A stretch of DNA of 60,184 nucleotides from Bacteroidales bacterium (GTDB lineage: Bacteria > Bacteroidota > Bacteroidia > Bacteroidales > JAIOZK01). Where the stretch lies: the NCBI GenBank assembly GCA_021740625.1, contig JAIOZK010000026.1, positions 1 through 60,184 on the forward strand. The letters run 5' to 3'. A model generated the notes under the pieces. The model was given only the letters and a program-made list of their open reading frames with translations. It searched no databases and was not told where the DNA came from. The first letter of the stretch is position 1, and the number at the start of each line of letters is the position of its first letter. Both the position numbers and the translations under genes were made by a program. Of the stretch, positions 1 through 60,184 are shown in pieces.

Positions 1-367
1 GATCATTTGATATATCACCGTCTGAAGAACTTGATCCAGCCAGAATATAAAAATTGTCATCATTTGTTGGTAATATCCTTTGCCCCCCATCACCATAAGA
101 ACCACCATAACATTTTTCCCAAATCATGTTGCCAAGAGTATCTGTTTTTATAACCCAAAGATCATCCCCGCCATGGTTGTAACTTACATCCCCATCAGTT
201 GAATTGGTTACACCAATCAGCAAATATCCTCCTTCTGTGGTAATGATATCCGTAGCATAGTCCTGGTATGTTCCTCCGAAGCAATTCTGCCATGTTATAT
301 CAAATACCTGGGCTTGAGAAAATACAAACAGAATGGATAATAAAATAAATGTGATAGTTTTTTTCAT
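1..367 (-). CDS. T9SS cargo propeller-repeat protein, N-terminal part (cut by window edge)
   Basis: The reading frame opens at an ATG at 367 and runs open to base 1, so only the first 122 residues are present. They begin with a signal peptide (MKK, a hydrophobic run, then a cleavage-like SQAQ). Repeats of about 55 residues follow, with the pattern DDLWVIK-x-D-x-x-GN-x-IWEK-C-x-GGS. The sequence is closely similar to the N-terminus of the next gene (386-2263) and to the one after it (2933-4843), so this is a third member of a tandem paralogue family. By analogy the missing part should carry an Ig-like domain and a T9SS sorting domain. The likely location is the cell surface or secreted. The ligand or function is unknown. 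Confidence 0.85.
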   Translation of the reverse strand, partial: MKKTITFILLSILFVFSQAQVFDITWQNCFGGTYQDYATDIITTEGGYLLIGVTNSTDGDVSYNHGGDDLWVIKTDTLGNMIWEKCYGGSYGDGGQRILPTNDDNFYILAGSSSSDGDISND

Positions 368-385
368 TTTATTAGGTTTAAAGCT

Positions 386-2263
386 CTACTCCACCACCAC
401 CTTAGCACACCCAAATCCACCATTGTCAAACCGGACTTTAACGAAATACAATCCCTTTTGCCAGTTGGTGACATCGAATTCTATTTTATCCTGTCCTTTT
501 GGAATGCTTACGTCTTTTACCTTTTGGCCAACAACATCAAACACCTGTATGCTTGCATTCTCAACACCAAACACCAAACAACGAACAACAAACAAATCTT
601 TGGCAGGATTGGGATAAACCTTGATATTCACATTCCCCGAACCAATTTCCTCCACACCCACACAATTATACACCCAGGTCTTTTTCACTTCCGACCAATC
701 AGAGTTTCCGCAATCGTTGTAGCTTCTTGCAGAAATTTTAACTTCTCCTTCATATTGCTGGTTCCACTGAACATAAGCCGAGAGGGAATCTTCGATTAAG
801 TTCCCGGCATTTTCCGGTTCTATCTTCCATTCATAGCCCCAGGCTTTGGAAGCAGGGCTGATGGAGAAGGCGCTTGTGGAATCTGTTGTGTGGCAGAGGG
901 TATCTGGGCCTGTTGGTTGGGTTGGAGTTTGAGGGGCATAGAGGGAGCAGTCTTTGATTTCGAATATCCAGAAATCTTTGTGGCCCAAATAACTATGTAG
1001 TTCGCATTGGACATCCCCAGTAGCAACATTGGAATGACCTGCAATAATATAGTTTTTAGAACCCTTATTAATTGCACCAAAGTCAATATTCTCCTCTCTG
1101 GTGCCTCCAAAACATTGCTGCCAAATCATATTTCCATCAAAATCCAATTTAGCAAGCCAAATATCATTATCCTCACTTTGAGGTAATGAGTGATTTCCTG
1201 AAACATCACCATCATGTGATTCAGTATTTCCAATAATCATAAAGCCCTGATCATTTGTTGGAAAGACAATTTTAGCAAATTCATTACCTGAACCGCCAAG
1301 ACACTTTTGCCATATAATATTACCAATGTAATCCACCTTTACCACCCAAATATCAATATCCCCATGGAATCCAGAAACATCACCATCAAAGGAACTTGTA
1401 TATCCTGAGAATAAATATCCGTCGTTAACTTCCCCAACCCGGGTTGCTCCATCATAATCACTACCACCATAACACCTCTGCCATTCAATATTTCTGGCTG
1501 AATCGAGCTTAACCAATACTGCATCAGCCTGATCATGCATATTGCATTCCAGGTTTCCACCCGGCTCCACAATAGCTGACCCGGCAACCAGAAATCCGCC
1601 ATCACTTGTTTGTATGATATCATAGCCAATGTCAAAATCCGAACCACCTAGTGTAAAATCCCATACAACCGAACCTGTACTATCTAATTTAATCATCCAC
1701 ATGTCATAATATCCGTACCATTCTGTCATATCCCCATCATTTGTGGATGACCAGCCAATGGCAATCACCCCTCCATCATTTGTAGCAATTCCGCTCGATA
1801 AATAATTCAATTTAGAAGAACCTACAATTTTATCCCAGATAATTTCCCCTTCCGAATTAATTTTTATTATCCAGAAATCTATTGAGTTAGGGTATGGATC
1901 ATTAGAAATAGTTCCATCAGAAGAATATGCTGTTGCAAGAACAAAATAATTACCATCACTCGTAGCCAATATACGTTGTCCAATATCACCTTTTGATCCC
2001 CCAAGACATTTTTCCCATATTAAATTACCAATCGTATCAATCTTAATTAGCCAGAGATCATCTGCTCCGTGATTGAAACTTATGTCCCCATCCGTTGAAT
2101 TTGTAGTTCCAATCAGCAAATATCCTCCGCAGGTAGCAATTATATCCGTTGCATAGTCGTGATATTTCCCTCCGAAGCAATTCTGCCAGGTAATTTCGAA
2201 TTCCTGAGAATACAGGGATATTATTGATAAGAATAAACTAAAAAATATCAATATCTTTTTCAT
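386..2263 (-). CDS. Secreted propeller-repeat protein with T9SS type A sorting domain
   Basis: A 625-residue protein. It has a signal peptide (residues 1-20, ending LYSQEF), then about seven repeats of 50-70 residues sharing a W-x-IK-(I/L)-D-x-x-GN-x-x-W core, as expected for a beta-propeller (about 20-440). A Cys-containing Ig/PKD-like segment follows (about 440-540, with WGYEWKIEPENAGN). The C-terminal T9SS domain (about 545-625) has VYPNPAKD, VFDVVGQ and WQKGLYFVKV. T9SS domains direct export across the outer membrane and surface attachment in Bacteroidota. The C-terminal third is nearly the same in DNA as that of 2933-4843, while the propeller halves are much more diverged. Function is not known; adhesin or matrix protein would be a guess. 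Confidence 0.9.
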   Translation of the reverse strand: MKKILIFFSLFLSIISLYSQEFEITWQNCFGGKYHDYATDIIATCGGYLLIGTTNSTDGDISFNHGADDLWLIKIDTIGNLIWEKCLGGSKGDIGQRILATSDGNYFVLATAYSSDGTISNDPYPNSIDFWIIKINSEGEIIWDKIVGSSKLNYLSSGIATNDGGVIAIGWSSTNDGDMTEWYGYYDMWMIKLDSTGSVVWDFTLGGSDFDIGYDIIQTSDGGFLVAGSAIVEPGGNLECNMHDQADAVLVKLDSARNIEWQRCYGGSDYDGATRVGEVNDGYLFSGYTSSFDGDVSGFHGDIDIWVVKVDYIGNIIWQKCLGGSGNEFAKIVFPTNDQGFMIIGNTESHDGDVSGNHSLPQSEDNDIWLAKLDFDGNMIWQQCFGGTREENIDFGAINKGSKNYIIAGHSNVATGDVQCELHSYLGHKDFWIFEIKDCSLYAPQTPTQPTGPDTLCHTTDSTSAFSISPASKAWGYEWKIEPENAGNLIEDSLSAYVQWNQQYEGEVKISARSYNDCGNSDWSEVKKTWVYNCVGVEEIGSGNVNIKVYPNPAKDLFVVRCLVFGVENASIQVFDVVGQKVKDVSIPKGQDKIEFDVTNWQKGLYFVKVRFDNGGFGCAKVVVE

Positions 2264-2280
2264 CTTCTTTTTGGTTGAAG

Positions 2281-2310
2281 ACAGATGAGGCTTTTGATTG
2301 CCTCATCTGT
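2281..2310 (-). terminator. Hairpin after the beta-helix remnant
   Basis: ACAGATGAGGC at 2281-2291 pairs perfectly with GCCTCATCTGT at 2300-2310, an 11-bp stem with an 8-nt loop. It lies between the stop codon of the remnant at 2326 and the ATG at 2263. It is probably a transcription terminator or mRNA-stabilising hairpin. The T-run is weak, so the assignment as an intrinsic terminator is only moderate. Confidence 0.55.
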
Positions 2311-2325
2311 CATTCATATTTAGAT

Positions 2326-2850
2326 TTATTTGCTTATCACAATTTTTCCCGTTTTAGTTCCTCCTTTTGATTCAAAAGTGTAGAAATAAACACCGGAATC
2401 AATCATACGGGTATCCCAAACAATTTGTCCCTGTTTACCTGTTATTCTGAATTGCCTGATCATCTTACCGGAAGCATCACTAATGCTAATGTAACCAAAG
2501 GAATCTTTGGTTTTCAGTTGGTAATTGAAAGCGACCCAGGCATCCGCCGGATTGGGTATTGCAGTAATGTCCGGCCCGAAAGCTTCCCTGAGTGACTTGC
2601 TAAGGCTGTTGTTTGCTTTATAATAACTGCTGTCACCGCTTTGCAAACAATTACAAAACTGGTAATTGTAGCCGTAAGAAAGTATGCTCCTTGCCATACC
2701 ACGGGCGCTTCGGCTATTGCCGCTTGCATACTGCTCCAGAGTTACAATATCAGTACTGTCAAGTTGAAGAATATTCTTCCCGGACTGATGCCAGTTCATA
2801 TGCAATTGTAACAGGTCTTTATAGTGGTTGAAATCATCCGGATATGAAGC
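2326..2850 (-). pseudogene. C-terminal remnant of a beta-helix T9SS protein
   Basis: About 170 residues in one frame, ending in a T9SS-type tail (DSGVYFYTFESKGGTKTGK). They align with the last part of the large protein at 4899-9010: FNHYKDLLQLHMNW against FNDYKDLVLMQLNW, then LDSTDI, MARS and NPADAWVAFNY against NPADTWVAFNY. Homology starts abruptly near 2850, next to a perfect hairpin. The upstream open frame that continues to 3024 only reads the end of the neighbouring gene in the wrong frame. There is no plausible start or signal peptide, so this is a 5'-truncated duplicate rather than a working gene. Confidence 0.75.
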
Positions 2851-2883
2851 ATTCACCGGGTGACTCAAAGTCACCCGGTGAAT
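2851..2883. repeat. Perfect 15-bp stem hairpin at a truncation point
   Basis: ATTCACCGGGTGACT (2851-2865) pairs with AGTCACCCGGTGAAT (2869-2883) around a CAA loop. It lies downstream of the gene at 2933-4843 on the minus strand and could act as its terminator. It also marks the exact place where homology of the beta-helix remnant ends. Confidence 0.7.
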
Positions 2884-2945
2884 AACTAATGTCATTACCT
2901 GCCGGTATGTGCTTGCTACATTTGCCAAACCTCTACTCCACCACC
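2875..2945. repeat. 71-bp spacer repeat, copy 1 (second copy at 9470-9540)
   Basis: This stretch aligns without gaps to 9470-9540 (offset 6595). The core at 2893-2927 has one mismatch in 35 bases. Both copies lie directly downstream of, and run into, the stop end of a T9SS cargo reading frame on the minus strand. Both also start at the right arm of a CCGGTGAAT hairpin. This shows that the sorting-domain end and its 3' spacer were duplicated together. Confidence 0.8.
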
Positions 2946-4843
2946 ACCTTAACACATCCAAATCCACCATCTTCAAACCGGGCTTTGATGAAATACAAAC
3001 CCTTTTGCCAATTGGATACATCAATCTCTGTTTTGTTCTGTCCTTTGGGAACTTTTATATCTTCAAGCCTTTGGCCCATAACATCAAACACCTGAATGTT
3101 AGCATCTCCAACACCAAACTCCCGATAGCTATCGGGAGAACAACAAACAACAAACACACTCTTCGCAGGATTGGGATACACCCTGATGTTCACATTCCCC
3201 GAACCAATTTCCTCCACGCCCACGCAATTGTAAACCCATGTCTTTTTCACCTCCGACCAATCGGAGTTTCCACAATCGTTGTAGCTTCTTGCAGAAATTT
3301 TCACTTCTCCTTCATACTGCTGGTTCCACTCGACATAAGCCGATAAGGAATCTTCGATTAAATTACCGGCATTTTCCGGTTCTATTTTCCATTCATAGCC
3401 CCAGGCCTTGGCAGCAGGGCTGATGGAGTAGGCGCTTGTGGAATCTGTTGTGTGGCAGAGGGTATCCGGGCCTGTGGGTGGGTTTGGTGTTTGGGCGGCG
3501 TAGAGTGTGCAGTCTTTGATTTCGAAGATCCAGGCGTCCATATCATAAGGGCCATAAAGATCACATTCAACATCCTCCGATTCTCTAAACGCTTGTCCGG
3601 CAATAATAAAATTATGATCGTCTTTCTTCAGTATACCATGCAATCCATCGAAGTCCTCGCTATCCCCACTGCCAAAACAATGTTCCCATATTAGATCACC
3701 GTGTTTATTAAGCTTTACCATCCATATATCTCTTTTACCGGAACCAGGAATTCCATGGTTGTTTGAAACATCTCCATCATGCGATATTGTGGTTCCAATA
3801 GTTATGTAGCCGGAATCCGTGGTTTGTGTGATATAATTAGGGTATTCCATGTTAGAACCGCCAAGGCATTTTTGCCAGATGATGTTTAGGTCATGATCCA
3901 GCTTTACTACCCAGAAATCAGTGTTTCCATGATAGCCAGTAACATCACCGTCATATGAATTTGTATAGGCAGTAAAAGCATAACCTTCTTCAGTTTTTAC
4001 AATATCATGGCCAAGATCAGTTTTACTCCCACCGTAACAGGATTGCCTTAAAATATTACCATCCAGGTCCATTTCCACCAGCCAGATATCTGTTCCATCC
4101 CAGGGGCCCATAAAATCACATTCAACCATTCCGCCATTACCATTGAAATTGGCCAGTACGACAAAAGTAGAATCGGAGGTTAATTTCATTTTTAGGGCAT
4201 TATCATAGCCCTGGTTACCGATAGTTTTTTCCCAAATAATCCCTCCAAGGGAATCAATTCTGCATAACCAAATATCTCTGGCTCCATAATACTTGCTAAT
4301 ATCCCCGCCTGCTGAGGTAGTCCTTGACATGAATAAAAGACCGCCATCGGGGGTTAAAAAAGCGTCACGAACTTGTTCTGTACTGGGGCCCCCATAATTT
4401 TGTTCCCAAAGAATGTTTCCTTGCTTATTAATCTTCACTACCCATACATCACCCCAACCATTATTCCCGGATTGAACATCCCCATCGGTTGATTGAGAAT
4501 AATTGAGTAAATATAAGCTTGTATCGTTAATTGGAATGATTTTATGACTTGCTTCAGCATTGCTACCTCCGTAACATCTTTCCCACTTCACAGTTCCGAT
4601 ACTATCAATCACAACAATCCATGCTTCGGTACTCCCGTGATAATTGGTCATTCCTTCTTCTCCTGTATAAACCGTAATACCAAAAAAATAATCAGCACCA
4701 AGTTTTGCAACTGCCTCAGCATAATCTTTCTCACTTGATCCCAGGCACATTTGCCACATGATATCTGTTGTCTGTGAAAAAAGCCTGGTAATGAGTAAGA
4801 TTGCTATTGCAGCTAAAAATGCTTTTTTACTTAACATATGCAT
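2933..4843 (-). CDS. Secreted propeller-repeat protein with T9SS type A sorting domain
   Basis: A 636-residue paralogue of 386-2263. The signal peptide (MHMLSKKAFLAAIAILLITR, then LFSQ) is followed by about seven W-x-(V/I)K-(I/L)-x-x-x-GN-(I/L)-x-W repeats, an Ig/PKD-like domain (WGYEWKIEPENAGNLIEDSL) and a T9SS tail (VYPNPAKSVF ... WQKGLYFIKARF). The first Met or the third residue (also Met) could be the start. The sorting domain carries about eight extra residues (around SPDSYREF) relative to the paralogue. They are encoded by a perfect 20-bp palindrome at 3119-3138. Surface or secreted; substrate unknown. Confidence 0.9.
   Translation of the reverse strand: MHMLSKKAFLAAIAILLITRLFSQTTDIMWQMCLGSSEKDYAEAVAKLGADYFFGITVYTGEEGMTNYHGSTEAWIVVIDSIGTVKWERCYGGSNAEASHKIIPINDTSLYLLNYSQSTDGDVQSGNNGWGDVWVVKINKQGNILWEQNYGGPSTEQVRDAFLTPDGGLLFMSRTTSAGGDISKYYGARDIWLCRIDSLGGIIWEKTIGNQGYDNALKMKLTSDSTFVVLANFNGNGGMVECDFMGPWDGTDIWLVEMDLDGNILRQSCYGGSKTDLGHDIVKTEEGYAFTAYTNSYDGDVTGYHGNTDFWVVKLDHDLNIIWQKCLGGSNMEYPNYITQTTDSGYITIGTTISHDGDVSNNHGIPGSGKRDIWMVKLNKHGDLIWEHCFGSGDSEDFDGLHGILKKDDHNFIIAGQAFRESEDVECDLYGPYDMDAWIFEIKDCTLYAAQTPNPPTGPDTLCHTTDSTSAYSISPAAKAWGYEWKIEPENAGNLIEDSLSAYVEWNQQYEGEVKISARSYNDCGNSDWSEVKKTWVYNCVGVEEIGSGNVNIRVYPNPAKSVFVVCCSPDSYREFGVGDANIQVFDVMGQRLEDIKVPKGQNKTEIDVSNWQKGLYFIKARFEDGGFGCVKVVVE
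3119..3138. repeat. Perfect 20-bp palindrome inserted inside a coding region
   Basis: CTCCCGATAGCTATCGGGAG is fully self-complementary and lies in frame within the sorting domain of 2933-4843. The paralogue at 386-2263 has no equivalent there, so it looks like an insertion of a dispersed short palindrome. A related form (TCCCGAT, 4 nt, ATCGGGA) occurs in the spacer at 24174-24191. Confidence 0.75.
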
Positions 4844-4851
4844 CTTATTAA

Positions 4852-4887
4852 ACAGGTGTTGGAAGAATTAATTCCTCCAGCACCTGT
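4852..4887 (-). terminator. Long imperfect hairpin after the beta-helix gene
   Basis: ACAGGTGTTGGAAGAAT pairs with ATTCCTCCAGCACCTGT with two mismatches and a tiny loop. It sits 11 bp downstream of the stop codon of 4899-9010 and just before the start of 2933-4843 on the minus strand. It resembles in placement the hairpin at 2281-2310 behind the related remnant. Confidence 0.6.
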
Positions 4888-4898
4888 AAAGTTAAATA

Positions 4899-7800
4899 TT
4901 ATTTGATAACAATTTTTCCTGTAGATATCAATCCATCAGACATCAATGTGTACAGATAAACTCCCGGTTTCACCATTCTGGTGTCCCATATTTGTTGTCC
5001 TTTTTTACCCTTAAGAACGAATTGTTTTATCACCTCACCGGTAATACTTGTGATTTTCAGATAACCCACGGATTCTTTATTGTTAAGTTCATAATTGAAA
5101 GCAACCCAGGTATCTGCAGGGTTGGGTTCGACTTTTACTACTGGCCCGTATGGATTGTTCAGAGAATTCCAATTACTGCCATGTGATGATTTATAGTAAC
5201 TGCTATCATTCAATGCAAGACAATCGCAGAAGTTGTAATTGTAAGCAAAGGAAAGCATGCTTCTGGCCATTGCCCGGGAACTGCCACTGCTTCCATTTGC
5301 ATAAACCTCCAGGGCAGCAATATCCGTACTATCCAGTTCAAATATATTTTTACCGTTTTGTTTCCAGTTAAGTTGCATGAGGACCAGATCTTTGTAATCA
5401 TTAAAATTATCCAGAGCCTCACCTTCCAGTTCGTAGAGATCAGGGATCATATTCATCAATGTCATTGCGCTTGCTGTATCATCTTCTGAAAAATAGGAAG
5501 AGATGATCTGTTTGTCGGCCTCCAGGCAACTCATATTATCAAGCCAGTTGCGGTAATCGGTTACATCAAGCACAGAATCATTCAGGATGCTGCGAACAAT
5601 ATCCTGGGCAGCCTGCATTTTTCTTGAATAATGATCGGCCATTTGATTCTTCAATATGGTTTTATGGGTAATATTTCCGATTGCCAGGTCTCTCAACATG
5701 CTGATCATGTAGTCAGGTAAAGGGTCTTCTTTGTTCTCGAGATAACTCAACAATGTGTCCTCTTTAAGTTCATCCGGGTTGGCCGCCAATATGTCAAATA
5801 AGACATTATCCGGGAATACGTCGGTACGGTCTGAGGTTTCCATTAAAACTTCCTGGGAAAGGTGAGGCGAATCCCCAAGCAACTGGGCCCGCAGGTCCCA
5901 CATGTCATCAGGTTGTGCAGCTTGAACATCGTTCAGTTCGGCTTCGGTGTCCCCACCATCTTTGAGTGATTCGTATTGAGAGAGAACAGCATTATAATCA
6001 ATCAGGTTTTGGTTATAATCCGACTCCTTTTGTAATCTTTCATCCTGCACAAGCCTGATCCCGCCGCCACCTGTGTAATGATCGGGACACAGATTTTCTT
6101 CCGCATCATCAATGAGCTCAACGAAATAATCGGTAATCTTGTCCTCATCGGGTACTTGCAGGGGGTCATATTGATAATAATAATAACTGATCACCTCCTC
6201 TCCGTCATTTCTAATATGCCATTTAGTAGCTGTATCCTGTGAAAAGGTATTTCCTGCTGCGGTATCGTAATTTCCGATATGATCCCTTATTTTTGCATTT
6301 TGAATAATTGTGTCCGTCACAATAAAATCATTTATATTGTCAATGTTTGTATTGCAGCGGTATTCCAAGCCTGTCTCATCACCGGTTTTACTACGGTTAT
6401 TACCCTGGGCATAATTTCCGTAACTTAGACCCACAAAATGGTTTCGGTAAATGATGTCGTTGGGCGAAGGGCAATCCTTGGCACGTATTCCAGCATACTC
6501 ACCTAATGGTGCCTGGTTGAATTTTGTAAAAGTGTCGTTTTCAATGGCAAAACCAAAAGCCTCCTGCATATCAATCCCAAAACCTTCGGGTTCTCCGCAT
6601 ATTCCATCTCCCAGGTTAGCCAGTCCCACTTCAAAATCACAATCGATTATGGTAACAAAAGGCACAGCTATATCCATGATGCCTTTTACATTGTTTGAGA
6701 ATTGGGCTTCGGAAACATTCATTCTGTTGGTGTAGCGATTGTTGTAATATGTTGCAATCCCCCTTCTAAACCCCTCAAAGCTACTGCTAATCCAATGTCC
6801 TGCCGGGCATAGATCCCCAATCGTATTACAAACCGACCGCACAGTAAATCCCGAACCATAAGCGGCTATGCCCATATTCCAGGTATCAACCCCATCAATG
6901 GCGGTATTGCTAAAACTGCATCCTTTGAAGTCGATTCCCAACACCCCGTGCAGATCGACATGTTTGTAAAAGGTGGTGCTGTCGATATAGGCAGCGTTAA
7001 GCTCAAAATTACACAGCTCAAAATCGCTGATGTTCTCGATTGTTTTTAAGGTATAGGGATGGTAGTTGCGATAGGGAATGAAATGCACGGCCCTGGTATT
7101 GTTGATGAAATCGCTGTTTTTGGCAATGAGGATACCCCCGGCGCTGTCCCAGTTGATCCTGCGCTCGTATTCATTTTCATCTTCATTGTAAATATAATCA
7201 CATCTGTAGAGGGATACGCCGTTTTCCGCGTTTTTAATCCTGGCGTTGTTTTGCATGATCAGTCTTCCCTGAATAAACTCACCGGCCTGGTTCCATTGAG
7301 AACTGTCCGACATGCCGGCTACTTCCACGCCGCGCCACTTTTCACTACATTCTTCATAATAGTCAAGGGTGCTGTTGTTAAGGGTCAGGGTTGCACCTGG
7401 TTCGATAACGATCCTGCCGTATTTTCCAAATACAATCGTGGAGTTGCTTATCGTTATGTCTGTGGTTATCCTGAATCCTTTTTGGTAGCTGGTGTTTAAA
7501 CCGGTCCAAAACTCCGGATCGTAAGTATCATAAGTTATGAAATCATCCAGATCAAAATAATAATCACATACCACTATCCTGAAGGTGGTATCCGCTGTTC
7601 TGTAGTTGCTATCGGTAACAACACATTTGTACTCTCCTTCGATAAGACCCGTGAATGTATATTCGTTTTCCTCCGTTGTTACGGGTTCGTCATAAAGTTG
7701 CCATTGCTCATGTTTTTTGATGAACAGTTCATAAGTAAAGTCGGGATCTCCGTTGGTTACATACATCGTAACCCTTCCGTCATCCGATCCCGGGCAGATA

Positions 7801-9010
7801 CAGTTGAAATCCAGCTCAAGGGTCATATATTCATATGTTTGTTGATTTTCAGGAAGAATATAATAGTTTTCATTATCAAATACCCTGAAAGTTGAAATGA
7901 TGTAACCTTCCTGTGCTCCAGGAATTGTAAACACATCATCTTCAAAAATCCCGCTTTGCATATTTATCCTACCTAAATGGGCACCGTCATTGGAAACACC
8001 GTAGATGTGTCCGTCAGGGGCTGTCTGCAGGTAGGTTCTTTGAAAATCACCCGAGACAATAGTGGAGCCTACCTGTCCTGTAGTTATATCAAATTCAACA
8101 ATACCCGTATTGCATGACACGTATAAAATATCGTCATAGAGCGTGGAGAATTCAACTCCCCTATCCTGCCCAGGTCAAGATCATAAACCTCAGTCTGGTA
8201 ATCCATATATAGAAATATCTTGTCAGTTGAGCCAGTGTTGTTTGTAATCCATGCAATGATTGGATCTTCTGATTCATCAAATTTCATTTCAAGATTATAG
8301 GCTGAAAAATCATCAGCAGAAATTTCTGCATTTGCTAACTGAAGGTCAATACGGTTGGTAATTTGATTCTCATCGGTTAAAGTCCATTGCCTTAACCCAG
8401 CTGGATAATTTTGCCCTGTGTTACCGAAAAGAAGAAAAGATTGAGATGTGGTGAAAATCAATTTTGTGTCCTCAATTTCTTCTGAAATAGCAAATCCTGC
8501 ATAAGAGTTTTCTGGTAATTCACCAAGAAAATCATAGTAATCGATATTTTCAGGGAGACTCGTCTGCTGATTAATCCCAATTTCATTATAACCAAAGTGG
8601 TTGTGATTTGCTTTATCTACACCCCATTGGGTATAAAAAATAAAATATTTATCATCATATCCTGGACGGTTTATCAGTTGATATTCAGGACTAAATAAAT
8701 TGTCTCCATGTGCAGCCCATAATTCATAGTGATTGTCATAGCAGAATTTATCATCTAAGAAATAGAATTGAAGATCGTAATTTGTATTATATCCTGCTGC
8801 ACCCAGGCGACAGTTTGTACCATCATCGGTTATCAATAGATTTTCTGGTGAAAGTGAGACATTTCCATCTTCAAATTCAATTAGAAAGGTTTCATGTAGA
8901 TAACCGGTTTCAATTGGTAGAATCCATTTGCCATAAAATTGTGCAAATGATGTTTGACTAAAACAAGTAAGTAAAATACTTGTGAGAAGAACGAAAACTG
9001 ATTTTTTCAT
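4899..9010 (-). CDS. Large beta-propeller/beta-helix T9SS cargo protein, frameshifted
   Basis: Two open frames form one gene of about 1370 residues. Frame A starts at ATG 9010 with a clear signal peptide (MKKSVFVLLTSILLTCFSQT) and reads a propeller-like region to LDLGRIG. Frame B (from about 8160 to 4899) continues with GVEFSTLYDDILYVSC. That is the expected continuation, because GVEFS-x-x-x-x-x-LYVSC is a common blade motif. The join is at a run of four C on the plus strand (8158-8161); one extra base restores the frame. After the propeller come a SprB-like repeat region, a right-handed beta-helix (many NNTxxN and FxNxxxGI motifs), an alpha-helical stretch and a T9SS tail (NPADTWVAFNY ... 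GVYLYTLMSDG). An ATG further upstream in frame A (9292) lacks a signal peptide and is not preferred. The shift could be a real mutation or a sequencing error. Confidence 0.75.
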
Positions 9011-9130
9011 GATAATGTGTTTTGGTTTATAAAATATGACTTGAAGTCTACTGCATAAGGATGTATTAAAGGATGGCGTGTTACCTCTTTTATTCCGGAA
9101 AAGTTTTTTTGAAAGGATTGCTCTAAAAAT

Positions 9131-9149
9131 TCTCTCTCTCTCTCTCTCT
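9131..9149. repeat. TC dinucleotide microsatellite upstream of the beta-helix gene
   Basis: An uninterrupted TC run of 19 bases lies about 120 bp upstream of the ATG at 9010. The 5' region from 9011 to about 9300 otherwise shows no convincing gene. An upstream in-frame extension would read this run as alternating Glu-Arg. Such tracts vary in length by slippage, so it could alter promoter spacing, but no promoter element was identified here. Confidence 0.7.
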
Positions 9150-9379
9150 GCGGAATCGTGGGTTGGAATTGTTTTCATGGTTTTACTTTTATTTCTATTA
9201 CTTAATTCGGAAAAGTGATAAAAGGTAACCCTGTTTTTTGATAAATCGTGTAATTTATAAAGATTATAAATAGCAGATATTGAAGTCATCAAATGATTTT
9301 TTTTGCAAAATGCATAATCAACTTATTACAATAAGCCCCTTTCCACATGCCGGTACCCTTTAATTTTTACTTCTGCAAA

Positions 9380-9418
9380 AAACCAGACGTGGTTTCACCC
9401 AAAACCAAGTGTGGTTTT
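9380..9418. repeat. Two tandem hairpins with the same stem
   Basis: AAACCA-GACG-TGGTTT (9380-9395) and AAAACCA-AGTG-TGGTTTT (9401-9418) are adjacent inverted repeats with the same stem sequence and different 4-nt loops, centred 22 bp apart. They lie in the spacer between the beta-helix gene and the remnant at 9528. Function is unknown: paired operator sites or RNA hairpins are both possible. Confidence 0.55.
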
Positions 9419-9469
9419 GTAAGCAATACCAGATGTCTGATAATCTGCATATTCGCAACATTCGCCGGA

Positions 9470-9540
9470 CCGGTGAATCACAAATGGCATTACCTTCCGG
9501 TATGTGCTTGCTACATTTGCCATACCATTACTCCATCACC
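9470..9540. repeat. 71-bp spacer repeat, copy 2 (first copy at 2875-2945)
   Basis: Gapless copy of 2875-2945. It is preceded by a short hairpin (ATTCGCCGG, one A, CCGGTGAAT; one mismatch) at 9460-9478, matching the position of the larger hairpin before copy 1. It runs into the end of the T9SS remnant. Confidence 0.8.
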
Positions 9541-9930
9541 GTCTTAACATATCCAAATCCACCATCTTCAGACTGTACTTTAACGAAATACAATCCCTTT
9601 TGCCAGTGGGATACATCAATCTCTGTTTTGTCCTTTCCTTTAGGAACGTTTATGTCTTTTACCCTTTGGCCCAAAACATCAAACACCTGAATGCTAGCTT
9701 CTCCTTCATATTGCTGGTTCCACTCAACATAAGCCGATAAGGAATCTTCAATTAAATTCCCTGCATTTTCCGGTTCAATCTTCCACTCATAGCCCCAGGC
9801 TTTGGCAGCAGGGCTGATGGAGTAAGCGCTTGTGGAATCACTTGTATAACAAAGTGTATCAGGGCCTGTGGGTTGGTTTGGTGTTTTGGCGACGTAGAGG
9901 GAGCAGTCTTGGATTTCGAAGACCCAGAAA
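9528..9930 (-). pseudogene. Remnant of propeller-repeat T9SS protein with internal deletion
   Basis: One open frame of about 134 residues ends at TAA 9528-9530. It begins near 9930 with FWVFEIQDCSLY, then NQPTGPDTLC, AWGYEWKIEPENAGN and EWNQQYEGE, exactly as in 386-2263 and 2933-4843. Directly after YEGE it reads ASIQVFDVLGQ. Compared with the paralogues, about 60 residues (the rest of the Ig domain and the VYPNPAK part) have been deleted in frame. There is no start codon, no propeller part and no signal peptide. This is a dead copy and another sign of recombination in the cluster. Confidence 0.8.
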
Positions 9931-10018
9931 AATTTAAAACAGCTCTTAATAACTAAATAGCCAAGCTTTGCTGCAATAAAAGTTAATTCTCACGTTCTAA
10001 ACAACCTCCTTCAATAAA

Positions 10019-11479
10019 TTAATCTGTGGCATATTTTTCAATTGAAATAGGTTTACCCATATAAAAATCCAGTATGGTGATCATGAACAGAAACTCGTAT
10101 TTGGCGCTGATCAGTTCAGATTGGGCGCTTGTGAGCTCTTTTTTGGTATCATTATATTCATAAGAGGTGATCAATCCAACATTGAACTTTTGCTCCGAAT
10201 ATTTAAATGCTTCCTCTGTAGCATGTACCTTTTTCTGTGCCGATCTGTATTTCTTAAAGGCAGATTCGGCATCGTTATATGCCTGGTTGATCAGTTTGTT
10301 CAGATTCAGTTTTTCGAGTGCCAGGTTGTATTCCGAAATATTCCTGTTGATCTTGGCCTTTTGAATGGAAGAGCGTGCCTGCCATCCATTGAATATCGGA
10401 ATGTTCAGGTGGATCATGAAAGTCTGGTTGTTGTTGTCGTCGATCTGCTCACTAAATGGCTTGACTTTATAATCACCATATTGGGTGATATCGGAATAAA
10501 CCAGGATATCGTTGGCCGTATAACCAATCGGGATGGTTTCCATATAGGGGTTTTCACCGATTTTATTGGCCCCGGAATAACCCGATCCCCAGGAAGCACT
10601 CAGCGAAAGACTGGGGCTCAGCGAACCTCTTGCAATGCTCAGTCCTCTGTCCGAAGCATCCAGCCTGGCTTCGGCCGCTTTGATCTCGGGTCTGTTGATA
10701 ACGGCATAACCGTAAACGTTATCGGGGCTGGGTAAAAGTTTGATGTCTTTGTCAATTTCAATATCAGGTTTTTCAACTTCGAAACCTTCGGGACTTGGCA
10801 AATCCAGGGCCTGCGTTAAATCGAGATAGGAAAGCTGCAATGCGTTCTGGGCATTCACAACCACCAGCTCCTCCGCTGCAGCCTGTGCTTCCACAGTCAG
10901 CAAATCACCTCTGGCCAGGGTGCCTGCATCAACCAGTTTCTTCGTCCTTTCCACTTGCTGTAAGGTTACTTCCAACTGGTTTTCGGCTGTTTTAAGGCTT
11001 TCAATATTGTATAGAACCTGTAAATAATAGGTTGCAATGTTCACCGAAATATCGTCCATGAATTTATCGGCGTCGTATTTTGTTGCTTCCAGGTAGAGCT
11101 TGCTTTGCTTGACGGTATTGAGCAACTGAAACCCGTTAAAAATCGTTACACTGGTCTGCGCATAAAAATTGTTTGACCGGACTCTTTCAGTTGCAAACTG
11201 GTTTGTAAAGCGGTCGATGGTTTGACCCCAGTTGTAGCCATGGGAAGCATATCCGTTCAGATCGGGTAACATGGTAAGCTTTGATTGAAGATAATCCTCT
11301 TGCTGCAATTCTATGTTCAACTCCTGCTGCTTGACCTGTATGTTATTGTCGAGTGCATAATTTATACAATCTTCAAGCGACCATACTTTTTGGGCATAAA
11401 TTCCGCCTGTAATGATGAGTAAAATTGTTATGGCCAGTGAAATGTAAAAATCTTTTAATAAATACCTTCTGTTGCTCAT
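10019..11479 (-). CDS. TolC-family outer membrane efflux protein
   Basis: About 486 residues from the ATG at 11479. An earlier ATG at 11536 would place 19 polar residues before the signal peptide (LLKDFYISLAITILLIITGG ... YAQ) and is less likely. The start of the mature protein (VWSLEDCINYALDNNIQVKQQ) and the two long helical halves (QLEVTLQQVERTKKLVDAGT; FKYSEQKFNVGLITSYEYND) are typical TolC/OEP repeats. TolC proteins form trimeric outer-membrane exit ducts for efflux pumps or type I secretion. No adaptor or pump gene adjoins it, so its partner is elsewhere. It is divergent from the M1 aminopeptidase. Confidence 0.9.
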   Translation of the reverse strand: MSNRRYLLKDFYISLAITILLIITGGIYAQKVWSLEDCINYALDNNIQVKQQELNIELQQEDYLQSKLTMLPDLNGYASHGYNWGQTIDRFTNQFATERVRSNNFYAQTSVTIFNGFQLLNTVKQSKLYLEATKYDADKFMDDISVNIATYYLQVLYNIESLKTAENQLEVTLQQVERTKKLVDAGTLARGDLLTVEAQAAAEELVVVNAQNALQLSYLDLTQALDLPSPEGFEVEKPDIEIDKDIKLLPSPDNVYGYAVINRPEIKAAEARLDASDRGLSIARGSLSPSLSLSASWGSGYSGANKIGENPYMETIPIGYTANDILVYSDITQYGDYKVKPFSEQIDDNNNQTFMIHLNIPIFNGWQARSSIQKAKINRNISEYNLALEKLNLNKLINQAYNDAESAFKKYRSAQKKVHATEEAFKYSEQKFNVGLITSYEYNDTKKELTSAQSELISAKYEFLFMITILDFYMGKPISIEKYATD

Positions 11480-11710
11480 TTGCGCGTTGGTTTTTGGATT
11501 GTGCGGTAAAAATAACGAAAAATATGCCATAAACACAGGTGGCTGATATTATGATGCTTATAAAGGTTTTGAGGGATTTTGAATTGATTTTGTGTTCGTT
11601 TAACAACAGTTGTTGTTCAAATGTGAACAATATAAATTGCCCGGATCAATTGATGAACAATTCGGATGATATTGCTTATTTTTACATACGAAATTTTCAA
11701 AGTAATTATC

Positions 11711-14059
11711 ATGAACAAATATTTTACTCATTCAATTTTGCATTATTTGATCTTGACCTTGCTGGTATTTTTCAGGATAGGGTCTTCAATGGCTTATTCT
11801 GAAGCCGGCGACACCACTGATGTGGTCCACTATGAGATTCATATTGAGAACATCAATACAAATACACAGGAAATTCAGGCCTATGCCGAATTACTCTTAA
11901 CACCCCTTTACGATAACATTAATAAACTCCATTTGCAACTCATGAACCTGACAGTTGATTCCGTTACTTCAGAGGAAATCGGTATAGTTTCATTTCAGCA
12001 TACAAGTCCCGACCTGTTCATCAATTTGCAGGAAAACATAGGATTGTCGGATAGCGTGCATTTAAAAATATTTTATCATGGTATTCCTTTTCATGAAAAC
12101 TGGGGTGGTTACCATTTTGCCGGGGATTATTCTTTCAACCTGGGAGTGGGGATCAGTTATGTCCCGCATAATCTTGGTAAATCATGGTTTCCCTGCGTAG
12201 ATGATTTTACCGACAGAGCCACCTATGATATTTATGTAACCCTGGGAGAAGGGCTGACCGCTGTGTGTGGTGGTACGCTTGAAGATAAAACGGACAATGG
12301 AAGCAATGCATACACTTATTACTGGACGCTTCCACAAAGTATCCCGACTTATTTGGCATCTGTGGCAACCGGGTATTATGAACTGACTGAATGGACTTAC
12401 AATGGAAATAGCGAGGATATCCCAGTGCAGATTTATACAAAGCCCAGCGATACTTCCAATGTTTCCGGTACTTTCGCCAATTTAAATGATATCACAAATG
12501 TTTTTGAAAATCATTTTGGAGATTATCCCTGGGACAGGATAGGTTACGTAGGTACGGCGATCGGAGCCATGGAACATGCAACCAATATTGCCTTTCCGAA
12601 TTCTTACATAAATGGCACGCTTTCATCAGAAACCATCATGGCACATGAACTTTCGCATATGTGGTTCGGCGATCTGGTAACTTGCGATAAAGCAGAAGAA
12701 ATGTGGTTGAATGAAGGCTGGGCAACTTTCTGCGGCGCTTTTTACAAGGAGTTTTTATATTCAGAGGAAGACTATTATGAAGAGATCTGGGAATACAATG
12801 CAGATGTTTTGCAATTTTGCCACACACCATCGGGTGATGGTGATTATTTTCCACTCAACAACATACCACAAAGCCATACTTACGGCGTGACTGCCTATGA
12901 CCGGGGAGCTACTGTGATTCAAAGCCTGAGGTCATACCTGGGAGATTCCCTGTTTTTCCAGGGAGTAAAGGATTATCTTACAGAGTATGCCTTTAATCAT
13001 GCCTCTTCGGAAGATTTACGAGATGCGCTGAGCAATTCCACGGGTGTAGATATGCATGGGTTTTTCGACAACTGGGTTTTGAATGCCGGCACTCCTCATT
13101 ATTCAATTGATTCTTTTACGGTATCCGAAAACGGAGGGTTATGGGAAGTTCATCTTTATCCCAGACAAAAAAGAAAAGGTCCACAATATACAGGAGATGC
13201 CAATATCATTGAAATTGGCTATGTGAACGATGCATGGCAAATGATTTACGACACCCTGAAATTTGACGGGCAAAGCGGACACTCGGTAAAAACCCTTGAT
13301 TTTAAACCTCTGGCTGTGTTTACTGATCCCGAAGGGAAAACCTGTGATGCCACTACAGACGCAACAAGCGTTATTCATGAAACGGGTGATTATTCATTTA
13401 GCAATACTTTTTTTACATTGAAAGTAAATGAAATTGCTGATTCTGCATTGATCATGTTAACACACAACTGGGTAGCACCGGATTCATTAGTGGAACCCAT
13501 TAACGGGCTCACCTTATCGGATTACCGTTACTGGAAGATCGAAGGAGTTTTCCCGGAGGAATACAATGCTACCGGAATATTTTTATACAGTAAAGGCAGT
13601 TACCTCGACAATAATCTGATAAAAAGTGCGGAGGATTCGGTGATCATCATGTACAGGCCTGATCCCTCTTATAACTGGCAATTTATTGATTTTGAAAGAA
13701 TAGGATCGTGGGTCACCGGTAACCTGTATGTCGACAACCTGCAGAATGGTGAATATACACTGGCTGCCTGGGATAAGCAATATGTTGGTAAAAATGAAAC
13801 AGCAGTTCAAACAAAGGCACAGCTTGAAGCTCATCCAAATCCTTCCAATAGAGTTTTTACGATTCAGTGGAATGATGATGATGCTTTCCTTTGTGAAATA
13901 TATGATAATAGAGGACGACTGGTCGATACTATTTCAGGGCTACAAAATCGCAATATGCTGAAATGGGATGCAGGATATTTGGGGAAAGGCGTTTATTACA
14001 TTATTTTGTTTGATAAGCAGCATATTGTACTTGGACATCAGAAATTAATTTATCAATAA
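11711..14059 (+). CDS. Secreted M1-family zinc aminopeptidase with T9SS sorting domain
   Basis: About 782 residues from ATG 11711 (MNKYFTHS, then a hydrophobic signal segment ending SSMAYS). The ATG at 11666 would add 15 residues before it. Zinc ligands form HELSH (about 312-316) and, 18 residues on, the Glu of NEGWA (335): the HEXXH-X18-E motif of clan MA, family M1. The substrate-binding GxMEN motif of M1 appears as GAMEH just before it. After the catalytic and helical domains, a tail with AHPNPSNRVFTI ... YLGKGVYYIILF matches a T9SS sorting domain. It should trim N-terminal residues from peptides outside the cell. Only 4 bp separate it from the downstream alkD-like gene. Confidence 0.92.
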   Translation: MNKYFTHSILHYLILTLLVFFRIGSSMAYSEAGDTTDVVHYEIHIENINTNTQEIQAYAELLLTPLYDNINKLHLQLMNLTVDSVTSEEIGIVSFQHTSPDLFINLQENIGLSDSVHLKIFYHGIPFHENWGGYHFAGDYSFNLGVGISYVPHNLGKSWFPCVDDFTDRATYDIYVTLGEGLTAVCGGTLEDKTDNGSNAYTYYWTLPQSIPTYLASVATGYYELTEWTYNGNSEDIPVQIYTKPSDTSNVSGTFANLNDITNVFENHFGDYPWDRIGYVGTAIGAMEHATNIAFPNSYINGTLSSETIMAHELSHMWFGDLVTCDKAEEMWLNEGWATFCGAFYKEFLYSEEDYYEEIWEYNADVLQFCHTPSGDGDYFPLNNIPQSHTYGVTAYDRGATVIQSLRSYLGDSLFFQGVKDYLTEYAFNHASSEDLRDALSNSTGVDMHGFFDNWVLNAGTPHYSIDSFTVSENGGLWEVHLYPRQKRKGPQYTGDANIIEIGYVNDAWQMIYDTLKFDGQSGHSVKTLDFKPLAVFTDPEGKTCDATTDATSVIHETGDYSFSNTFFTLKVNEIADSALIMLTHNWVAPDSLVEPINGLTLSDYRYWKIEGVFPEEYNATGIFLYSKGSYLDNNLIKSAEDSVIIMYRPDPSYNWQFIDFERIGSWVTGNLYVDNLQNGEYTLAAWDKQYVGKNETAVQTKAQLEAHPNPSNRVFTIQWNDDDAFLCEIYDNRGRLVDTISGLQNRNMLKWDAGYLGKGVYYIILFDKQHIVLGHQKLIYQ

Positions 14060-14063
14060 AAGG

Positions 14064-14756
14064 ATGGAAGCAAAGGAATATTTCGCGCCCTTGTTGCAAA
14101 TGATGCAGGTTCATGCGAATCCTGCAGAGGCCAGCGCTATGAAAAGATACATGAGAGATCAGTATGAATTTTATGGCCTCAAGCAAAAACCCAGAAGGGA
14201 AATATGCAAAAAATTTATTGAGGAATACGGATTACCGGGATACGAAAATCTTGATGAATATGTCAGGTATCTGTGGGAACTACCCTTCCGTGAATTGCAA
14301 CATTTTGCCATGGAGCTGGTAACACGTCAATTGAAAAATCCGGAGCGCGATTTTGTCCTTCTGATGGAATACATGATCACCCATAAATCATGGTGGGATA
14401 CCGTTGATTATATTGCAGCATGGCATGCCGGTAAGTTTTTTGAAAATTTTCCTGATGAAAAAATCCCCCGGACTGAAAAATGGATAAATTCCGGCAACAT
14501 CTGGCTGCAAAGATCAGCTTTGCTGTTTCAGTTGAAATATAAAGACCAAACTGATTTTGACCTGCTTAAAAAGTATATTGAACGTTTGAAGGATTCCAAA
14601 GCGTTTTTTATTCGAAAGGCGATTGGGTGGTCATTGAGAGAGTTTTCGAAAACTGATCCGCAGGGCGTTATTCGCTATGTCCATGCTACGGATATTTCAA
14701 ATTTTAGCAAGACTGAAGCCTTAAAATGGTTGAAACGCAAGGGAGAACTTTCCTAG
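14064..14756 (+). CDS. DNA alkylation repair protein, AlkD-like
   Basis: A 230-residue all-helical HEAT-like protein. The motif HKSWWDTVDYIA has the Trp and Asp spacing that AlkD glycosylases use to hold and excise positively charged alkylated bases (N3- and N7-alkylpurines). WLQRSALLFQL carries the Arg expected downstream. Length and motif order fit the family. It starts 4 bp after the aminopeptidase stop and may be cotranscribed, though the functions are unrelated. Its stop codon overlaps the stop of the opposite-strand gene at 14753 through a shared CTAG. Confidence 0.88.
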   Translation: MEAKEYFAPLLQMMQVHANPAEASAMKRYMRDQYEFYGLKQKPRREICKKFIEEYGLPGYENLDEYVRYLWELPFRELQHFAMELVTRQLKNPERDFVLLMEYMITHKSWWDTVDYIAAWHAGKFFENFPDEKIPRTEKWINSGNIWLQRSALLFQLKYKDQTDFDLLKKYIERLKDSKAFFIRKAIGWSLREFSKTDPQGVIRYVHATDISNFSKTEALKWLKRKGELS

Positions 14757-15034
14757 TTTAAAACAGATGTTTTGATCTCAACCCAGTGATCCTTGCCATC
14801 GGTTTGCAGCTTTTTTGCTGCTGATCCATTTATTATTTCTTCTTCCTTCAGTTTCTTGTAATGATGGAAAGTGATCTTTTTCCTGGATAGGAAAACTCCA
14901 ACAGCGCCCAGTATCGGTGTTAGCAAAATGCTGATAATTAGTGCTGTCCAGAAACCGATCTGCCTGCTCCTTGCTTCTGCGACAATTAAGGCAACCAGAA
15001 AAATGTAAACAGGTATGATAATTAGCCAGTTCAT
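14753..15034 (-). CDS. Small inner-membrane protein, two helices
   Basis: A 93-residue protein with two predicted membrane helices: about 2-20 (WLIIIPVYIFLVALIVAEA) and about 27-49 (FWTALIISILLTPILGAVGV). A short basic linker and a polar cytoplasmic tail rich in Lys follow. The layout resembles small phospholipase-D-nuclease-like or superinfection-type membrane proteins, but I do not recognise a defined family. It converges on the alkD-like gene with a 4-bp overlap of the stops. The region upstream of its start (15035-15286) shows no gene. Confidence 0.7.
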   Translation of the reverse strand: MNWLIIIPVYIFLVALIVAEARSRQIGFWTALIISILLTPILGAVGVFLSRKKITFHHYKKLKEEEIINGSAAKKLQTDGKDHWVEIKTSVLN

Positions 15035-15286
15035 GTTGGCACCTCCTTCACCAAATAATATACCAGTATTTTTATATATCAGACAGACAGGGGTTTACAT
15101 GGCTTATTCTTTCTTCATACTTACTAGCATGACATCAGTAAATGGAAAATCCTGCAAATTAGATGCTTTTGATATCAGTTTGTGTAACATATTCACCGGA
15201 AACGGAGAGGGATATTGTTTTTAATTCTAATGGGCTCATATCGGAAGAAAGATCTGGGTAAAATCTTTGATTTGCAAAAGAAAAGA

Positions 15287-15874
15287 TCAGGTATTTCTTG
15301 ACAAATATCTTTTTATCTTCTCAATATTTTTTAATTTCCGGCTATTCAAATGTTTCCTGGCATATTCTGTAAAATACTCATGTGAATAGAGCAAATTCAG
15401 TGTTTTATGTAGATAATCCTGCAGGCTGAGTTGCTTGCCCGTTACCATGTTGATTTCCTGTCTTAATTTATCTGAATTTTCAATCAGAGTATCTTCGGAA
15501 AGATGGTACATATCGGCATCACACAATATTTTTTCTATAAAACTCCCGGGGTTTTGAGGCATGCGTGTGGCTAGTATGCATGATTCCACATGGTCGAGGA
15601 TTTTATGATTTATAGAACCCAGAAATTCCCTGGCGATTTCAACTCCTTTTTCTTCGTGATGGTTGTAATCCCGTGTATATCCGATATCATGAAACCACGC
15701 ACTGAGTGTTAATATGGTTAAATCTTTATCATCTACATACGCATGCTCGCCTATTTCTTGCACATGTTTAACCACGCTAAGTGTATGGTTCAGGTTATGA
15801 TAAGGATAACCTGAAGTAGGTTCTTTCTGTAATAAATCAGTGGCAAATACTGCAGCCTTTTCTATCAAACTCAT
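15287..15874 (-). CDS. HD-domain phosphohydrolase
   Basis: A 195-residue protein. The metal-binding HD motif is visible as LSAWFHDIGY with an upstream His (YPYHNLNHTL) and a further Asp (LCDADMYHL), the order H...HD...D of HD-superfamily hydrolases. The HEEKGVEIAREFL segment after the HD is also typical. Proteins of this size in the family hydrolyse nucleotides or act as small metal-dependent phosphohydrolases; the substrate cannot be told here. It is transcribed away from nhaA; the 157-bp spacer probably holds both promoters. Confidence 0.85.
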   Translation of the reverse strand: MSLIEKAAVFATDLLQKEPTSGYPYHNLNHTLSVVKHVQEIGEHAYVDDKDLTILTLSAWFHDIGYTRDYNHHEEKGVEIAREFLGSINHKILDHVESCILATRMPQNPGSFIEKILCDADMYHLSEDTLIENSDKLRQEINMVTGKQLSLQDYLHKTLNLLYSHEYFTEYARKHLNSRKLKNIEKIKRYLSRNT

Positions 15875-16001
15875 CAGTAAATATTAGATTTCAACAAGTG
15901 GATTTCCTTTCGTTTGTAAAAGTATTAATAATTTCACAATCGTATTTGTAAACATATTTAAACTGAGATCATTCCGAAAAGCAAGATAAACGAGCATTCA
16001 T

Positions 16002-16009
16002 TATCTTTG
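16002..16009 (+). promoter_or_regulatory. Candidate -7 box for nhaA
   Basis: TATCTTTG matches the Bacteroidota -7 consensus TAnnTTTG and lies 22 bp upstream of the nhaA ATG. No good TTTG box was seen at the expected upstream distance, so this is a half match. Confidence 0.5.
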
Positions 16010-16031
16010 TTTTTTCTAGATAGTAAATTTT

Positions 16032-17396
16032 ATGGCGAATCAAAAAGGACAGTCAACCATTGACGAGATACAGGAGGATATTATCAACATTGTGAAATAC
16101 CCATTTCAGAAATTTTTCCGAATGGAATCATCCAGTGGGATATTGCTGCTGCTATGTGCAGTTTTTGCATTGATCATGGCAAATTCACAGTGGTCGTCAG
16201 GTTATTTTGCATTCTGGGAAACACATATCAAGATCGGGGTAGAGGGTTTTGTGCTGGATAAATCACTCTTGCACTGGATCAATGATGGTTTAATGGCGAT
16301 TTTCTTTTTCTTTGTCGGTCTTGAAATAAAACGAGAGATTATGGTCGGGGAATTGTCAAAGATCAGGATTGCATCTTTGCCCCTGGGAGCTGCTATTGGT
16401 GGTATGTTAGCACCGGCATTGGTTTTCATTTTTTTTACTTCGGGTTCGCCCGGCCAGGATGGCTGGGGTATTCCCATGGCAACCGACATTGCTTTTGCTC
16501 TTGGTATATTATCATTGCACGGAAACAGGGTTTCCCTGCCCTTGAAGATATTCCTCACAGCCCTGGCCATTGTGGATGACCTTGGTGCAGTGCTGGTAAT
16601 CGCAATTTTCTATTCTTCCGAAATAAACCTGATTGCCCTTGGCGCAGGCGGTAGTATCCTGGCAGCATTGTTTCTTTTAAATGCACTCAAGATCAGACAT
16701 CCATTTTATTACGCCATCCTGGGTATTTTCCTCTGGGTTGCATTCCTGAAATCCGGTATGCATACCACAGTAGCTGGTGTATTGCTAGCACTTACAATTC
16801 CGGCGCATACCAAGATTAACCGTGATGATTACATCCGGAAGGTAAAATATTTCTTCAAAAAGTTTATCCACTCCTGCGAAAAAGGAAGTTCATTGCTGAC
16901 AAACCAGGAACAGCAGGAAGCAGTGCAATCAATCGAACATGCCTGTCATGAGGTGGAATCGCCCATGCAAAGACTGGAACATGATCTGCAACCCTGGGTG
17001 ATCTATTTTATCATGCCTGTATTTGCACTGGCCAATGCCGGAACTTCATTCGACACCGAAATCATGAGCAATGCAGACAGCAACTTAACCCTGGGAGTCA
17101 TGGCCGGACTTGTCCTCGGTAAACCACTGGGTATTCTTTTATTTTCATTTCTGATGGTAAAACTTGGATTTGCCGATTTGCCCCGAAAAACCAACTGGAA
17201 TCATATCATCGGCCTTGGTTTTCTGGCCGGGATTGGTTTTACCATGTCTTTATTCATCAATAGCCTTGCATTTGAAGGAACATCAATGTTAGCCATGTCT
17301 AAATTCGGGATTCTGGCTGCATCACTTCTTGCCGGCATAATTGGATATACATGGTTGCATTTCACTTTGCCACGAAACAACGCACCCAAATCATGA
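16032..17396 (+). CDS. nhaA: Na+/H+ antiporter NhaA
   Basis: A 454-residue inner-membrane protein with about 12 hydrophobic segments. NhaA signatures are clear: GLEIKREIMVGEL (98-107), PMATDIAFALGILSLHG (148-164, Asp152) and ALAIVDDLGAV (178-187, Asp182-Asp183). These correspond to the Asp133 and Asp163-Asp164 used for ion binding in the E. coli protein. It exchanges internal Na+ for external H+, supporting pH and salt homeostasis. It is longer than E. coli NhaA (388) because of a hydrophilic loop of about 50 residues (around 262-315, FFKKFIHSCEKGSS ... HACHEVESPMQRLEHD), a variant often seen in Bacteroidota. Monocistronic by context. Confidence 0.96.
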   Translation: MANQKGQSTIDEIQEDIINIVKYPFQKFFRMESSSGILLLLCAVFALIMANSQWSSGYFAFWETHIKIGVEGFVLDKSLLHWINDGLMAIFFFFVGLEIKREIMVGELSKIRIASLPLGAAIGGMLAPALVFIFFTSGSPGQDGWGIPMATDIAFALGILSLHGNRVSLPLKIFLTALAIVDDLGAVLVIAIFYSSEINLIALGAGGSILAALFLLNALKIRHPFYYAILGIFLWVAFLKSGMHTTVAGVLLALTIPAHTKINRDDYIRKVKYFFKKFIHSCEKGSSLLTNQEQQEAVQSIEHACHEVESPMQRLEHDLQPWVIYFIMPVFALANAGTSFDTEIMSNADSNLTLGVMAGLVLGKPLGILLFSFLMVKLGFADLPRKTNWNHIIGLGFLAGIGFTMSLFINSLAFEGTSMLAMSKFGILAASLLAGIIGYTWLHFTLPRNNAPKS

Positions 17397-17463
17397 GCTG
17401 CTTATTAAAAAAAGACTGTTAATTCTTTATGAATTTCATTTTAATTAAAGGACAATAAAACCT

Positions 17464-17471
17464 TAACTTTG
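17464..17471 (+). promoter_or_regulatory. Candidate -7 box for the serine hydrolase gene
   Basis: TAACTTTG fits TAnnTTTG. Transcription would start near 17478, leaving a short A-rich leader before the coding frame. This short leader matters for judging the unusual start codon of the gene. Confidence 0.55.
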
Positions 17472-17530
17472 CGTTTAATTCAAAAATTTGAACCATCGGT
17501 AATCTAAAAAAAATATGGCCGGTCTTACTA

Positions 17531-18730
17531 TTGACCATGTTGATACTTTTACTGGGTTCGATGTCCTTTCAGGGTACACAACATGAATATGATACAGATT
17601 TGCCTGAATCATACCGAATCCCAGGTGAATTGATTATCAATCTTGATCAGATTACACTCGATAAAAAGGCATATTATCTCGACAGTATCTTTTCCAGATT
17701 GCATAAACGGATAGGATTCAATGGTACTGTATTATATGGTGAAAAGGGACGGCTGGTTTACAAAGAAGCTTTTGGTTTTGCAGATAAACGGAAAAATGAT
17801 AGTCTTACAACCACATCCGCATTTCAACTTGCTTCCGTTTCCAAAATGTTCACCGCCACTGCCATCATGATCCTGGAAGAAAAGGGAATGCTGGATTTTG
17901 ATGACACCCTTACAAAATTCTTTCCTGCTTTCCCTTACAAGAATGTTACCGTGAGGCATTTATTAACCCATCGCTCGGGCCTGTCCAGATATATGTCACT
18001 GGCACATGAAAAATGGAAGGAGAAGACCCAGCCTTTTTCGAACCGGGATATGGTAAACCTTTTCATCCGCCATAACCCCAGGCCGTATTTTAAGCCCGAT
18101 CAGGGTTTTCATTATTGCAATACCAATTATGCACTCCTGGCCAGTGTCGTTGAAGAGGTTTCGGGGCAGAGTTTTGACAAGTTTGTAAAAATGCACATCT
18201 TCAGACCGCTGCATATGGATGATTCCTTTGTTTACAATCATAATTACGATACTGTAGTACCTTATTATGTGGAAAGAGGGGTCCCGGGTTATGAATACTA
18301 CGGCTGGCGTTTGCGCGAATGCCGCGACTATTATTTAAACGGTGTGATGGGGGATAAGGGCGTTTATTCAACGGTTGAAGATTTGTTTAAATTTGATCAG
18401 GCCCTTTACAATGGACTAATCCTCCAGGAAAATACATTGAGAGAAGCTTACAAACCAGGTAGTCCTAAATACTGGAAAAGAAAGGATAATTACGGTTTCG
18501 GGTGGCGCATCCATTCCAGGGAAGACAGTTGTGTTTATCATTATGGCTGGTGGAAAGGATTCAGGGCCTTTTTTATCAGGGATCTTGAACAGGAAAAATC
18601 TATCATTGTTTTAAACAACAGGTCCAAAGGTTTTAGTTCCTCGGTTTTATGGGATATTATCCACAATCGTGAGAACGAACTCGGCTATATTCAACATATG
18701 GATCCTTATCTGTACCTCACTTCTCTTTGA
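17531..18730 (+). CDS. Serine hydrolase of the beta-lactamase/penicillin-binding fold
   Basis: About 399 residues. The SxxK nucleophile motif is in LASVSKMFTATAIMILEE, and YCN (FHYCNTNYALL) is the second active-site motif. HYGWWKGFRAFF near the end occupies the place of the KTG/HxG motif. This is the class C beta-lactamase-related family, which includes D-aminopeptidases, esterases and PBPs, so the substrate is open. The start is odd: no ATG precedes the signal peptide. The frame stays open from 17492, and the basic part of the signal (NLKKIW, 17501-17518) lies upstream of TTG 17531 and ATG 17537. Translation may begin at a rare codon (ATC 17495 or ATA 17513), at TTG 17531, or a base may be missing in the A8 run at 17506-17513. 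Confidence 0.85.
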   Translation: MTMLILLLGSMSFQGTQHEYDTDLPESYRIPGELIINLDQITLDKKAYYLDSIFSRLHKRIGFNGTVLYGEKGRLVYKEAFGFADKRKNDSLTTTSAFQLASVSKMFTATAIMILEEKGMLDFDDTLTKFFPAFPYKNVTVRHLLTHRSGLSRYMSLAHEKWKEKTQPFSNRDMVNLFIRHNPRPYFKPDQGFHYCNTNYALLASVVEEVSGQSFDKFVKMHIFRPLHMDDSFVYNHNYDTVVPYYVERGVPGYEYYGWRLRECRDYYLNGVMGDKGVYSTVEDLFKFDQALYNGLILQENTLREAYKPGSPKYWKRKDNYGFGWRIHSREDSCVYHYGWWKGFRAFFIRDLEQEKSIIVLNNRSKGFSSSVLWDIIHNRENELGYIQHMDPYLYLTSL

Positions 18731-18739
18731 AAAAGTTTT

Positions 18740-19450
18740 TTACTGATCTGTTGAGTTGATGACGAGTTTGAAACCAATCCCGTGAACATTCAGCAATTCC
18801 ACATTCGGATCTTCTTTCAGGTACTTGCGCAATTTGGTAATATAAACATCCATGCTACGGGCATTGAAATAACTGTCATCCTGCCAGATGTTTTTAAGTG
18901 CTTCGCTGCGATCAAGAACATTGTTGACATTCAGACAAAGCATTCTCAGCAATTCCGATTCTTTCGAAGTCAGTTTTTGCTCTTTGCTGTTGATCTTCAG
19001 CAACTGCCGGTTATAATCAAAAACAAATTCGCCCAGGCTAAAGACATTGGCAGATTTCTCTGTTTCATTTTTTTCCATGTACCTGCGTATGATGGCCTTC
19101 ATCCTGGCCAGCAATTCTTCCATGCTGAAGGGTTTGGTGATATAATCATCAGCGCCCAGTTCAAATCCTTTCAACTTATCTTCCTGCATTGATTTGGCGG
19201 TAAGAAAAAGGATGGGGATGCTTTTATTTTCTTTGCGGATGTCTTTGGCAAGTGAAAATCCATCTTTCACAGGCATCATGATATCGATGATGCAAAAATC
19301 GAAGGTATCCTTCTGAAATGCTTCGTAAGCTTCCTGTCCGTCGACGGTCAATGTCGTGGGAAATCCTTTTGCTTCCAGGTAGGACTTCAAAATAGTGCCC
19401 AGATTTTTGTCATCCTCGGCCAGCAATACATTAATTTTCCTGTTTTTCAT
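18740..19450 (-). CDS. OmpR-family response regulator (RprY-like)
   Basis: A 236-residue protein with an N-terminal receiver domain: acidic pocket Glu12-Asp13-Asp14, phospho-acceptor Asp56 (IIDIMMP), Thr84 and Lys106 (DDYITKPF). The C-terminal winged helix (about 135-232) has the conserved LTSKESELLRMLC and RSMDVYITKLRKYL. It is activated by the histidine kinase encoded directly upstream in the same operon (11-bp gap). Organisation and sequence style resemble RprXY of Bacteroides, but I cannot confirm orthology. Targets unknown. It converges on the serine hydrolase gene. Confidence 0.93.
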   Translation of the reverse strand: MKNRKINVLLAEDDKNLGTILKSYLEAKGFPTTLTVDGQEAYEAFQKDTFDFCIIDIMMPVKDGFSLAKDIRKENKSIPILFLTAKSMQEDKLKGFELGADDYITKPFSMEELLARMKAIIRRYMEKNETEKSANVFSLGEFVFDYNRQLLKINSKEQKLTSKESELLRMLCLNVNNVLDRSEALKNIWQDDSYFNARSMDVYITKLRKYLKEDPNVELLNVHGIGFKLVINSTDQ

Positions 19451-19461
19451 TTCTCATAATT

Positions 19462-20877
19462 TTATTCCTCAATCGGTAAAACAACTTTGAATACCGATCC
19501 TTCTTTTGGTTCGCTTTCAAGATCAATCTTGCCCCCGTGCATTTCCACGATCGCTTTTACATAACTCAAACCAAGTCCGAATCCCTTAAAGTTATGAATA
19601 TTTCCCGTAGGCACCCTGTAAAGTTTATCGAAAATCTTTTGTTGTTCGCTTTTGCTGATCCCGATGCCGTTGTCTTTCACATGAATTTCTATGCTTGAGT
19701 TCAGGTTGTAAGTTGAAATTACGATTTCTGGTGTGTCAGGGGAATATTTATTGGCATTGTCGACAAGGTTGAAGATCATGTTCGTAATATGCATTTTATC
19801 GGCATATAAAACGCTTGTATCTGCGTGAAAATCCCGGATAATGTTTCCGTTGCGCTTTTTGATTTGTATGTCAATCTTGCCGATTACATCCGAGATGATC
19901 TCATGGATGTTGATCCATTCACGCTTTAGGTTCAGACTTCTCTGGTCAAGTGCTGCTGATTGCAAAACTTTCTCTGCCATGCCTCCCAGGCGTTTGTTTT
20001 CCTGGTTGATCACATTAATATAGTAATTGTAAATCTCATCCGATTTTTGAATGTCTTTGTCAGATAGGGCTTCGCAGGCAAGAGAAATGGTAGAGATGGG
20101 TGTTTTGAACTCATGGGTCATGTTGTTGATGAAATCATTCTTCATCACGGAAAGCTTTTTTTGCCTGAAGATGATATTGATGCTGACCACAAAACTGAAA
20201 ATAATCATGAGGATCAGTATGACCGAAATGAGTAAGAGCACCCATAACTGGCTGATCAGGAAACTTCTTTCATTGGGGAAGTAAATCATCAGGTAGTGCG
20301 GATCAGGTAAAAGGTCATTCGGATATAATGTGCTTGCAAAGCCTTTTTTCAGCAACTCGGAAGGATATTGCCCGGTTTTTTGCATCATCATGCTGTTGAA
20401 ACGCGGTCGGTAAATACCGAATTCGTAGTTTGTATTAATCCCTTGTTGTTTTAATTCAATGCCGATCAATGAGTCAAGCAAATGCTCATCCAGACGGCTC
20501 TCTACCGGCCTTGGCTTTTTCAATTCCAGTATGTCCTGCAATACATCCTGTGCCAGCATGGATTTTTTCAAAAAGCTCCTGTAGTCACGTTCATTTTTGA
20601 TGTTCGAAAAATCCTCGGCAAGGTTCTGGTTCACTGAATCAATTTTTTGCAATATTGACATGTCAGTTTTTCTGTCCATCCTTTTATTCAACTGGTATGA
20701 CATCTCCATCTTTTCCAGTTTCTGAACCACTCCCGATAAAGCCTCGTTCACCGTCCTGACAAAATTGGCTTCCTTCACTGTAACAGCATTTCTGATCCAA
20801 TAGACCTGGATGACCATAAGCCCTATCAAAGCCACAGTTAACAATATGATCACAAATATGACAGTATTCTTCCGCAT
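19462..20877 (-). CDS. Membrane sensor histidine kinase (RprX-like)
   Basis: About 471 residues from ATG 20877; the ATG at 20925 would add 16 residues and would read through the palindrome. TM1 is about 5-27, then a periplasmic sensor region of about 180 residues, TM2 about 208-235. The HisKA box is MTHEFKTPIS (His255), the N box NLVDNANKYSP, and the G boxes are DNGIGISKSE and KGFGLGLSYVKAIVEMHGG. It autophosphorylates and passes phosphate to the response regulator encoded 11 bp downstream. The signal is not known. A perfect palindrome lies just upstream of the start, suggesting autoregulation of the operon. Confidence 0.93.
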   Translation of the reverse strand: MRKNTVIFVIILLTVALIGLMVIQVYWIRNAVTVKEANFVRTVNEALSGVVQKLEKMEMSYQLNKRMDRKTDMSILQKIDSVNQNLAEDFSNIKNERDYRSFLKKSMLAQDVLQDILELKKPRPVESRLDEHLLDSLIGIELKQQGINTNYEFGIYRPRFNSMMMQKTGQYPSELLKKGFASTLYPNDLLPDPHYLMIYFPNERSFLISQLWVLLLISVILILMIIFSFVVSINIIFRQKKLSVMKNDFINNMTHEFKTPISTISLACEALSDKDIQKSDEIYNYYINVINQENKRLGGMAEKVLQSAALDQRSLNLKREWINIHEIISDVIGKIDIQIKKRNGNIIRDFHADTSVLYADKMHITNMIFNLVDNANKYSPDTPEIVISTYNLNSSIEIHVKDNGIGISKSEQQKIFDKLYRVPTGNIHNFKGFGLGLSYVKAIVEMHGGKIDLESEPKEGSVFKVVLPIEE

Positions 20878-20887
20878 CAGCACAAAA

Positions 20888-20905
20888 ATACCTTTTAAAA
20901 GGTAT
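20888..20905. promoter_or_regulatory. 18-bp perfect palindrome before the kinase gene
   Basis: ATACCTTTTAAAAGGTAT is fully self-complementary and ends 10 bp upstream of the kinase ATG on the minus strand. A symmetric site here is a natural candidate operator, for example for the pair's own response regulator, but OmpR-type regulators more often bind direct repeats. It could also be an RNA hairpin near the ribosome-binding region. Confidence 0.55.
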
Positions 20906-20983
20906 GATAAACAGTGGCTTAACAAATTTTAACTTTTCTTAATGAACCTTAACATCTTTGGCATGTTATATGTTTTAATTTTG

Positions 20984-21128
20984 CAGCTTTAGTACTAGCG
21001 TTACTATAGAATAATCCCTCGAAGGCTAAAATTTTATGTTGGATTATACATTGCGCTTCAAAAAAAGACATAGGTTTTGGTTTTCGAACCCGCGCGCGAT
21101 CAGCCTCCCAGGCTGATCGCTTTTTTTT
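20984..21128 (+). ncRNA. Candidate small RNA ending in a strong terminator
   Basis: A plus-strand -7-like box (TAATTTTG, 20976-20983) is followed after about 110 bp by a very strong intrinsic terminator. The interval has no open frame of note and no downstream gene before the terminator. A transcript of roughly 130-145 nt is therefore plausible. The TTTG at 20957-20960 is only 15 bp upstream of the -7 box, closer than usual. No known RNA family was recognised. Confidence 0.4.
21096..21128 (+). terminator. Strong rho-independent terminator
   Basis: GCGATCAGCCT (21096-21106), loop CCC, AGGCTGATCGC (21110-21120), then eight T (21121-21128). The stem is a perfect 11 bp and the T-tail is on the plus strand, so it stops plus-strand transcription. 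No coding gene lies upstream on that strand. Confidence 0.85.
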
Positions 21129-21138
21129 AATGAGACCG

Positions 21139-21287
21139 GATTTCTGCAAGCCCGCCAGGGCGCAGCAGAAATCGAAAGTCGAATTAATCTGCTGAAGCTT
21201 TAGCGAAGGCGGTTAAGGCGAATAAATATCAGTTTATAAATTCGTATTTCAAGCCCGCTGGGCCCAGCAGAAATCCAAAGTCGAATC
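21139..21287. repeat. Two copies of a 38-39 bp intergenic repeat
   Basis: The segments 21147-21185 and 21250-21287 share a core with GCAGAAATC or CAGCAGAAATC followed by AAAGTCGAAT. GATTTCTGC (21139-21147) pairs with GCAGAAATC (21165-21173), so copy 1 can form a hairpin. The rest of the spacer to 21489 is non-coding and appears to be eroded dispersed repeats, followed by the promoter of the next operon. Confidence 0.6.
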
Positions 21288-21448
21288 CTGCCTTCACTGA
21301 CCTACGGCAGGTGAATTCGTCCTCGCCCTGAGGGGGTAGAGGTGGGTTCGTAAATGGTGAAGTATTTTCCAAAAATGACTTTTCGTCATTTCATCCCCCA
21401 AAAACGGCAACTTATCGATTTTGTCTTTCTTGTAATTTCTGCTGATGC

Positions 21449-21456
21449 TAGTTTTG
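21449..21456 (+). promoter_or_regulatory. Candidate -7 box for the LiaF-like/LytS/LytTR operon
   Basis: TAGTTTTG matches TAnnTTTG 33 bp before the ATG at 21490. A TTTG lies at 21420-21423, 25 bp upstream, slightly farther than usual. Confidence 0.5.
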
Positions 21457-21489
21457 TTTCAAAATTGATAACTTTAAAAACTCAAAAAA

Positions 21490-22218
21490 ATGGAAAAAGT
21501 AAATAATCATGTTCATGCAAACAAAAACCCTATGAAAAAGTTCGTATTTGGTTTTATCGTAATGGCCGCAGGTGCCTTGCTGCTGTTGTTCAATTTTGAT
21601 ATCCTGAATGATGATTACAAGCACATTTTCTTTTCCTGGCAGATGCTGCTGATCGCCCTGGGTGTGATCAATATCTTTTCATGGAAGGACAGGTTTGTGG
21701 GATGGATCCTGATTGCAGTTGGTGTTTTCTTCCTGGCTCCGGATGTATTGCATTTTGACTTTAATTTCGTCAAGTTGTTTTGGCCTGCCCTGCTGATCTT
21801 TATCGGTATCATGATCATCTACTCAGGAAGAAAAATCAGGCGTTGGAAACATAGGGAAAAGGACAGCAATCTTGACAGTGGCTACATAGATGAAACCAAT
21901 ATTTTCGGTGGCTCCAAACAAAGATTCACAAATCAGATATTTAAAGGTGGGAAGATCGCCAATATTTTCGGAGGTTCAGAAATCGACCTGAGCCAGGTAG
22001 AATTACAGGAAGGAAAAAGCGAACTGGAAATTAACTGCATTTTTGGCGGTGTTGGACTTGTTGTTCCCAGCGACTGGAAAGTAACCACAAGGGTTTCCAA
22101 TATCCTGGGAGGTTTCAGCGATAAGCGGCAAATAATCACTGCATCCAAGGATTCAAGCAAGGAACTTATCATTACAGGTACCATGATCTTTGGTGGTGGC
22201 GAAATAAAAAGCTATTAA
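21490..22218 (+). CDS. LiaF-like membrane protein
   Basis: A 242-residue protein. Four hydrophobic segments lie in the first 115 residues (FVFGFIVMAAGALLLLFNF; MLLIALGVINIFSW; GWILIAVGVFFLAP; LFWPALLIFIGIMIIYSG), followed by a basic stretch. The soluble C-terminal domain has repeated FGG turns (NIFGGSKQRF, NIFGGSEIDL, CIFGGVGLVVP, MIFGGGEIKS), which is the beta-solenoid-like LiaF C-terminal domain. LiaF proteins modulate sensor kinases that react to cell-wall-active agents. The kinase and regulator genes follow directly (11-bp gap), which supports an envelope-stress sensing operon. Confidence 0.85.
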   Translation: MEKVNNHVHANKNPMKKFVFGFIVMAAGALLLLFNFDILNDDYKHIFFSWQMLLIALGVINIFSWKDRFVGWILIAVGVFFLAPDVLHFDFNFVKLFWPALLIFIGIMIIYSGRKIRRWKHREKDSNLDSGYIDETNIFGGSKQRFTNQIFKGGKIANIFGGSEIDLSQVELQEGKSELEINCIFGGVGLVVPSDWKVTTRVSNILGGFSDKRQIITASKDSSKELIITGTMIFGGGEIKSY

Positions 22219-22229
22219 TTGGTCCCGAA

Positions 22230-23285
22230 ATGGAGCATCCTGTTTTTTACAGCAAGAGATCTCTGGTCATTTATCTGGCAGTCTGGACGGCAATAACTGC
22301 TGGCCAGGTTGCCTTTTTATATTCATTTTATTTGGATAACCTGGGCCTCGCAATTGGGGATGCCGCAGTGTTCAACATTCTTTTCGCTTTGCTTGGTTTG
22401 GCCGTCTGGTATCCAGTGCATTTTACACAACCCGGCAGAAACAAGGTCATCAATCTCATCATAAATCATATTACATCATTGATCATTGTATTGTTGATCT
22501 GGATAAGCCTGGGCAATTTTATATTAAGCAAAGCCATTCCTGAACAGGCCTATCAGGAATTCCTGAATGAGGCCGTACCCTGGCGGATTATCAGTGGTGT
22601 TTTCTTTTATTTCATACTTGTTCTGATCTATTATCTGATTAAATATTATAATGATCTGCATGAACGACAGATGTTGCAGGCCAAAATAATGGGGAGTCTC
22701 AAGGAGGCCGAGTTGAACCTGCTAAAATCCCAGATCAATCCACATTTTCTGTTCAACAGCCTGAATTCTGTGAGCTCACTCATTATTACCGATCCGGAAA
22801 AAGCAAGGGAAATGATCATCAAACTCTCCGATTTCCTGAGATATACAGTTTCCATGGAAAGTGACAAATTTACCTCACTGGAAAGAGAGATAGATAACAT
22901 CAGAAAATACCTTGAGATCGAAAAAGTGAGATTTGGGAACAAATTGCAATTTGAATTTCAAATAAAGGAGGAATGTCTGAAACAAAAACTTCCCCTGATG
23001 ATTCTGCAACCGCTGTTTGAAAATTCCATTAAACATGGGGTTTATGAGAGCAGTGAAACCATTCTGATTAATACACTATGTACTCAGAAGGACGGTTTTA
23101 TGGAGATATCAATCCGCAATAATTTTGAACCCGGTCCATCCTCAAAAAAAGGTGCCGGACTGGGATTGAAAAATATAAAAGAACGGCTGAAGCTTTTGTA
23201 CCAGTCGGATCAACTGATGAAAATAGAAAAATCGGAAAACAGTTTTGAAGTAAAACTTTTAATACCCGTAAATCATGAAGGATAA
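22230..23285 (+). CDS. LytS/YehU-type sensor histidine kinase
   Basis: A 351-residue protein with four membrane helices (about 10-34, 42-62, 76-100, 118-140) and a cytoplasmic kinase domain. The phospho-acceptor motif is SQINPHFLFNSLN (His172), typical of the His_kinase PF06580 group. The ATPase N box is LQPLFENSIKHGV and the G box GAGLGLKNIKERL. It should phosphorylate the LytTR regulator whose start codon overlaps its end by 11 bp, so the two are translationally coupled. The LiaF-like protein encoded upstream is a likely modulator. Confidence 0.93.
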   Translation: MEHPVFYSKRSLVIYLAVWTAITAGQVAFLYSFYLDNLGLAIGDAAVFNILFALLGLAVWYPVHFTQPGRNKVINLIINHITSLIIVLLIWISLGNFILSKAIPEQAYQEFLNEAVPWRIISGVFFYFILVLIYYLIKYYNDLHERQMLQAKIMGSLKEAELNLLKSQINPHFLFNSLNSVSSLIITDPEKAREMIIKLSDFLRYTVSMESDKFTSLEREIDNIRKYLEIEKVRFGNKLQFEFQIKEECLKQKLPLMILQPLFENSIKHGVYESSETILINTLCTQKDGFMEISIRNNFEPGPSSKKGAGLGLKNIKERLKLLYQSDQLMKIEKSENSFEVKLLIPVNHEG

Positions 23286-24030
23286 GATCAAAGCCTTTAT
23301 CATAGAAGATGAGGAACCGGCGCGGCTGCTGGTGAAAAACTACCTGGAAGCATTTACTGAAATTGAACTTGCAGGAGAATTTGAAAATGGTTACAAGGGG
23401 GTCAAAGCGATCAACGAAACAAAGCCCGACCTGATCTTTCTGGATATACAAATGCCTAAACTCACAGGTTTTGAAATGCTGGAATTGCTGGAACATATGC
23501 CAGTGATCATCTTTACCACGGCTTATGATCAATATGCCATCAAGGCCTTTGAAATGAATGCTACCGATTATCTGCTAAAACCTTTCTCAAAGGAGAGGTT
23601 TGGGGATGCCGTACAAAAAGCCATTCAAAAGATAAAGAACAGTACCTCAGAAAAAGAGCAGATTAAAAATCTCGTGGAACAAAAGGACGAAGAAATTGAT
23701 CATCTGCAACGTATTGCCGTGAGAACGGGAAAAAAAATCCATGTATTTGCCACAGATGATATTCATTATATCGAATCCGACGGAGATTACGTGAAGATCC
23801 ATACCGCCGAAAACAGCTACCTCAAAGAAAAAACCATGAAGTTTTTCGAGAACCATCTTGATGCTTCACAATTTGTCCGCATCCACCGCAGCTATATTGT
23901 AAATGTGAATGAGATCGCCCGCCTTGAGCAATACGAAAAAGAAAGTTATATCGCATTGCTGAAAAACGGAAACAGGCTAAAAGTAAGTAAAAGCGGGTAT
24001 AAGGAAGTGCGGGAGGTTTTGAATTTGTAG
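23275..24030 (+). CDS. LytTR-family response regulator
   Basis: A 251-residue protein. The receiver domain has acidic residues Glu11-Asp12-Glu13 and phospho-acceptor Asp57 (LIFLDIQMP), with ATDYLLKPF further on. After a coiled linker rich in Lys and Glu, the LytTR DNA-binding domain (about 150-250) shows IHYIESDGDYVKIHT, FVRIHRSYIVNV and LKVSKSGYKEV. It is the partner of the overlapping kinase gene. LytTR proteins bind direct-repeat sites in promoters; no such site was identified here. Confidence 0.94.
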   Translation: MKDKIKAFIIEDEEPARLLVKNYLEAFTEIELAGEFENGYKGVKAINETKPDLIFLDIQMPKLTGFEMLELLEHMPVIIFTTAYDQYAIKAFEMNATDYLLKPFSKERFGDAVQKAIQKIKNSTSEKEQIKNLVEQKDEEIDHLQRIAVRTGKKIHVFATDDIHYIESDGDYVKIHTAENSYLKEKTMKFFENHLDASQFVRIHRSYIVNVNEIARLEQYEKESYIALLKNGNRLKVSKSGYKEVREVLNL

Positions 24031-24321
24031 GATTTAACCGTGAAGAGCGCAAAGAAAGCGCAATGATCGCAACGTTCATTCATTCAATTTTTTCCTTTGC
24101 GGTTAAAAACTTAAACAAGGAACAAACAACAAGAAACAATTAATTGGTAGCTGCAATAATTCCTTATTCCTTGTCCCGATACAAATCGGGATGTTCGGAT
24201 GTTTCTTGTTTCAAGAGTTATAAATGTATAAAGGTATAAAGGAGTAAAAAATCCTTTACGCTTCGCGCCCTTTGCAAAACATCGCGACCATTGCGGTTTA
24301 ATTTGATGTTAATTCGGGAAA
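24031..24321. other. Non-coding spacer with dispersed repeats
   Basis: No gene seen. It contains pieces of the widespread AACCGCAAAG/CTTTGCGGTT type repeat (at about 24037-24108 and 24265-24300) and a small palindrome (TCCCGAT-ACAA-ATCGGGA, 24174-24191). Inverted stretches near AAGGAACAAACAACAAGAAA and TTTCTTGTTT could fold together. It probably ends the upstream operon. Confidence 0.55.
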
Positions 24322-24405
24322 GTGCTTTCTGTAAAAAGCATTTTTTTGATATTTTGTTTTTTATAGAGAGCATAATATGTTATTTTTGCTTTTTATAAAA
24401 AGCAA
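24322..24405. promoter_or_regulatory. Three palindromic sites at exact 32-bp spacing before ATPase 1
   Basis: Site 3 (24386-24405) is the perfect palindrome TTGCTTTTTATAAAAAGCAA and ends one base before the ATG. Site 2 (24354-24373) is TTGTTTTTTATAGAGAGCAT and site 1 (24322-24341) is GTGCTTTCTGTAAAAAGCAT; each matches site 3 at 16 of 20 positions. Their centres are 24331.5, 24363.5 and 24395.5, so the spacing is 32 bp twice, about three helical turns. This puts them on one DNA face, as expected for cooperative binding. A likely autoregulatory operator array for the downstream gene. Confidence 0.75.
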
Positions 24406-24406
24406 T

Positions 24407-25600
24407 ATGGAAAATCTAATTCTCAAATCGGAAAAGAAAATCAGGAATGTACCCATTAAATTTATCAGGGATACAATTCATGAAATTGACTGGAATGACA
24501 GATTGATCGGGATTAAGGGAGCAAGAGGGGTTGGCAAAACGACACTTGTCCTGCAATATATCAGAAAAGAACTGTTTGGAAAAGCCAAAGTCCTGTATGT
24601 TGGCCTGGATGATCTTTATTTTGCAGATAACAGGCTTTACGATTTGGCGACAGATTTTGCCAGCTATGGTGGAACATATTTGTTTCTGGATGAAGTGCAC
24701 CGCTATCCCGACTGGTCGAAAGAAATAAAGCTGATCTACGATGATATTCCTGAGCTAAAAGTTGTATTCACCGGTTCATCCCTGTTAAGCATTGTTAATA
24801 CGAAAGCCGATCTGAGCAGGCGGTCTGTTTTTTATCAAATGCAGGGATTGTCTTTCCGGGAATATCTTGCATTTAATTATGGATTCAATTTTAAAAAAAT
24901 TCCATTGGAATCAGTACTTTCAGATCACAAGGAAATTGCTTTTGAAATTAATTCGCAGTTTAAAGTTTTGCCTTCATTTAAAAATTACCTGAATAAAGGA
25001 TACTTCCCCTTCTTTAAGGAAAATCCGGCCAATTATTTATCCCGGCTGTCAGAAATCGCAAACATGGTTCTCGAGGTAGATATACCTGCACAACGAAATA
25101 TAAAAAGAGAAGCCATTCCGAAGCTTAAGAAACTCCTGTACATCATAAGCAATTCTGTTCCTTTCAAGCCCAATATTCAAAAGCTAAGCGAAATAGCTGG
25201 GATTACCCGCAATACCATCGTTACCTATATCAACTATCTTGAAGAAGCAGCCATCCTGAATCTTTTACACACTGATGCAATCGGAATCGGCTATCTGAGA
25301 AAACCAGAAAAGATCTACCTCGAAAACACCAATTTGAATTTTGCACTCAGTGATTCCAAACCAGAAACCGGCAATCTGAGAGAATCTTTTTTCCTGAATC
25401 AACTGAAAAAAAACCACAAGTTAACGTACACAAAAACCGGTGATTTTATGGTTAATGAAAAATACACATTTGAAATCGGGGGTAAAAACAAAACCCTTAA
25501 ACAAATTGCAGGCTTAGGTAATGCATATCTTGCTCAGGATGATATTGAGGCAGGGATTGAAAACAAAGTTCCACTTTGGTTGTTTGGGTTTTTGTATTGA
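24407..25600 (+). CDS. AAA ATPase with winged-helix and DUF4143 domain (copy 1)
   Basis: 397 residues from ATG 24407 (the ATG at 24377 lies within the palindrome array and is rejected). Walker A is GARGVGKT (38-45), Walker B YLFLDEV (91-97), and FTGSS (121-125) is the sensor. A helix-turn-helix segment (about 255-282, LSEIAGITRNTIVTYINYL) follows. The C-terminal DUF4143 part has GDF (Asp346), then FEIGGK (Glu356, Lys360), resembling a PD-(D/E)XK nuclease core, and ends NKVPLWLFGFLY. The family is common in Bacteroidota and archaea; its biological role is unsettled. A paralogue is at 30384-31574. The palindromes touching its start suggest that it binds its own promoter. Confidence 0.88.
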   Translation: MENLILKSEKKIRNVPIKFIRDTIHEIDWNDRLIGIKGARGVGKTTLVLQYIRKELFGKAKVLYVGLDDLYFADNRLYDLATDFASYGGTYLFLDEVHRYPDWSKEIKLIYDDIPELKVVFTGSSLLSIVNTKADLSRRSVFYQMQGLSFREYLAFNYGFNFKKIPLESVLSDHKEIAFEINSQFKVLPSFKNYLNKGYFPFFKENPANYLSRLSEIANMVLEVDIPAQRNIKREAIPKLKKLLYIISNSVPFKPNIQKLSEIAGITRNTIVTYINYLEEAAILNLLHTDAIGIGYLRKPEKIYLENTNLNFALSDSKPETGNLRESFFLNQLKKNHKLTYTKTGDFMVNEKYTFEIGGKNKTLKQIAGLGNAYLAQDDIEAGIENKVPLWLFGFLY

Positions 25601-25601
25601 A

Positions 25602-25671
25602 AAGGGTCTAAGACCCGCAAGGCAAATTTGATGAAATTTGCATGGCTTTCACAGGCGGGTCTTAGACCCTT
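25602..25671. repeat. Nested long hairpin between ATPase 1 and pgi
   Basis: AAGGGTCTAAGACCCGC (25602-25618) pairs perfectly with GCGGGTCTTAGACCCTT (25655-25671). Within the loop GCAAATTT and AAATTTGC also pair. The outer arm is itself nearly palindromic (GGGTCT-AAGACCC). It may terminate transcription from both sides, or be a dispersed palindromic element. Confidence 0.75.
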
Positions 25672-25685
25672 AAGTCATTTCTTCG

Positions 25686-25693
25686 TACCTTTA
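25686..25693 (+). promoter_or_regulatory. Candidate -7 box for pgi
   Basis: TACCTTTA matches TAnnTTTG except the last base and lies 24 bp before the pgi start. A weak assignment. Confidence 0.35.
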
Positions 25694-25716
25694 CATTTCC
25701 ATAAAAATCAAGCAGT

Positions 25717-27060
25717 ATGGCAAATTTGAAATTAGATATCAGGAATGTATTGAGTTTCATTGATGAAGAAGTAATACTTTCTTATCAGGAAGAAATTGAA
25801 AAACATTTTGAGGCCCTCTACGACAGGAGCGGCAAAGGAAACGACTTCCTGGGCTGGATGGATCTTCCCACGGGGATTTCAAAAGAACGAATAGATGATA
25901 TCAATGCAACTGCTGAAAGGATCAGGGATATGGCCGAAGTTTTTGTGGTCATCGGAATTGGGGGTTCTTACCTGGGCGCCCGTGCTGTGATCGAAGCACT
26001 TGGTCATCATTTTTATGAATTAAAAAAAGAAAAGGATTACCCCCTGGTGATTTTTGCCGGACAAAACATCAGCGAGGATTACCTGGCCAATCTGCTTGAA
26101 ATCCTGGATGAAAAGGATTATGCCGTTTCGGTGATCTCCAAATCAGGAACCACCACCGAACCTGCCATTGCCTTCCGCCTGATCCGTGAGCACATGGAAA
26201 AAAAGTATGGTGTGGAAGAGGCCCGCAAGCGGATCATTGCCATCACCGACAAGGAAAAAGGCGCCCTCAGAACATTGGCTGACAATGAAGGCTACAAAAC
26301 TTACGTGGTCCCCGATGATGTTGGCGGTCGTTATTCCGTGCTGACTCCCGTGGGATTACTGCCCATCGCCATGGCAGGTTTTGATATTGAAAAACTGCTG
26401 CAGGGAGCCGAAAGCATGAAAAATGAAATTGCCGAAAGTACGGATATCAAAGAAAATCCCGTGGCTTTGTACGCAGCTACCCGGAATGCCCTTTATCAAA
26501 AAGACAAGATTATCGAGATCCTGGTGAACTACCAGCCCGAGTTGTATTATTTCACCGAATGGTGGAAACAACTCTATGGTGAAAGCGAAGGCAAGGAAGG
26601 CAAAGGTATTTTCCCGGCCGGGGTGAGTTTTACTACCGATCTGCATTCTATGGGGCAATATATACAGGATGGTTTGAGAAAGATTTTTGAAACGGTGATC
26701 TCTGTGGAAAATCCGAACAAGAAGCTTCAGATTCCGAAAGATGAAGAAAACCTTGATAAGCTAAATTACATTGCAGGGAAGAGAATTCACGAAGTAAACC
26801 TCATGGCCGAAAAAGGAACCACCATTGCCCATGTGGATGGGGGCGTACCCAACATCAAAATAAGCATACCGCAGGTAAATGAAAAATCGCTGGGTGAACT
26901 GATCTTTTTCTTCGAGATGGCCTGTGCGCTGAGTGGTTATATTCTCGGCATCAATCCCTTCGACCAGCCCGGTGTGGAAGAATACAAGAGGAATATGTTT
27001 GCCCTGCTCGGCAAACCCGGATTTGAAAAGGAAACGGAAAAAATCCGCAAAAGACTTTAA
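25717..27060 (+). CDS. pgi: Glucose-6-phosphate isomerase
   Basis: 447 residues, the usual length for the shorter bacterial form. The SIS-fold phosphosugar site appears as [18 protein letters not shown] (78-95) and [10 protein letters not shown] (141-150). [14 protein letters not shown] and the C-terminal motif GCALSGY-like ([20 protein letters not shown]) match the PGI signatures. It interconverts glucose-6-phosphate and fructose-6-phosphate in the cytoplasm, for glycolysis and gluconeogenesis. The following lipoprotein gene starts 10 bp after the stop. Confidence 0.96.
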
Positions 27061-27069
27061 TTATCGGGC

Positions 27070-27537
27070 ATGAAAAAAACGTATTATCTCATTATGATTT
27101 TGGGAGTTTTGGTTTCCTGTGGAAATCACAGCAAGCCTGAAAAAGCATTCAACAAATTAAAAAAGCTGGAAGGGCACTGGGAATCGAACAACAACATCAT
27201 TTTCTTCGAAAACTGGAAAATAACAGATGATTCCACACTTTCGGGAAGCGGCTACAGCTTGAAGGACAATGATACGATTTTTTCGGAGGTGTTGACCTTA
27301 ACTTTACGAAATGGAAAGATCACCTACCTGGCGAAAGACCCCGAACAAAACCGGGCAGCGGCCATACCTTTTTTGCTTGAAAAATCTAGAAGGAATAAAT
27401 TCGTTTTTGAGAATCTTGAACATGATTATCCGCAAAGGATCATTTACGAATTTGAAAAAGATACATTGTTAAATATAAGGTTGGAAACGGCGAAGGGGAC
27501 GAAGGGAACGGAGTTCGTGTTAATTAAGAATGAATAA
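27070..27537 (+). CDS. Lipoprotein, DUF6265-like
   Basis: 155 residues. A lipoprotein signal peptide ends in the lipobox LVSC (Cys18). The mature part has LKKLEGHWESNNN-IIFFENW and later FVFENLEHDYPQRIIYEF. This pattern (a W-x-x-x-x followed by ENxxHDxPQRIxY) is typical of DUF6265 proteins, small beta-barrel lipoproteins of unknown function. It probably sits on the periplasmic face of a membrane. Ten bp from pgi, so it may be cotranscribed. Confidence 0.8.
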   Translation: MKKTYYLIMILGVLVSCGNHSKPEKAFNKLKKLEGHWESNNNIIFFENWKITDDSTLSGSGYSLKDNDTIFSEVLTLTLRNGKITYLAKDPEQNRAAAIPFLLEKSRRNKFVFENLEHDYPQRIIYEFEKDTLLNIRLETAKGTKGTEFVLIKNE

Positions 27538-27546
27538 TGAATAGTG

Positions 27547-27658
27547 GGGGGCTGAAGCCCCCTTGTTAGTATTTTGTGGATTGCCGATCCCCACGCTGAA
27601 GCGTGGGGAAATTATGCAGTCTTGATGTGAATATTTAATTACCCCAGGCTTCAGCCCC
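27547..27658. repeat. Cluster of GC-rich hairpins with a GCTgaAGC core
   Basis: GGGGGCTGAAGCCCCC (27547-27562) and CCCCACGCTGAAGCGTGGGG (27589-27608) are compact hairpins sharing the GCT-ga-AGC core. GGCTTCAGCCCC (27647-27658) can pair with the first one instead, giving alternative folds. They fill the spacer between the lipoprotein and nitroreductase genes and resemble dispersed repetitive palindromes. Confidence 0.7.
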
Positions 27659-27680
27659 AAAAATTGAAAATTGATTTTGA

Positions 27681-28232
27681 ATGAAGAACTTTTTAGAACT
27701 CGTAAATGATCGGCAAAGCGTACGTCGCTACACTGACAAGGCCGTGGAAAAGGAAAAACTTGAGTTGTGCCTCGAAGCTGCCCGCCTGGCGCCTTCGGCC
27801 AGCAATTCCCAGCCCTGGCATTTTATCGTAGTGGATGATTCTGAGCTGAAAGATAAAGTTGCCCATCACACCTATGATCCCCTGATCTCTTTTAATAAAT
27901 TTGTCCCGCAGGCCCCGATCCTCGTAGTGATCGTGCTGGAAAAACCCAAAGTGATCACCCAGATTGGAGATGTGATCAAAAAGAAAAAATACCCGGTAAT
28001 AGATATGGGAGTTGTGGCGGAACACTTTTGTCTGCAGGCAGCAGAGCTCGGACTTGGTACCTGCATGTTGGGCTGGTTCAACCAGAAACCCATACAGAAA
28101 TTATTGAATATTCCTGAGAAAAGAGAAATTGGCCTGATCATCACCTTGGGATATCCCCCTGAGGATTACAAGCTAAGAAAAAAGATCAGGAAAGACATCA
28201 ACGAAATCGTAACATACAATACTTACAAATGA
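27681..28232 (+). CDS. Nitroreductase-family flavoprotein
   Basis: 183 residues. N-terminal NDRQSVRRYTDKAV and LAPSASNSQPWHFIVVDD are the FMN phosphate and ring-contact motifs. GLGTCMLGWFN and IGLIITLGYPPED complete the fold. These FMN enzymes reduce nitro compounds, quinones or other small electrophiles with NAD(P)H; the actual substrate is unknown. The peptidase gene starts 13 bp downstream, suggesting one operon. Confidence 0.9.
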   Translation: MKNFLELVNDRQSVRRYTDKAVEKEKLELCLEAARLAPSASNSQPWHFIVVDDSELKDKVAHHTYDPLISFNKFVPQAPILVVIVLEKPKVITQIGDVIKKKKYPVIDMGVVAEHFCLQAAELGLGTCMLGWFNQKPIQKLLNIPEKREIGLIITLGYPPEDYKLRKKIRKDINEIVTYNTYK

Positions 28233-28245
28233 AACAAGAGGAATT

Positions 28246-30306
28246 ATGAGGAATTTATTTTTCGCAACAATGGCGGCACTGCTAATCGTTTTTACAGGCT
28301 GCGAATCTATGCAAAAGGAAAAGAAAATGACAGCAATGGAAGTTAGCCCGATCGATCAAAAAAACATTGGAAATACAGTTGCCGAACTGAAAGACAAATA
28401 CGGAGGCGATCATGCCTTCAGGATTGAAAAAGGTGTGAAACAAACCGCAGAGCTCTGGCGTGAAAAAGATGGAAATGCGGATGTATTCAAGGATTTCTGC
28501 ATGAAGAATTTTATTGCCGGGCAAACCGAACTCGACACTTTGTTTTTCAGGCTGAGCCGGAATTTTGAGGTGATCAACGGCAGCCTGCTCAAGATCACAA
28601 AAGACCTGAAGCGCCAGTTGCATCTGGATATGGGCGAAATTCAAAATATCGACCTGATGTTCGGAAGCTATAATCCCTATGCCCATTTGAATGAGGATTT
28701 TTTCAGTAATAAAATCGCATTTGTCGTAACCCTTAATTTCCCGTATTATACCCTTGACCAAAAAACGGAGAAAGCGGATGAATGGAGTCGAAAGGAATGG
28801 GCTTATGCCCGCATGGGCGGACTTTACACAGCCAGGCCACCGGCGGAACTTCTGCAAAAAGTATCAAATGAATCTACGGCTTCTGATACTTATATATCCG
28901 AATACAACATTTATATGGGAAAGCTGAAGGATGAAGAAGGCCATACATATTTCCCCGATGATCTGAAACTGATCACCCATTGGGGCCTGCGCGATGAACT
29001 GAAATCCAGTTATGCCGAAGAAGACGGCTTGAAAAAGCAAAAGATGATCTACCAGGTGATGAAACGCATCATCGATCAGAGCATCCCGGATAAGGTAATC
29101 AACGCAAAGGATTATTACTGGGATCCTTACAACAATATGATATTTGATGCCGATGGACAGGAAGTGGAGTTTGCCGGTGAACCGGATACACGCTACAACT
29201 ATCTCTTGCAGAATTTTAAGGCCCAGGAAGAGTTGGATGCTTATTATCCCAATTATGCCAACTTCATTCAACGCAAATTTGAAGGAGATTATGAAATTCC
29301 GCAGGAAGATGTGGAAAATCTTTTTAAGGAATTCGTTTCATCTCCAACGGTAAAGAAAGTGGGCGAATTGATCAGCAAACGACTTGGCCGTGAATTGCAG
29401 CCTTTTGATATCTGGTACGACGGTTTCAAAGCCAGGAGTGCCATTTCCGAAGATAAACTCGACCACATCGTGAAAAAGAAATACCCTACACAGCAGGCCT
29501 TTGAGGATGACCTGCCGAATCTGCTGATGAACCTGGGCTGGAAGAAAGACAAAGCAAAAAAAATTGCAGACAAAATCCAGGTGGATCCATCCCGTGGAGC
29601 CGGCCATGCCTGGGGTGCCGAGTCGAGGGAGTTCCCGGCTCACCTCAGAACGCGTGTTGGTGCAGACGGCATGAATTACAAAGGCTACAACATCGCCATG
29701 CATGAATTCGGACACACTGTCGAGCAGACCATTACCCTGCACGATGTGGATTATTATATGCTGCGAGGCGTGCCCAATACTTCCTTTACAGAAGCCCTGG
29801 CTTTTATTTTCCAGAAACGGGATCTGGCCATGCTGGGGCTTACCGAAGAATCTACTGAAAAAGAAGCCATGATGGCCCTGGATAATTTCTGGTCGAGTTA
29901 TGAGATCATGGGGGTTTCGCTGGTGGATATGGAAGTATGGAAATGGATGTATGAAAATCCGGATGCCTCGGCTGCAGAATTAAAACAAGCAGTGATTGTT
30001 ATAGCAAAAGATATTTGGAATCAGTATTATGCTCCGGTTTTTGGAATGAAAGACGAACCCATACTGGCCATATATTCCCATATGATCGACAATCCGCTTT
30101 ATCTTTCGGCTTATCCTATCGGACATCTTATCGATTTTCAACTGGAAAAAGAAATCGCCGGTAAGAACTTTGCCAATGAAGTGACCAGGATCTTCACCCA
30201 GGGAAGACTGATCCCCCAATATTGGATGAGACAGGCAGTCGGGAACAGGATCTCGGGTGAGCCGCTGATTGAGGAGACGGAGAAGGCGCTGAAAGTAGTG
30301 AAGTGA
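28246..30306 (+). CDS. Zinc metallopeptidase lipoprotein, M3-like gluzincin
   Basis: 686 residues. A lipoprotein signal ends in FTGC. The catalytic motif is HEFGH (486-490, in YNIAMHEFGHTVEQ), and the third ligand is probably the Glu of SFTEALAF (516), 25 residues after the motif. This fits the HEXGH-X25-E spacing of M3 oligopeptidases. The long helical N-terminal part fits too, although the overall similarity to classical M3 enzymes is low. It likely degrades peptides in the periplasm or at the cell surface. Thirteen bp behind the nitroreductase gene; followed by a convergent ATPase gene. Confidence 0.8.
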   Translation: MRNLFFATMAALLIVFTGCESMQKEKKMTAMEVSPIDQKNIGNTVAELKDKYGGDHAFRIEKGVKQTAELWREKDGNADVFKDFCMKNFIAGQTELDTLFFRLSRNFEVINGSLLKITKDLKRQLHLDMGEIQNIDLMFGSYNPYAHLNEDFFSNKIAFVVTLNFPYYTLDQKTEKADEWSRKEWAYARMGGLYTARPPAELLQKVSNESTASDTYISEYNIYMGKLKDEEGHTYFPDDLKLITHWGLRDELKSSYAEEDGLKKQKMIYQVMKRIIDQSIPDKVINAKDYYWDPYNNMIFDADGQEVEFAGEPDTRYNYLLQNFKAQEELDAYYPNYANFIQRKFEGDYEIPQEDVENLFKEFVSSPTVKKVGELISKRLGRELQPFDIWYDGFKARSAISEDKLDHIVKKKYPTQQAFEDDLPNLLMNLGWKKDKAKKIADKIQVDPSRGAGHAWGAESREFPAHLRTRVGADGMNYKGYNIAMHEFGHTVEQTITLHDVDYYMLRGVPNTSFTEALAFIFQKRDLAMLGLTEESTEKEAMMALDNFWSSYEIMGVSLVDMEVWKWMYENPDASAAELKQAVIVIAKDIWNQYYAPVFGMKDEPILAIYSHMIDNPLYLSAYPIGHLIDFQLEKEIAGKNFANEVTRIFTQGRLIPQYWMRQAVGNRISGEPLIEETEKALKVVK

Positions 30307-30343
30307 AATTCGCATCGTTTTTCGATAGATTTTTCTCAAAATA

Positions 30344-30361
30344 TGTCGACCGAATTCGCCA
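30344..30361. promoter_or_regulatory. Degenerate copy of the ATPase 2 palindrome at its 3' end
   Basis: TGTCGACCGAATTCGCCA matches the perfect upstream site TGTCGAATATATTCGACA at 13 of 18 positions, including both outer TGTCGA/TCG-x-CA parts. It lies 22 bp beyond the stop codon of the ATPase at 30384. It may be a third binding site, or chance. Confidence 0.35.
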
Positions 30362-30383
30362 AATATTTGATCTTATAGGTTTT

Positions 30384-31574
30384 TTAATATAGAAACCCAA
30401 ATAACCATAGAGGTACCTTATTCAAAGTACCCGTTTCTATATTATCTGCGGCTATCAGATAATTTTGAAGATGTTGAACCTGTTTTGATTTTTTGCTTTT
30501 TCCTCCTACCTCAATTGTTAAATCCTCAACTAAAAAATCACCTCTATCCGGAGCAAACACCTGTAATCCTGCACTCAATAGTTGGTTCAGAACAAAAGTT
30601 TCCCTGATATTTCCATGATCAGGGGAAGCTTTTAATGCAAATGAAAAGTTGGTATTTTCGAGAAATACTTTTTCGGGTTTTTGTAATGTAGAAATTCCTT
30701 TACCCTGTTGATTCAGGATGTTAATCAATCTTGCTTTTGCAAGCTGATTGATATATTGATAAATACTGTCGCGGCTTAAATTTAATTTGCGGGACAGTGC
30801 AGCAATATTGGGCTTAAAAGGGGCTGATTCTGCTATTACACCCATCAGCTTCTTAAGTTTGACGGATGTACCAGAGTTAAAAGACTGAATATAGGCAAGA
30901 TCGCTATCAACAACAGTATTTATTATTTGCTCCAGTTTGATCTGATAGCTGTTTTCACCTTCAAGGAAAAAGGGCAAATAGCCCGATTTCAAATATTTGT
31001 TGAACAGGGGTATCGGTTTTATTTTTCGAATAATTTCAATGCTTAAATCACGGTGATCTTTTTTTATTTTATCCAGAGTAAGGGGTTCAAATTTATGGCT
31101 TTCAGAAAAATAAAGATATTCTCTAAAAGATAAACCGGGAAGCAAATAACTTATCAGCCTCCTACTCAGATCTGCTTCACCTCTGTATAGATCAAGAGCT
31201 GAAGAAGCAGAAAAAATGATCTTCATCCTGGGTAGGCCATCATAAATATTTTTTAATTCGGTCGACCATCCCTTGTATTTATGCACCTCATCAATGAAAA
31301 GAATGTTCCCGCCCTGTTTGCTCCATTCAAAGGCGGTTTCAAGCAAGGAATTTTTGTAAAACCAGGTATGATCTGCCGTGACATACAAAGCATTGTTGGG
31401 GTGGTTGAGATCAAACTTTAAATGCTGCAGCATTAAAGTTGTTTTACCTGCTCCACGAGGTCCTTTGATGGCGATCATACGCTCATTCCAATTGATATTG
31501 TCGAGCAGAAAACGCCGCCGGTCATTGCTAATGCTTTGCAGTAGATTGTCCTGAAATTCAAATAGTATTTCCAT
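30384..31574 (-). CDS. AAA ATPase with winged-helix and DUF4143 domain (copy 2)
   Basis: 396 residues from ATG 31574 (the upstream ATG at 31631 is within the palindromes and is not preferred). Same architecture as copy 1: Walker A GPRGAGKT (38-45), Walker B ILFIDEV (91-97), sensor FSASS, helix-turn-helix LSRKLNLSRDSIYQYINQL. The DUF4143 end has GDF then IEVGGK and closes with the same NKVPLWLFGFLY. The two proteins are clearly paralogous but differ at the predicted recognition helix (TRNTIVTY against SRDSIYQY), in parallel with their different upstream palindromes. Role unknown. Confidence 0.88.
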   Translation of the reverse strand: MEILFEFQDNLLQSISNDRRRFLLDNINWNERMIAIKGPRGAGKTTLMLQHLKFDLNHPNNALYVTADHTWFYKNSLLETAFEWSKQGGNILFIDEVHKYKGWSTELKNIYDGLPRMKIIFSASSALDLYRGEADLSRRLISYLLPGLSFREYLYFSESHKFEPLTLDKIKKDHRDLSIEIIRKIKPIPLFNKYLKSGYLPFFLEGENSYQIKLEQIINTVVDSDLAYIQSFNSGTSVKLKKLMGVIAESAPFKPNIAALSRKLNLSRDSIYQYINQLAKARLINILNQQGKGISTLQKPEKVFLENTNFSFALKASPDHGNIRETFVLNQLLSAGLQVFAPDRGDFLVEDLTIEVGGKSKKSKQVQHLQNYLIAADNIETGTLNKVPLWLFGFLY

Positions 31575-31579
31575 AATTA

Positions 31580-31630
31580 TGTCGAATATATTCGACAAAT
31601 GTAGTAATAAAATGTCGAATACGATCGACA
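31580..31630. promoter_or_regulatory. Two TGTCGA...TCGACA palindromes before ATPase 2
   Basis: The proximal site TGTCGAATATATTCGACA (31580-31597) is a perfect 18-bp palindrome ending 5 bp from the ATG. The distal site TGTCGAATACGATCGACA (31613-31630) keeps both 6-bp arms. Centres are 33 bp apart. The sequence is unrelated to the sites before ATPase 1, but the layout is the same. Probable operators for autoregulation. Confidence 0.75.
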
Positions 31631-31661
31631 AAATAACAATTCCTTGAATTAGATTGCAGGA

Positions 31662-32000
31662 TCATTCAACAGGATAAGCCTTCAGACCAGCCTTCATAGC
31701 GCCTTCGATGGTGCCATCGAGTTGTCCCACGCCCGGGAAATAATCTTCCTCCGGGTCATACTGCTCAATGCTCCATTTAAAAATGGCAAAATCCCAGTTA
31801 TTCATTTTTCCCTTGTAGGTTAACCTTGCCACCGGAGAAACATCAAAAAACTCCTTTCTTTTCAGGTAAAGGAATTTTCCTTTGAATTCTGCTATATACT
31901 CAACTTCATCTTTCAGGTGAGCTAAATGCTTATTGTTGAATTGGTCGATTCTTTGTAAGACTTCTTCTTTAATTTTCTGAGGAATTGATGGTCTTTTCAT
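31662..32000 (-). CDS. Conserved hypothetical protein
   Basis: 112 residues, no signal peptide or membrane helix. It has a Lys-rich helical N-terminus (PQKIKEEVLQRIDQFN), then a compact sheet region (VEYIAEFKGKFLYLKR, ARLTYKGKMNNWDFAIFKWS) and a PEEDYFPGVGQLDGTIEGA end. It resembles small uncharacterised Bacteroidota proteins, but I cannot name a domain. It lies 87 bp upstream of the ATPase 2 start on the same strand, so the palindromes sit between the two genes. Confidence 0.75.
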   Translation of the reverse strand: MKRPSIPQKIKEEVLQRIDQFNNKHLAHLKDEVEYIAEFKGKFLYLKRKEFFDVSPVARLTYKGKMNNWDFAIFKWSIEQYDPEEDYFPGVGQLDGTIEGAMKAGLKAYPVE

Positions 32001-32140
32001 TTCAGATGTCAGGATTTATCAATGCAAAAATAGTTGTTTACTCAATAAACCCAAAACATGGATAAACCATTTGCTATCACTGTTTCGGTCATTCGAAATT
32101 TTAATTTGGTGCTTATTTGAGTTTTGTGAGTTGGTGTTTG

Positions 32141-32797
32141 TTATTTCTCGCACGCTTCTTCTCCACACCCACAACTCAGCGTCTCACTGCTGGCTTTATC
32201 AAAAGCTTCGCGCCCTTCACTGAAGGCAAACCAGGCAATGGCCAGGGAACCGATCACATCGATATATCCGATCCTGAAAATTTCATACAATCCGCTTGAG
32301 GCAAGCAAAATAATGCTGAGGTAAAAGCAGGTTTTGGTGCAATTGGCATCGGCAATGATGGCATCGGAGTTGAGTTTACGGCCGATCTTCTTTTTGTAAT
32401 ACATCAAAAACCACATGGTGGCAATGCTGATGGAGGAGATGATCACACCTACGATAGTGGTTTCGGGTTTGCTGCCCTGTATCACGTTCATCGAGGCACC
32501 AAAAACAAGTCCTGCTGTTAGCAGGTAAAAAGCAAAACCGGTGATACGAAGGGCGGTCCTTTCAAATTTGTCCCTGGAAGCCGGATCATTACCAATTCGT
32601 TTCATCCTGATAACCATGTGCAGAATACCGATACCGGATATCACTTCAACAAAGCTGTCCACGCCAAAACCCAGCAATGCAAGAGTTTCGTCATCCAGCC
32701 CGAAATATATGGAAATAAGTCCCTCTGCAAGGTTATAAATAATGGTAACCAGGCTGAGAACCAGCGCAATGTTTATCAGTTTCTTTTGATCACTCAT
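32141..32797 (-). CDS. Cation diffusion facilitator-like transporter (membrane domain only)
   Basis: 218 residues with five or six membrane helices. GFGVDSFVEVISG and SDAIIADANCTKTC lie where CDF proteins have their metal-site motifs (HxxxD in TM2 and TM5), though with D/E and N/C in place of the usual His. It lacks the C-terminal cytoplasmic domain of classical CDF pumps. Instead it ends in a Cys-rich tail (CGCGEEACEK) that could bind metal. Probable divalent or soft-metal transporter in the inner membrane. Located at the downstream end of the metal-resistance island with its own -7 box. Confidence 0.8.
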   Translation of the reverse strand: MSDQKKLINIALVLSLVTIIYNLAEGLISIYFGLDDETLALLGFGVDSFVEVISGIGILHMVIRMKRIGNDPASRDKFERTALRITGFAFYLLTAGLVFGASMNVIQGSKPETTIVGVIISSISIATMWFLMYYKKKIGRKLNSDAIIADANCTKTCFYLSIILLASSGLYEIFRIGYIDVIGSLAIAWFAFSEGREAFDKASSETLSCGCGEEACEK

Positions 32798-32802
32798 ATT
32801 TA

Positions 32803-32810
32803 CAAATATA
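32803..32810 (-). promoter_or_regulatory. Candidate -7 box for the CDF-like gene
   Basis: On the minus strand TATATTTG, a perfect TAnnTTTG, ends 5 bp before the ATG at 32797. The leader would be extremely short, so transcription may be leaderless or start elsewhere. Confidence 0.45.
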
Positions 32811-32934
32811 CGTTTTTGTATTTGAACCTTCCTTCAGGTTCATTTTGGCAGACAAGAAGGAATGGTTTGATACCGTTTATTGCCGGAATACCCTTAAGTT
32901 TGATAGTTTGTTGGGAATAATTTCTGATTTTGTT

Positions 32935-34122
32935 TTATGTCAGCAGATTTGCCTTCAATCTGAGAAGAATTACAAAAGCATTCTCATATTGCCCGGAGGG
33001 ATTGATGATGTATTGAAAATCGGGTTGAAGGTTGATCCAATTGAGCAGAGAAAAGCTGGAAGTAAGTTCCACCACTGTCTCAAATCCTTTTACCTCCCGG
33101 TAGGCACCTTCTTCTATTGTATTGAGTTTTACGCATCCCAGGGCTAACCCTACCTGCTCCAGAAGGATCTGAGATGAAAATCCTTTCAGGGATATTCCCC
33201 CACCATAATAGGCAGAGGCAAAGTTTTTCTTTTCCGGTGTAATTCCCAATTGAACAAAAGCATTCAGATTTTTCCCTGAAGGTGCACGCAGGAGGGTCTG
33301 ATCACCTACAAAATAAAAACCGTGGTTTTTTTGATCAGGGCATCTTGCTGCATGATCTCCGTTCTCGTGCGGTTCACAATCCTTTATAAAAGCTCCGATC
33401 TTATATTCTCCTGTAGTTTCATCTCCGGCAATAATGCGATAGCATAACTCTGTCAGGCCAAGATAGCCATGCTGGTATAAATGATTTTTGAGTCTGAAGC
33501 TTTCTTCCTGTGCAAAATGATGATTCAGATTATACAATGCCACAGAAATGTCGAATTTTTCCCGGGAATAGCTTAGGTATCCTCCCAGTGTGGTCACCGG
33601 GAAAATGGATACAGGCATGTTGATGCTAACGGTCGGTGCAATTCCGAAGGAACTGTTTATGAAATCACCGGCATGCTTGCTGAACATGAAATCCGCATTC
33701 ATATCATGCAAGCCGGCCGAAATGATAAAATCTCCCAACTTTTGCTTGATATACAATTCATAAATGAAGCGGGACGAGCGACCTTCGATGTTGGATGCAA
33801 TTTGAATGTCGCCGATGAGATTTTCAGAGGGGGAATCTCCTGCAGTTTTCAAAAGATGGCCGTGAAAGCTGGTATTTTTAAACACTCCCTGACGGGGATT
33901 ATAATCCAGGCTGAAACTTGCCAGCGCTAGAAATTGACTTCCTTTTTTGATTCCTCCGGAGAGATTATTAACCACATCCAGAATTATATTCGCCTGGTAA
34001 TCAAATTCTTCAGAAGCTGTCTTTTTATGATTTTGTGCATACGAAGCAAAAGACAGCAGCAGCAATTGTAGCAAAAATATTTTCCTTGTCAATCTTGTCA
34101 GTCTTTTCGGTTCTGTCAGCAA
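32935..34122 (-). CDS. OprB-like carbohydrate-selective porin family protein
   Basis: About 395 residues from a TTG at 34122; a second TTG at 34092 gives a more compact signal peptide (TRKIFLLQLLLLSFASYAQ). There is no ATG. The mature part alternates beta strands (LALASFSLDYNPRQG, LYIKQKLGDFIISAGLHD, GYLSYSREKFDISVALYN, FVQLGI) and ends with LQPDFQYIINPSGQYEN and a final aromatic-poor strand, as in the OprB porin family. It should form an outer-membrane beta-barrel. In a metal island it might handle metal chelates rather than sugars; that is inference. The terminator at 34147 separates it from the HMA gene. Confidence 0.8.
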   Translation of the reverse strand: MLTEPKRLTRLTRKIFLLQLLLLSFASYAQNHKKTASEEFDYQANIILDVVNNLSGGIKKGSQFLALASFSLDYNPRQGVFKNTSFHGHLLKTAGDSPSENLIGDIQIASNIEGRSSRFIYELYIKQKLGDFIISAGLHDMNADFMFSKHAGDFINSSFGIAPTVSINMPVSIFPVTTLGGYLSYSREKFDISVALYNLNHHFAQEESFRLKNHLYQHGYLGLTELCYRIIAGDETTGEYKIGAFIKDCEPHENGDHAARCPDQKNHGFYFVGDQTLLRAPSGKNLNAFVQLGITPEKKNFASAYYGGGISLKGFSSQILLEQVGLALGCVKLNTIEEGAYREVKGFETVVELTSSFSLLNWINLQPDFQYIINPSGQYENAFVILLRLKANLLT

Positions 34123-34146
34123 AACTAATCAGTGCCTTAAAACGAA

Positions 34147-34170
34147 AAAATCCCAATAATTTGGGATTTT
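34147..34170 (-). terminator. Intrinsic terminator after the HMA gene
   Basis: AAAATCCCAA (34147-34156) and TTGGGATTTT (34161-34170) form a perfect stem. On the minus strand the stem ends in a run of T. It lies about 30 bp downstream of the HMA gene stop at 34201. Confidence 0.7.
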
Positions 34171-34200
34171 AAAGAATAGAATGTATGGTCGTATTTTCAA

Positions 34201-34473
34201 CTAATTGTTCATCCTTCCGATGGCACAGCTCACATAAGATTTCACTTTTGCACTCGTGCCTCCTTTCCCCTGCTCTGGATAACCGAGCCGCTTGAGTTTT
34301 CTGGTGAACCCTTTCAGCAAGTCGTCATTGCCTTCATGATCAATGATGACCGCACCTCTTTCAACTTCCACGCGAACATCTTTCACATGTTCAAATTTTT
34401 TCATTTCGCGTTGTATGGTGTTGGCGCAACCATGGCATTTTATGTTGTCTACGAATAATTCAATGGTTTTCAT
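34201..34473 (-). CDS. Heavy-metal-associated (HMA) domain protein, cytoplasmic
   Basis: 90 residues with a single HMA ferredoxin-like fold. The metal site is the CHGC of DNIKCHGCANTI (Cys13 and Cys16), with a second half LKRLGYPE. No signal peptide, so it is a likely cytoplasmic metallochaperone that binds Cu(I) or similar ions. It extends about 20 residues past the fold with a further Cys. Lies in the island between the periplasmic HMA gene and the porin gene. Confidence 0.88.
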   Translation of the reverse strand: MKTIELFVDNIKCHGCANTIQREMKKFEHVKDVRVEVERGAVIIDHEGNDDLLKGFTRKLKRLGYPEQGKGGTSAKVKSYVSCAIGRMNN

Positions 34474-34897
34474 AATTCAGTATTTAAGTAGTTATATAAG
34501 TCAATAAAACAACGTAAGTCTGTGTGTTTTTTGTATACAGATGATTTGTTCGTTTGAGATTTAACTTTGCCAAACATGTCAGGTTTGGTCAGTTTCGGAG
34601 CCACACTTTGTTTTCTTAATTACATAAACCAACACCTCCGAAGTTGTCATGGCTGCCCCGTTTCAATTTTCTACAATGAACTACCCCGCCGCAGAGCAGC
34701 GGAGTATCAAAAGAAAAAACTTGTCCGCCTACTCACGGATTAAATAAAGCGCTCCGTGCTTCCTACGCTTGCATGTGAACCGATCTGTTGAAAAACTGTA
34801 TGATCAAAGAAAACAACGACTTACGATCGAACGGATTACTTTCCCACAGCACATCCATACATTCATACACCATACATCCGTCCCTTCATTAACGCCA
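34474..34897. other. Non-coding spacer with hairpins
   Basis: No gene seen in about 420 bp. It contains CCAAAC/GTTTGG arms at 34570-34588, a plus-strand TAACTTTG box (34562-34569) with no gene behind it, and a hairpin TACCCCGC ... GCGGAGTA (34682-34706). The stretch from about 34670 to 34790 looks like a degenerate dispersed repeat. It probably includes the minus-strand promoter of the HMA gene at 34473. Confidence 0.5.
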
Positions 34898-35281
34898 TCA
34901 ATGATGGTGGCCCTCGTGACCACCATTCATATCGTGCTGCGATTTACGATCGTACTTGCAGCATCCCGGCAGCCCTTCATAAACCTTATCTTCGGCTTCA
35001 ACTTTTTCTGTATCGTGACCAACTTTGGCGATTGCTTTATGAACGTCCATCAGCATTACTTCATTTTCATCATATTTCACCAACATCATCTTGGTTTTTT
35101 TATCCCAGTCGGCTGATTCTACTCCATAAAGATCCCTGGCAGCCTTTTCAATACGAGATTCACACATACCGCAGTTGCCATATACTTTGAATTCTTCTTT
35201 TTTAATTTCTGATTGTGCCTGCAGGCTTCCGAAGCCCAGCAGCACGATTGCGAATGTTACTATTGATTTCATCATTTTCAT
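34898..35281 (-). CDS. Exported HMA-domain protein with His-rich tail
   Basis: 127 residues. The signal peptide (VTFAIVLLGFGSLQAQ) targets it to the periplasm. The HMA motif is YGNCGMCESRIEKAA (Cys37, Cys40), and the fold ends AIAKVGHDTEKV. The tail has GCCKYDRK and ends GGHEGHHH, extra soft-metal ligands. Likely a periplasmic copper or silver binding chaperone serving the efflux system encoded upstream (cusB-like at 35416). A paralogue with the same layout is at 43045-43419. Confidence 0.88.
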   Translation of the reverse strand: MKMMKSIVTFAIVLLGFGSLQAQSEIKKEEFKVYGNCGMCESRIEKAARDLYGVESADWDKKTKMMLVKYDENEVMLMDVHKAIAKVGHDTEKVEAEDKVYEGLPGCCKYDRKSQHDMNGGHEGHHH

Positions 35282-35316
35282 ATTTGTAGTTTTACAAGGT
35301 TTAACATTGTTTTTTT

Positions 35317-35412
35317 AACCGCAAAGCCGCAAAGTTTTGAATTAGTGAGATCGCAAAGATTAATTACATAAATACTTGCGATCTTTGCTTTTCTTGGCGT
35401 TCCTTGCGGTTC
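35317..35412. repeat. Dispersed inverted repeat of the AACCGCAAAG type
   Basis: AACCGCAAAG at 35317-35326 faces CTTGCGGTT at 35404-35412, and GATCGCAAAGAT pairs with GCGATCTTTGC inside. The same kind of sequence occurs at about 24037-24300, so it appears to be a dispersed intergenic repeat. Confidence 0.65.
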
Positions 35413-35415
35413 ATA

Positions 35416-37218
35416 TTATTTTTCTATCACTTCCCTCACCTCCCCGCACTTCAGCATCATATCCCCGTAATAGGGATTCCTGATTTGTTCCTCGGTGCTA
35501 AGCCAGTAGGCGCCGCGGTCATCATCGGCCATGGGGCAATACTGTACATATGAGGTTCCTTCATCCAGACCGAATGCCTTGACCGTATTGATCATGGCAT
35601 TGGAGAAGGGCTTGAAATGCTTTCGCTGCATATCGATGCTTTCGGCCGTTTGTATGCTTTCTGCCTGTTGTTTCAATGGCTTCAGCATTTCCATCCAGTA
35701 CATATGCGCATCTCCTTCGAGCAGACCCATGTCGACATTTTGCAATGAAGCCTGGAAATCTTCGGCTTTGGCTGTAGCTTCATCCTTATTGGCTGCCACC
35801 AGGGCGTCTTTCAAATCATAATAGTGATTCAGGCTTTGCGATAGTTGCTTTTGAAATTCCGAAGGGGTGGAAGCGGTGAAGTCCCTTTCCTCCATCTCCA
35901 TGCCTGCATCGGTGTGTTCATGCCCTGTTAAGGGTTCGTTATGCTGATATACATCGGTGGTCATTGGCTCTTCGGCCTGGTTCATCATGCTTTTTTTGTT
36001 TTTAAGCTGTGCGGCCGCATCTATGGTAAAGGTGCCGTTGGTGACGATGCGTTCGCCGGCTTCAAGACCATCTTCAATGATCCAGTAAGAACCCAGGTTT
36101 TCACCGAGCAAAACTTCGCGGTATTCGAAGGTGGGCTGCTCGCGCTCGGGATCAAAAATATAAACAACCGAGCGTTTGCCCGTCCACATCACCGCCGATT
36201 CGGGTATGGCCAGAACTTCTTCTTTATCGTCAAGTCCCGAAACGATTTCCCCGTTGACGAACATTTCGGGTTTCAGAAGCAAATCGGCGTTATCGATTTC
36301 GGCCCTCACCTCAGCCGTCCTTTTCTGCGGATCGATCAGGGGATCAACCCAGGTAATTTTGCTTTTGTATGTTTTGCCGGGAAGCGATTTGATGTTGAAT
36401 TCGATGCTGTCGCCTTCTTCAATAAAAGAAAGGTCTTCTTCATACGCATCAAAAATCACCCAAAGCTTGCTCAGGTCGGCTATCTTAAACAATTCCGCTC
36501 CGGCTTTTACATATTCCCCTTCGGATACATTCCTGGCAAGCACATACCCTGAAATCTCCGCATAGATATCAATGGTTTCCCTGACCTGTCCTTCCTGTAG
36601 TATGCGGTTGATCTGCCGGTCGCTGAGCTTCCAGTATTTCAGTTTATTCCTCGCCGCTTCCAGCAGTCCGGTTCTTCCATCATCGTACCTTTTGGCTTCC
36701 AGCAATTCTTCCTGGGCGGTGATGAATTCGGGCGAATAAACGGAAGCCAGACGCTGACCTCGCTGCACTTTTTCACCTTCAAATTCAACATACAATTCTT
36801 CGATCCTGCCCGAAAAGTGCATGGCCTGGGAATTCACTTCTGTTTCATCCGGCTGTATCTTTCCCTGCAGTGTTATCACTTTTTCAGGCTCGATATAACC
36901 GACTTCGGTGGTTTGCACATTGGCCAGCTTCACTGCCTGTTCGCTCAGGGTGAATTCCACCTGGCTTTCCTGGCCGGTGTCGCTTTCGGCGGGTATCAGG
37001 TCCATTCCACAGATGGGGCAGTCGCCCGGTTCGGCTTGCTGTATCTGAGGATGCATGGAGCAGGTCCACGTAGTCTCTTCTTCACTTTCCTCGATGATCT
37101 CTTGTGCAATGCTTGCTTCTTTCTCACCATTGCCGCCAACGATCATCCAGCCCAGCAGCAGTCCCGCGATCAGCACTGCCAGGTAAATGATGATTTGTTT
37201 TGTTGATATGTTTTTCAT
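35416..37218 (-). CDS. CusB-like RND efflux adaptor with metal-binding domain and DUF3347
   Basis: About 600 residues (ATG 37218; ATG 37242 adds eight). An N-terminal membrane anchor (QIIIYLAVLIAGLLLGWMIV) precedes a heavy-metal-binding domain TWTCSMHPQIQ ... GDCPICGMDLIP. The CusB adaptor core follows: lipoyl and hairpin region with EELLEAKRYDDGRTGLLEAA, then beta-barrel KLWVIFDAYEEDL. The last 170 residues are a DUF3347 domain (LNHYYDLKDALVAANKDEA) and a Cys/Met-rich end (YCPMADDDRGAYW ... YGDMMLKCGEV). The adaptor links the CusA pump to the TolC duct and hands over metal. Third gene of the pump-duct-adaptor operon. Confidence 0.93.
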   Translation of the reverse strand: MKNISTKQIIIYLAVLIAGLLLGWMIVGGNGEKEASIAQEIIEESEEETTWTCSMHPQIQQAEPGDCPICGMDLIPAESDTGQESQVEFTLSEQAVKLANVQTTEVGYIEPEKVITLQGKIQPDETEVNSQAMHFSGRIEELYVEFEGEKVQRGQRLASVYSPEFITAQEELLEAKRYDDGRTGLLEAARNKLKYWKLSDRQINRILQEGQVRETIDIYAEISGYVLARNVSEGEYVKAGAELFKIADLSKLWVIFDAYEEDLSFIEEGDSIEFNIKSLPGKTYKSKITWVDPLIDPQKRTAEVRAEIDNADLLLKPEMFVNGEIVSGLDDKEEVLAIPESAVMWTGKRSVVYIFDPEREQPTFEYREVLLGENLGSYWIIEDGLEAGERIVTNGTFTIDAAAQLKNKKSMMNQAEEPMTTDVYQHNEPLTGHEHTDAGMEMEERDFTASTPSEFQKQLSQSLNHYYDLKDALVAANKDEATAKAEDFQASLQNVDMGLLEGDAHMYWMEMLKPLKQQAESIQTAESIDMQRKHFKPFSNAMINTVKAFGLDEGTSYVQYCPMADDDRGAYWLSTEEQIRNPYYGDMMLKCGEVREVIEK

Positions 37219-37249
37219 TTTCACTTTTTTTAATGTTTTCAAATTGCGC

Positions 37250-37369
37250 TGGCCCCTCGACTACACTCGGGGTGACAGTTCTGGCAGGGTGTCTGGGAGG
37301 GCGGGCTTAAGCCCGCCCGCATTCTCACCCACAACATTTGCCGTCACCCTGAGCGAAGTCGAAGGGCCA
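37250..37369. repeat. Palindromic intergenic element (REP-like)
   Basis: Outer arms at 37250-37276 and 37343-37369 are imperfect inverted copies, carrying GGCCC-CTCGACT and AGTCGAAGGGCC with GGGTGAC/GTCACCC. In the centre GGGCGGGCTTAAGCCCGCCC (37299-37318) is a perfect 20-bp palindrome. It lies between the cusC-like and cusB-like genes of one operon and may modulate read-through or mRNA stability. Confidence 0.75.
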
Positions 37370-37413
37370 CTCATTCCTTTCATTTCTTTTTTTACTCATT
37401 CCTTTGTGATTTC

Positions 37414-38685
37414 TTAGTGCCCTGGTGCCTTCTTGGCAAAAGCATTCGTGCCTTTCAAATATTCAAAATACGCCATCGCCACATGAAAATCCGTCAGCGC
37501 TTTTTCCATTTTCAATTCATAGTTGAAAACTAACTGTTGCATCGCGATGACTTCATCATAGCCCTTTCCAGTTGAGGAATATTCCCTGGTCAGCAGCCGC
37601 ATGGCCTGCCGGGCTTTCCGGCTTTGCGATCGGTTAAGTTCAAGATCACGCAAGGCCTTGCGGTACGTGATCAGGTTTTCCTCGTATTCCGAGATCAATC
37701 GGTTTTTTGTGGCCTCGATCTTTAGCTCCGCCTGTTCGCTTTTCAGCTCGCTCTCGCGAATGGCAGCCTTGTACTTTTTTTGATTGATTGGCAGACTGAT
37801 GCTGAACATGGGCATGATGGCGTCCATACCATTATCGGAAAGTGAAACATCATCCCTTTCACCGATGATGGCATAATCAAGTCCCAGTCCGAAACCCGGC
37901 AGGGCATTTTTCCTGGCCACTTCAATCTGTTTTTGTGTGGCCTCCAGCTCCACTTCCCTTGCCTGCAGTTCTTCATTGAATTCAAATACCGAGTCCATCA
38001 AAACAGCCCGACTTTCCTGCGCATAAATATTCAGGGTGTCGGGTAACTCGATGTTCAGTTCTTCCTTTGGATCGAGCAGCTGTAGAAAATCAGTTTCCAG
38101 CCATTGTTTCCTGTCCTGCAATTCCTCCAGCCTGGCCTGCTTTTCATCGATCTGCATTTGTATCCTGATGATATCGGCCATGCCGGTTTGCGCCGTTTCG
38201 TATTTCTTCAGGACGATCCTTTCAAGAATCTCCAAAGTCCTGATCAATTCGGCCGTAATGCGAAGCTCCTCTTCATTTTGGTAAAGCAGGAAAAACTGCC
38301 GGCTGACCCGGTAGGCCAAAGCATTCTCTTTGGATCTGTATTCCTGCAATTGTGCTTCGGCCCTGAGCAGGTCGGCATCTTCTTTCAATCCGAGCGTGCC
38401 GAACCAGGGAAACATTTGCGAAATAGATAATTTGGCCCTTTGCGGCCCCACACCTGTTTCCACGGGGCTAACGAACACACCTGCCGACAATTGCGGATCG
38501 GGCAGGGCTTTGGACTGATCCACCCGTTCAAGGGCCTGTTCGTAGCTTTTATAATTTGCCCTTACTTCAGGATTGTTTTCCACTGCAATGCGGATATAAT
38601 TCTCCAGAATATTTTCCTGGGCCGAAAGCCGGAAAAAAGCACCGGCAGCGAAAATTATCAATATGATCAAACTTAATTTTTTCAT
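37414..38685 (-). CDS. CusC-like TolC-family outer membrane duct
   Basis: About 423 residues from ATG 38685, which overlaps the pump's stop codon (ATGA) and has a good GGAGG ribosome site 8 bp upstream. A signal peptide (KLSLIILIIFAAGAFFRLSAQ) and OEP motifs follow: NYIRIAVENNPEVRANYKSY near the start and MRLLTREYSSTGKGYDEVIA in the second repeat. ISQMFPWFGTLGLK is characteristic of the metal-efflux TolC group in Bacteroidota. It forms the outer-membrane channel of the Cus-like pump. A visible Shine-Dalgarno is unusual in this phylum and here supports translational coupling. Confidence 0.93.
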   Translation of the reverse strand: MKKLSLIILIIFAAGAFFRLSAQENILENYIRIAVENNPEVRANYKSYEQALERVDQSKALPDPQLSAGVFVSPVETGVGPQRAKLSISQMFPWFGTLGLKEDADLLRAEAQLQEYRSKENALAYRVSRQFFLLYQNEEELRITAELIRTLEILERIVLKKYETAQTGMADIIRIQMQIDEKQARLEELQDRKQWLETDFLQLLDPKEELNIELPDTLNIYAQESRAVLMDSVFEFNEELQAREVELEATQKQIEVARKNALPGFGLGLDYAIIGERDDVSLSDNGMDAIMPMFSISLPINQKKYKAAIRESELKSEQAELKIEATKNRLISEYEENLITYRKALRDLELNRSQSRKARQAMRLLTREYSSTGKGYDEVIAMQQLVFNYELKMEKALTDFHVAMAYFEYLKGTNAFAKKAPGH

Positions 38686-41600
38686 GCTACACCTCCTTTC
38701 CTCACAACATTTTCTTTCCATGCGGAATAGATCACCGGTATCACGAAAAGTGTGATAATCTCGATCAGCATCCCGCCCACAATGGGAATGGCCATGGGCA
38801 CCATCACATCCGAGCCTTTGCCTGTTGAGGTTAAAATAGGCAGCAGGGCCAGAATGGTGGTAGCCGTGGTCATCAAACAGGGACGCACGCGGCGCGAACC
38901 GGCTTCGATCACCGATTTCCTGACCTCATCTACACTTCGCGGTTTATTCTTACCAAAAACCTGTTTCAGGTAAGTGGTCATGATTACTCCGTCATCCGTG
39001 GCAATGCCGAATAAGGCGATAAAGCCTACCCACACAGCCACACTCAGGTAAACTGTTTTCATCTGGAAGAGGTCCCTGAAGTTTTGCCCGAAGAGGCTGA
39101 AATTCATGAACCAATCCTGGCCGTAAAGCCAGATCAGGATAAAGCCGCCTGAGAAGGCCACGATGATCCCGCTGAAGACCAGCAGGGTTGAGCGCACATC
39201 CCTGAACTGGAAATACAGCAACAGAAAGATGATCACGAACACCACCGGGATGATCAGGCTAAGTCTCTTCTCGGCCCGGATCTGGTTTTCGTAATTTCCG
39301 GTAAATTGATAACTTAAGCCTGCCGGCAGATTTATCTCACCTGCGTCCAGCTTGTCTTCAATCAGGTTTTGCGCATCTTCCACCACCTGCACTTCCGAGT
39401 AATCGTCCTCCTTGTCGAATATCACATAAGAAACCAGGAAAGTATTTTCGCTTTTGATCACCTGCGGCCCTTTCACATATTTGATGTCAGCGATTTCGCT
39501 GAGGGGAACCGAGATGCCACCTGCAGCCGGGATCAGGATCTTTTCGAGTGTTTCGGGGGAATTGCGCAATTCCCTTGGGTACCTCACCCGTATGGGATAG
39601 CGCTCCCGGCCCTCCACAGTCATGCCCAGCTTCATGCCGCCCACACCCACTTCAAGGTAATGCTGAACCTGCCGGATGGTCAGCCCATAGCGGGCAATTT
39701 CCTTCCTGTTGATGTGGATCTCCAGGTAAGGTTTCCCGACAACCCTTTCCGCGAAAACAGAAGGTTCCTTCACACCGGGCACTTCTTTGAGCACCTCCTC
39801 CAGTTGCAGTCCGAAAGATTCCAGACTGTCCAGGTTGTTTCCCATGACCTTGATGCCCATGGGCGCCCGCATTCCTGTTTGCAGCATCACCAGTCGGGTT
39901 TCGATGGGTTGCAGCTTGGGTGCGCTGGTCACGCCGGGGATGCGGCTTACACTCACAATTTCATCCCAGATATCATCCGGCGTTTTGATGTGGTCCCGCC
40001 ATTGGCGATAATACTTGCCGTCTTTGTCAGGGATCAGTTTTCCCTTTTCATCTTTTACAAAACTGCCTTCATCATCTACTTTGAAGCGTATCCGCCGGCC
40101 GTTCTCATCCAGCTTGTATTCGTTTTTGTAATTGATCACATTTTCGAACATCGATAGGGGGGCGGGGTCGAGCGAAGAAGTCACACGTCCGGCTTTTCCA
40201 ACCACCATTTCCACCTCGGGGATGGAGGCCACAGCCATATCCAGTTGCTGCAGCATTTCCTTGTTCTTTTCAACCCCCGTATGTGGCATGGAGGTCGGCA
40301 TCAGCAAAAAGGAGCCTTCATCCAAAGCCGGCATAAATTCCTTGCCGATCCCGGGAAACTCATGATAAAGGGTATTCCATACCGCCGTTTTTCTCAGGTT
40401 CATCCCGATGGAATCGAAACCTTTGGCCACAAAACCGAAAATGTTCCCAAAGCCCATCCAGATCACGAATCCCCAGATAACCAGAATGCTGGGAACAGTT
40501 ATGAATAAAACCTTGTGCTTTAAAGCCCATCCCAGGATCTGTTTGTAATACCGGATGAAGATCAGGAAAAATGACAAGAGCAGCGCGATTATGATGAATA
40601 CGAAGAAGTAATTGCTGAAATAGCTTTTGGAAACACCAAGGGGCATCCATTCGTAGGTTAAAATGTACAATACCCCCAAACCGATCAGCAATACGTTGAT
40701 CAGGGGCAGTCTTCTGTTCAGGTCATTATTAAAGGTACCGTAAAAATTGATGCCGCCCAACAGGATGATGACCAGCCCGACCCAGACATTGCTTAGTATC
40801 ATGGTGACAATCCCGGCCAGGATTAAAATTGAATTCACGATCCTGAGCACAGAACGCCTGGTGATCTTAAAACTAAACAACCAATGTGCAATTGCCGGCA
40901 GGATCATGATGGCCACGATGATGGAAGCAAAAAGAACAAAAGTCTTTGTAAAAGCCAGCGGCCTGAACAGCTTTCCTTCAGCGGCTTCCAGGGTGAATAC
41001 CGGGATGAAGCTGATGATGGTGGTGGCAATGGCCGTCAGCACTGCCGGGGCCACTTCCACGGTGGCTTCGTAGATCACCTGCCGGGTGTTTTTGCCTCCG
41101 GTATTGGCTTTGATGTGCTGGATCATGTTTTCCGACAACACGATCCCCACGTCCACGATGGTTCCGATGGCAATGGCGATTCCCGAAAGGGCCACGATAT
41201 TGGCGTCCACATTGAAATACTTCATGGCGATGAAGGTCATGAGGATGGCCACCGGGATCAGGAAAGAGATCAGTACAGAGGCCCGCAGGTTAATCACCAT
41301 GATGATGATCACGATGATGGTGATCAGGATCTCCAGGCTGAGTGCGTCTTCCAGGGTGCCCAGGGTTTCCTTGATGAGGCCGGAACGATCGTAAAAGGGA
41401 ACGATCCACAGGTAGGAGATGGTTCCGTCATCCAGGGTTTTGGAAGGCAAACCGGGGGTGATCTCCATGATCTTTTCTTTTACCCTGTTGATCACTTCCA
41501 TTGGATTGGAGCCATAGCGGGCCACCACAACGCCACCCACTGCCTCGGCGCCCATTTTGTCGAGGATGCCTCTTCTTTCGGCCGGTCCGTAACTTACCCT

Positions 41601-42440
41601 TGCCACATCCTTCACCCGGATAGGGGTATTGTTTTCAACCTTCAATACGCCTTCTTCCAGGTCTTCCAGGTTTTTCACATAGCCGATCCCACGGATGAAA
41701 TATTCGGCTTTGTTGATCTCCACGGTGCGGGCGCCCACATCCAGGTTGGAATTTTTTACTCCTTTTATAATATGATCCAGGGTGACATTGTAAGCCCGCA
41801 TGGCATTGGGATCCACATCGATTTGGTATTCCTTTACGTAACCTCCTACAGAAGCCACTTCGGCAACGCCATTCACCGAAGCCAGTCCGTATTTTACATA
41901 GTAATCCTGAATGGACCGCAGTTCATGCAAATCCCATCCGCCTGTGATATTGCCATCTTTATCACGGCCTTCCAGGGTGTACCAGAAGATCTGGCCCAGA
42001 GCGGTTGCATCCGGGCCGAGGCTTGGCTGAACGCCATCTGGTAACAAACCCCGCGGTAAAGAATTCAGTTTTTCCAGGATGCGTGATCGACTCCAGTAAA
42101 ACTCAATGCCTTCTTCGAAGATCACGTATATACTCGAAAATCCGAACATGGATGAACTCCGTATGGTTTTCACCCCGGGGATTCCAAGCAAGGATGTTGT
42201 TAAAGGATAGGTGATCTGATCTTCAATATCCTGCGGCGAACGGCCAGACCACTCCGTAAAAACGATTTGCTGGTTTTCCCCCAGGTCCGGGATGGCATCT
42301 ACCGGCACGGGATCTCTGGGTAAGGGATCCAGATCCCAGTTAAAGGGGGCTGTCATGATCCCCCATCCGATCAGAAATACCATCAGGATGGAAGTGACCA
42401 GTTTGTTCTCCAGAAAGAACTTGATGATTTTGTTTAACAT
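38682..42440 (-). CDS. CusA-like heavy-metal RND efflux pump with extra membrane segment
   Basis: 1252 residues, about 200 longer than E. coli CusA. TM4 has AIAIGTIVDVGIVLSEN (Asp430, Glu437), the proton-relay residues of metal RND pumps. Periplasmic Met residues fall at LLMPTSMP (Met714) and VMLQTGMRAP, where two of the three CusA copper-ligand Met are expected. The third appears shifted by one in GGMKLGM. This suggests Cu(I)/Ag(I) transport. Between TM6 and TM7 lies an insert (about 525-635) with four hydrophobic stretches not found in E. coli CusA. First structural gene after a HYC_CC_PP gene; stop overlaps the cusC-like start. Confidence 0.95.
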   Translation of the reverse strand: MLNKIIKFFLENKLVTSILMVFLIGWGIMTAPFNWDLDPLPRDPVPVDAIPDLGENQQIVFTEWSGRSPQDIEDQITYPLTTSLLGIPGVKTIRSSSMFGFSSIYVIFEEGIEFYWSRSRILEKLNSLPRGLLPDGVQPSLGPDATALGQIFWYTLEGRDKDGNITGGWDLHELRSIQDYYVKYGLASVNGVAEVASVGGYVKEYQIDVDPNAMRAYNVTLDHIIKGVKNSNLDVGARTVEINKAEYFIRGIGYVKNLEDLEEGVLKVENNTPIRVKDVARVSYGPAERRGILDKMGAEAVGGVVVARYGSNPMEVINRVKEKIMEITPGLPSKTLDDGTISYLWIVPFYDRSGLIKETLGTLEDALSLEILITIIVIIIMVINLRASVLISFLIPVAILMTFIAMKYFNVDANIVALSGIAIAIGTIVDVGIVLSENMIQHIKANTGGKNTRQVIYEATVEVAPAVLTAIATTIISFIPVFTLEAAEGKLFRPLAFTKTFVLFASIIVAIMILPAIAHWLFSFKITRRSVLRIVNSILILAGIVTMILSNVWVGLVIILLGGINFYGTFNNDLNRRLPLINVLLIGLGVLYILTYEWMPLGVSKSYFSNYFFVFIIIALLLSFFLIFIRYYKQILGWALKHKVLFITVPSILVIWGFVIWMGFGNIFGFVAKGFDSIGMNLRKTAVWNTLYHEFPGIGKEFMPALDEGSFLLMPTSMPHTGVEKNKEMLQQLDMAVASIPEVEMVVGKAGRVTSSLDPAPLSMFENVINYKNEYKLDENGRRIRFKVDDEGSFVKDEKGKLIPDKDGKYYRQWRDHIKTPDDIWDEIVSVSRIPGVTSAPKLQPIETRLVMLQTGMRAPMGIKVMGNNLDSLESFGLQLEEVLKEVPGVKEPSVFAERVVGKPYLEIHINRKEIARYGLTIRQVQHYLEVGVGGMKLGMTVEGRERYPIRVRYPRELRNSPETLEKILIPAAGGISVPLSEIADIKYVKGPQVIKSENTFLVSYVIFDKEDDYSEVQVVEDAQNLIEDKLDAGEINLPAGLSYQFTGNYENQIRAEKRLSLIIPVVFVIIFLLLYFQFRDVRSTLLVFSGIIVAFSGGFILIWLYGQDWFMNFSLFGQNFRDLFQMKTVYLSVAVWVGFIALFGIATDDGVIMTTYLKQVFGKNKPRSVDEVRKSVIEAGSRRVRPCLMTTATTILALLPILTSTGKGSDVMVPMAIPIVGGMLIEIITLFVIPVIYSAWKENVVRKGGVA

Positions 42441-42542
42441 TTCTGCATTTAATTAAAAAATTAAACCAAACAAGAATTATACATCAACCCATGATTATCA
42501 GCAATCTCAGGTTGTGTGGGTATTGGAAAAATTGCAGAAATA

Positions 42543-42911
42543 TTAAAGAAGGAAAACCTGTGTATATTCTTCCCCGCATTGTTCGGGGGGCGGTGATTTA
42601 TCTTGTTCGAGGCAGGCTTGGGTCTTGTCAGTCCCGAAAAGGTCCTGCACCAGCTTTTCATAAAGCAGGGTGATGGCTTCGGTGAAATACACTTTGGCCA
42701 GGTCGAATGAGGAAGAGATAAATTCATCTTTAACCTGGTAGGTTTCCGATTCTTCATGGCAGCAGTCGCAATCCACTTCACAACAAGAGTCGGCTTCTCC
42801 GAAAAGAGCCACCGAATACAATTCTCCAGCGGAGTAATGCTTGTTCACGGTCACCCCTATGGTGGAGAGCACCAGTAATAAAGCCAGTCCGATGGAAAAT
42901 GTTCTTTTCAT
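42543..42911 (-). CDS. HYC_CC_PP family exported Cys-rich protein (copy 1)
   Basis: 122 residues. A signal peptide (FSIGLALLLVLSTIGVTVN) is followed by KHYSAGELYSVALF, then CCEVDCDCCHEESETY and a late KSPPPEQ. This is the H-Y ... CC ... PP pattern of the small HYC_CC_PP proteins found next to metal-efflux genes in Bacteroidota; here the Cys of HYC is Ser. The Cys cluster probably binds or senses soft metals in the periplasm. It starts the transcription unit that continues with the CusA-like pump (102 bp gap). The paralogue is at 45801-46169. Confidence 0.85.
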   Translation of the reverse strand: MKRTFSIGLALLLVLSTIGVTVNKHYSAGELYSVALFGEADSCCEVDCDCCHEESETYQVKDEFISSSFDLAKVYFTEAITLLYEKLVQDLFGTDKTQACLEQDKSPPPEQCGEEYTQVFLL

Positions 42912-42930
42912 AGTTTAATCTTAGAATTCA

Positions 42931-42938
42931 CAAATATA
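42931..42938 (-). promoter_or_regulatory. Candidate -7 box for HYC copy 1 and the CusACB-like operon
   Basis: TATATTTG on the minus strand, 19 bp upstream of the ATG at 42911. The same box is at the same kind of position before HYC copy 2 (46190-46197). Confidence 0.55.
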
Positions 42939-43044
42939 AAACACAAGACGACCAAAACAAATTGTTTAAATTTCTTTAACAGGAGTTTAACACTGTTTAA
43001 CAGGCTTTTGACTTAGTCTCATTCCAACATTGAAGTGGAATAGC

Positions 43045-43419
43045 CTAATGATCATGGTGCTCTTCAGGCTTCGTGCCATCAGCACGTTCATAATGACAGC
43101 AATGATGCAAATTCATGTATGTATCATCATCCGCTTTCATTTTGTCTGTATCGTGACCCACTTCGACTATTGCTTCATGTATTTCGATCAGCTTTACCTT
43201 TTCCGGATCAAATTTAACTTTGATCTTTTTTGAGAGTTTATCCCATTCGGCTGATTTAACGCCATCAATTGATTTTGCTGCTTCTTCAATACGATCTTCG
43301 CACATTTCACATTTGCCATAAACTTTGAATTTTTCTTTCTCGGTTTTTTGTGCGAGCAATGCTGTTGTTACCAGCATGCATGCGATCATAATGAAAGATG
43401 TTGTCATTGTGTTTTTCAT
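43045..43419 (-). CDS. Exported HMA-domain protein with His-rich tail (paralogue)
   Basis: 124 residues, paralogous to 34898-35281. Signal peptide TTSFIMIACMLVTTALLAQ; HMA motif YGKCEMCEDRIEEAA (Cys37, Cys40); fold end EAIVEVGHDTDKM; tail LHHCCHYERADG ... PEEHHDH. Likely a periplasmic metal chaperone. It lies 18 bp after the TonB receptor gene and is probably its operon partner. Confidence 0.88.
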   Translation of the reverse strand: MKNTMTTSFIMIACMLVTTALLAQKTEKEKFKVYGKCEMCEDRIEEAAKSIDGVKSAEWDKLSKKIKVKFDPEKVKLIEIHEAIVEVGHDTDKMKADDDTYMNLHHCCHYERADGTKPEEHHDH

Positions 43420-43437
43420 AATGCTTTATTTTTTGAT

Positions 43438-45696
43438 TTAATGATTTCCATGTCCTTTATGTTCCTCCGGCATGGGGATGCTGTAGCGCATCCCAAAATA
43501 GATTTTTCTCCCCAGGATGGGGCCCCAGATCAGCGAGGTATCAAAATATTTACCGAAGGGATCATCACTGCCAATGATGGGATCATCCTGTGTAAAATTA
43601 CCCAGGTTTTCTCCCCCCAGATACAACTCCCATCTGCCCAGATATTTTGTAATCTGTGCATTGAAAATGGTGTATTCCCGGCTGAGTGCCGGCCGCCTGT
43701 ATATTTCCGGATATTGCTCTGTATCGGGCAGACGGGCATCGCCATTCAACTGGGCTGTCAGGTCGAACTGCCATCCCAGGTTTTCCGTTGTATAGGTCAT
43801 GCTTACCAGACCTTTGTAGCGGTTGACCAGTGGTTTTCTTTGCAATTGATCATTCAGCGTTATCTGTACGTCATTATGACGATAAGCTGCAGTCATCTCC
43901 AATCTTGGAAAAAGCTCATAATTGGCTTCTGCCTGGAAACTGTTGGAAAAGGATTGTCCGTCCAGGTTGTAAACGTTCACCTCAAAGATATCCTGGTCCA
44001 TATCCACGATCAATTGATTGATGAAGCTTGTCCGGTAAAAATCCAGATTGACCATCAATTGTTTGCCTCTGATATCGCTAAATTTCGTCAGGCTGAGACC
44101 GAAATTCCAGGCTTCTTCCATTTCAGGCTTTTCCTGTACGATCAGCTTTTTTGAGGTAGCCAGAAGGTAGCTGTTCTCGGCAATGACATTTGGACTCCGG
44201 TACCCTTTCCCGGCGGATCCTCTGAAGATCCAGTTCTCATTTGGAGCATAGCGCAGGTGCAGGCGGGGTGTGATCAGTGTTCCATAAAGATTGTGAAAAT
44301 CGCTTCGCAAACCCGCCAGCACTGTCAGGCGCTCTTCAATTGAGTAGGTGTATTCCAGAAAGGCCCCCGTTACCCTTTCCGTTCTGGAAAAGGCACTGTC
44401 GTTCAACACTTCATCATATTCATCATACACATAGCTGAGCCCCACAGTATAATCATGATGTTCGTTGAACAGATACGTCTGATACATCAGGTTACCGTGG
44501 TAATTAATCTGTTTGCCCGAATAATCGTTCAAACCGAAATACGACTTCTGATCATGATAGATCAAGGAATTGATAATGCCAATACTGGTTTCTGGTCTTT
44601 CAAAAATAAAGCCTGTTTTGGTAAAAGCCTCGTAGCGCCTGGTTTCTATACGGATACCATAGGGATTGTTAGTGTCTCTCGTCATGCCTTCATCAAATCC
44701 GGTCTGTCCGCCGCCTCTGCTTTCATCCAGTGCTTTGATCCCGATCTGCCCATGCATTTTTCCCGGATTCTTAAATTTCCATCGGTTGAAAAAATGGTAT
44801 TGTTCAATTGTGGGTATATCCAGGAAAGTGTCGCCATTTTTATCGATTTCGGCTTTGCTGTTTACCACATTCCCCAGCAGCATGGTACTCCAGTTCTCAT
44901 TCAGGCGGAAAGCGGTATTGAAATTCCCTTCCACTCTGCCCAGGTTATTTACATAGGTATTCAGAAAAAGCTTCTCGCTGTTGTGCGGCTTTTTGTATTC
45001 CACATTGATCTGACCGGTAATGCTCTCGTAACCTGTTTTTACCGAAGCGGTTCCTTTGGAGATCTGTATGGATTCCATCCAGGTGCCGGGGACATATTCC
45101 AATCCGTAGGTACTGGAAAGCCCCCGCAGGTTAGGAATGTTTTCAATCTGCATCTGGCTGTATTTTCCGGCAAGTCCCAGCATTTGTATCTGTTTTGCCC
45201 CGGAAACGGCATCGCTGAAAGATACATCAACAGAGGCATTGGTCTCAAAACTTTCCGAGAGATTGCAGCAGGCCGCCTTCCTGAATTCATTTTGTGTTAA
45301 AGTTTGTGTCAAAACTGGATCAAGCCTTGATATAACACTTCCTTTGGCAATGCCTTTAATTTCGACTTCCTGAAGTGTTTTATTCAATGAAAGATTCACT
45401 ACAAGCATATGATCTTTATCCACATTGCTCACATCAATCGTATCTTTTCTGAATCCCACAAAACTGAAAACAAGTTTATTGGTTTTACTATCAATATTGT
45501 CGATACTGAATTTTCCGTCAATGCCGGAGACCGTACCCTGTTGGGTTCCCACCCAGTAAATGTTTACACCCGGCAAAGGAACTTTTTCATTTTTATTCTT
45601 TATCTCGAAAACAATGCCCTTGTATTCCTGGGAGCGTGCGTTCGAAACAAATACAATCATGAGAAAGATTGTGAATGCGAAAAATATTCTGTTCAT
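43438..45696 (-). CDS. TonB-dependent outer-membrane receptor of the metal island
   Basis: 752 residues: signal peptide (FFAFTIFLMIVFVSNARS), CarboxypepD_reg-like beta-sandwich (about 25-110, VPLPGVNIYWVGTQQGTVSG), plug domain (about 120-220, containing FRKAACCNLSESFETN and LGLAGKYSQMQIENIPNLRG), then a 22-strand barrel. The CC within the plug and the C-terminal EEHKGHGNH are possible soft-metal ligands. This subgroup regularly occurs next to HMA and Cus genes in Bacteroidota. Direction of transport (uptake of a metal complex, or sensing) is not settled. Downstream of HYC copy 2. Confidence 0.92.
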   Translation of the reverse strand: MNRIFFAFTIFLMIVFVSNARSQEYKGIVFEIKNKNEKVPLPGVNIYWVGTQQGTVSGIDGKFSIDNIDSKTNKLVFSFVGFRKDTIDVSNVDKDHMLVVNLSLNKTLQEVEIKGIAKGSVISRLDPVLTQTLTQNEFRKAACCNLSESFETNASVDVSFSDAVSGAKQIQMLGLAGKYSQMQIENIPNLRGLSSTYGLEYVPGTWMESIQISKGTASVKTGYESITGQINVEYKKPHNSEKLFLNTYVNNLGRVEGNFNTAFRLNENWSTMLLGNVVNSKAEIDKNGDTFLDIPTIEQYHFFNRWKFKNPGKMHGQIGIKALDESRGGGQTGFDEGMTRDTNNPYGIRIETRRYEAFTKTGFIFERPETSIGIINSLIYHDQKSYFGLNDYSGKQINYHGNLMYQTYLFNEHHDYTVGLSYVYDEYDEVLNDSAFSRTERVTGAFLEYTYSIEERLTVLAGLRSDFHNLYGTLITPRLHLRYAPNENWIFRGSAGKGYRSPNVIAENSYLLATSKKLIVQEKPEMEEAWNFGLSLTKFSDIRGKQLMVNLDFYRTSFINQLIVDMDQDIFEVNVYNLDGQSFSNSFQAEANYELFPRLEMTAAYRHNDVQITLNDQLQRKPLVNRYKGLVSMTYTTENLGWQFDLTAQLNGDARLPDTEQYPEIYRRPALSREYTIFNAQITKYLGRWELYLGGENLGNFTQDDPIIGSDDPFGKYFDTSLIWGPILGRKIYFGMRYSIPMPEEHKGHGNH

Positions 45697-45800
45697 GAAT
45701 TAATGATTTGTGGTTTGATCAATTTCTGGTAAATGTGTTTGTAACCGATGAATATCTTTCATCAGTTAAAAAGCAAAGCATTGGTAAAGCATAAAATTGA

Positions 45801-46169
45801 TCAAAGCAGAAAGGCCTGGCTGAATTCCTGGCAGATATTTTTTCCGGGAGGTGATTTGTCTTTTTCAAGGAATGCTTTCTTCTGCTGCATGACAATATGA
45901 TCCCCGGTAATTATTTCAGAATGCTTAAGGATGGCATTCGTAGATAATACTTTATCCAGTTCGTATGAGGAAGTTATAAATTCTTCTGTTAGCCGGTAAG
46001 TTTCCGATTCCTCGTAACAGCAGCCGCAGTCCATCTCACAGCAAGGATCGGCATTACCGAAAAGAGCAACGGAATATAATTCTCCATGGGAATAATGCTT
46101 ATGAATGGTTATCCCTATTGTGGAGAGCACCATTAAAAAAGCCAAACCGATGGAGAATGTTCTTTTCAT
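45801..46169 (-). CDS. HYC_CC_PP family exported Cys-rich protein (copy 2)
   Basis: 122 residues from ATG 46169; the ATG at 46190 would overlap the promoter box. Signal peptide FSIGLAFLMVLSTIGITIH, then KHYSHGELYSVALF, CCEMDCGCCYEESETY and KSPPGKN. Very close to copy 1 in the first 60 residues, diverged after. It leads a transcription unit with the TonB receptor and HMA gene. Each of the two HYC genes thus heads its own metal operon, which suggests a shared sensing or delivery role. Confidence 0.85.
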   Translation of the reverse strand: MKRTFSIGLAFLMVLSTIGITIHKHYSHGELYSVALFGNADPCCEMDCGCCYEESETYRLTEEFITSSYELDKVLSTNAILKHSEIITGDHIVMQQKKAFLEKDKSPPGKNICQEFSQAFLL

Positions 46170-46189
46170 GCACCTCTTATTAAGAAACA

Positions 46190-46197
46190 CAAATATA
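46190..46197 (-). promoter_or_regulatory. Candidate -7 box for HYC copy 2 operon
   Basis: TATATTTG on the minus strand, 20 bp upstream of the ATG at 46169. Confidence 0.55.
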
Positions 46198-46283
46198 TAA
46201 AGGGACAGTTATTTTATTTATTGTTTCACATATTTTAACAGGACATTAACACGGCTCAGGGTATTAACAATATGAGGTTAATG

Positions 46284-46802
46284 AACCACATAAGGCATTT
46301 AAGTTCATATAAGAGAATTAAAATAAATTATACAAATCATGAAAACAACAAAGAAAATTTTAAAAGACCTGGTATACCAGGTGAATGGAGCTGCTATAGA
46401 AGTTCACAAGGCATTGGGGCCTGGACTACTTGAAAGTGTATATCACAAATGCATGAAGCATGAGCTCAGGTTTAGAAGAATAAACTTTACATCAGAACAT
46501 ATCATCCCTGTGAAATACAAGGGGATTGAGATAAACTGTGACCTCCGATGCGATCTTTTGGTTGAAAGTATGCTTGCTGTCGAATTAAAAGCTGTTAAGG
46601 AAATACTGCCAATCCACGAGGCCCAATTACTGACATATATGAAATTACTGAAATCACCCGAAGGATTGATGATTAATTTCAATACCACAAATATCTTTCA
46701 CGAAGGACAGCGTACTTATGTAAGCGAATTGTATTACAACTTAATAGATCGGTAAAAAAATAAAAACATTAACTTATATACCCTTAAATGCCTTATATGG
46801 TT
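46284..46802. mobile_element. GxxExxY cassette bounded by 30-bp inverted repeats
   Basis: The left end (46284-46313, starting AACCACATAAGGCATTTAAG) and right end (46773-46802, whose complement starts AACCATATAAGGCATTTAAG) match at 26 of 30 positions in inverted orientation. The 519-bp unit holds just one gene, GxxExxY, on the strand opposite to the whole surrounding metal island. This looks like an inserted, non-autonomous element. No target-site duplication is obvious. Confidence 0.6.
46339..46755 (+). CDS. GxxExxY protein (PD-(D/E)XK-like)
   Basis: 138 residues. The signature GPGLLESVY gives G-x-x-E-x-x-Y. Later residues fit a PD-(D/E)XK nuclease-like core: Asp in CDLRCDLLVES, Glu-Leu-Lys in AVELKAV, then HEAQLLTYMKL and GLMINFN. 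The family is small, multi-copy in many Bacteroidota and Planctomycetes, and of unknown role. It is the only plus-strand gene between 32 and 53 kb. Flanking 30-bp inverted repeats suggest that it moved in as a unit. Confidence 0.9.
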   Translation: MKTTKKILKDLVYQVNGAAIEVHKALGPGLLESVYHKCMKHELRFRRINFTSEHIIPVKYKGIEINCDLRCDLLVESMLAVELKAVKEILPIHEAQLLTYMKLLKSPEGLMINFNTTNIFHEGQRTYVSELYYNLIDR

Positions 46803-46812
46803 AAAATCTATC

Positions 46813-48009
46813 TCATCTGTTGATTTCAAGCAACTTGTATTTAAACAATTCCGCCAACAGCAAATAATACTCCTTCTCTGTTTCAAGAAGTTCATCCCGG
46901 ATATCATACAGATAAACATATTCGGAGTAAAAATCAATCCTGTCAATATTTCCTTCGATTAAGGCTTTGTTCAACTTGTCTTCAAAACGCATTTCCTTTA
47001 ATGTTTTATCAAGGCTATTCAGGCGTTCCCGGGCAGACAGGAAGGATTCATAAGTTTCTTTGATCTTATAATAATGCGTGTTTTCGTGCTCTGCTATTTC
47101 AGCATGCAAATAATCCGTTTTCAGTTTGCTGTACTTAACCCTGTTCCTGTTTTCCCATAGGGGAATACTGATCCCGAAATGCAGTCCGTCGAACTTATTT
47201 AGAAACTCCTCTTCGGATTTATAACCCACTTCAAATTCAGGATAGGATTTTGCTTTCGCCAGGCCTACTTCAAGATCGGATTCCTGTATGCGCGCTACAA
47301 TGATTTTATTCACCGGATCAAGCCTTTCCATTTTTTCAAATAGACTGTCGATTTGCGGGACCGGTTCGAATTGTGGATATACGGAGTCTTCAAAAAGAAC
47401 CTTCTCCCCACCATTTAATTCCTGTAAGTGATTCAATTTTACCCTTATTTTTGAGCGTATCCTCCGCAGTTCATTCCCGATCAGTTTTTCGTGCAGGCGG
47501 GCCTTATCAACTTCCAGTATATTGCCATAGCCCTGCTCCAGTCTTTTTTCCTGATTTTTTAAAAAGATGCCGGCTGCCGACAGGCGCTCAACATATTCAC
47601 CCTCCAGCCTGTTCAGATAGATCAATTCTAAACACAACAAGCTGGTTTTATGCAAAATCTCCCAGGTGAATTTTTGCTGCTGAAACATGAATTTTTCCTC
47701 TTGTTTATTCGCGATTTTGTTTTGTTTGGTATAAACCGACGGGAAATCGAACTCTTGTGAAATACCAATTTCCCTGAGATAGGTTCCGGGTTCATCCCCC
47801 CATAAATAATCCATCTCAAATGATGGATTGGAGGGCGTTAAGTTAGTTTTTGCCCCCATGATCCGGGACTGTGTAAACTGCTCATATTTCTGTATGCTCT
47901 TGTTGTTTTGCTGTACCTGCAAAAGGACTTCCTGTATTGGATCCTGGGCATGTGCAAATAACATGTTCAGGAATAAAAATCCGGTCGCTGATATGAGTTT
48001 AGTTTTCAT
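46813..48009 (-). CDS. TolC-family outer membrane duct of the second RND system
   Basis: About 398 residues from ATG 48009, which overlaps the pump gene's end by 11 bp; the ATG at 48126 belongs to another frame of the pump gene. Signal peptide TKLISATGFLFLNMLFAHAQ. OEP features: LLQVQQNNKSIQKYEQFT, GDEPGTYLREIGISQEFDFP and a long coiled second half (ERLNSLDKTLKEMRFEDKL, YLYDIRDELLETEKEYYL). Forms the outer-membrane channel for the pump and adaptor encoded at 47999-52600. Confidence 0.9.
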   Translation of the reverse strand: MKTKLISATGFLFLNMLFAHAQDPIQEVLLQVQQNNKSIQKYEQFTQSRIMGAKTNLTPSNPSFEMDYLWGDEPGTYLREIGISQEFDFPSVYTKQNKIANKQEEKFMFQQQKFTWEILHKTSLLCLELIYLNRLEGEYVERLSAAGIFLKNQEKRLEQGYGNILEVDKARLHEKLIGNELRRIRSKIRVKLNHLQELNGGEKVLFEDSVYPQFEPVPQIDSLFEKMERLDPVNKIIVARIQESDLEVGLAKAKSYPEFEVGYKSEEEFLNKFDGLHFGISIPLWENRNRVKYSKLKTDYLHAEIAEHENTHYYKIKETYESFLSARERLNSLDKTLKEMRFEDKLNKALIEGNIDRIDFYSEYVYLYDIRDELLETEKEYYLLLAELFKYKLLEINR

Positions 48010-51000
48010 TGCTTTGCTCCTTTCTGATTCTACTGTAAAAAACAATGGGTATGATGAATAAATTAAATACGGTGGCAGTGAGCAGGCCTCCCAGGATGAC
48101 GATTGCCATGGGACTTTGTATTTCATTGCCCGGCAGGTCTCCGTTCACTGCCAGCGGGATCAGGGCGAGTGCTGCAGAGAGGGCCGTCATCAAAATAGGA
48201 TTGATCCTGTCGAGCGAACCTTTTATAATGACCTCTTTTGCAGTTTTTGTCTCATCATGGATGCTCAAATATCTTGATACCAGAAGGATCCCATTCCTTG
48301 TGGCAATCCCAAAAAGTGTGATAAAGCCGATGATGGATGGGATACTGATCACACCCGAGGTGATCCAGATGGCAAAGACACCTCCGATCAGCGCCAGGGG
48401 AAGATTGAGCAATATGATGGCTGCTACCTTTGTATTTTTGAATTCCTGGTAAAGGATCAGAAAGATGAGGATGATGGCGCCAATGGAAGTCAGAAGCAAT
48501 GTCCTGGAAGCGCTGCTCTCACTTTCGAATTGTCCGCCATATTCCATGTAAAAACCTTCTGGCAGTTCAACATTTTCATCGACTGCTGATCGGATGTCAT
48601 TCACAACACTTCTCAGGTCGCGGCCCGAAACATTGGCTGAGATCACGATCTTTCGCTGCACATCTTCACGACTGATGCTGTAAGGACCTGATGCAGATTC
48701 TATCTCAGCTACCTGTTGCAAGGGGATCTTCTGGCCATTGCCGGCATCGATCATGATTTGTCTCAGTGACTCTATATCATCCCTGTAGCTTTCTTGAAAC
48801 CTTACGATCAGATCGAACTTTTTTTCTTCCTCAAAAACATCCGATACTTTGAGGCCACCCAGGCCTGCACTGACAAGGGTATTGAATTCATGAACCGGAA
48901 TGCCAAAACGGGCAAGAAGCTCCCTTTTAGGCCTGATCTGAATTTGGGGTGTTTCCACCTGCTGTTCGACGAAAAGGTCTACAACTCCGGGCGTACTTTC
49001 AATATGACCTTCGATATTTTTTGCAAGGGTGTACATTTTTCGAAGATCATTGCCAAACAATTTAATGGCTATGTTCGATCTGGTGCCGGAAAGCATATGG
49101 TCGATGCGGTGTGTGATGGGCTGCCCCACTTCAATGATCACGCCCGGGATTTTGTTCAGCCGGTTTCGTACATCTTCCAGGAAGTCCTCTCTTGAACGGT
49201 CTTTCAATTCAAAAGGAACTTCGATCTCGGAAACATTGGCGCCAAAAGAATGTTCCGCCAGTTCTGCCCTTCCTGTTTTTCTGGAGGTGGTGATCACTTC
49301 AGGAATTTCCAGCAAGATCTCCTCGGCCTCCTTCCCGATCCTGTCAGATTCATCAATGGCCACACCGGGATAAGTTGCCACATTGATTGCCAGGGAACCT
49401 TCATTAAAAGGAGGCAGGAATGTCCTGCCAAAAGAGACCAGTAAGATGATCGCAAATACAAACAAAGCGATTGTTCCGGATAAAATACTTTTTCGATACC
49501 TCAATGCACCCTGCAGGGCTTTTTCGTAATTGTCCTTGATTGTTCTGACAAAACGGTTGTCCTGTTTTTGATTCAGCAGCGTGCTTTCATTGGTCAGCAG
49601 GTAGCTGCAGAGCACAGGTGTTAGTGTTACCGCCACGATAAGAGATGCAAAGAGAGAAACAATGAAAGCTATACCAAGTGGCTTGAGCATGCGACCTTCC
49701 ATTCCGCCCAGGAAGAACAAAGGAATAAATGCCACCAGGATGATGAATGTGGCATTCAGAATGGAAGCCCGGATCTCGACAGAAGCATCGTAAATAACAG
49801 GCAGCCATTTACGTCGCCCTGCAGTTGGTTTCCTGACATTCTCTTTTAATCTTTTGTAGACGTTTTCCACATCAATGATGGCATCATCCACGATGGCCCC
49901 GATGGCAATGGCCATACCCCCCAGGCTCATGGTATTGATCGTGAGTCCCATTAATTTCAGGCTGATTACGGAAACCAGCAGGGAAAGGGGAATTGCCAGG
50001 ACGGAAATAAATGTTGTTCGAACATTCATCAGGAAGATGAACAGAATGATGACCACCAGTACGGCCCCTTCTATCAGTGCTTTCTGGACATTTTCCACAG
50101 CTACATTGATGAAATCGGCCTGCTCAAATATATTCTGATGAATGTGTACCCTGGCAGGAAGTTTATTTTCCAATTCCACAATAACCTGGTTGATTCTTTC
50201 AGTTAACTTGAGGGTATTGACATCGGGTTGTTTGTTAACCGTGATCACCACAGCCGATCGGCCTTCGTATGAACCTTTTCCGATGATGGGGGAAGATGCT
50301 TCTTCAATTTTTGCTATATCCCTGATCAGCACCGGGTGGCCGTTATGCACTTTTACCACATTATTACCGATTGCCCTTTTATCCGAAGTGCGTGCAATGC
50401 CGCGAACCAGGTACCGGTTTGTATGTTCCTCGATAAAGCTGCCGGATGAATTGTTGTTGATATTTTCGCTGGCACTTAGCAGTTCCTGCAAAGAAACATC
50501 ATAATATTTCATCTTTTGCGGATTTGCCAGGATCTGATACTGTTTGGGTTCACCCCCGATGATGGTCACCTGGGCAATTCCGGGAACAGAAAGCAGGCTC
50601 GTCCTGATATCCCAGTCGGCCAGGGTGCGCAACTCCATTTCACCCAGCGAATCCGAAGTAATGCTGAAAATGAGAATTTCACCCAGAAGGGAGGTCTGGG
50701 GGGCCAGTACAGGTTTGTCCACATTGTCGGGTAAGGATTCATTCACAGTAGCCAGCCTTTCGGTGATGGTCTGGCGGGCCTCATAAATATCGGTGCCCCA
50801 CTCAAATTCGGCCCATACGATAGAGAAGCCCATGGAAGAGGATGAGCGCACCCTTCTCATATTATTTGCCCCATTGATGGCTGTCTCAACCGGAAAGCTC
50901 ACCAGTCTTTCCACTTCCTCCGTGGCCATGCCGTGCGCTTCCGTCATGATCACAACTGTGGGCGCATTCAGGTCGGGAAAAATGTCAATATCCAGCTCCC

Positions 51001-51094
51001 GGAGGATATATATGCCTGAACCAAGCACCAGGAGGGTGGCAGCCAAAATGATGAGCCGGTTATACAATGAAAATTTAACGAGTTTATTGATCAT
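47999..51094 (-). CDS. CzcA/CusA-family heavy-metal RND efflux pump (second system)
   Basis: 1031 residues, normal length. Twelve membrane helices and two periplasmic porter repeats. TM4 carries AIAIGAIVDDAIIDVEN with the acidic proton-relay residues. FGTFLPPFNEGS-like (FLPPFNEGSLAINVATYPG) and KIPLQQVAEIE are porter landmarks. The metal is not clear from the sequence; it differs from the CusA-like pump in lacking the LLMP Met, so a different ion is possible. Fifteen bp downstream of the adaptor gene and overlapping the duct gene. Confidence 0.93.
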   Translation of the reverse strand: MINKLVKFSLYNRLIILAATLLVLGSGIYILRELDIDIFPDLNAPTVVIMTEAHGMATEEVERLVSFPVETAINGANNMRRVRSSSSMGFSIVWAEFEWGTDIYEARQTITERLATVNESLPDNVDKPVLAPQTSLLGEILIFSITSDSLGEMELRTLADWDIRTSLLSVPGIAQVTIIGGEPKQYQILANPQKMKYYDVSLQELLSASENINNNSSGSFIEEHTNRYLVRGIARTSDKRAIGNNVVKVHNGHPVLIRDIAKIEEASSPIIGKGSYEGRSAVVITVNKQPDVNTLKLTERINQVIVELENKLPARVHIHQNIFEQADFINVAVENVQKALIEGAVLVVIILFIFLMNVRTTFISVLAIPLSLLVSVISLKLMGLTINTMSLGGMAIAIGAIVDDAIIDVENVYKRLKENVRKPTAGRRKWLPVIYDASVEIRASILNATFIILVAFIPLFFLGGMEGRMLKPLGIAFIVSLFASLIVAVTLTPVLCSYLLTNESTLLNQKQDNRFVRTIKDNYEKALQGALRYRKSILSGTIALFVFAIILLVSFGRTFLPPFNEGSLAINVATYPGVAIDESDRIGKEAEEILLEIPEVITTSRKTGRAELAEHSFGANVSEIEVPFELKDRSREDFLEDVRNRLNKIPGVIIEVGQPITHRIDHMLSGTRSNIAIKLFGNDLRKMYTLAKNIEGHIESTPGVVDLFVEQQVETPQIQIRPKRELLARFGIPVHEFNTLVSAGLGGLKVSDVFEEEKKFDLIVRFQESYRDDIESLRQIMIDAGNGQKIPLQQVAEIESASGPYSISREDVQRKIVISANVSGRDLRSVVNDIRSAVDENVELPEGFYMEYGGQFESESSASRTLLLTSIGAIILIFLILYQEFKNTKVAAIILLNLPLALIGGVFAIWITSGVISIPSIIGFITLFGIATRNGILLVSRYLSIHDETKTAKEVIIKGSLDRINPILMTALSAALALIPLAVNGDLPGNEIQSPMAIVILGGLLTATVFNLFIIPIVFYSRIRKEQSNEN

Positions 51095-51109
51095 AATGCT
51101 ATCCTTTTG

Positions 51110-52600
51110 TTAATGTGCGTGACCATGTGATGGAAGCTCTCCTGCCATGGAGGCCAGCTTGATGCGATAGGCCCCTTTGCTGACCACCCAGTCACCGGGT
51201 TTCAAACCTGAAGTAACCTCGACCATGTTCCCGTCGCTGCCTGCAATATCTATGTCCTGCCGCCTGTAGCTTTCTCCGTTAAGCTGCACATACACATAGT
51301 GATTCCCTTCATTTTCCATGATTGCTGATTCAGGAATAAGCAGGGCATCTTCTCCATTTGTGAATTTTAAATAAATCTCGGCATATGTCCCGGGTATCAG
51401 TTCACCCGGGTTATTAATTTTGAAATAAACCGGTAGATAATAATTCTCAGTAATGTTTGCTTTTGATACAGCCATCAAATGTCCGCCCAGACTATCGGTG
51501 TGATACAATTTGTTTCCGGCAGATGTTTTGAAATTTGCCGATCGGAGAAAGGCCAGTTTGTCAATAGCATTTTGCGGCACGTCTGCCTTGAGTATCAGTT
51601 TTTGTGTTTTCAGGATGTTGACAAGTAAATCACCCTGTGAAACATAAGACCCGTTTTCCTTATGAATTGACGAAATCACTCCTTCGGCTGGAGAGGCAAT
51701 GATCTGCCCGTCGTCCTTGTAATTCATTCGAATGCTTTCGAATTCGGCCCTGGCTTTTTCAAATTGCGATTTCACCGCGTCAAATTCACGCTTTGAAATG
51801 ATCTGATCCTCAACAAGGCTTTTCGCCCTTTCATAGTCAGATTTTGCCTGTTCATGTTCGGATTTCACTTTCACATATTGCGTCCTGATATTCTTTCCGG
51901 CAAGTTTTCCCGATTGAATATGGAACAATACCTCTCCGTTTTTCACTTCCTGACCAGGCAGCAGGTTTTCCCTGTTGTATTCAAGAATACCGGAAGCATT
52001 TGCGATCACATTGTAATTTGCAGTTGGCAAAGCCCGAATTTCACCGGAAACCTTTAATAGATTGGCAAATGGCATTCTTCTGACTTCACTGATGCCGAAA
52101 TCCGTTTTCCAGGCCTGTTCTTTGAGAAAGCTGATATCTCTTGCTTCTGTCACTTTGTGTTCATGTGCATTCAAAGCCTGCTTTTTCTCATAGATGTGAA
52201 TGTCTTGAATGTTAAATTTTTCCTCTATGTCTGGATTGCCAACAATAAGCTTTATCTGAGCATGTCCGGCTTTTCGGGGAGCATAATTCGCCAGGTATAT
52301 CCCGGCCTGCTGTGGTAGTCCGATTACCTGCCTGTGATGTTCCGGCCCTGAAATTTCCAGAACAATTGCTTTGTTTGTTAAGGGTTTATAATCAGAAAGC
52401 CTCGTGAGGTGAATTATGAAATTGGAGGTGTCACCTGCTACCAGAGGATCAAACTCCATGAATAGCTCATAATTCTTTTCAAACAGGGTAAAAGAAATGG
52501 CTTCATGAGCATGTTCCTCATGTGCTTGCTTTTCATGTCTTTCGCAGGATTGCAGGGTAAAAACTGCAATCAATGCAAAAGAATAATAGATTCTTTTCAT
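51110..52600 (-). CDS. RND adaptor lipoprotein with His-rich ends (second system)
   Basis: About 496 residues from ATG 52600 (52681 is an upstream alternative without a signal start). Lipobox TLQSC, then EKQAHEEHAHEA. An N-terminal extra beta domain (about 30-130, FEKNYELFMEFDPLVAGD) precedes the adaptor core: RRMPFANLLKVSGEI, hairpin helices RTQYVKVKSEHEQAKSDYER, and barrel YLPVYFKINNPGELIPGTYA. It ends SHGHAH. Both His clusters suggest periplasmic metal capture. Anchored to the inner membrane and bridging pump and duct. Confidence 0.92.
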   Translation of the reverse strand: MKRIYYSFALIAVFTLQSCERHEKQAHEEHAHEAISFTLFEKNYELFMEFDPLVAGDTSNFIIHLTRLSDYKPLTNKAIVLEISGPEHHRQVIGLPQQAGIYLANYAPRKAGHAQIKLIVGNPDIEEKFNIQDIHIYEKKQALNAHEHKVTEARDISFLKEQAWKTDFGISEVRRMPFANLLKVSGEIRALPTANYNVIANASGILEYNRENLLPGQEVKNGEVLFHIQSGKLAGKNIRTQYVKVKSEHEQAKSDYERAKSLVEDQIISKREFDAVKSQFEKARAEFESIRMNYKDDGQIIASPAEGVISSIHKENGSYVSQGDLLVNILKTQKLILKADVPQNAIDKLAFLRSANFKTSAGNKLYHTDSLGGHLMAVSKANITENYYLPVYFKINNPGELIPGTYAEIYLKFTNGEDALLIPESAIMENEGNHYVYVQLNGESYRRQDIDIAGSDGNMVEVTSGLKPGDWVVSKGAYRIKLASMAGELPSHGHAH

Positions 52601-52682
52601 TGTGATTTTAATTTTTGGGTAAAAGAATTGAATGTCGAATGTGACTAAAATCGACGAATAAAAAATAAAATTGATGAGCACT

Positions 52683-53087
52683 TTATGATATCTGTGGAGG
52701 CGCCCGGGAGGATAATGTCAGGTGGTAATGTGTATTGAATAAATCTATTGAATCTTGATAGGCGGTTGAGATTTTCGCTGGCTTGATTTCCAGCCGTATT
52801 TTTTTTGAAGGAAGAAAGGAATCAGACTTGATTTTATGATCTTTGGCAATCTTAATCTGATCGTGCAAACTTTGTCCTTCATTGCAAAAAAAGCAATCAT
52901 CATACAGGTGGTTGCAGTCATAAGAAAAAAGGATTGTCGTTTCTGATTTCTGATCGGACTCGGATAAGATACACGCATGCTGTTCGTGTGATTCATGATG
53001 ATGATTGTGTGAAAAAACATCATGAAACAGGAATGTAAGATATACGATCAGGAACAAAGATGATAATATTTTTGCTTTTGTATTCAT
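52683..53087 (-). CDS. Small exported His-rich protein of the metal operon
   Basis: About 134 residues from ATG 53087 (53138 is upstream of the promoter box). A hydrophobic N-terminus (ILSSLFLIVYLTFLFHDVFS) is followed by HNHHHESHEQHACI, then CNHLYDDCFFCNEG with a CxxC, and the end SSRAPPQIS. Small His/Cys-rich proteins with a final S-R-A-P-P are often found next to RND metal pumps, but no function is established. First gene of the second efflux operon, 82 bp before the adaptor ATG. Confidence 0.8.
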   Translation of the reverse strand: MNTKAKILSSLFLIVYLTFLFHDVFSHNHHHESHEQHACILSESDQKSETTILFSYDCNHLYDDCFFCNEGQSLHDQIKIAKDHKIKSDSFLPSKKIRLEIKPAKISTAYQDSIDLFNTHYHLTLSSRAPPQIS

Positions 53088-53110
53088 TAATCCTATTTCT
53101 CCGATTGCCG

Positions 53111-53118
53111 CAAATTTA
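53111..53118 (-). promoter_or_regulatory. Candidate -7 box for the second RND operon
   Basis: TAAATTTG on the minus strand, 23 bp upstream of the ATG at 53087. It would drive the His-rich, adaptor, pump and duct genes. Confidence 0.5.
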
Positions 53119-53227
53119 GTAAAAATAAAGCGTAGCATAAAATATGCAATAAATTGAATATATAGATCATTGTACTACCGAGGTTATCTGTGACAATTGA
53201 TTGGATGCCTGATTCGCAATAAATTCT

Positions 53228-53235
53228 TAAATTTG
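53228..53235 (+). promoter_or_regulatory. Candidate -7 box for the crotonase gene
   Basis: TAAATTTG, a perfect TAnnTTTG, 30 bp before ATG 53266. A TTG at 53201-53203 is 24 bp upstream. Confidence 0.5.
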
Positions 53236-53265
53236 AGGCTTCGAACCTTAACCGAATCAAAAAAT

Positions 53266-54033
53266 ATGGATTACGAAATTTTAAAAATTGAATTTACCGG
53301 CGAAATTGCACAGGTAAAGATCGACAGGCCGAAAGCCCTCAATGCACTGAATACACGCTTTTTTCAGGAAATGGCTGAGGCGGTGAAAGAAGTTTCCGGA
53401 AATGATAAGATCAAAGTGATGATCATTACCGGTGAAGGAAAGGCTTTTGTGGCTGGTGCCGATATAGCCGAAATGGTGGATAAGGATCAGCAGGCAGGAA
53501 GCGAGTTTTCGAGGCTCGGACAAAAAGTGTTCAGCAGTCTGGAAAAAATGGAGATACCGGTCATTGCTGCCATCAACGGATTTGCTTTGGGCGGCGGATT
53601 GGAGCTGGCCATGGCCTGTGATTTCAGGATCGCCAGTACAAAAGCAAAATTCGGACAACCAGAAGTGAACCTGGGCATGATTCCCGGATATGCCGGAACA
53701 CAGAGATTGCCACGACTGGTTGGTGTGGGAGATGCACTTTATCTGCTGACAACAGCTGAGATGATCGATGCACAGGAAGCTTTGCGCATTGGGCTGGTAC
53801 AAAAAGTCTATGAACCGGAGCAACTGATGGAAGAGGTCATGAACATTGCCAGAACCATTGCATCCAAAGGTCCCAAAGCGATCAGAAAAGTAAAATATGT
53901 GACCCGCCAGGGCATGCTCTCCGATTTTGAATCCGGAAGCAGGCTGGAATCCGAGGAATTCGGATCCTTGTTCAAGAATGAAGGCGAAGAAGGAATGAGA
54001 GCATTTCTGGAGAAAAGAAAGCCAAACTGGTAA
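53266..54033 (+). CDS. Enoyl-CoA hydratase/crotonase family protein
   Basis: About 255 residues from ATG 53266 (a longer frame from 53197 lies upstream of the promoter box). Crotonase motifs: oxyanion-hole GKAFVAGADIAEM and NGFALGGGLELAMACD, with the catalytic Glu position in PEVNLGMIPGYAGTQRLPRLVG. It hydrates trans-2-enoyl-CoA to 3-hydroxyacyl-CoA. The dehydrogenase and thiolase that follow make a beta-oxidation or butyryl/acetoacetyl-CoA sequence, running in either direction. Confidence 0.93.
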   Translation: MDYEILKIEFTGEIAQVKIDRPKALNALNTRFFQEMAEAVKEVSGNDKIKVMIITGEGKAFVAGADIAEMVDKDQQAGSEFSRLGQKVFSSLEKMEIPVIAAINGFALGGGLELAMACDFRIASTKAKFGQPEVNLGMIPGYAGTQRLPRLVGVGDALYLLTTAEMIDAQEALRIGLVQKVYEPEQLMEEVMNIARTIASKGPKAIRKVKYVTRQGMLSDFESGSRLESEEFGSLFKNEGEEGMRAFLEKRKPNW

Positions 54034-54106
54034 AATGGATACTGAATTTTGGATCCTAGATGCTGGATACTGCTTGGGGCTGAAAAACGTTACGAATTTA
54101 TCCAAT

Positions 54107-54155
54107 ATCCAGCATCCAGCATCCAGCATCCAGAATCAAGTATCAAGTATCAAGT
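54107..54155. repeat. Heptamer tandem repeat, seven units
   Basis: ATCCAGC three times, ATCCAGA once, ATCAAGT three times, all in 7-bp register. GCTGGAT upstream (54062-54068) is the complement of a unit, so a hairpin can form. It lies between the crotonase and dehydrogenase genes; no coding function. Confidence 0.85.
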
Positions 54156-54217
54156 ATCATTTTGCAAGACACAAACTAATTCGATTTAATTAATTCTTAT
54201 CAATAAAAAACATTTTT

Positions 54218-55561
54218 ATGGAATACGCAGACAGATTAGAAAATGTAACGGTTCTGGGAGCTGCCGGAAAAATGGGAAGCGGCATTTTGCTGCTTACCGC
54301 GGTCGAAATGGCAGAGCTCAACCTATTGCCTGAAAACAAAAACAAAGTATTCGTCCTGAATGCCATGGACGTCTCCCAGGAAGGCCTCAAAGGTGTGATG
54401 CGATACCTGAGGGCCCAGGTTTTGAGGATCGCTGAAAAGAAAACCGTCATGATCAGGAAAATGTATACCGATCGCGACGACCTGGATGAAAACTCGGATT
54501 ATATCCGTCAGTACGTTGAAGACGTCATGAGCGTTGTCAGGCCAACCACCCGGCTTGAATCTGCATACGAATCCAAACTGATCTTTGAGGCGGTTGCAGA
54601 GAACAAGTCACTGAAAGTTAAATTGTTTTCACAGATTGATAGCAATAATCAAAACAAACCCTGGTATTTTACCAATACCTCCTCTGTACCAATCAATGAA
54701 ATGGAAAAGGAAGCGGGACTGGATGGAAGGATCATCGGTTTTCATTTTTACAATCCTCCGGCCGTGCAAAAGCTGGTTGAAATCATCAAGACAGACAAAA
54801 CAGCTGAGGAGGTAAACGAATTTGCGCATGAATATGCCAAAAGGCTGAGAAAGATTGTGGTGCCCTCCATGGATTTTGCCGGGTTTATCGGTAACGGTCA
54901 TTTTATGCGGGATGCCCTCCACGGTATGAAAGAAGCAGAAGAACTTGCAAAAGATTATACACTACCCGAAGCCATTTACATGGTGAATAAAGTTACCCAG
55001 GAATACCTGGTTCGCCCGATGGGTATCTTTCAACTGGTCGATTATGTTGGTATTGATGTGGTGAATTTTATCATGGGCGTGATGAACCCTTACTTGCCCG
55101 ATGAAGAACTCAGTCATAGGCTGCTCGAGAAAATGCTTGAACTGGAAGTGAAAGGCGGACAAAGATCCGATGGTTCACAGAAAGACGGTTTCCTGAAATA
55201 TGACAAAGGAAAAGCTGTAGCCATTTTTGATCCTGATAAGAAAGAATATGTTGATATCAACGAAATCAAAGAAAAATGTGATGAAATATTGGGCCCTTTG
55301 CCCGAAGAGCATATCGTCTGGAAAAAAGCAGTGCGGCTCAAAGGAGAAGCCAAAGACGAGATTCTTGCTAAATTTTTCAACGCTCTTAAGAATATGGATA
55401 CGCTGGGTGCCGAACTCGCCATCAATTATGGGAAACGTTCCAAAGAAATTGGAGAACAACTTGTCAACAGCAAGGTGGCTTACAAGGAGGAAGATGTGAA
55501 TACGGTGATGCTGACTGGCTTTTTCCATGCTTATGGACCGATTAACCAGTTCTTTGATTGA
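54218..55561 (+). CDS. 3-hydroxyacyl-CoA dehydrogenase family protein
   Basis: 447 residues, longer than the classical 280-310. Rossmann NAD site VTVLGAAGKMGSG (GxAGxMG variant). Catalytic motifs: TNTSSVPINEM (Ser), IIGFHFYNPPAVQKLVEII (His and the Asn-Pro-Pro loop) and GFIGNGHFM. The long C-terminal half (from about 230) contains a helical domain like the usual C-terminal one plus an extension. It oxidises 3-hydroxyacyl-CoA to 3-ketoacyl-CoA with NAD. It stands between crotonase and thiolase genes and probably works with them. Confidence 0.9.
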   Translation: MEYADRLENVTVLGAAGKMGSGILLLTAVEMAELNLLPENKNKVFVLNAMDVSQEGLKGVMRYLRAQVLRIAEKKTVMIRKMYTDRDDLDENSDYIRQYVEDVMSVVRPTTRLESAYESKLIFEAVAENKSLKVKLFSQIDSNNQNKPWYFTNTSSVPINEMEKEAGLDGRIIGFHFYNPPAVQKLVEIIKTDKTAEEVNEFAHEYAKRLRKIVVPSMDFAGFIGNGHFMRDALHGMKEAEELAKDYTLPEAIYMVNKVTQEYLVRPMGIFQLVDYVGIDVVNFIMGVMNPYLPDEELSHRLLEKMLELEVKGGQRSDGSQKDGFLKYDKGKAVAIFDPDKKEYVDINEIKEKCDEILGPLPEEHIVWKKAVRLKGEAKDEILAKFFNALKNMDTLGAELAINYGKRSKEIGEQLVNSKVAYKEEDVNTVMLTGFFHAYGPINQFFD

Positions 55562-55569
55562 GACAATTG

Positions 55570-55624
55570 AAATTCAATGGAAATTCAATGGAAATTCAAT
55601 AGACATTCAATGGTCATTCAATTG
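55570..55624. repeat. 11-bp tandem repeat, five units
   Basis: Units of AAATTCAATGG, the first two identical and the later three diverged, in exact 11-bp register. It starts 9 bp after the dehydrogenase stop. Confidence 0.75.
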
Positions 55625-55635
55625 TAAATTTTACG

Positions 55636-55788
55636 ATGGAAAAAGCTAAAAACAGGGATTTATTAGATGCAAAAATCCATGGTGAGTTAACGCAGTTGAT
55701 TAAAAACCTCGGAGTTAAACTGAATATTTTTATTGGTGTTATTGGAACCAAATCACAGCAAAAAAACGACCGAATGACAATCGAATGA
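55636..55788 (+). CDS. Possible 50-residue protein or gene fragment
   Basis: ATG 55636 to TGA 55786-55788 encodes 50 residues (MEKAKNRDLLDAKIHGELTQ, then LIKNLGVKLNIFIGVIGTKS and a polar end). It is amphipathic with one hydrophobic segment. The reading is fairly protein-like, but I know no family. It may be a short remnant of a larger gene lying between the dehydrogenase and thiolase genes. Confidence 0.35.
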   Translation: MEKAKNRDLLDAKIHGELTQLIKNLGVKLNIFIGVIGTKSQQKNDRMTIE

Positions 55789-55862
55789 CTATGAATAAAA
55801 AATGCCAAACAAGCGAAAATAAATTACGATATTAAAGGAACAAGAATCAAAAGATAATTCAA

Positions 55863-57110
55863 ATGAAAAAATTAAGAAAAAAAGTATACTTAACTGCCGG
55901 GTACAATACCATATCCCTGGGAACAGGCCGCAGCGAATTTAATCCCAAAAAGCCCATGCCCGGAATAGAACATTATATTTCTGAGGCAGGACAAAATACG
56001 CTGAAAAAAATAGGGGGGCCTGATAAAGTTGATGAAATAGTAGTGGGAAACTTTATGGCAGCCCGTTTTAACAAGCAAGCGCATCTGGGAGGATTTTCAG
56101 GAATGATCGACAAAGGCTTGGAATTCAAACCAGCGACACGGGTGGAGGGAGCTTGCGCCTCAGGCGGATTGTCTGTGCTGACAGGAATTAAGAACATTAT
56201 GGCTGATTTTTCAGACGTGGTATTGTCCCTGGGCGTTGAAGTACAAAACAGCATGAAAGCCATTTATGGTGCCGACGTACTTGCCGGAGCCGGATGGTTC
56301 CAGAAAAGAAAAAACGGCCATGCCTATTTTTTCCCCGGACAGTTTTCCGACCGGGCTGGTGCTTATTACGAAAAATATGGCTTCGATTATACCAGGAAAG
56401 GCCTGGGGCAGTGGTTCGTAAATGCAATAGAGAATGCAAGGTTGTGCCCCACCGCGCAGGAGCATGAAAACAAAGTACCTGATCTGCATGCCTTGTACAA
56501 CAGCCGAAAACCCGATGGGAGATTCTTTGTGGATGACCTGACCGTTTTCGATTGTTCCAAAGTTTCTGACGGTGCATCTGCCATTGCCATAGTTTCTGAG
56601 GAAGGCCTCGAAAGAATTGGTGTGTCGAAAGAGCAGGCAGTAGAAGTGATGGGTGTTGGTCATAGGGTCAGAAATATTACCCAGGATCCTCCCAATATGG
56701 TTGAATTGACTACCATCAAAAAAGCTGCACATGATGCCCTTGAAATGGCCGGCATTACCATCGATCAACTGGGAACTATTGAAACACATGATTGTTTTTC
56801 CATTGCCGGTATCCTGGCCACCGAGGCACTCGGGTATGCTGAGCCAGGCAAAGGTGCTGGCTTCGTGGCAGAAGGGAATACTTCGCGAGAAGGCAAAATT
56901 CCTATGAACACAACAGGCGGCCTCATCGGCTGGGGGCACCCCACAGGTGGTACGGGCGTGCATATGGCAGTTACTGTTTGGGAACAACTTACCGGAAACG
57001 CTGGTAATGCCCAGATCAAATTTAATGAGGACAAGCCTTATGCAATGTCAATCAATATGGGTGGTGATGATGTTACTGTTGTGGCCATGGTTTACAAGAA
57101 AGCTCAATAG
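55863..57110 (+). CDS. Thiolase family protein (acetyl-CoA acyltransferase), SCP2-like
   Basis: 415 residues. The nucleophile Cys is in VEGACASGGLSVL, and the catalytic His in LIGWGHPTGGTGVHM. ETHDCFSIAGILATEALG fits the NEAF-type loop. The end, SINMGGDDVTVVAMVY, lacks the second Cys (CxGGGxG) of classical thiolases; SCP2-type thiolases also lack that motif at the same place. It likely cleaves 3-ketoacyl-CoA or condenses acyl-CoA. Completes the crotonase-dehydrogenase-thiolase set. Confidence 0.88.
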   Translation: MKKLRKKVYLTAGYNTISLGTGRSEFNPKKPMPGIEHYISEAGQNTLKKIGGPDKVDEIVVGNFMAARFNKQAHLGGFSGMIDKGLEFKPATRVEGACASGGLSVLTGIKNIMADFSDVVLSLGVEVQNSMKAIYGADVLAGAGWFQKRKNGHAYFFPGQFSDRAGAYYEKYGFDYTRKGLGQWFVNAIENARLCPTAQEHENKVPDLHALYNSRKPDGRFFVDDLTVFDCSKVSDGASAIAIVSEEGLERIGVSKEQAVEVMGVGHRVRNITQDPPNMVELTTIKKAAHDALEMAGITIDQLGTIETHDCFSIAGILATEALGYAEPGKGAGFVAEGNTSREGKIPMNTTGGLIGWGHPTGGTGVHMAVTVWEQLTGNAGNAQIKFNEDKPYAMSINMGGDDVTVVAMVYKKAQ

Positions 57111-57490
57111 GTTTCTCCTGTTTGTAATTTATTGGTGAGTCTGTATTTAAAGGATATTGAATAAAAAATTGCCACCAAGTCACCAAAAAACGAAGGAGGC
57201 ACAAAGAAAATGTGAAAGATCAGTTGTTTTTTTGTGTGTTCTTAGTATTCCCTGCAGGAGAATGCTGCATTAATGGCAAAAAATAAACTTTTTAAACAGC
57301 CTCTTTTTTGTTAAATTATTCATAACAATTGATTTAGCCTTCCCGATTGGTTATATTTGTATATAGATAATGTAATGACTAATATTGAAATGTATTTTAA
57401 TCCCGCATACTAACTCTATATTAGCGTATTACAAAGATTGACACAAGGTCAAGATTATATTCATACTATGTTCAATTAATTTTTAATATC
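57111..57490. other. Non-coding region with cold-shock gene leader
   Basis: No gene seen. The first part has an AGTCACCAAAAAAC-like dispersed repeat. From about 57366 the region should be the 5' leader of the cold-shock mRNA (about 125 nt). It can form hairpins: ATACTAA ... TTAGCGTAT (57406-57428) and TTGAC-ACAAG-GTCAA (57438-57452). Long structured leaders are usual for cold-shock genes. Confidence 0.5.
57329..57359 (+). promoter_or_regulatory. Promoter of the cold-shock gene
   Basis: TTG at 57329-57331, then 20 bp, then TATATTTG at 57352-57359: the best match in the window to the full Bacteroidota promoter (TTTG, 19-21 bp, TAnnTTTG). Confidence 0.65.
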
Positions 57491-57691
57491 ATGTTACAAG
57501 GCAAAATCAAATGGTACAATACCGAAAAAGGATTCGGATTTATCATTAATGAAGAAGGTAAAGATATCTTTTTCCACAGGTCAGGTATTGATCCCGAAAC
57601 CAAGAATAAAATCGCAGATGGAGTTGCGGTCTCTTATGAAATGACCCAGGGCTTGAAAGGCCCGCAGGCTACCCGGGTGAAAGTTGTTTAA
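57491..57691 (+). CDS. Cold-shock domain protein
   Basis: 66 residues, one CSD beta-barrel. GKIKWYNTEKGFGFI holds RNP1 (KGFGFI) and DIFFHRSGI holds RNP2. It binds single-stranded RNA or DNA and acts as an RNA chaperone. Monocistronic: own promoter with a long leader, and a strong terminator right behind the stop. Confidence 0.96.
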   Translation: MLQGKIKWYNTEKGFGFIINEEGKDIFFHRSGIDPETKNKIADGVAVSYEMTQGLKGPQATRVKVV

Positions 57692-57692
57692 C

Positions 57693-57723
57693 AAAAAAGC
57701 TGGATTTTTTCCAGCTTTTTTTT
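57693..57723 (+). terminator. Intrinsic terminator of the cold-shock gene
   Basis: AAAAAAGCTGGA (57693-57704) pairs with TCCAGCTTTTTT (57710-57721), followed by more T. It begins one base after the stop codon. Confidence 0.88.
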
Positions 57724-57786
57724 GTCCGTTTACTTTTTACTATCCGCCGTTTCCTGATTTAACGAGATTATTCTTACATTCATTAG

Positions 57787-57794
57787 TAATTTTG
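57787..57794 (+). promoter_or_regulatory. Candidate -7 box for the last T9SS cargo gene
   Basis: TAATTTTG matches TAnnTTTG and lies 22 bp before ATG 57817. Confidence 0.5.
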
Positions 57795-57816
57795 AAGAAA
57801 ACCAAAACTTTAAATT

Positions 57817-59934
57817 ATGAAATCCACCATACTATTTCTTGCAATGTTTATTTCATTTCAATTGTTTTCCCAAAAAACAATTAGTCCAACTAGAACAAGT
57901 AAGTTAATTAAAGTCACAAACAATGATTATTCACATAGTAATTTGAATATTATCTGCCAAAATGATACTGCATCTACTACTGGTGGAATGGAGGTGAATG
58001 TTAATGTTTTAACAAATGATGAAAATACAGGATCGGATACGATCTATGTTTTTGGCGCTTGGTATAAATCACCAATTAAAGGTGGCGTTTGGCATTCTGA
58101 TAGCATTGTGAGCGTTGTTCCATTCATGAATCATAATGATGGAACAGATACAATTATTTATCGTGTTGCTAAGAAAAATACCACAGCACCCCTGGATACT
58201 GCCTATCTTATTGTACATGTAATAAACAGTCATTCCTACGACTCTTTGTGTATTAATAATATCAATGCCGGGGTTAACTCTTTTAATTACCTTTTTGGGA
58301 ACATGGGATATTTGGAAAAGGATCACAGAATTGATTTCGAAAATGTTAAGCCCCATTTTGAGGTTCCAAAAGGTAGCGGGAAGCATACAATCTTTGCTTG
58401 TAATTTATGGGTCGGTGGAATGAACAATGGTGAGATTTATTTCGCGGGAGAACGTTACAGGCAACCTGGACCTGATTTCTATACCGGACCGGTCTCTGAG
58501 GTCTATGATTCACTTTACTTTGCAAAATGGGGTCGTACCTGGAAGGTATCCCAGGAGGAGATATCTTATCACATTTCCCATTGCAATGATCCTGGATACG
58601 AACCCATCGAAGTGATCAGGAACTGGCCGGGAAACGGTAATCCGGATCTTGGACAAAGCTTGAAAATTGCACCGTTTTGTGATTACAACAGTAATGAAAA
58701 ATATGAACCTGAATTAGGAGATTATCCATTGATCAGAGGCGATGAGGCTATCTTTTACGTGTTCAACGATTCAAAGTATGAGCATTATCAATCGGGAGGA
58801 TCAGCCCTTGGAATTGAAGGTCACATTATGGTATATGGATATGATGATCCTGATGACTCCGTACTCCAAAATACCATTTTCGTACATTTTGATATTGTAA
58901 ATAAATCAAACAATAGATATAATAATACATACGCAGGTCTTAATTTCGATGGGAACCTAGGTTACAACTGGGATGATTATGTAGGTTGCAACGTGAATGG
59001 TGGTTACTTTTATACCTGTAATGGTGATTCATTAGATGAAAACATTGGAAATATTAATAGTTATGGTTTACATCCTCCGGCACAATCTGCAACCTTCCTT
59101 GCAGGACCCTTAAAAGAAGCAGACAATCTTGATAATCCCTATGGCGAATGTGATGAAAGTATCAACGGTTTGGGATTTGGTGATAATGTAATTGACAATG
59201 AGAGATTGGGTATGACAGGATGGCTTTATTATCTGGACAATCATGATCCAATAGTAGGCATCCCTTCAAATGATTCAAGTTATTATAATTATCTCAGAAT
59301 GGTTTGGAAGGACAATACCCGTGTGATGTATGGGGGAAATGGACATCCCTTGTACGGATCAACTGAAATACCTGCAAAATTTATGTATCCCGGCGATTCG
59401 GATACATGCTTTTGGGGAACAGGAGGAATACATTTTGGTGGTGAGCCTTGGACGGAATTTTCGGTTGGAAATCCGCCTTCTGATCGCCGGAGTGTTGGTT
59501 CTACCGGCCCCTTCACTTTTGAATCCGGTGAAACGGTAGAACTGGACATGGCATTCGTTTTTGCCCGCGACTACAACGGAAATCACCTGGATGCTTTGCC
59601 CATACTTGAAGAAAGGAATGCAAACCTCAAAGAAAAAGTGAAAAACAGTGAACTGATCTACCTGCCGGATTGTTCACCAAGTTCAGTCGAAGAACATAAG
59701 CATTTGAATCAGATTCATATATACCCGAATCCTGCAAAGGAGTACGTAATCATAAATACATCTCAGAACAATTCAAAAATCAGCATATATGACCTTACCG
59801 GTAAAGTTCATTTTAAGGGATTGTTTATTGAAAAGGAAGTCAGGATTGATTTGAATTTTCTGGAAAATGGATTTTATCTTGTTGTGATGGATGACGGTAT
59901 TATGAGACAAACATCAAAACTAATTAAACTGTAA
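57817..59934 (+). CDS. Secreted T9SS type A cargo protein
   Basis: 705 residues. Signal peptide KSTILFLAMFISFQLFSQ. A short Ig-like N-terminal part (VNVLTNDENTGSDTIYVFGA) is followed by a large unrecognised region with many Asp/Asn/Gly turns (LGDYPLIRGDEAIFYVFNDS, FDGNLGYNWDDYVGCNVNGG). That region recalls secreted T9SS proteins of Bacteroidota with no named domain. The C-terminus (about 630-705) is a sorting domain: IHIYPNPAKEYVIINTS, ISIYDLTGK, LENGFYLVVMDDG. Expected on the cell surface or outside. Not part of the 1-10 kb paralogue family. Confidence 0.88.
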   Translation: MKSTILFLAMFISFQLFSQKTISPTRTSKLIKVTNNDYSHSNLNIICQNDTASTTGGMEVNVNVLTNDENTGSDTIYVFGAWYKSPIKGGVWHSDSIVSVVPFMNHNDGTDTIIYRVAKKNTTAPLDTAYLIVHVINSHSYDSLCINNINAGVNSFNYLFGNMGYLEKDHRIDFENVKPHFEVPKGSGKHTIFACNLWVGGMNNGEIYFAGERYRQPGPDFYTGPVSEVYDSLYFAKWGRTWKVSQEEISYHISHCNDPGYEPIEVIRNWPGNGNPDLGQSLKIAPFCDYNSNEKYEPELGDYPLIRGDEAIFYVFNDSKYEHYQSGGSALGIEGHIMVYGYDDPDDSVLQNTIFVHFDIVNKSNNRYNNTYAGLNFDGNLGYNWDDYVGCNVNGGYFYTCNGDSLDENIGNINSYGLHPPAQSATFLAGPLKEADNLDNPYGECDESINGLGFGDNVIDNERLGMTGWLYYLDNHDPIVGIPSNDSSYYNYLRMVWKDNTRVMYGGNGHPLYGSTEIPAKFMYPGDSDTCFWGTGGIHFGGEPWTEFSVGNPPSDRRSVGSTGPFTFESGETVELDMAFVFARDYNGNHLDALPILEERNANLKEKVKNSELIYLPDCSPSSVEEHKHLNQIHIYPNPAKEYVIINTSQNNSKISIYDLTGKVHFKGLFIEKEVRIDLNFLENGFYLVVMDDGIMRQTSKLIKL

Positions 59935-59997
59935 AACTACTGTTAATTCAGTGAGACTAATTTTTAGGAGCGTGAGCTAAAAAATAATAGTCGAACT

Positions 59998-60146
59998 GAT
60001 CCCGAGCCTCCGCGAGCGCTGAAGCTACTCAGCGGAGGCACTGTCAAGGGATCTCAAATGTTAATTCCTCGCCCTTTGGCGCGATAAGATAAATAAATTT
60101 CCTTACTCTTACCCCTTTGCTTTGCGGCGGGGTTGTTCATTTGAGA
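59998..60146. repeat. Nested inverted repeats in the terminal non-coding region
   Basis: GATCCC (59998-60003) with GGGATC (60048-60053) encloses GCCTCCGC (60006-60013) with GCGGAGGC (60032-60039). A second pair, TCTCAAATG (60052-60060) and CATTTGAGA (60138-60146), encloses the following stretch. No gene is visible from 59935 to 60184; an ATG at 60169 could begin one beyond the edge. Confidence 0.6.
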
Positions 60147-60184
60147 CCTGCCGCGTAATCTTAGCCCATGAATAATGTTTCTTG

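Follow-up and report, generated by a model that had tools for sequence, protein, structure and literature searches.

The locus described here raises the question of why three regularly spaced palindromic sites stand directly before the start codon of an ATPase gene, and which protein reads them. The gene, P0001, lies in a 60,184-bp stretch of DNA from a Bacteroidales bacterium; this whole stretch is referred to as the window. Our analysis makes it likely that the sites are operators for the protein of the gene itself and that they most likely repress it, although binding, dimers, cooperativity and repression are all inferred.

Three phased sites before P0001

An initial annotation, made from sequence alone, had placed three palindromes sharing a 20-bp pattern at 24322, 24354 and 24386, at a 32-bp period and next to an ATG, with the last one perfect. 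The coordinates and sequences were correct, and the spacings were 32 and 32 bp. Only the third site is a perfect palindrome, and it ends one base short of the ATG at 24407. The three sites were confirmed to be related, but the distal and middle copies pair at only 7 and 6 of 10 positions (Table 1). The proximal palindrome opens with the TTG of a Bacteroidota -7 promoter box (consensus TAnnTTTG, quoted from PMC7366714), and the proximal site overlaps both this box and the expected transcription start.

We scored phased triples of palindromes at periods of 15 to 60 bp and in both parities. The P0001 triple scored 44.0, the highest in the window (next distinct triple, 40.0), and its 150 bp were dinucleotide-shuffled 1000 times without once matching that score (shuffle maximum, 34.0). 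The best phased triple in 400 kb scanned from the same genome scored 43.0, at a period of 24. A pair alone was unremarkable: the two distal copies of P0001 scored 19.5, and 5.7% of 174 control promoters reached a pair score of at least 19 at some period. The weight of the finding therefore rests on the triple and on a layout that recurs in relatives, not on the pair alone. The second-best phased triple of the window was a short ATTCAATGGAAATTCAATAGAC-like repeat array (11/22 bp) at 55565-55625, directly past a stop codon.

Table 1. Features of the two family genes in the window, P0001 and a second one; operators and contacts are putative.
Feature	Position	Strand	Basis or remark
Distal operator copy of P0001, imperfect palindrome GTGCTTTCTGTAAAAAGCAT	24322..24341	+	7/10 pairs complementary; next copy 32 bp on
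Middle operator copy of P0001 TTGTTTTTTATAGAGAGCAT	24354..24373	+	6/10 pairs complementary
Bacteroidota -7 promoter box TATTTTTG (TAnnTTTG)	24381..24388	+	Sequence
Proximal operator copy of P0001, perfect palindrome TTGCTTTTTATAAAAAGCAA	24386..24405	+	10/10 pairs complementary
P0001, AAA_14/DUF4143 (PADLOC PDC-S01) ATPase gene, 397 aa	24407..25600	+	Profile matches
AAA_14 nucleotide-binding domain, residues 31-154	24497..24868	+	Domain match
Winged helix-turn-helix, residues 234-305	25106..25321	+	AlphaFold model
Recognition helix, residues 268-280	25208..25246	+	Covariation, model; contacts inferred for R268, N269, V272
C-terminal nuclease-like domain, residues 321-397	25367..25597	+	Invariant D346, E356, G358, G359, K362
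Second family gene, 396 aa, own operators	30384..31574	-	Profile match
Proximal operator of second gene TGTCGAATATATTCGACA	31580..31597	-	Sequence, scan
-7 box of second gene TACATTTG	31596..31603	-	Sequence; overlaps proximal operator
Distal operator of second gene TGTCGATCGTATTCGACA	31613..31630	-	33 bp from proximal operator

The P0001 protein

P0001 matched Pfam AAA_14 (PF13173) at 104.3 bits (cut-off 27) and DUF4143 (PF13635) at 30.7 bits (cut-off 28.1), and it meets the membership criterion of matches above the gathering score. The PADLOC profile PDLC04787 (PDC-S01) matched it at 1.4e-31 over residues 24-345, which meets the criterion of a profile match over most of the protein. There was no match near any cut-off in NCBIfam. 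No relative was found in the PDB by sequence; two myoglobin chains (E 0.88-0.89) were taken as chance.

The AlphaFold model of P0001 had a mean pLDDT of 94.5. It contains a winged helix-turn-helix made of helices 234-250, 257-264 and 268-280 and strands 284-287 and 302-305, the third helix beginning at residue 268. The structure meets the criterion for the STAND/archaeal ATPase fold, a nucleotide-binding domain followed by a helical and a winged-helix domain. It aligned with 2fna over 260 residues (residues 14-315; Z 16.1, rmsd 4.0), and further matches were 2qen (Z 15.6), CED-4 (4m9s, 14.9), a plant NLR resistosome (9h2l, 14.3) and Avs5 (9jap, 12.8). Clamp-loader subunits matched the ATPase part alone with Z up to 13.1, and the first row from Foldseek was Cdc6/Orc1 bound to origin DNA (2qby, E 6e-9).

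The C-terminal 100 residues folded alone with a pLDDT of 89.7, and there was no strong fold match: a Foldseek match at E<=0.001 was sought for the C-terminus and none was found. The best structural match was weak (Z 6.6, TBP-interacting protein, 2czr), and many of the rows were restriction-like nucleases, also weak (Hjc, 1gef, Z 5.0; Ecl18kI, 2fqz, 4.6; AvaII, 6s48, 4.4). An invariant D, E and K (D346, E356 and K362) are kept in the C-terminus of the family. Across residues 346-366, family proteins read E-x-G-G-x-x-K with an invariant D346 and Q366. The usual motif of PD-(D/E)xK nucleases is E-x-K.

Phasing in relatives

Relatives of P0001 were defined by BLASTP at E<=1e-30, which gave 175 unique genes in the first two sets. 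For each gene, every period from 15 to 60 was scanned in 150 bp around the start codon, with a score made of two palindromes and their identity. For the first set, already known when the idea was formed, the best period was 32 or 33 bp in 44 of 67 genes. The same held for 75 of 108 genes in a second set, fetched afterwards, and for 52 of 75 in a third set from named genomes (75 of 80 retained; 1 was short and 4 were exact duplicates). The initial annotation had proposed looking for phased palindromes upstream of orthologues, and these were enriched there: 32/33 bp was best in 171/250 genes of the P0001 subfamily in the three sets combined, compared to 10/174 ordinary promoters of the same genome. 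The remaining 79/250 had no 32/33 optimum.

The choice of genes was not fixed throughout. A stricter filter on the C-terminus, which gave 26/35 and 47/66, was replaced by the BLASTP filter. In a wider version of the first set, 49 of 103 genes were best at 32/33 bp, compared to 14 of 309 shuffles. That set had been cleared beforehand of fragments, of weak matches and of pattern hits (L001, L015-L022, L092-L096); loci were then dropped when the pattern used found no gene (7), when they were duplicates (1) or when the upstream region was too short (1).

The promoter layout recurred as well. A TAnnTTTG box was present at -50 to -10 in 147/175 relatives and 43/174 controls, and half of the boxes found in relatives (75/149) sit at -26 to -30. 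The 3' site of the best pair had peaks near -13 and near -43, with wide scatter. A rule-based count found a third copy in 27/113 genes. Operator copies within 250 bp 3' of the gene were rare (6/113; shuffled, 1). A Saprospiraceae gene (L310) whose product is 43% identical to P0001 has the 20-mer TTGCTTTTTATAAAAAGCAA unchanged, two bases ahead of its ATG.

Other subfamilies and taxa

We also examined canonical DUF4143 genes, using 36 from Bacteroidota, nine of them from the source genome. The 32/33-bp pair is not general in this sample (5/36, four from the source genome). One long dyad of about 40 bp near the ATG was present in 17/36 of these genes, compared to 3/174 controls and 23/175 genes of the P0001 subfamily. 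Six canonical genes from other Bacteroidota (L099, L101-L104, L112) have one interrupted dyad of about 40 bp near the ATG, such as TTTATGCAATATTAAAGTTGAACTATAATTTTGCATAAA in L101, which is another operator geometry.

Family matches were present in 41 plasmid records, and in 30 of these the match covered 80% of the protein or more. We also checked 14 hand-picked plasmid genes from outside Bacteroidota. The best period was 32-34 bp in 5 of the 14, namely in Treponema saccharophilum, Methanosphaera, Rhabdochlamydia (weakly) and two near-identical Aliarcobacter genes, and a Methanomethylovorans plasmid gene is a sixth case by eye only. In the archaeal Methanosphaera plasmid gene (L352), inspection by eye showed TATTTTGTAAAAGATAAAA three times, spaced by about 32-33 bp, and the scan found a pair at 32 bp.

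Two Proteobacteria have 22-bp direct repeats upstream of DUF4143 genes, both seen by eye: TTTCAATTGGTCA in Rhizobium sp. 007 (L345), where the start is not annotated, and TCCAATTACC in Novosphingobium resinovorum (L348). These repeats could conceivably form a two-turn operator. Operator geometry seems to depend on the subfamily, as far as these few genes can tell.

The second gene and the rest of the genome

The window holds a second gene of the family 6 kb from P0001 (Table 1). It matched AAA_14 at 93.2 bits and PDLC04787 at 2.8e-27; a DUF4143 match was not reported. Its proximal operator starts inside the TAnnTTTG box, as in P0001, and the arms of its operator pair differ from those of P0001.

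The source genome has 13 AAA_14 genes above the cut-off, and by eye many of them have gene-specific palindromes directly before the start. The scan found pairs at 33 bp in L002, L005, L011, L012 and L013, and in L013 three copies at 33 bp were seen by eye.

We searched the whole 4.0-Mb genome for further copies of the operators. The perfect 20-mer of P0001 occurs once, also when up to 2 mismatches are allowed. At 3 mismatches it had four further places (control pattern, 1), whose best periods were 24, 46, 20 and 36. The 18-mer of the second gene was found at its own promoter with 0 and 3 mismatches and elsewhere at four single places with 2-3 mismatches (control, 2); one of the 2-mismatch places is C1:209636. 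In this 3-mismatch search there was no sign of a regulon for either protein and no other comparable set of sites in the genome. A search of this kind would miss degenerate sites, and two of P0001's own three copies went undetected by it. Selection for different codes in paralogues sharing a genome was not seen: the operator match was 0.404 within genomes (52 pairs) and 0.397 between genomes (6276 pairs).

Broken or truncated copies of the family are present in the source genome (G000:C47:138083-138656, C21:21001-21773 and C37:11368-11529), and these point to gain and decay. The family gene has a different neighbor in the one genome of the same genus that we examined. A single-gene insertion at pgi was not established from that one genome, in which homology upstream of pgi stops about 39 bp before its ATG.

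The operator arms covary with the recognition helix

The operators follow the consensus WWTGnnn..nnnCAWW, with T favored nearer the center of the left arm. Gene by gene, the three bases that follow TG vary (TGCTT, TGCAC, TGTCG, TGGTT, TGTAT and others), but within one gene they mostly agree between arms and copies. Related DNA readers of altered specificity would be expected to show just such a fixed frame with a variable code.

Covariation was measured in 113 of the 175 genes (best period 32/33, score >=17.5; Neff 97) as APC-corrected mutual information, computed for every combination of 397 protein columns with ten operator positions. The top three of the 3970 couplings joined residue 269 to position -6, 268 to -8 and 272 to -7, and 269 with -7 ranked tenth. 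Residues 269, 268 and 272 share one face of the recognition helix, and the coupled bases are the code positions. The sum of the top three couplings was reached by none of 1000 permutations, and in none of these did the helix account for two or more of the three highest couplings. This statistic was chosen after a first one had failed: the mean coupling of the helix with four offsets gave no signal, 170 of 300 permutations being as high. A partial Mantel analysis corrected for overall similarity peaked at residues 265-273 (r 0.164, 0/1000 permutations), with 0.12 for the best window off the helix.

Shared descent was corrected for with sister pairs, which are disjoint nearest relatives differing at the residue. 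N269 with C(-7) changed as predicted in 26 pairs, in reverse in 0, and was unchanged in 27. Likewise, R268 with G(-8) gave 8 pairs as predicted, 0 reverse and 7 unchanged. Both associations had been picked from residue-base tables of the same genes that were later used in the sister pairs.

For held-out genes we took 48 of the 75 genes of the third set, and then the 37 of these 48 that were under 70% identical to any training gene. In the 37 genes, C(-7) accompanied N269 in 11 of 15 cases and was present in 3 of 22 without it (p=4e-4). G(-8) accompanied R268 in 27 of 31 and was present in 1 of 6 without it (p=0.002). A third association, A/P272 with C(-7), gave 2/2 compared to 12/35 (p=0.14), with only two A/P272 genes, and R269 with G(-6), hinted at by the first set, was not repeated in held-out genes (0/1).

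Prediction of the operator in held-out genes from the nearest neighbor by helix was better than random (0.534 compared to 0.418, p=0.011) but no better than from the nearest neighbor by whole protein (0.526, p=0.58). The code is too blurred for prediction based on the helix to beat whole-protein similarity. The gene of Arcticibacter svalbardensis (L333) has the helix SRDSVYQY and TGTCGA arms; the second gene of the window, at 68% identity, has SRDSIYQY and similar arms.

Proposed self-regulation and alternatives

The sites, the family-wide phasing, the overlap with the -7 box in both genes of the window, the gene-specific arms and the covariation of arms with the helix are shown. The mechanism that we propose from here on is inferred. 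The two winged-helix domains of a dimer would read both arms of each 18-20 bp palindrome through residues 268, 269 and 272, which would contact bases 3 to 5 counted inward from the palindrome end. Neighboring dimers would stand three helical turns (32-33 bp) apart. The proximal dimer would block the -7 box and the start site, and the distal operators would lie upstream of the box. Once enough protein was present, the gene would switch itself off, a single-gene negative feedback whose product would be a STAND-like ATPase with a nuclease-like C-terminus.

The proximal operator lies over the -7 box and the expected start, and occupancy therefore most likely stops transcription. The sign of regulation rests on this position alone, and there is no biochemistry. 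That the ATPase recognizes its own sites, as the initial annotation had suggested, is supported by the covariation and by the recognition helix in the model, without binding data. Its further suggestion of cooperative binding by an oligomer on one face of the DNA remains an inference only, for there are no data on binding, cooperativity, oligomeric state or a shared face. The purpose of self-control is unsettled; a natural reason would be that a harmful ATPase-nuclease is kept low.

The alternative that survives best keeps the binding of the protein to its own operators but has it activate or switch the gene rather than repress it. The distal copies occupy the region before the -7 box in which activators bind, and a third copy is present in some of the relatives (27/113). 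Against it, both genes of the window have their -7 box and expected start overlapped by the proximal copy, and in relatives half of the boxes sit at -26 to -30 while one peak of the 3' site of the best pair is near -13. We consider activation unlikely.

A second alternative is that the sites are substrates of the nuclease-like domain, serving mobility, homing or the cutting of plasmids or phages, and not regulation. The nuclease-like C-terminus, the decayed copies in the genome, the 41 plasmid records and the different neighbor in the same-genus genome are in its favor. However, the copies are found 5' of the gene, over its promoter, and 3' copies are rare, which makes this reading very improbable. 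A DNA-binding protein coded elsewhere could also bind the sites, since palindromic operators alone do not name their reader. There is very little room for this possibility either: the arms covary with the recognition helix of the adjacent gene, sister pairs included, and the paralogues 6 kb apart differ in their arms. Leader RNA hairpins controlling translation can be all but ruled out. The proximal palindrome, next to the ATG, might form a hairpin (no folding energy was computed), but the message is not expected to contain the distal copies, which precede the -7 box, and a fixed 32/33-bp period would be meaningless for separate hairpins.

Relation to known systems

P0001, for which self-repression is the reading we prefer, stands close to several known systems. 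One is PDC-S01 of PADLOC, an AAA ATPase fused to a PD-(D/E)xK domain in a single gene and a candidate for phage defense. P0001 seems to have the two-part architecture of PMC12988326, which reports ATPase domains fused to PD-(D/E)-X-K members, though its C-terminus resembles nucleases only weakly; the P0001 family differs in its E-x-G-G-x-x-K motif. PDC-S01 is the fourth most common defense across all prokaryotes, with counts of 9986 in archaea and 29,494 in bacteria, and validation is pending for most such candidates (PDCs) in the core set (PMC12988326). It is also the most frequent individual locus in rumen genomes (PMC13356809). No operator or regulation of PDC-S01 was found in the relevant passages of these two papers, and six words of regulation (operator, promoter, winged and similar) are absent from the main text of PMC12988326. 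The initial annotation knew of no described system of this kind for the DUF4143 ATPase family, and this agrees with the open-access literature that we searched, in which nothing was found on DUF4143 together with palindromes.

AbiEi and Rv2827c, of the type IV toxin-antitoxin system AbiE, are defense-related autoregulators with inverted repeats in their own promoter. Antitoxins of the AbiEi type autoregulate via inverted repeats, and the Rv2827c promoter has two sets (PMC7319586). AbiE consists of two genes with a separate DNA-binding antitoxin, whereas P0001 seems to unite reader, ATPase and nuclease-like part in one, and the repeats of its subfamily recur at 32/33 bp. The mark of an AbiE-like operon, two adjacent genes of which one codes for a DNA-binding antitoxin, is absent at P0001 among open reading frames of at least 60 aa. 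The controller (C) proteins of restriction-modification systems are small autoregulators that act on phased paired palindromes over their own promoter. They are separate small helix-turn-helix proteins, whereas the winged helix-turn-helix of P0001 lies inside the ATPase.

P0001 shares with STAND and archaeal ATPases a nucleotide-binding domain together with a winged helix. In NLR proteins, the winged-helix domain is known as a switch for the nucleotide state and not as a sequence reader. In contrast, the recognition helix of the winged-helix domain in the P0001 subfamily covaries with DNA. This suggests, by inference and without binding data, that an NLR-like ATPase can use its winged-helix domain for sequence-specific reading of DNA.

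Self-operators in defense loci are a known kind. What appears to be new, in that it was not found in the open-access literature searched, is the proposed self-operators in the one-gene PDC-S01, with a fixed phasing and a partly readable code. The family-wide operator gives a handle on these genes: the DNA target and the contact residues are predicted, the trigger can be followed with a reporter, and paralogues can be discriminated.

A bolder reading, which we regard as no more than possible, is that PDC-S01 genes are one-gene alarm switches. The winged-helix nucleotide switch of NLR/STAND proteins would also recognize, at its own promoter, a DNA address that is private and able to evolve, and the DNA-bound ATPase would be held off while repressing itself. 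The trigger could be ATP exchange, oligomerization, or the loss of operator DNA as a phage degrades or titrates host DNA. Release from the DNA would then both free the nuclease-like end and derepress the gene. If this is true, phased self-operators would be a general mark of a very abundant family in bacteria and archaea, with geometries specific to the subfamily (32-34 bp, 22 bp, or one dyad of about 40 bp).

Other features near P0001

Between 24030 and 25717, the open reading frames of at least 60 aa are the ATPase gene and frames overlapping either it or the preceding gene; shorter frames were unlisted. An inverted pair, GGGTCTAAGACCC and GGGTCTTAGACCC, lies at 25603-25670 between the stop codon of the ATPase gene and pgi. 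The sequence GGGTCTNAGACCC at this position may be a dispersed intergenic repeat; with both strands counted, 460 kb of the same genome contained 10 matches to it.
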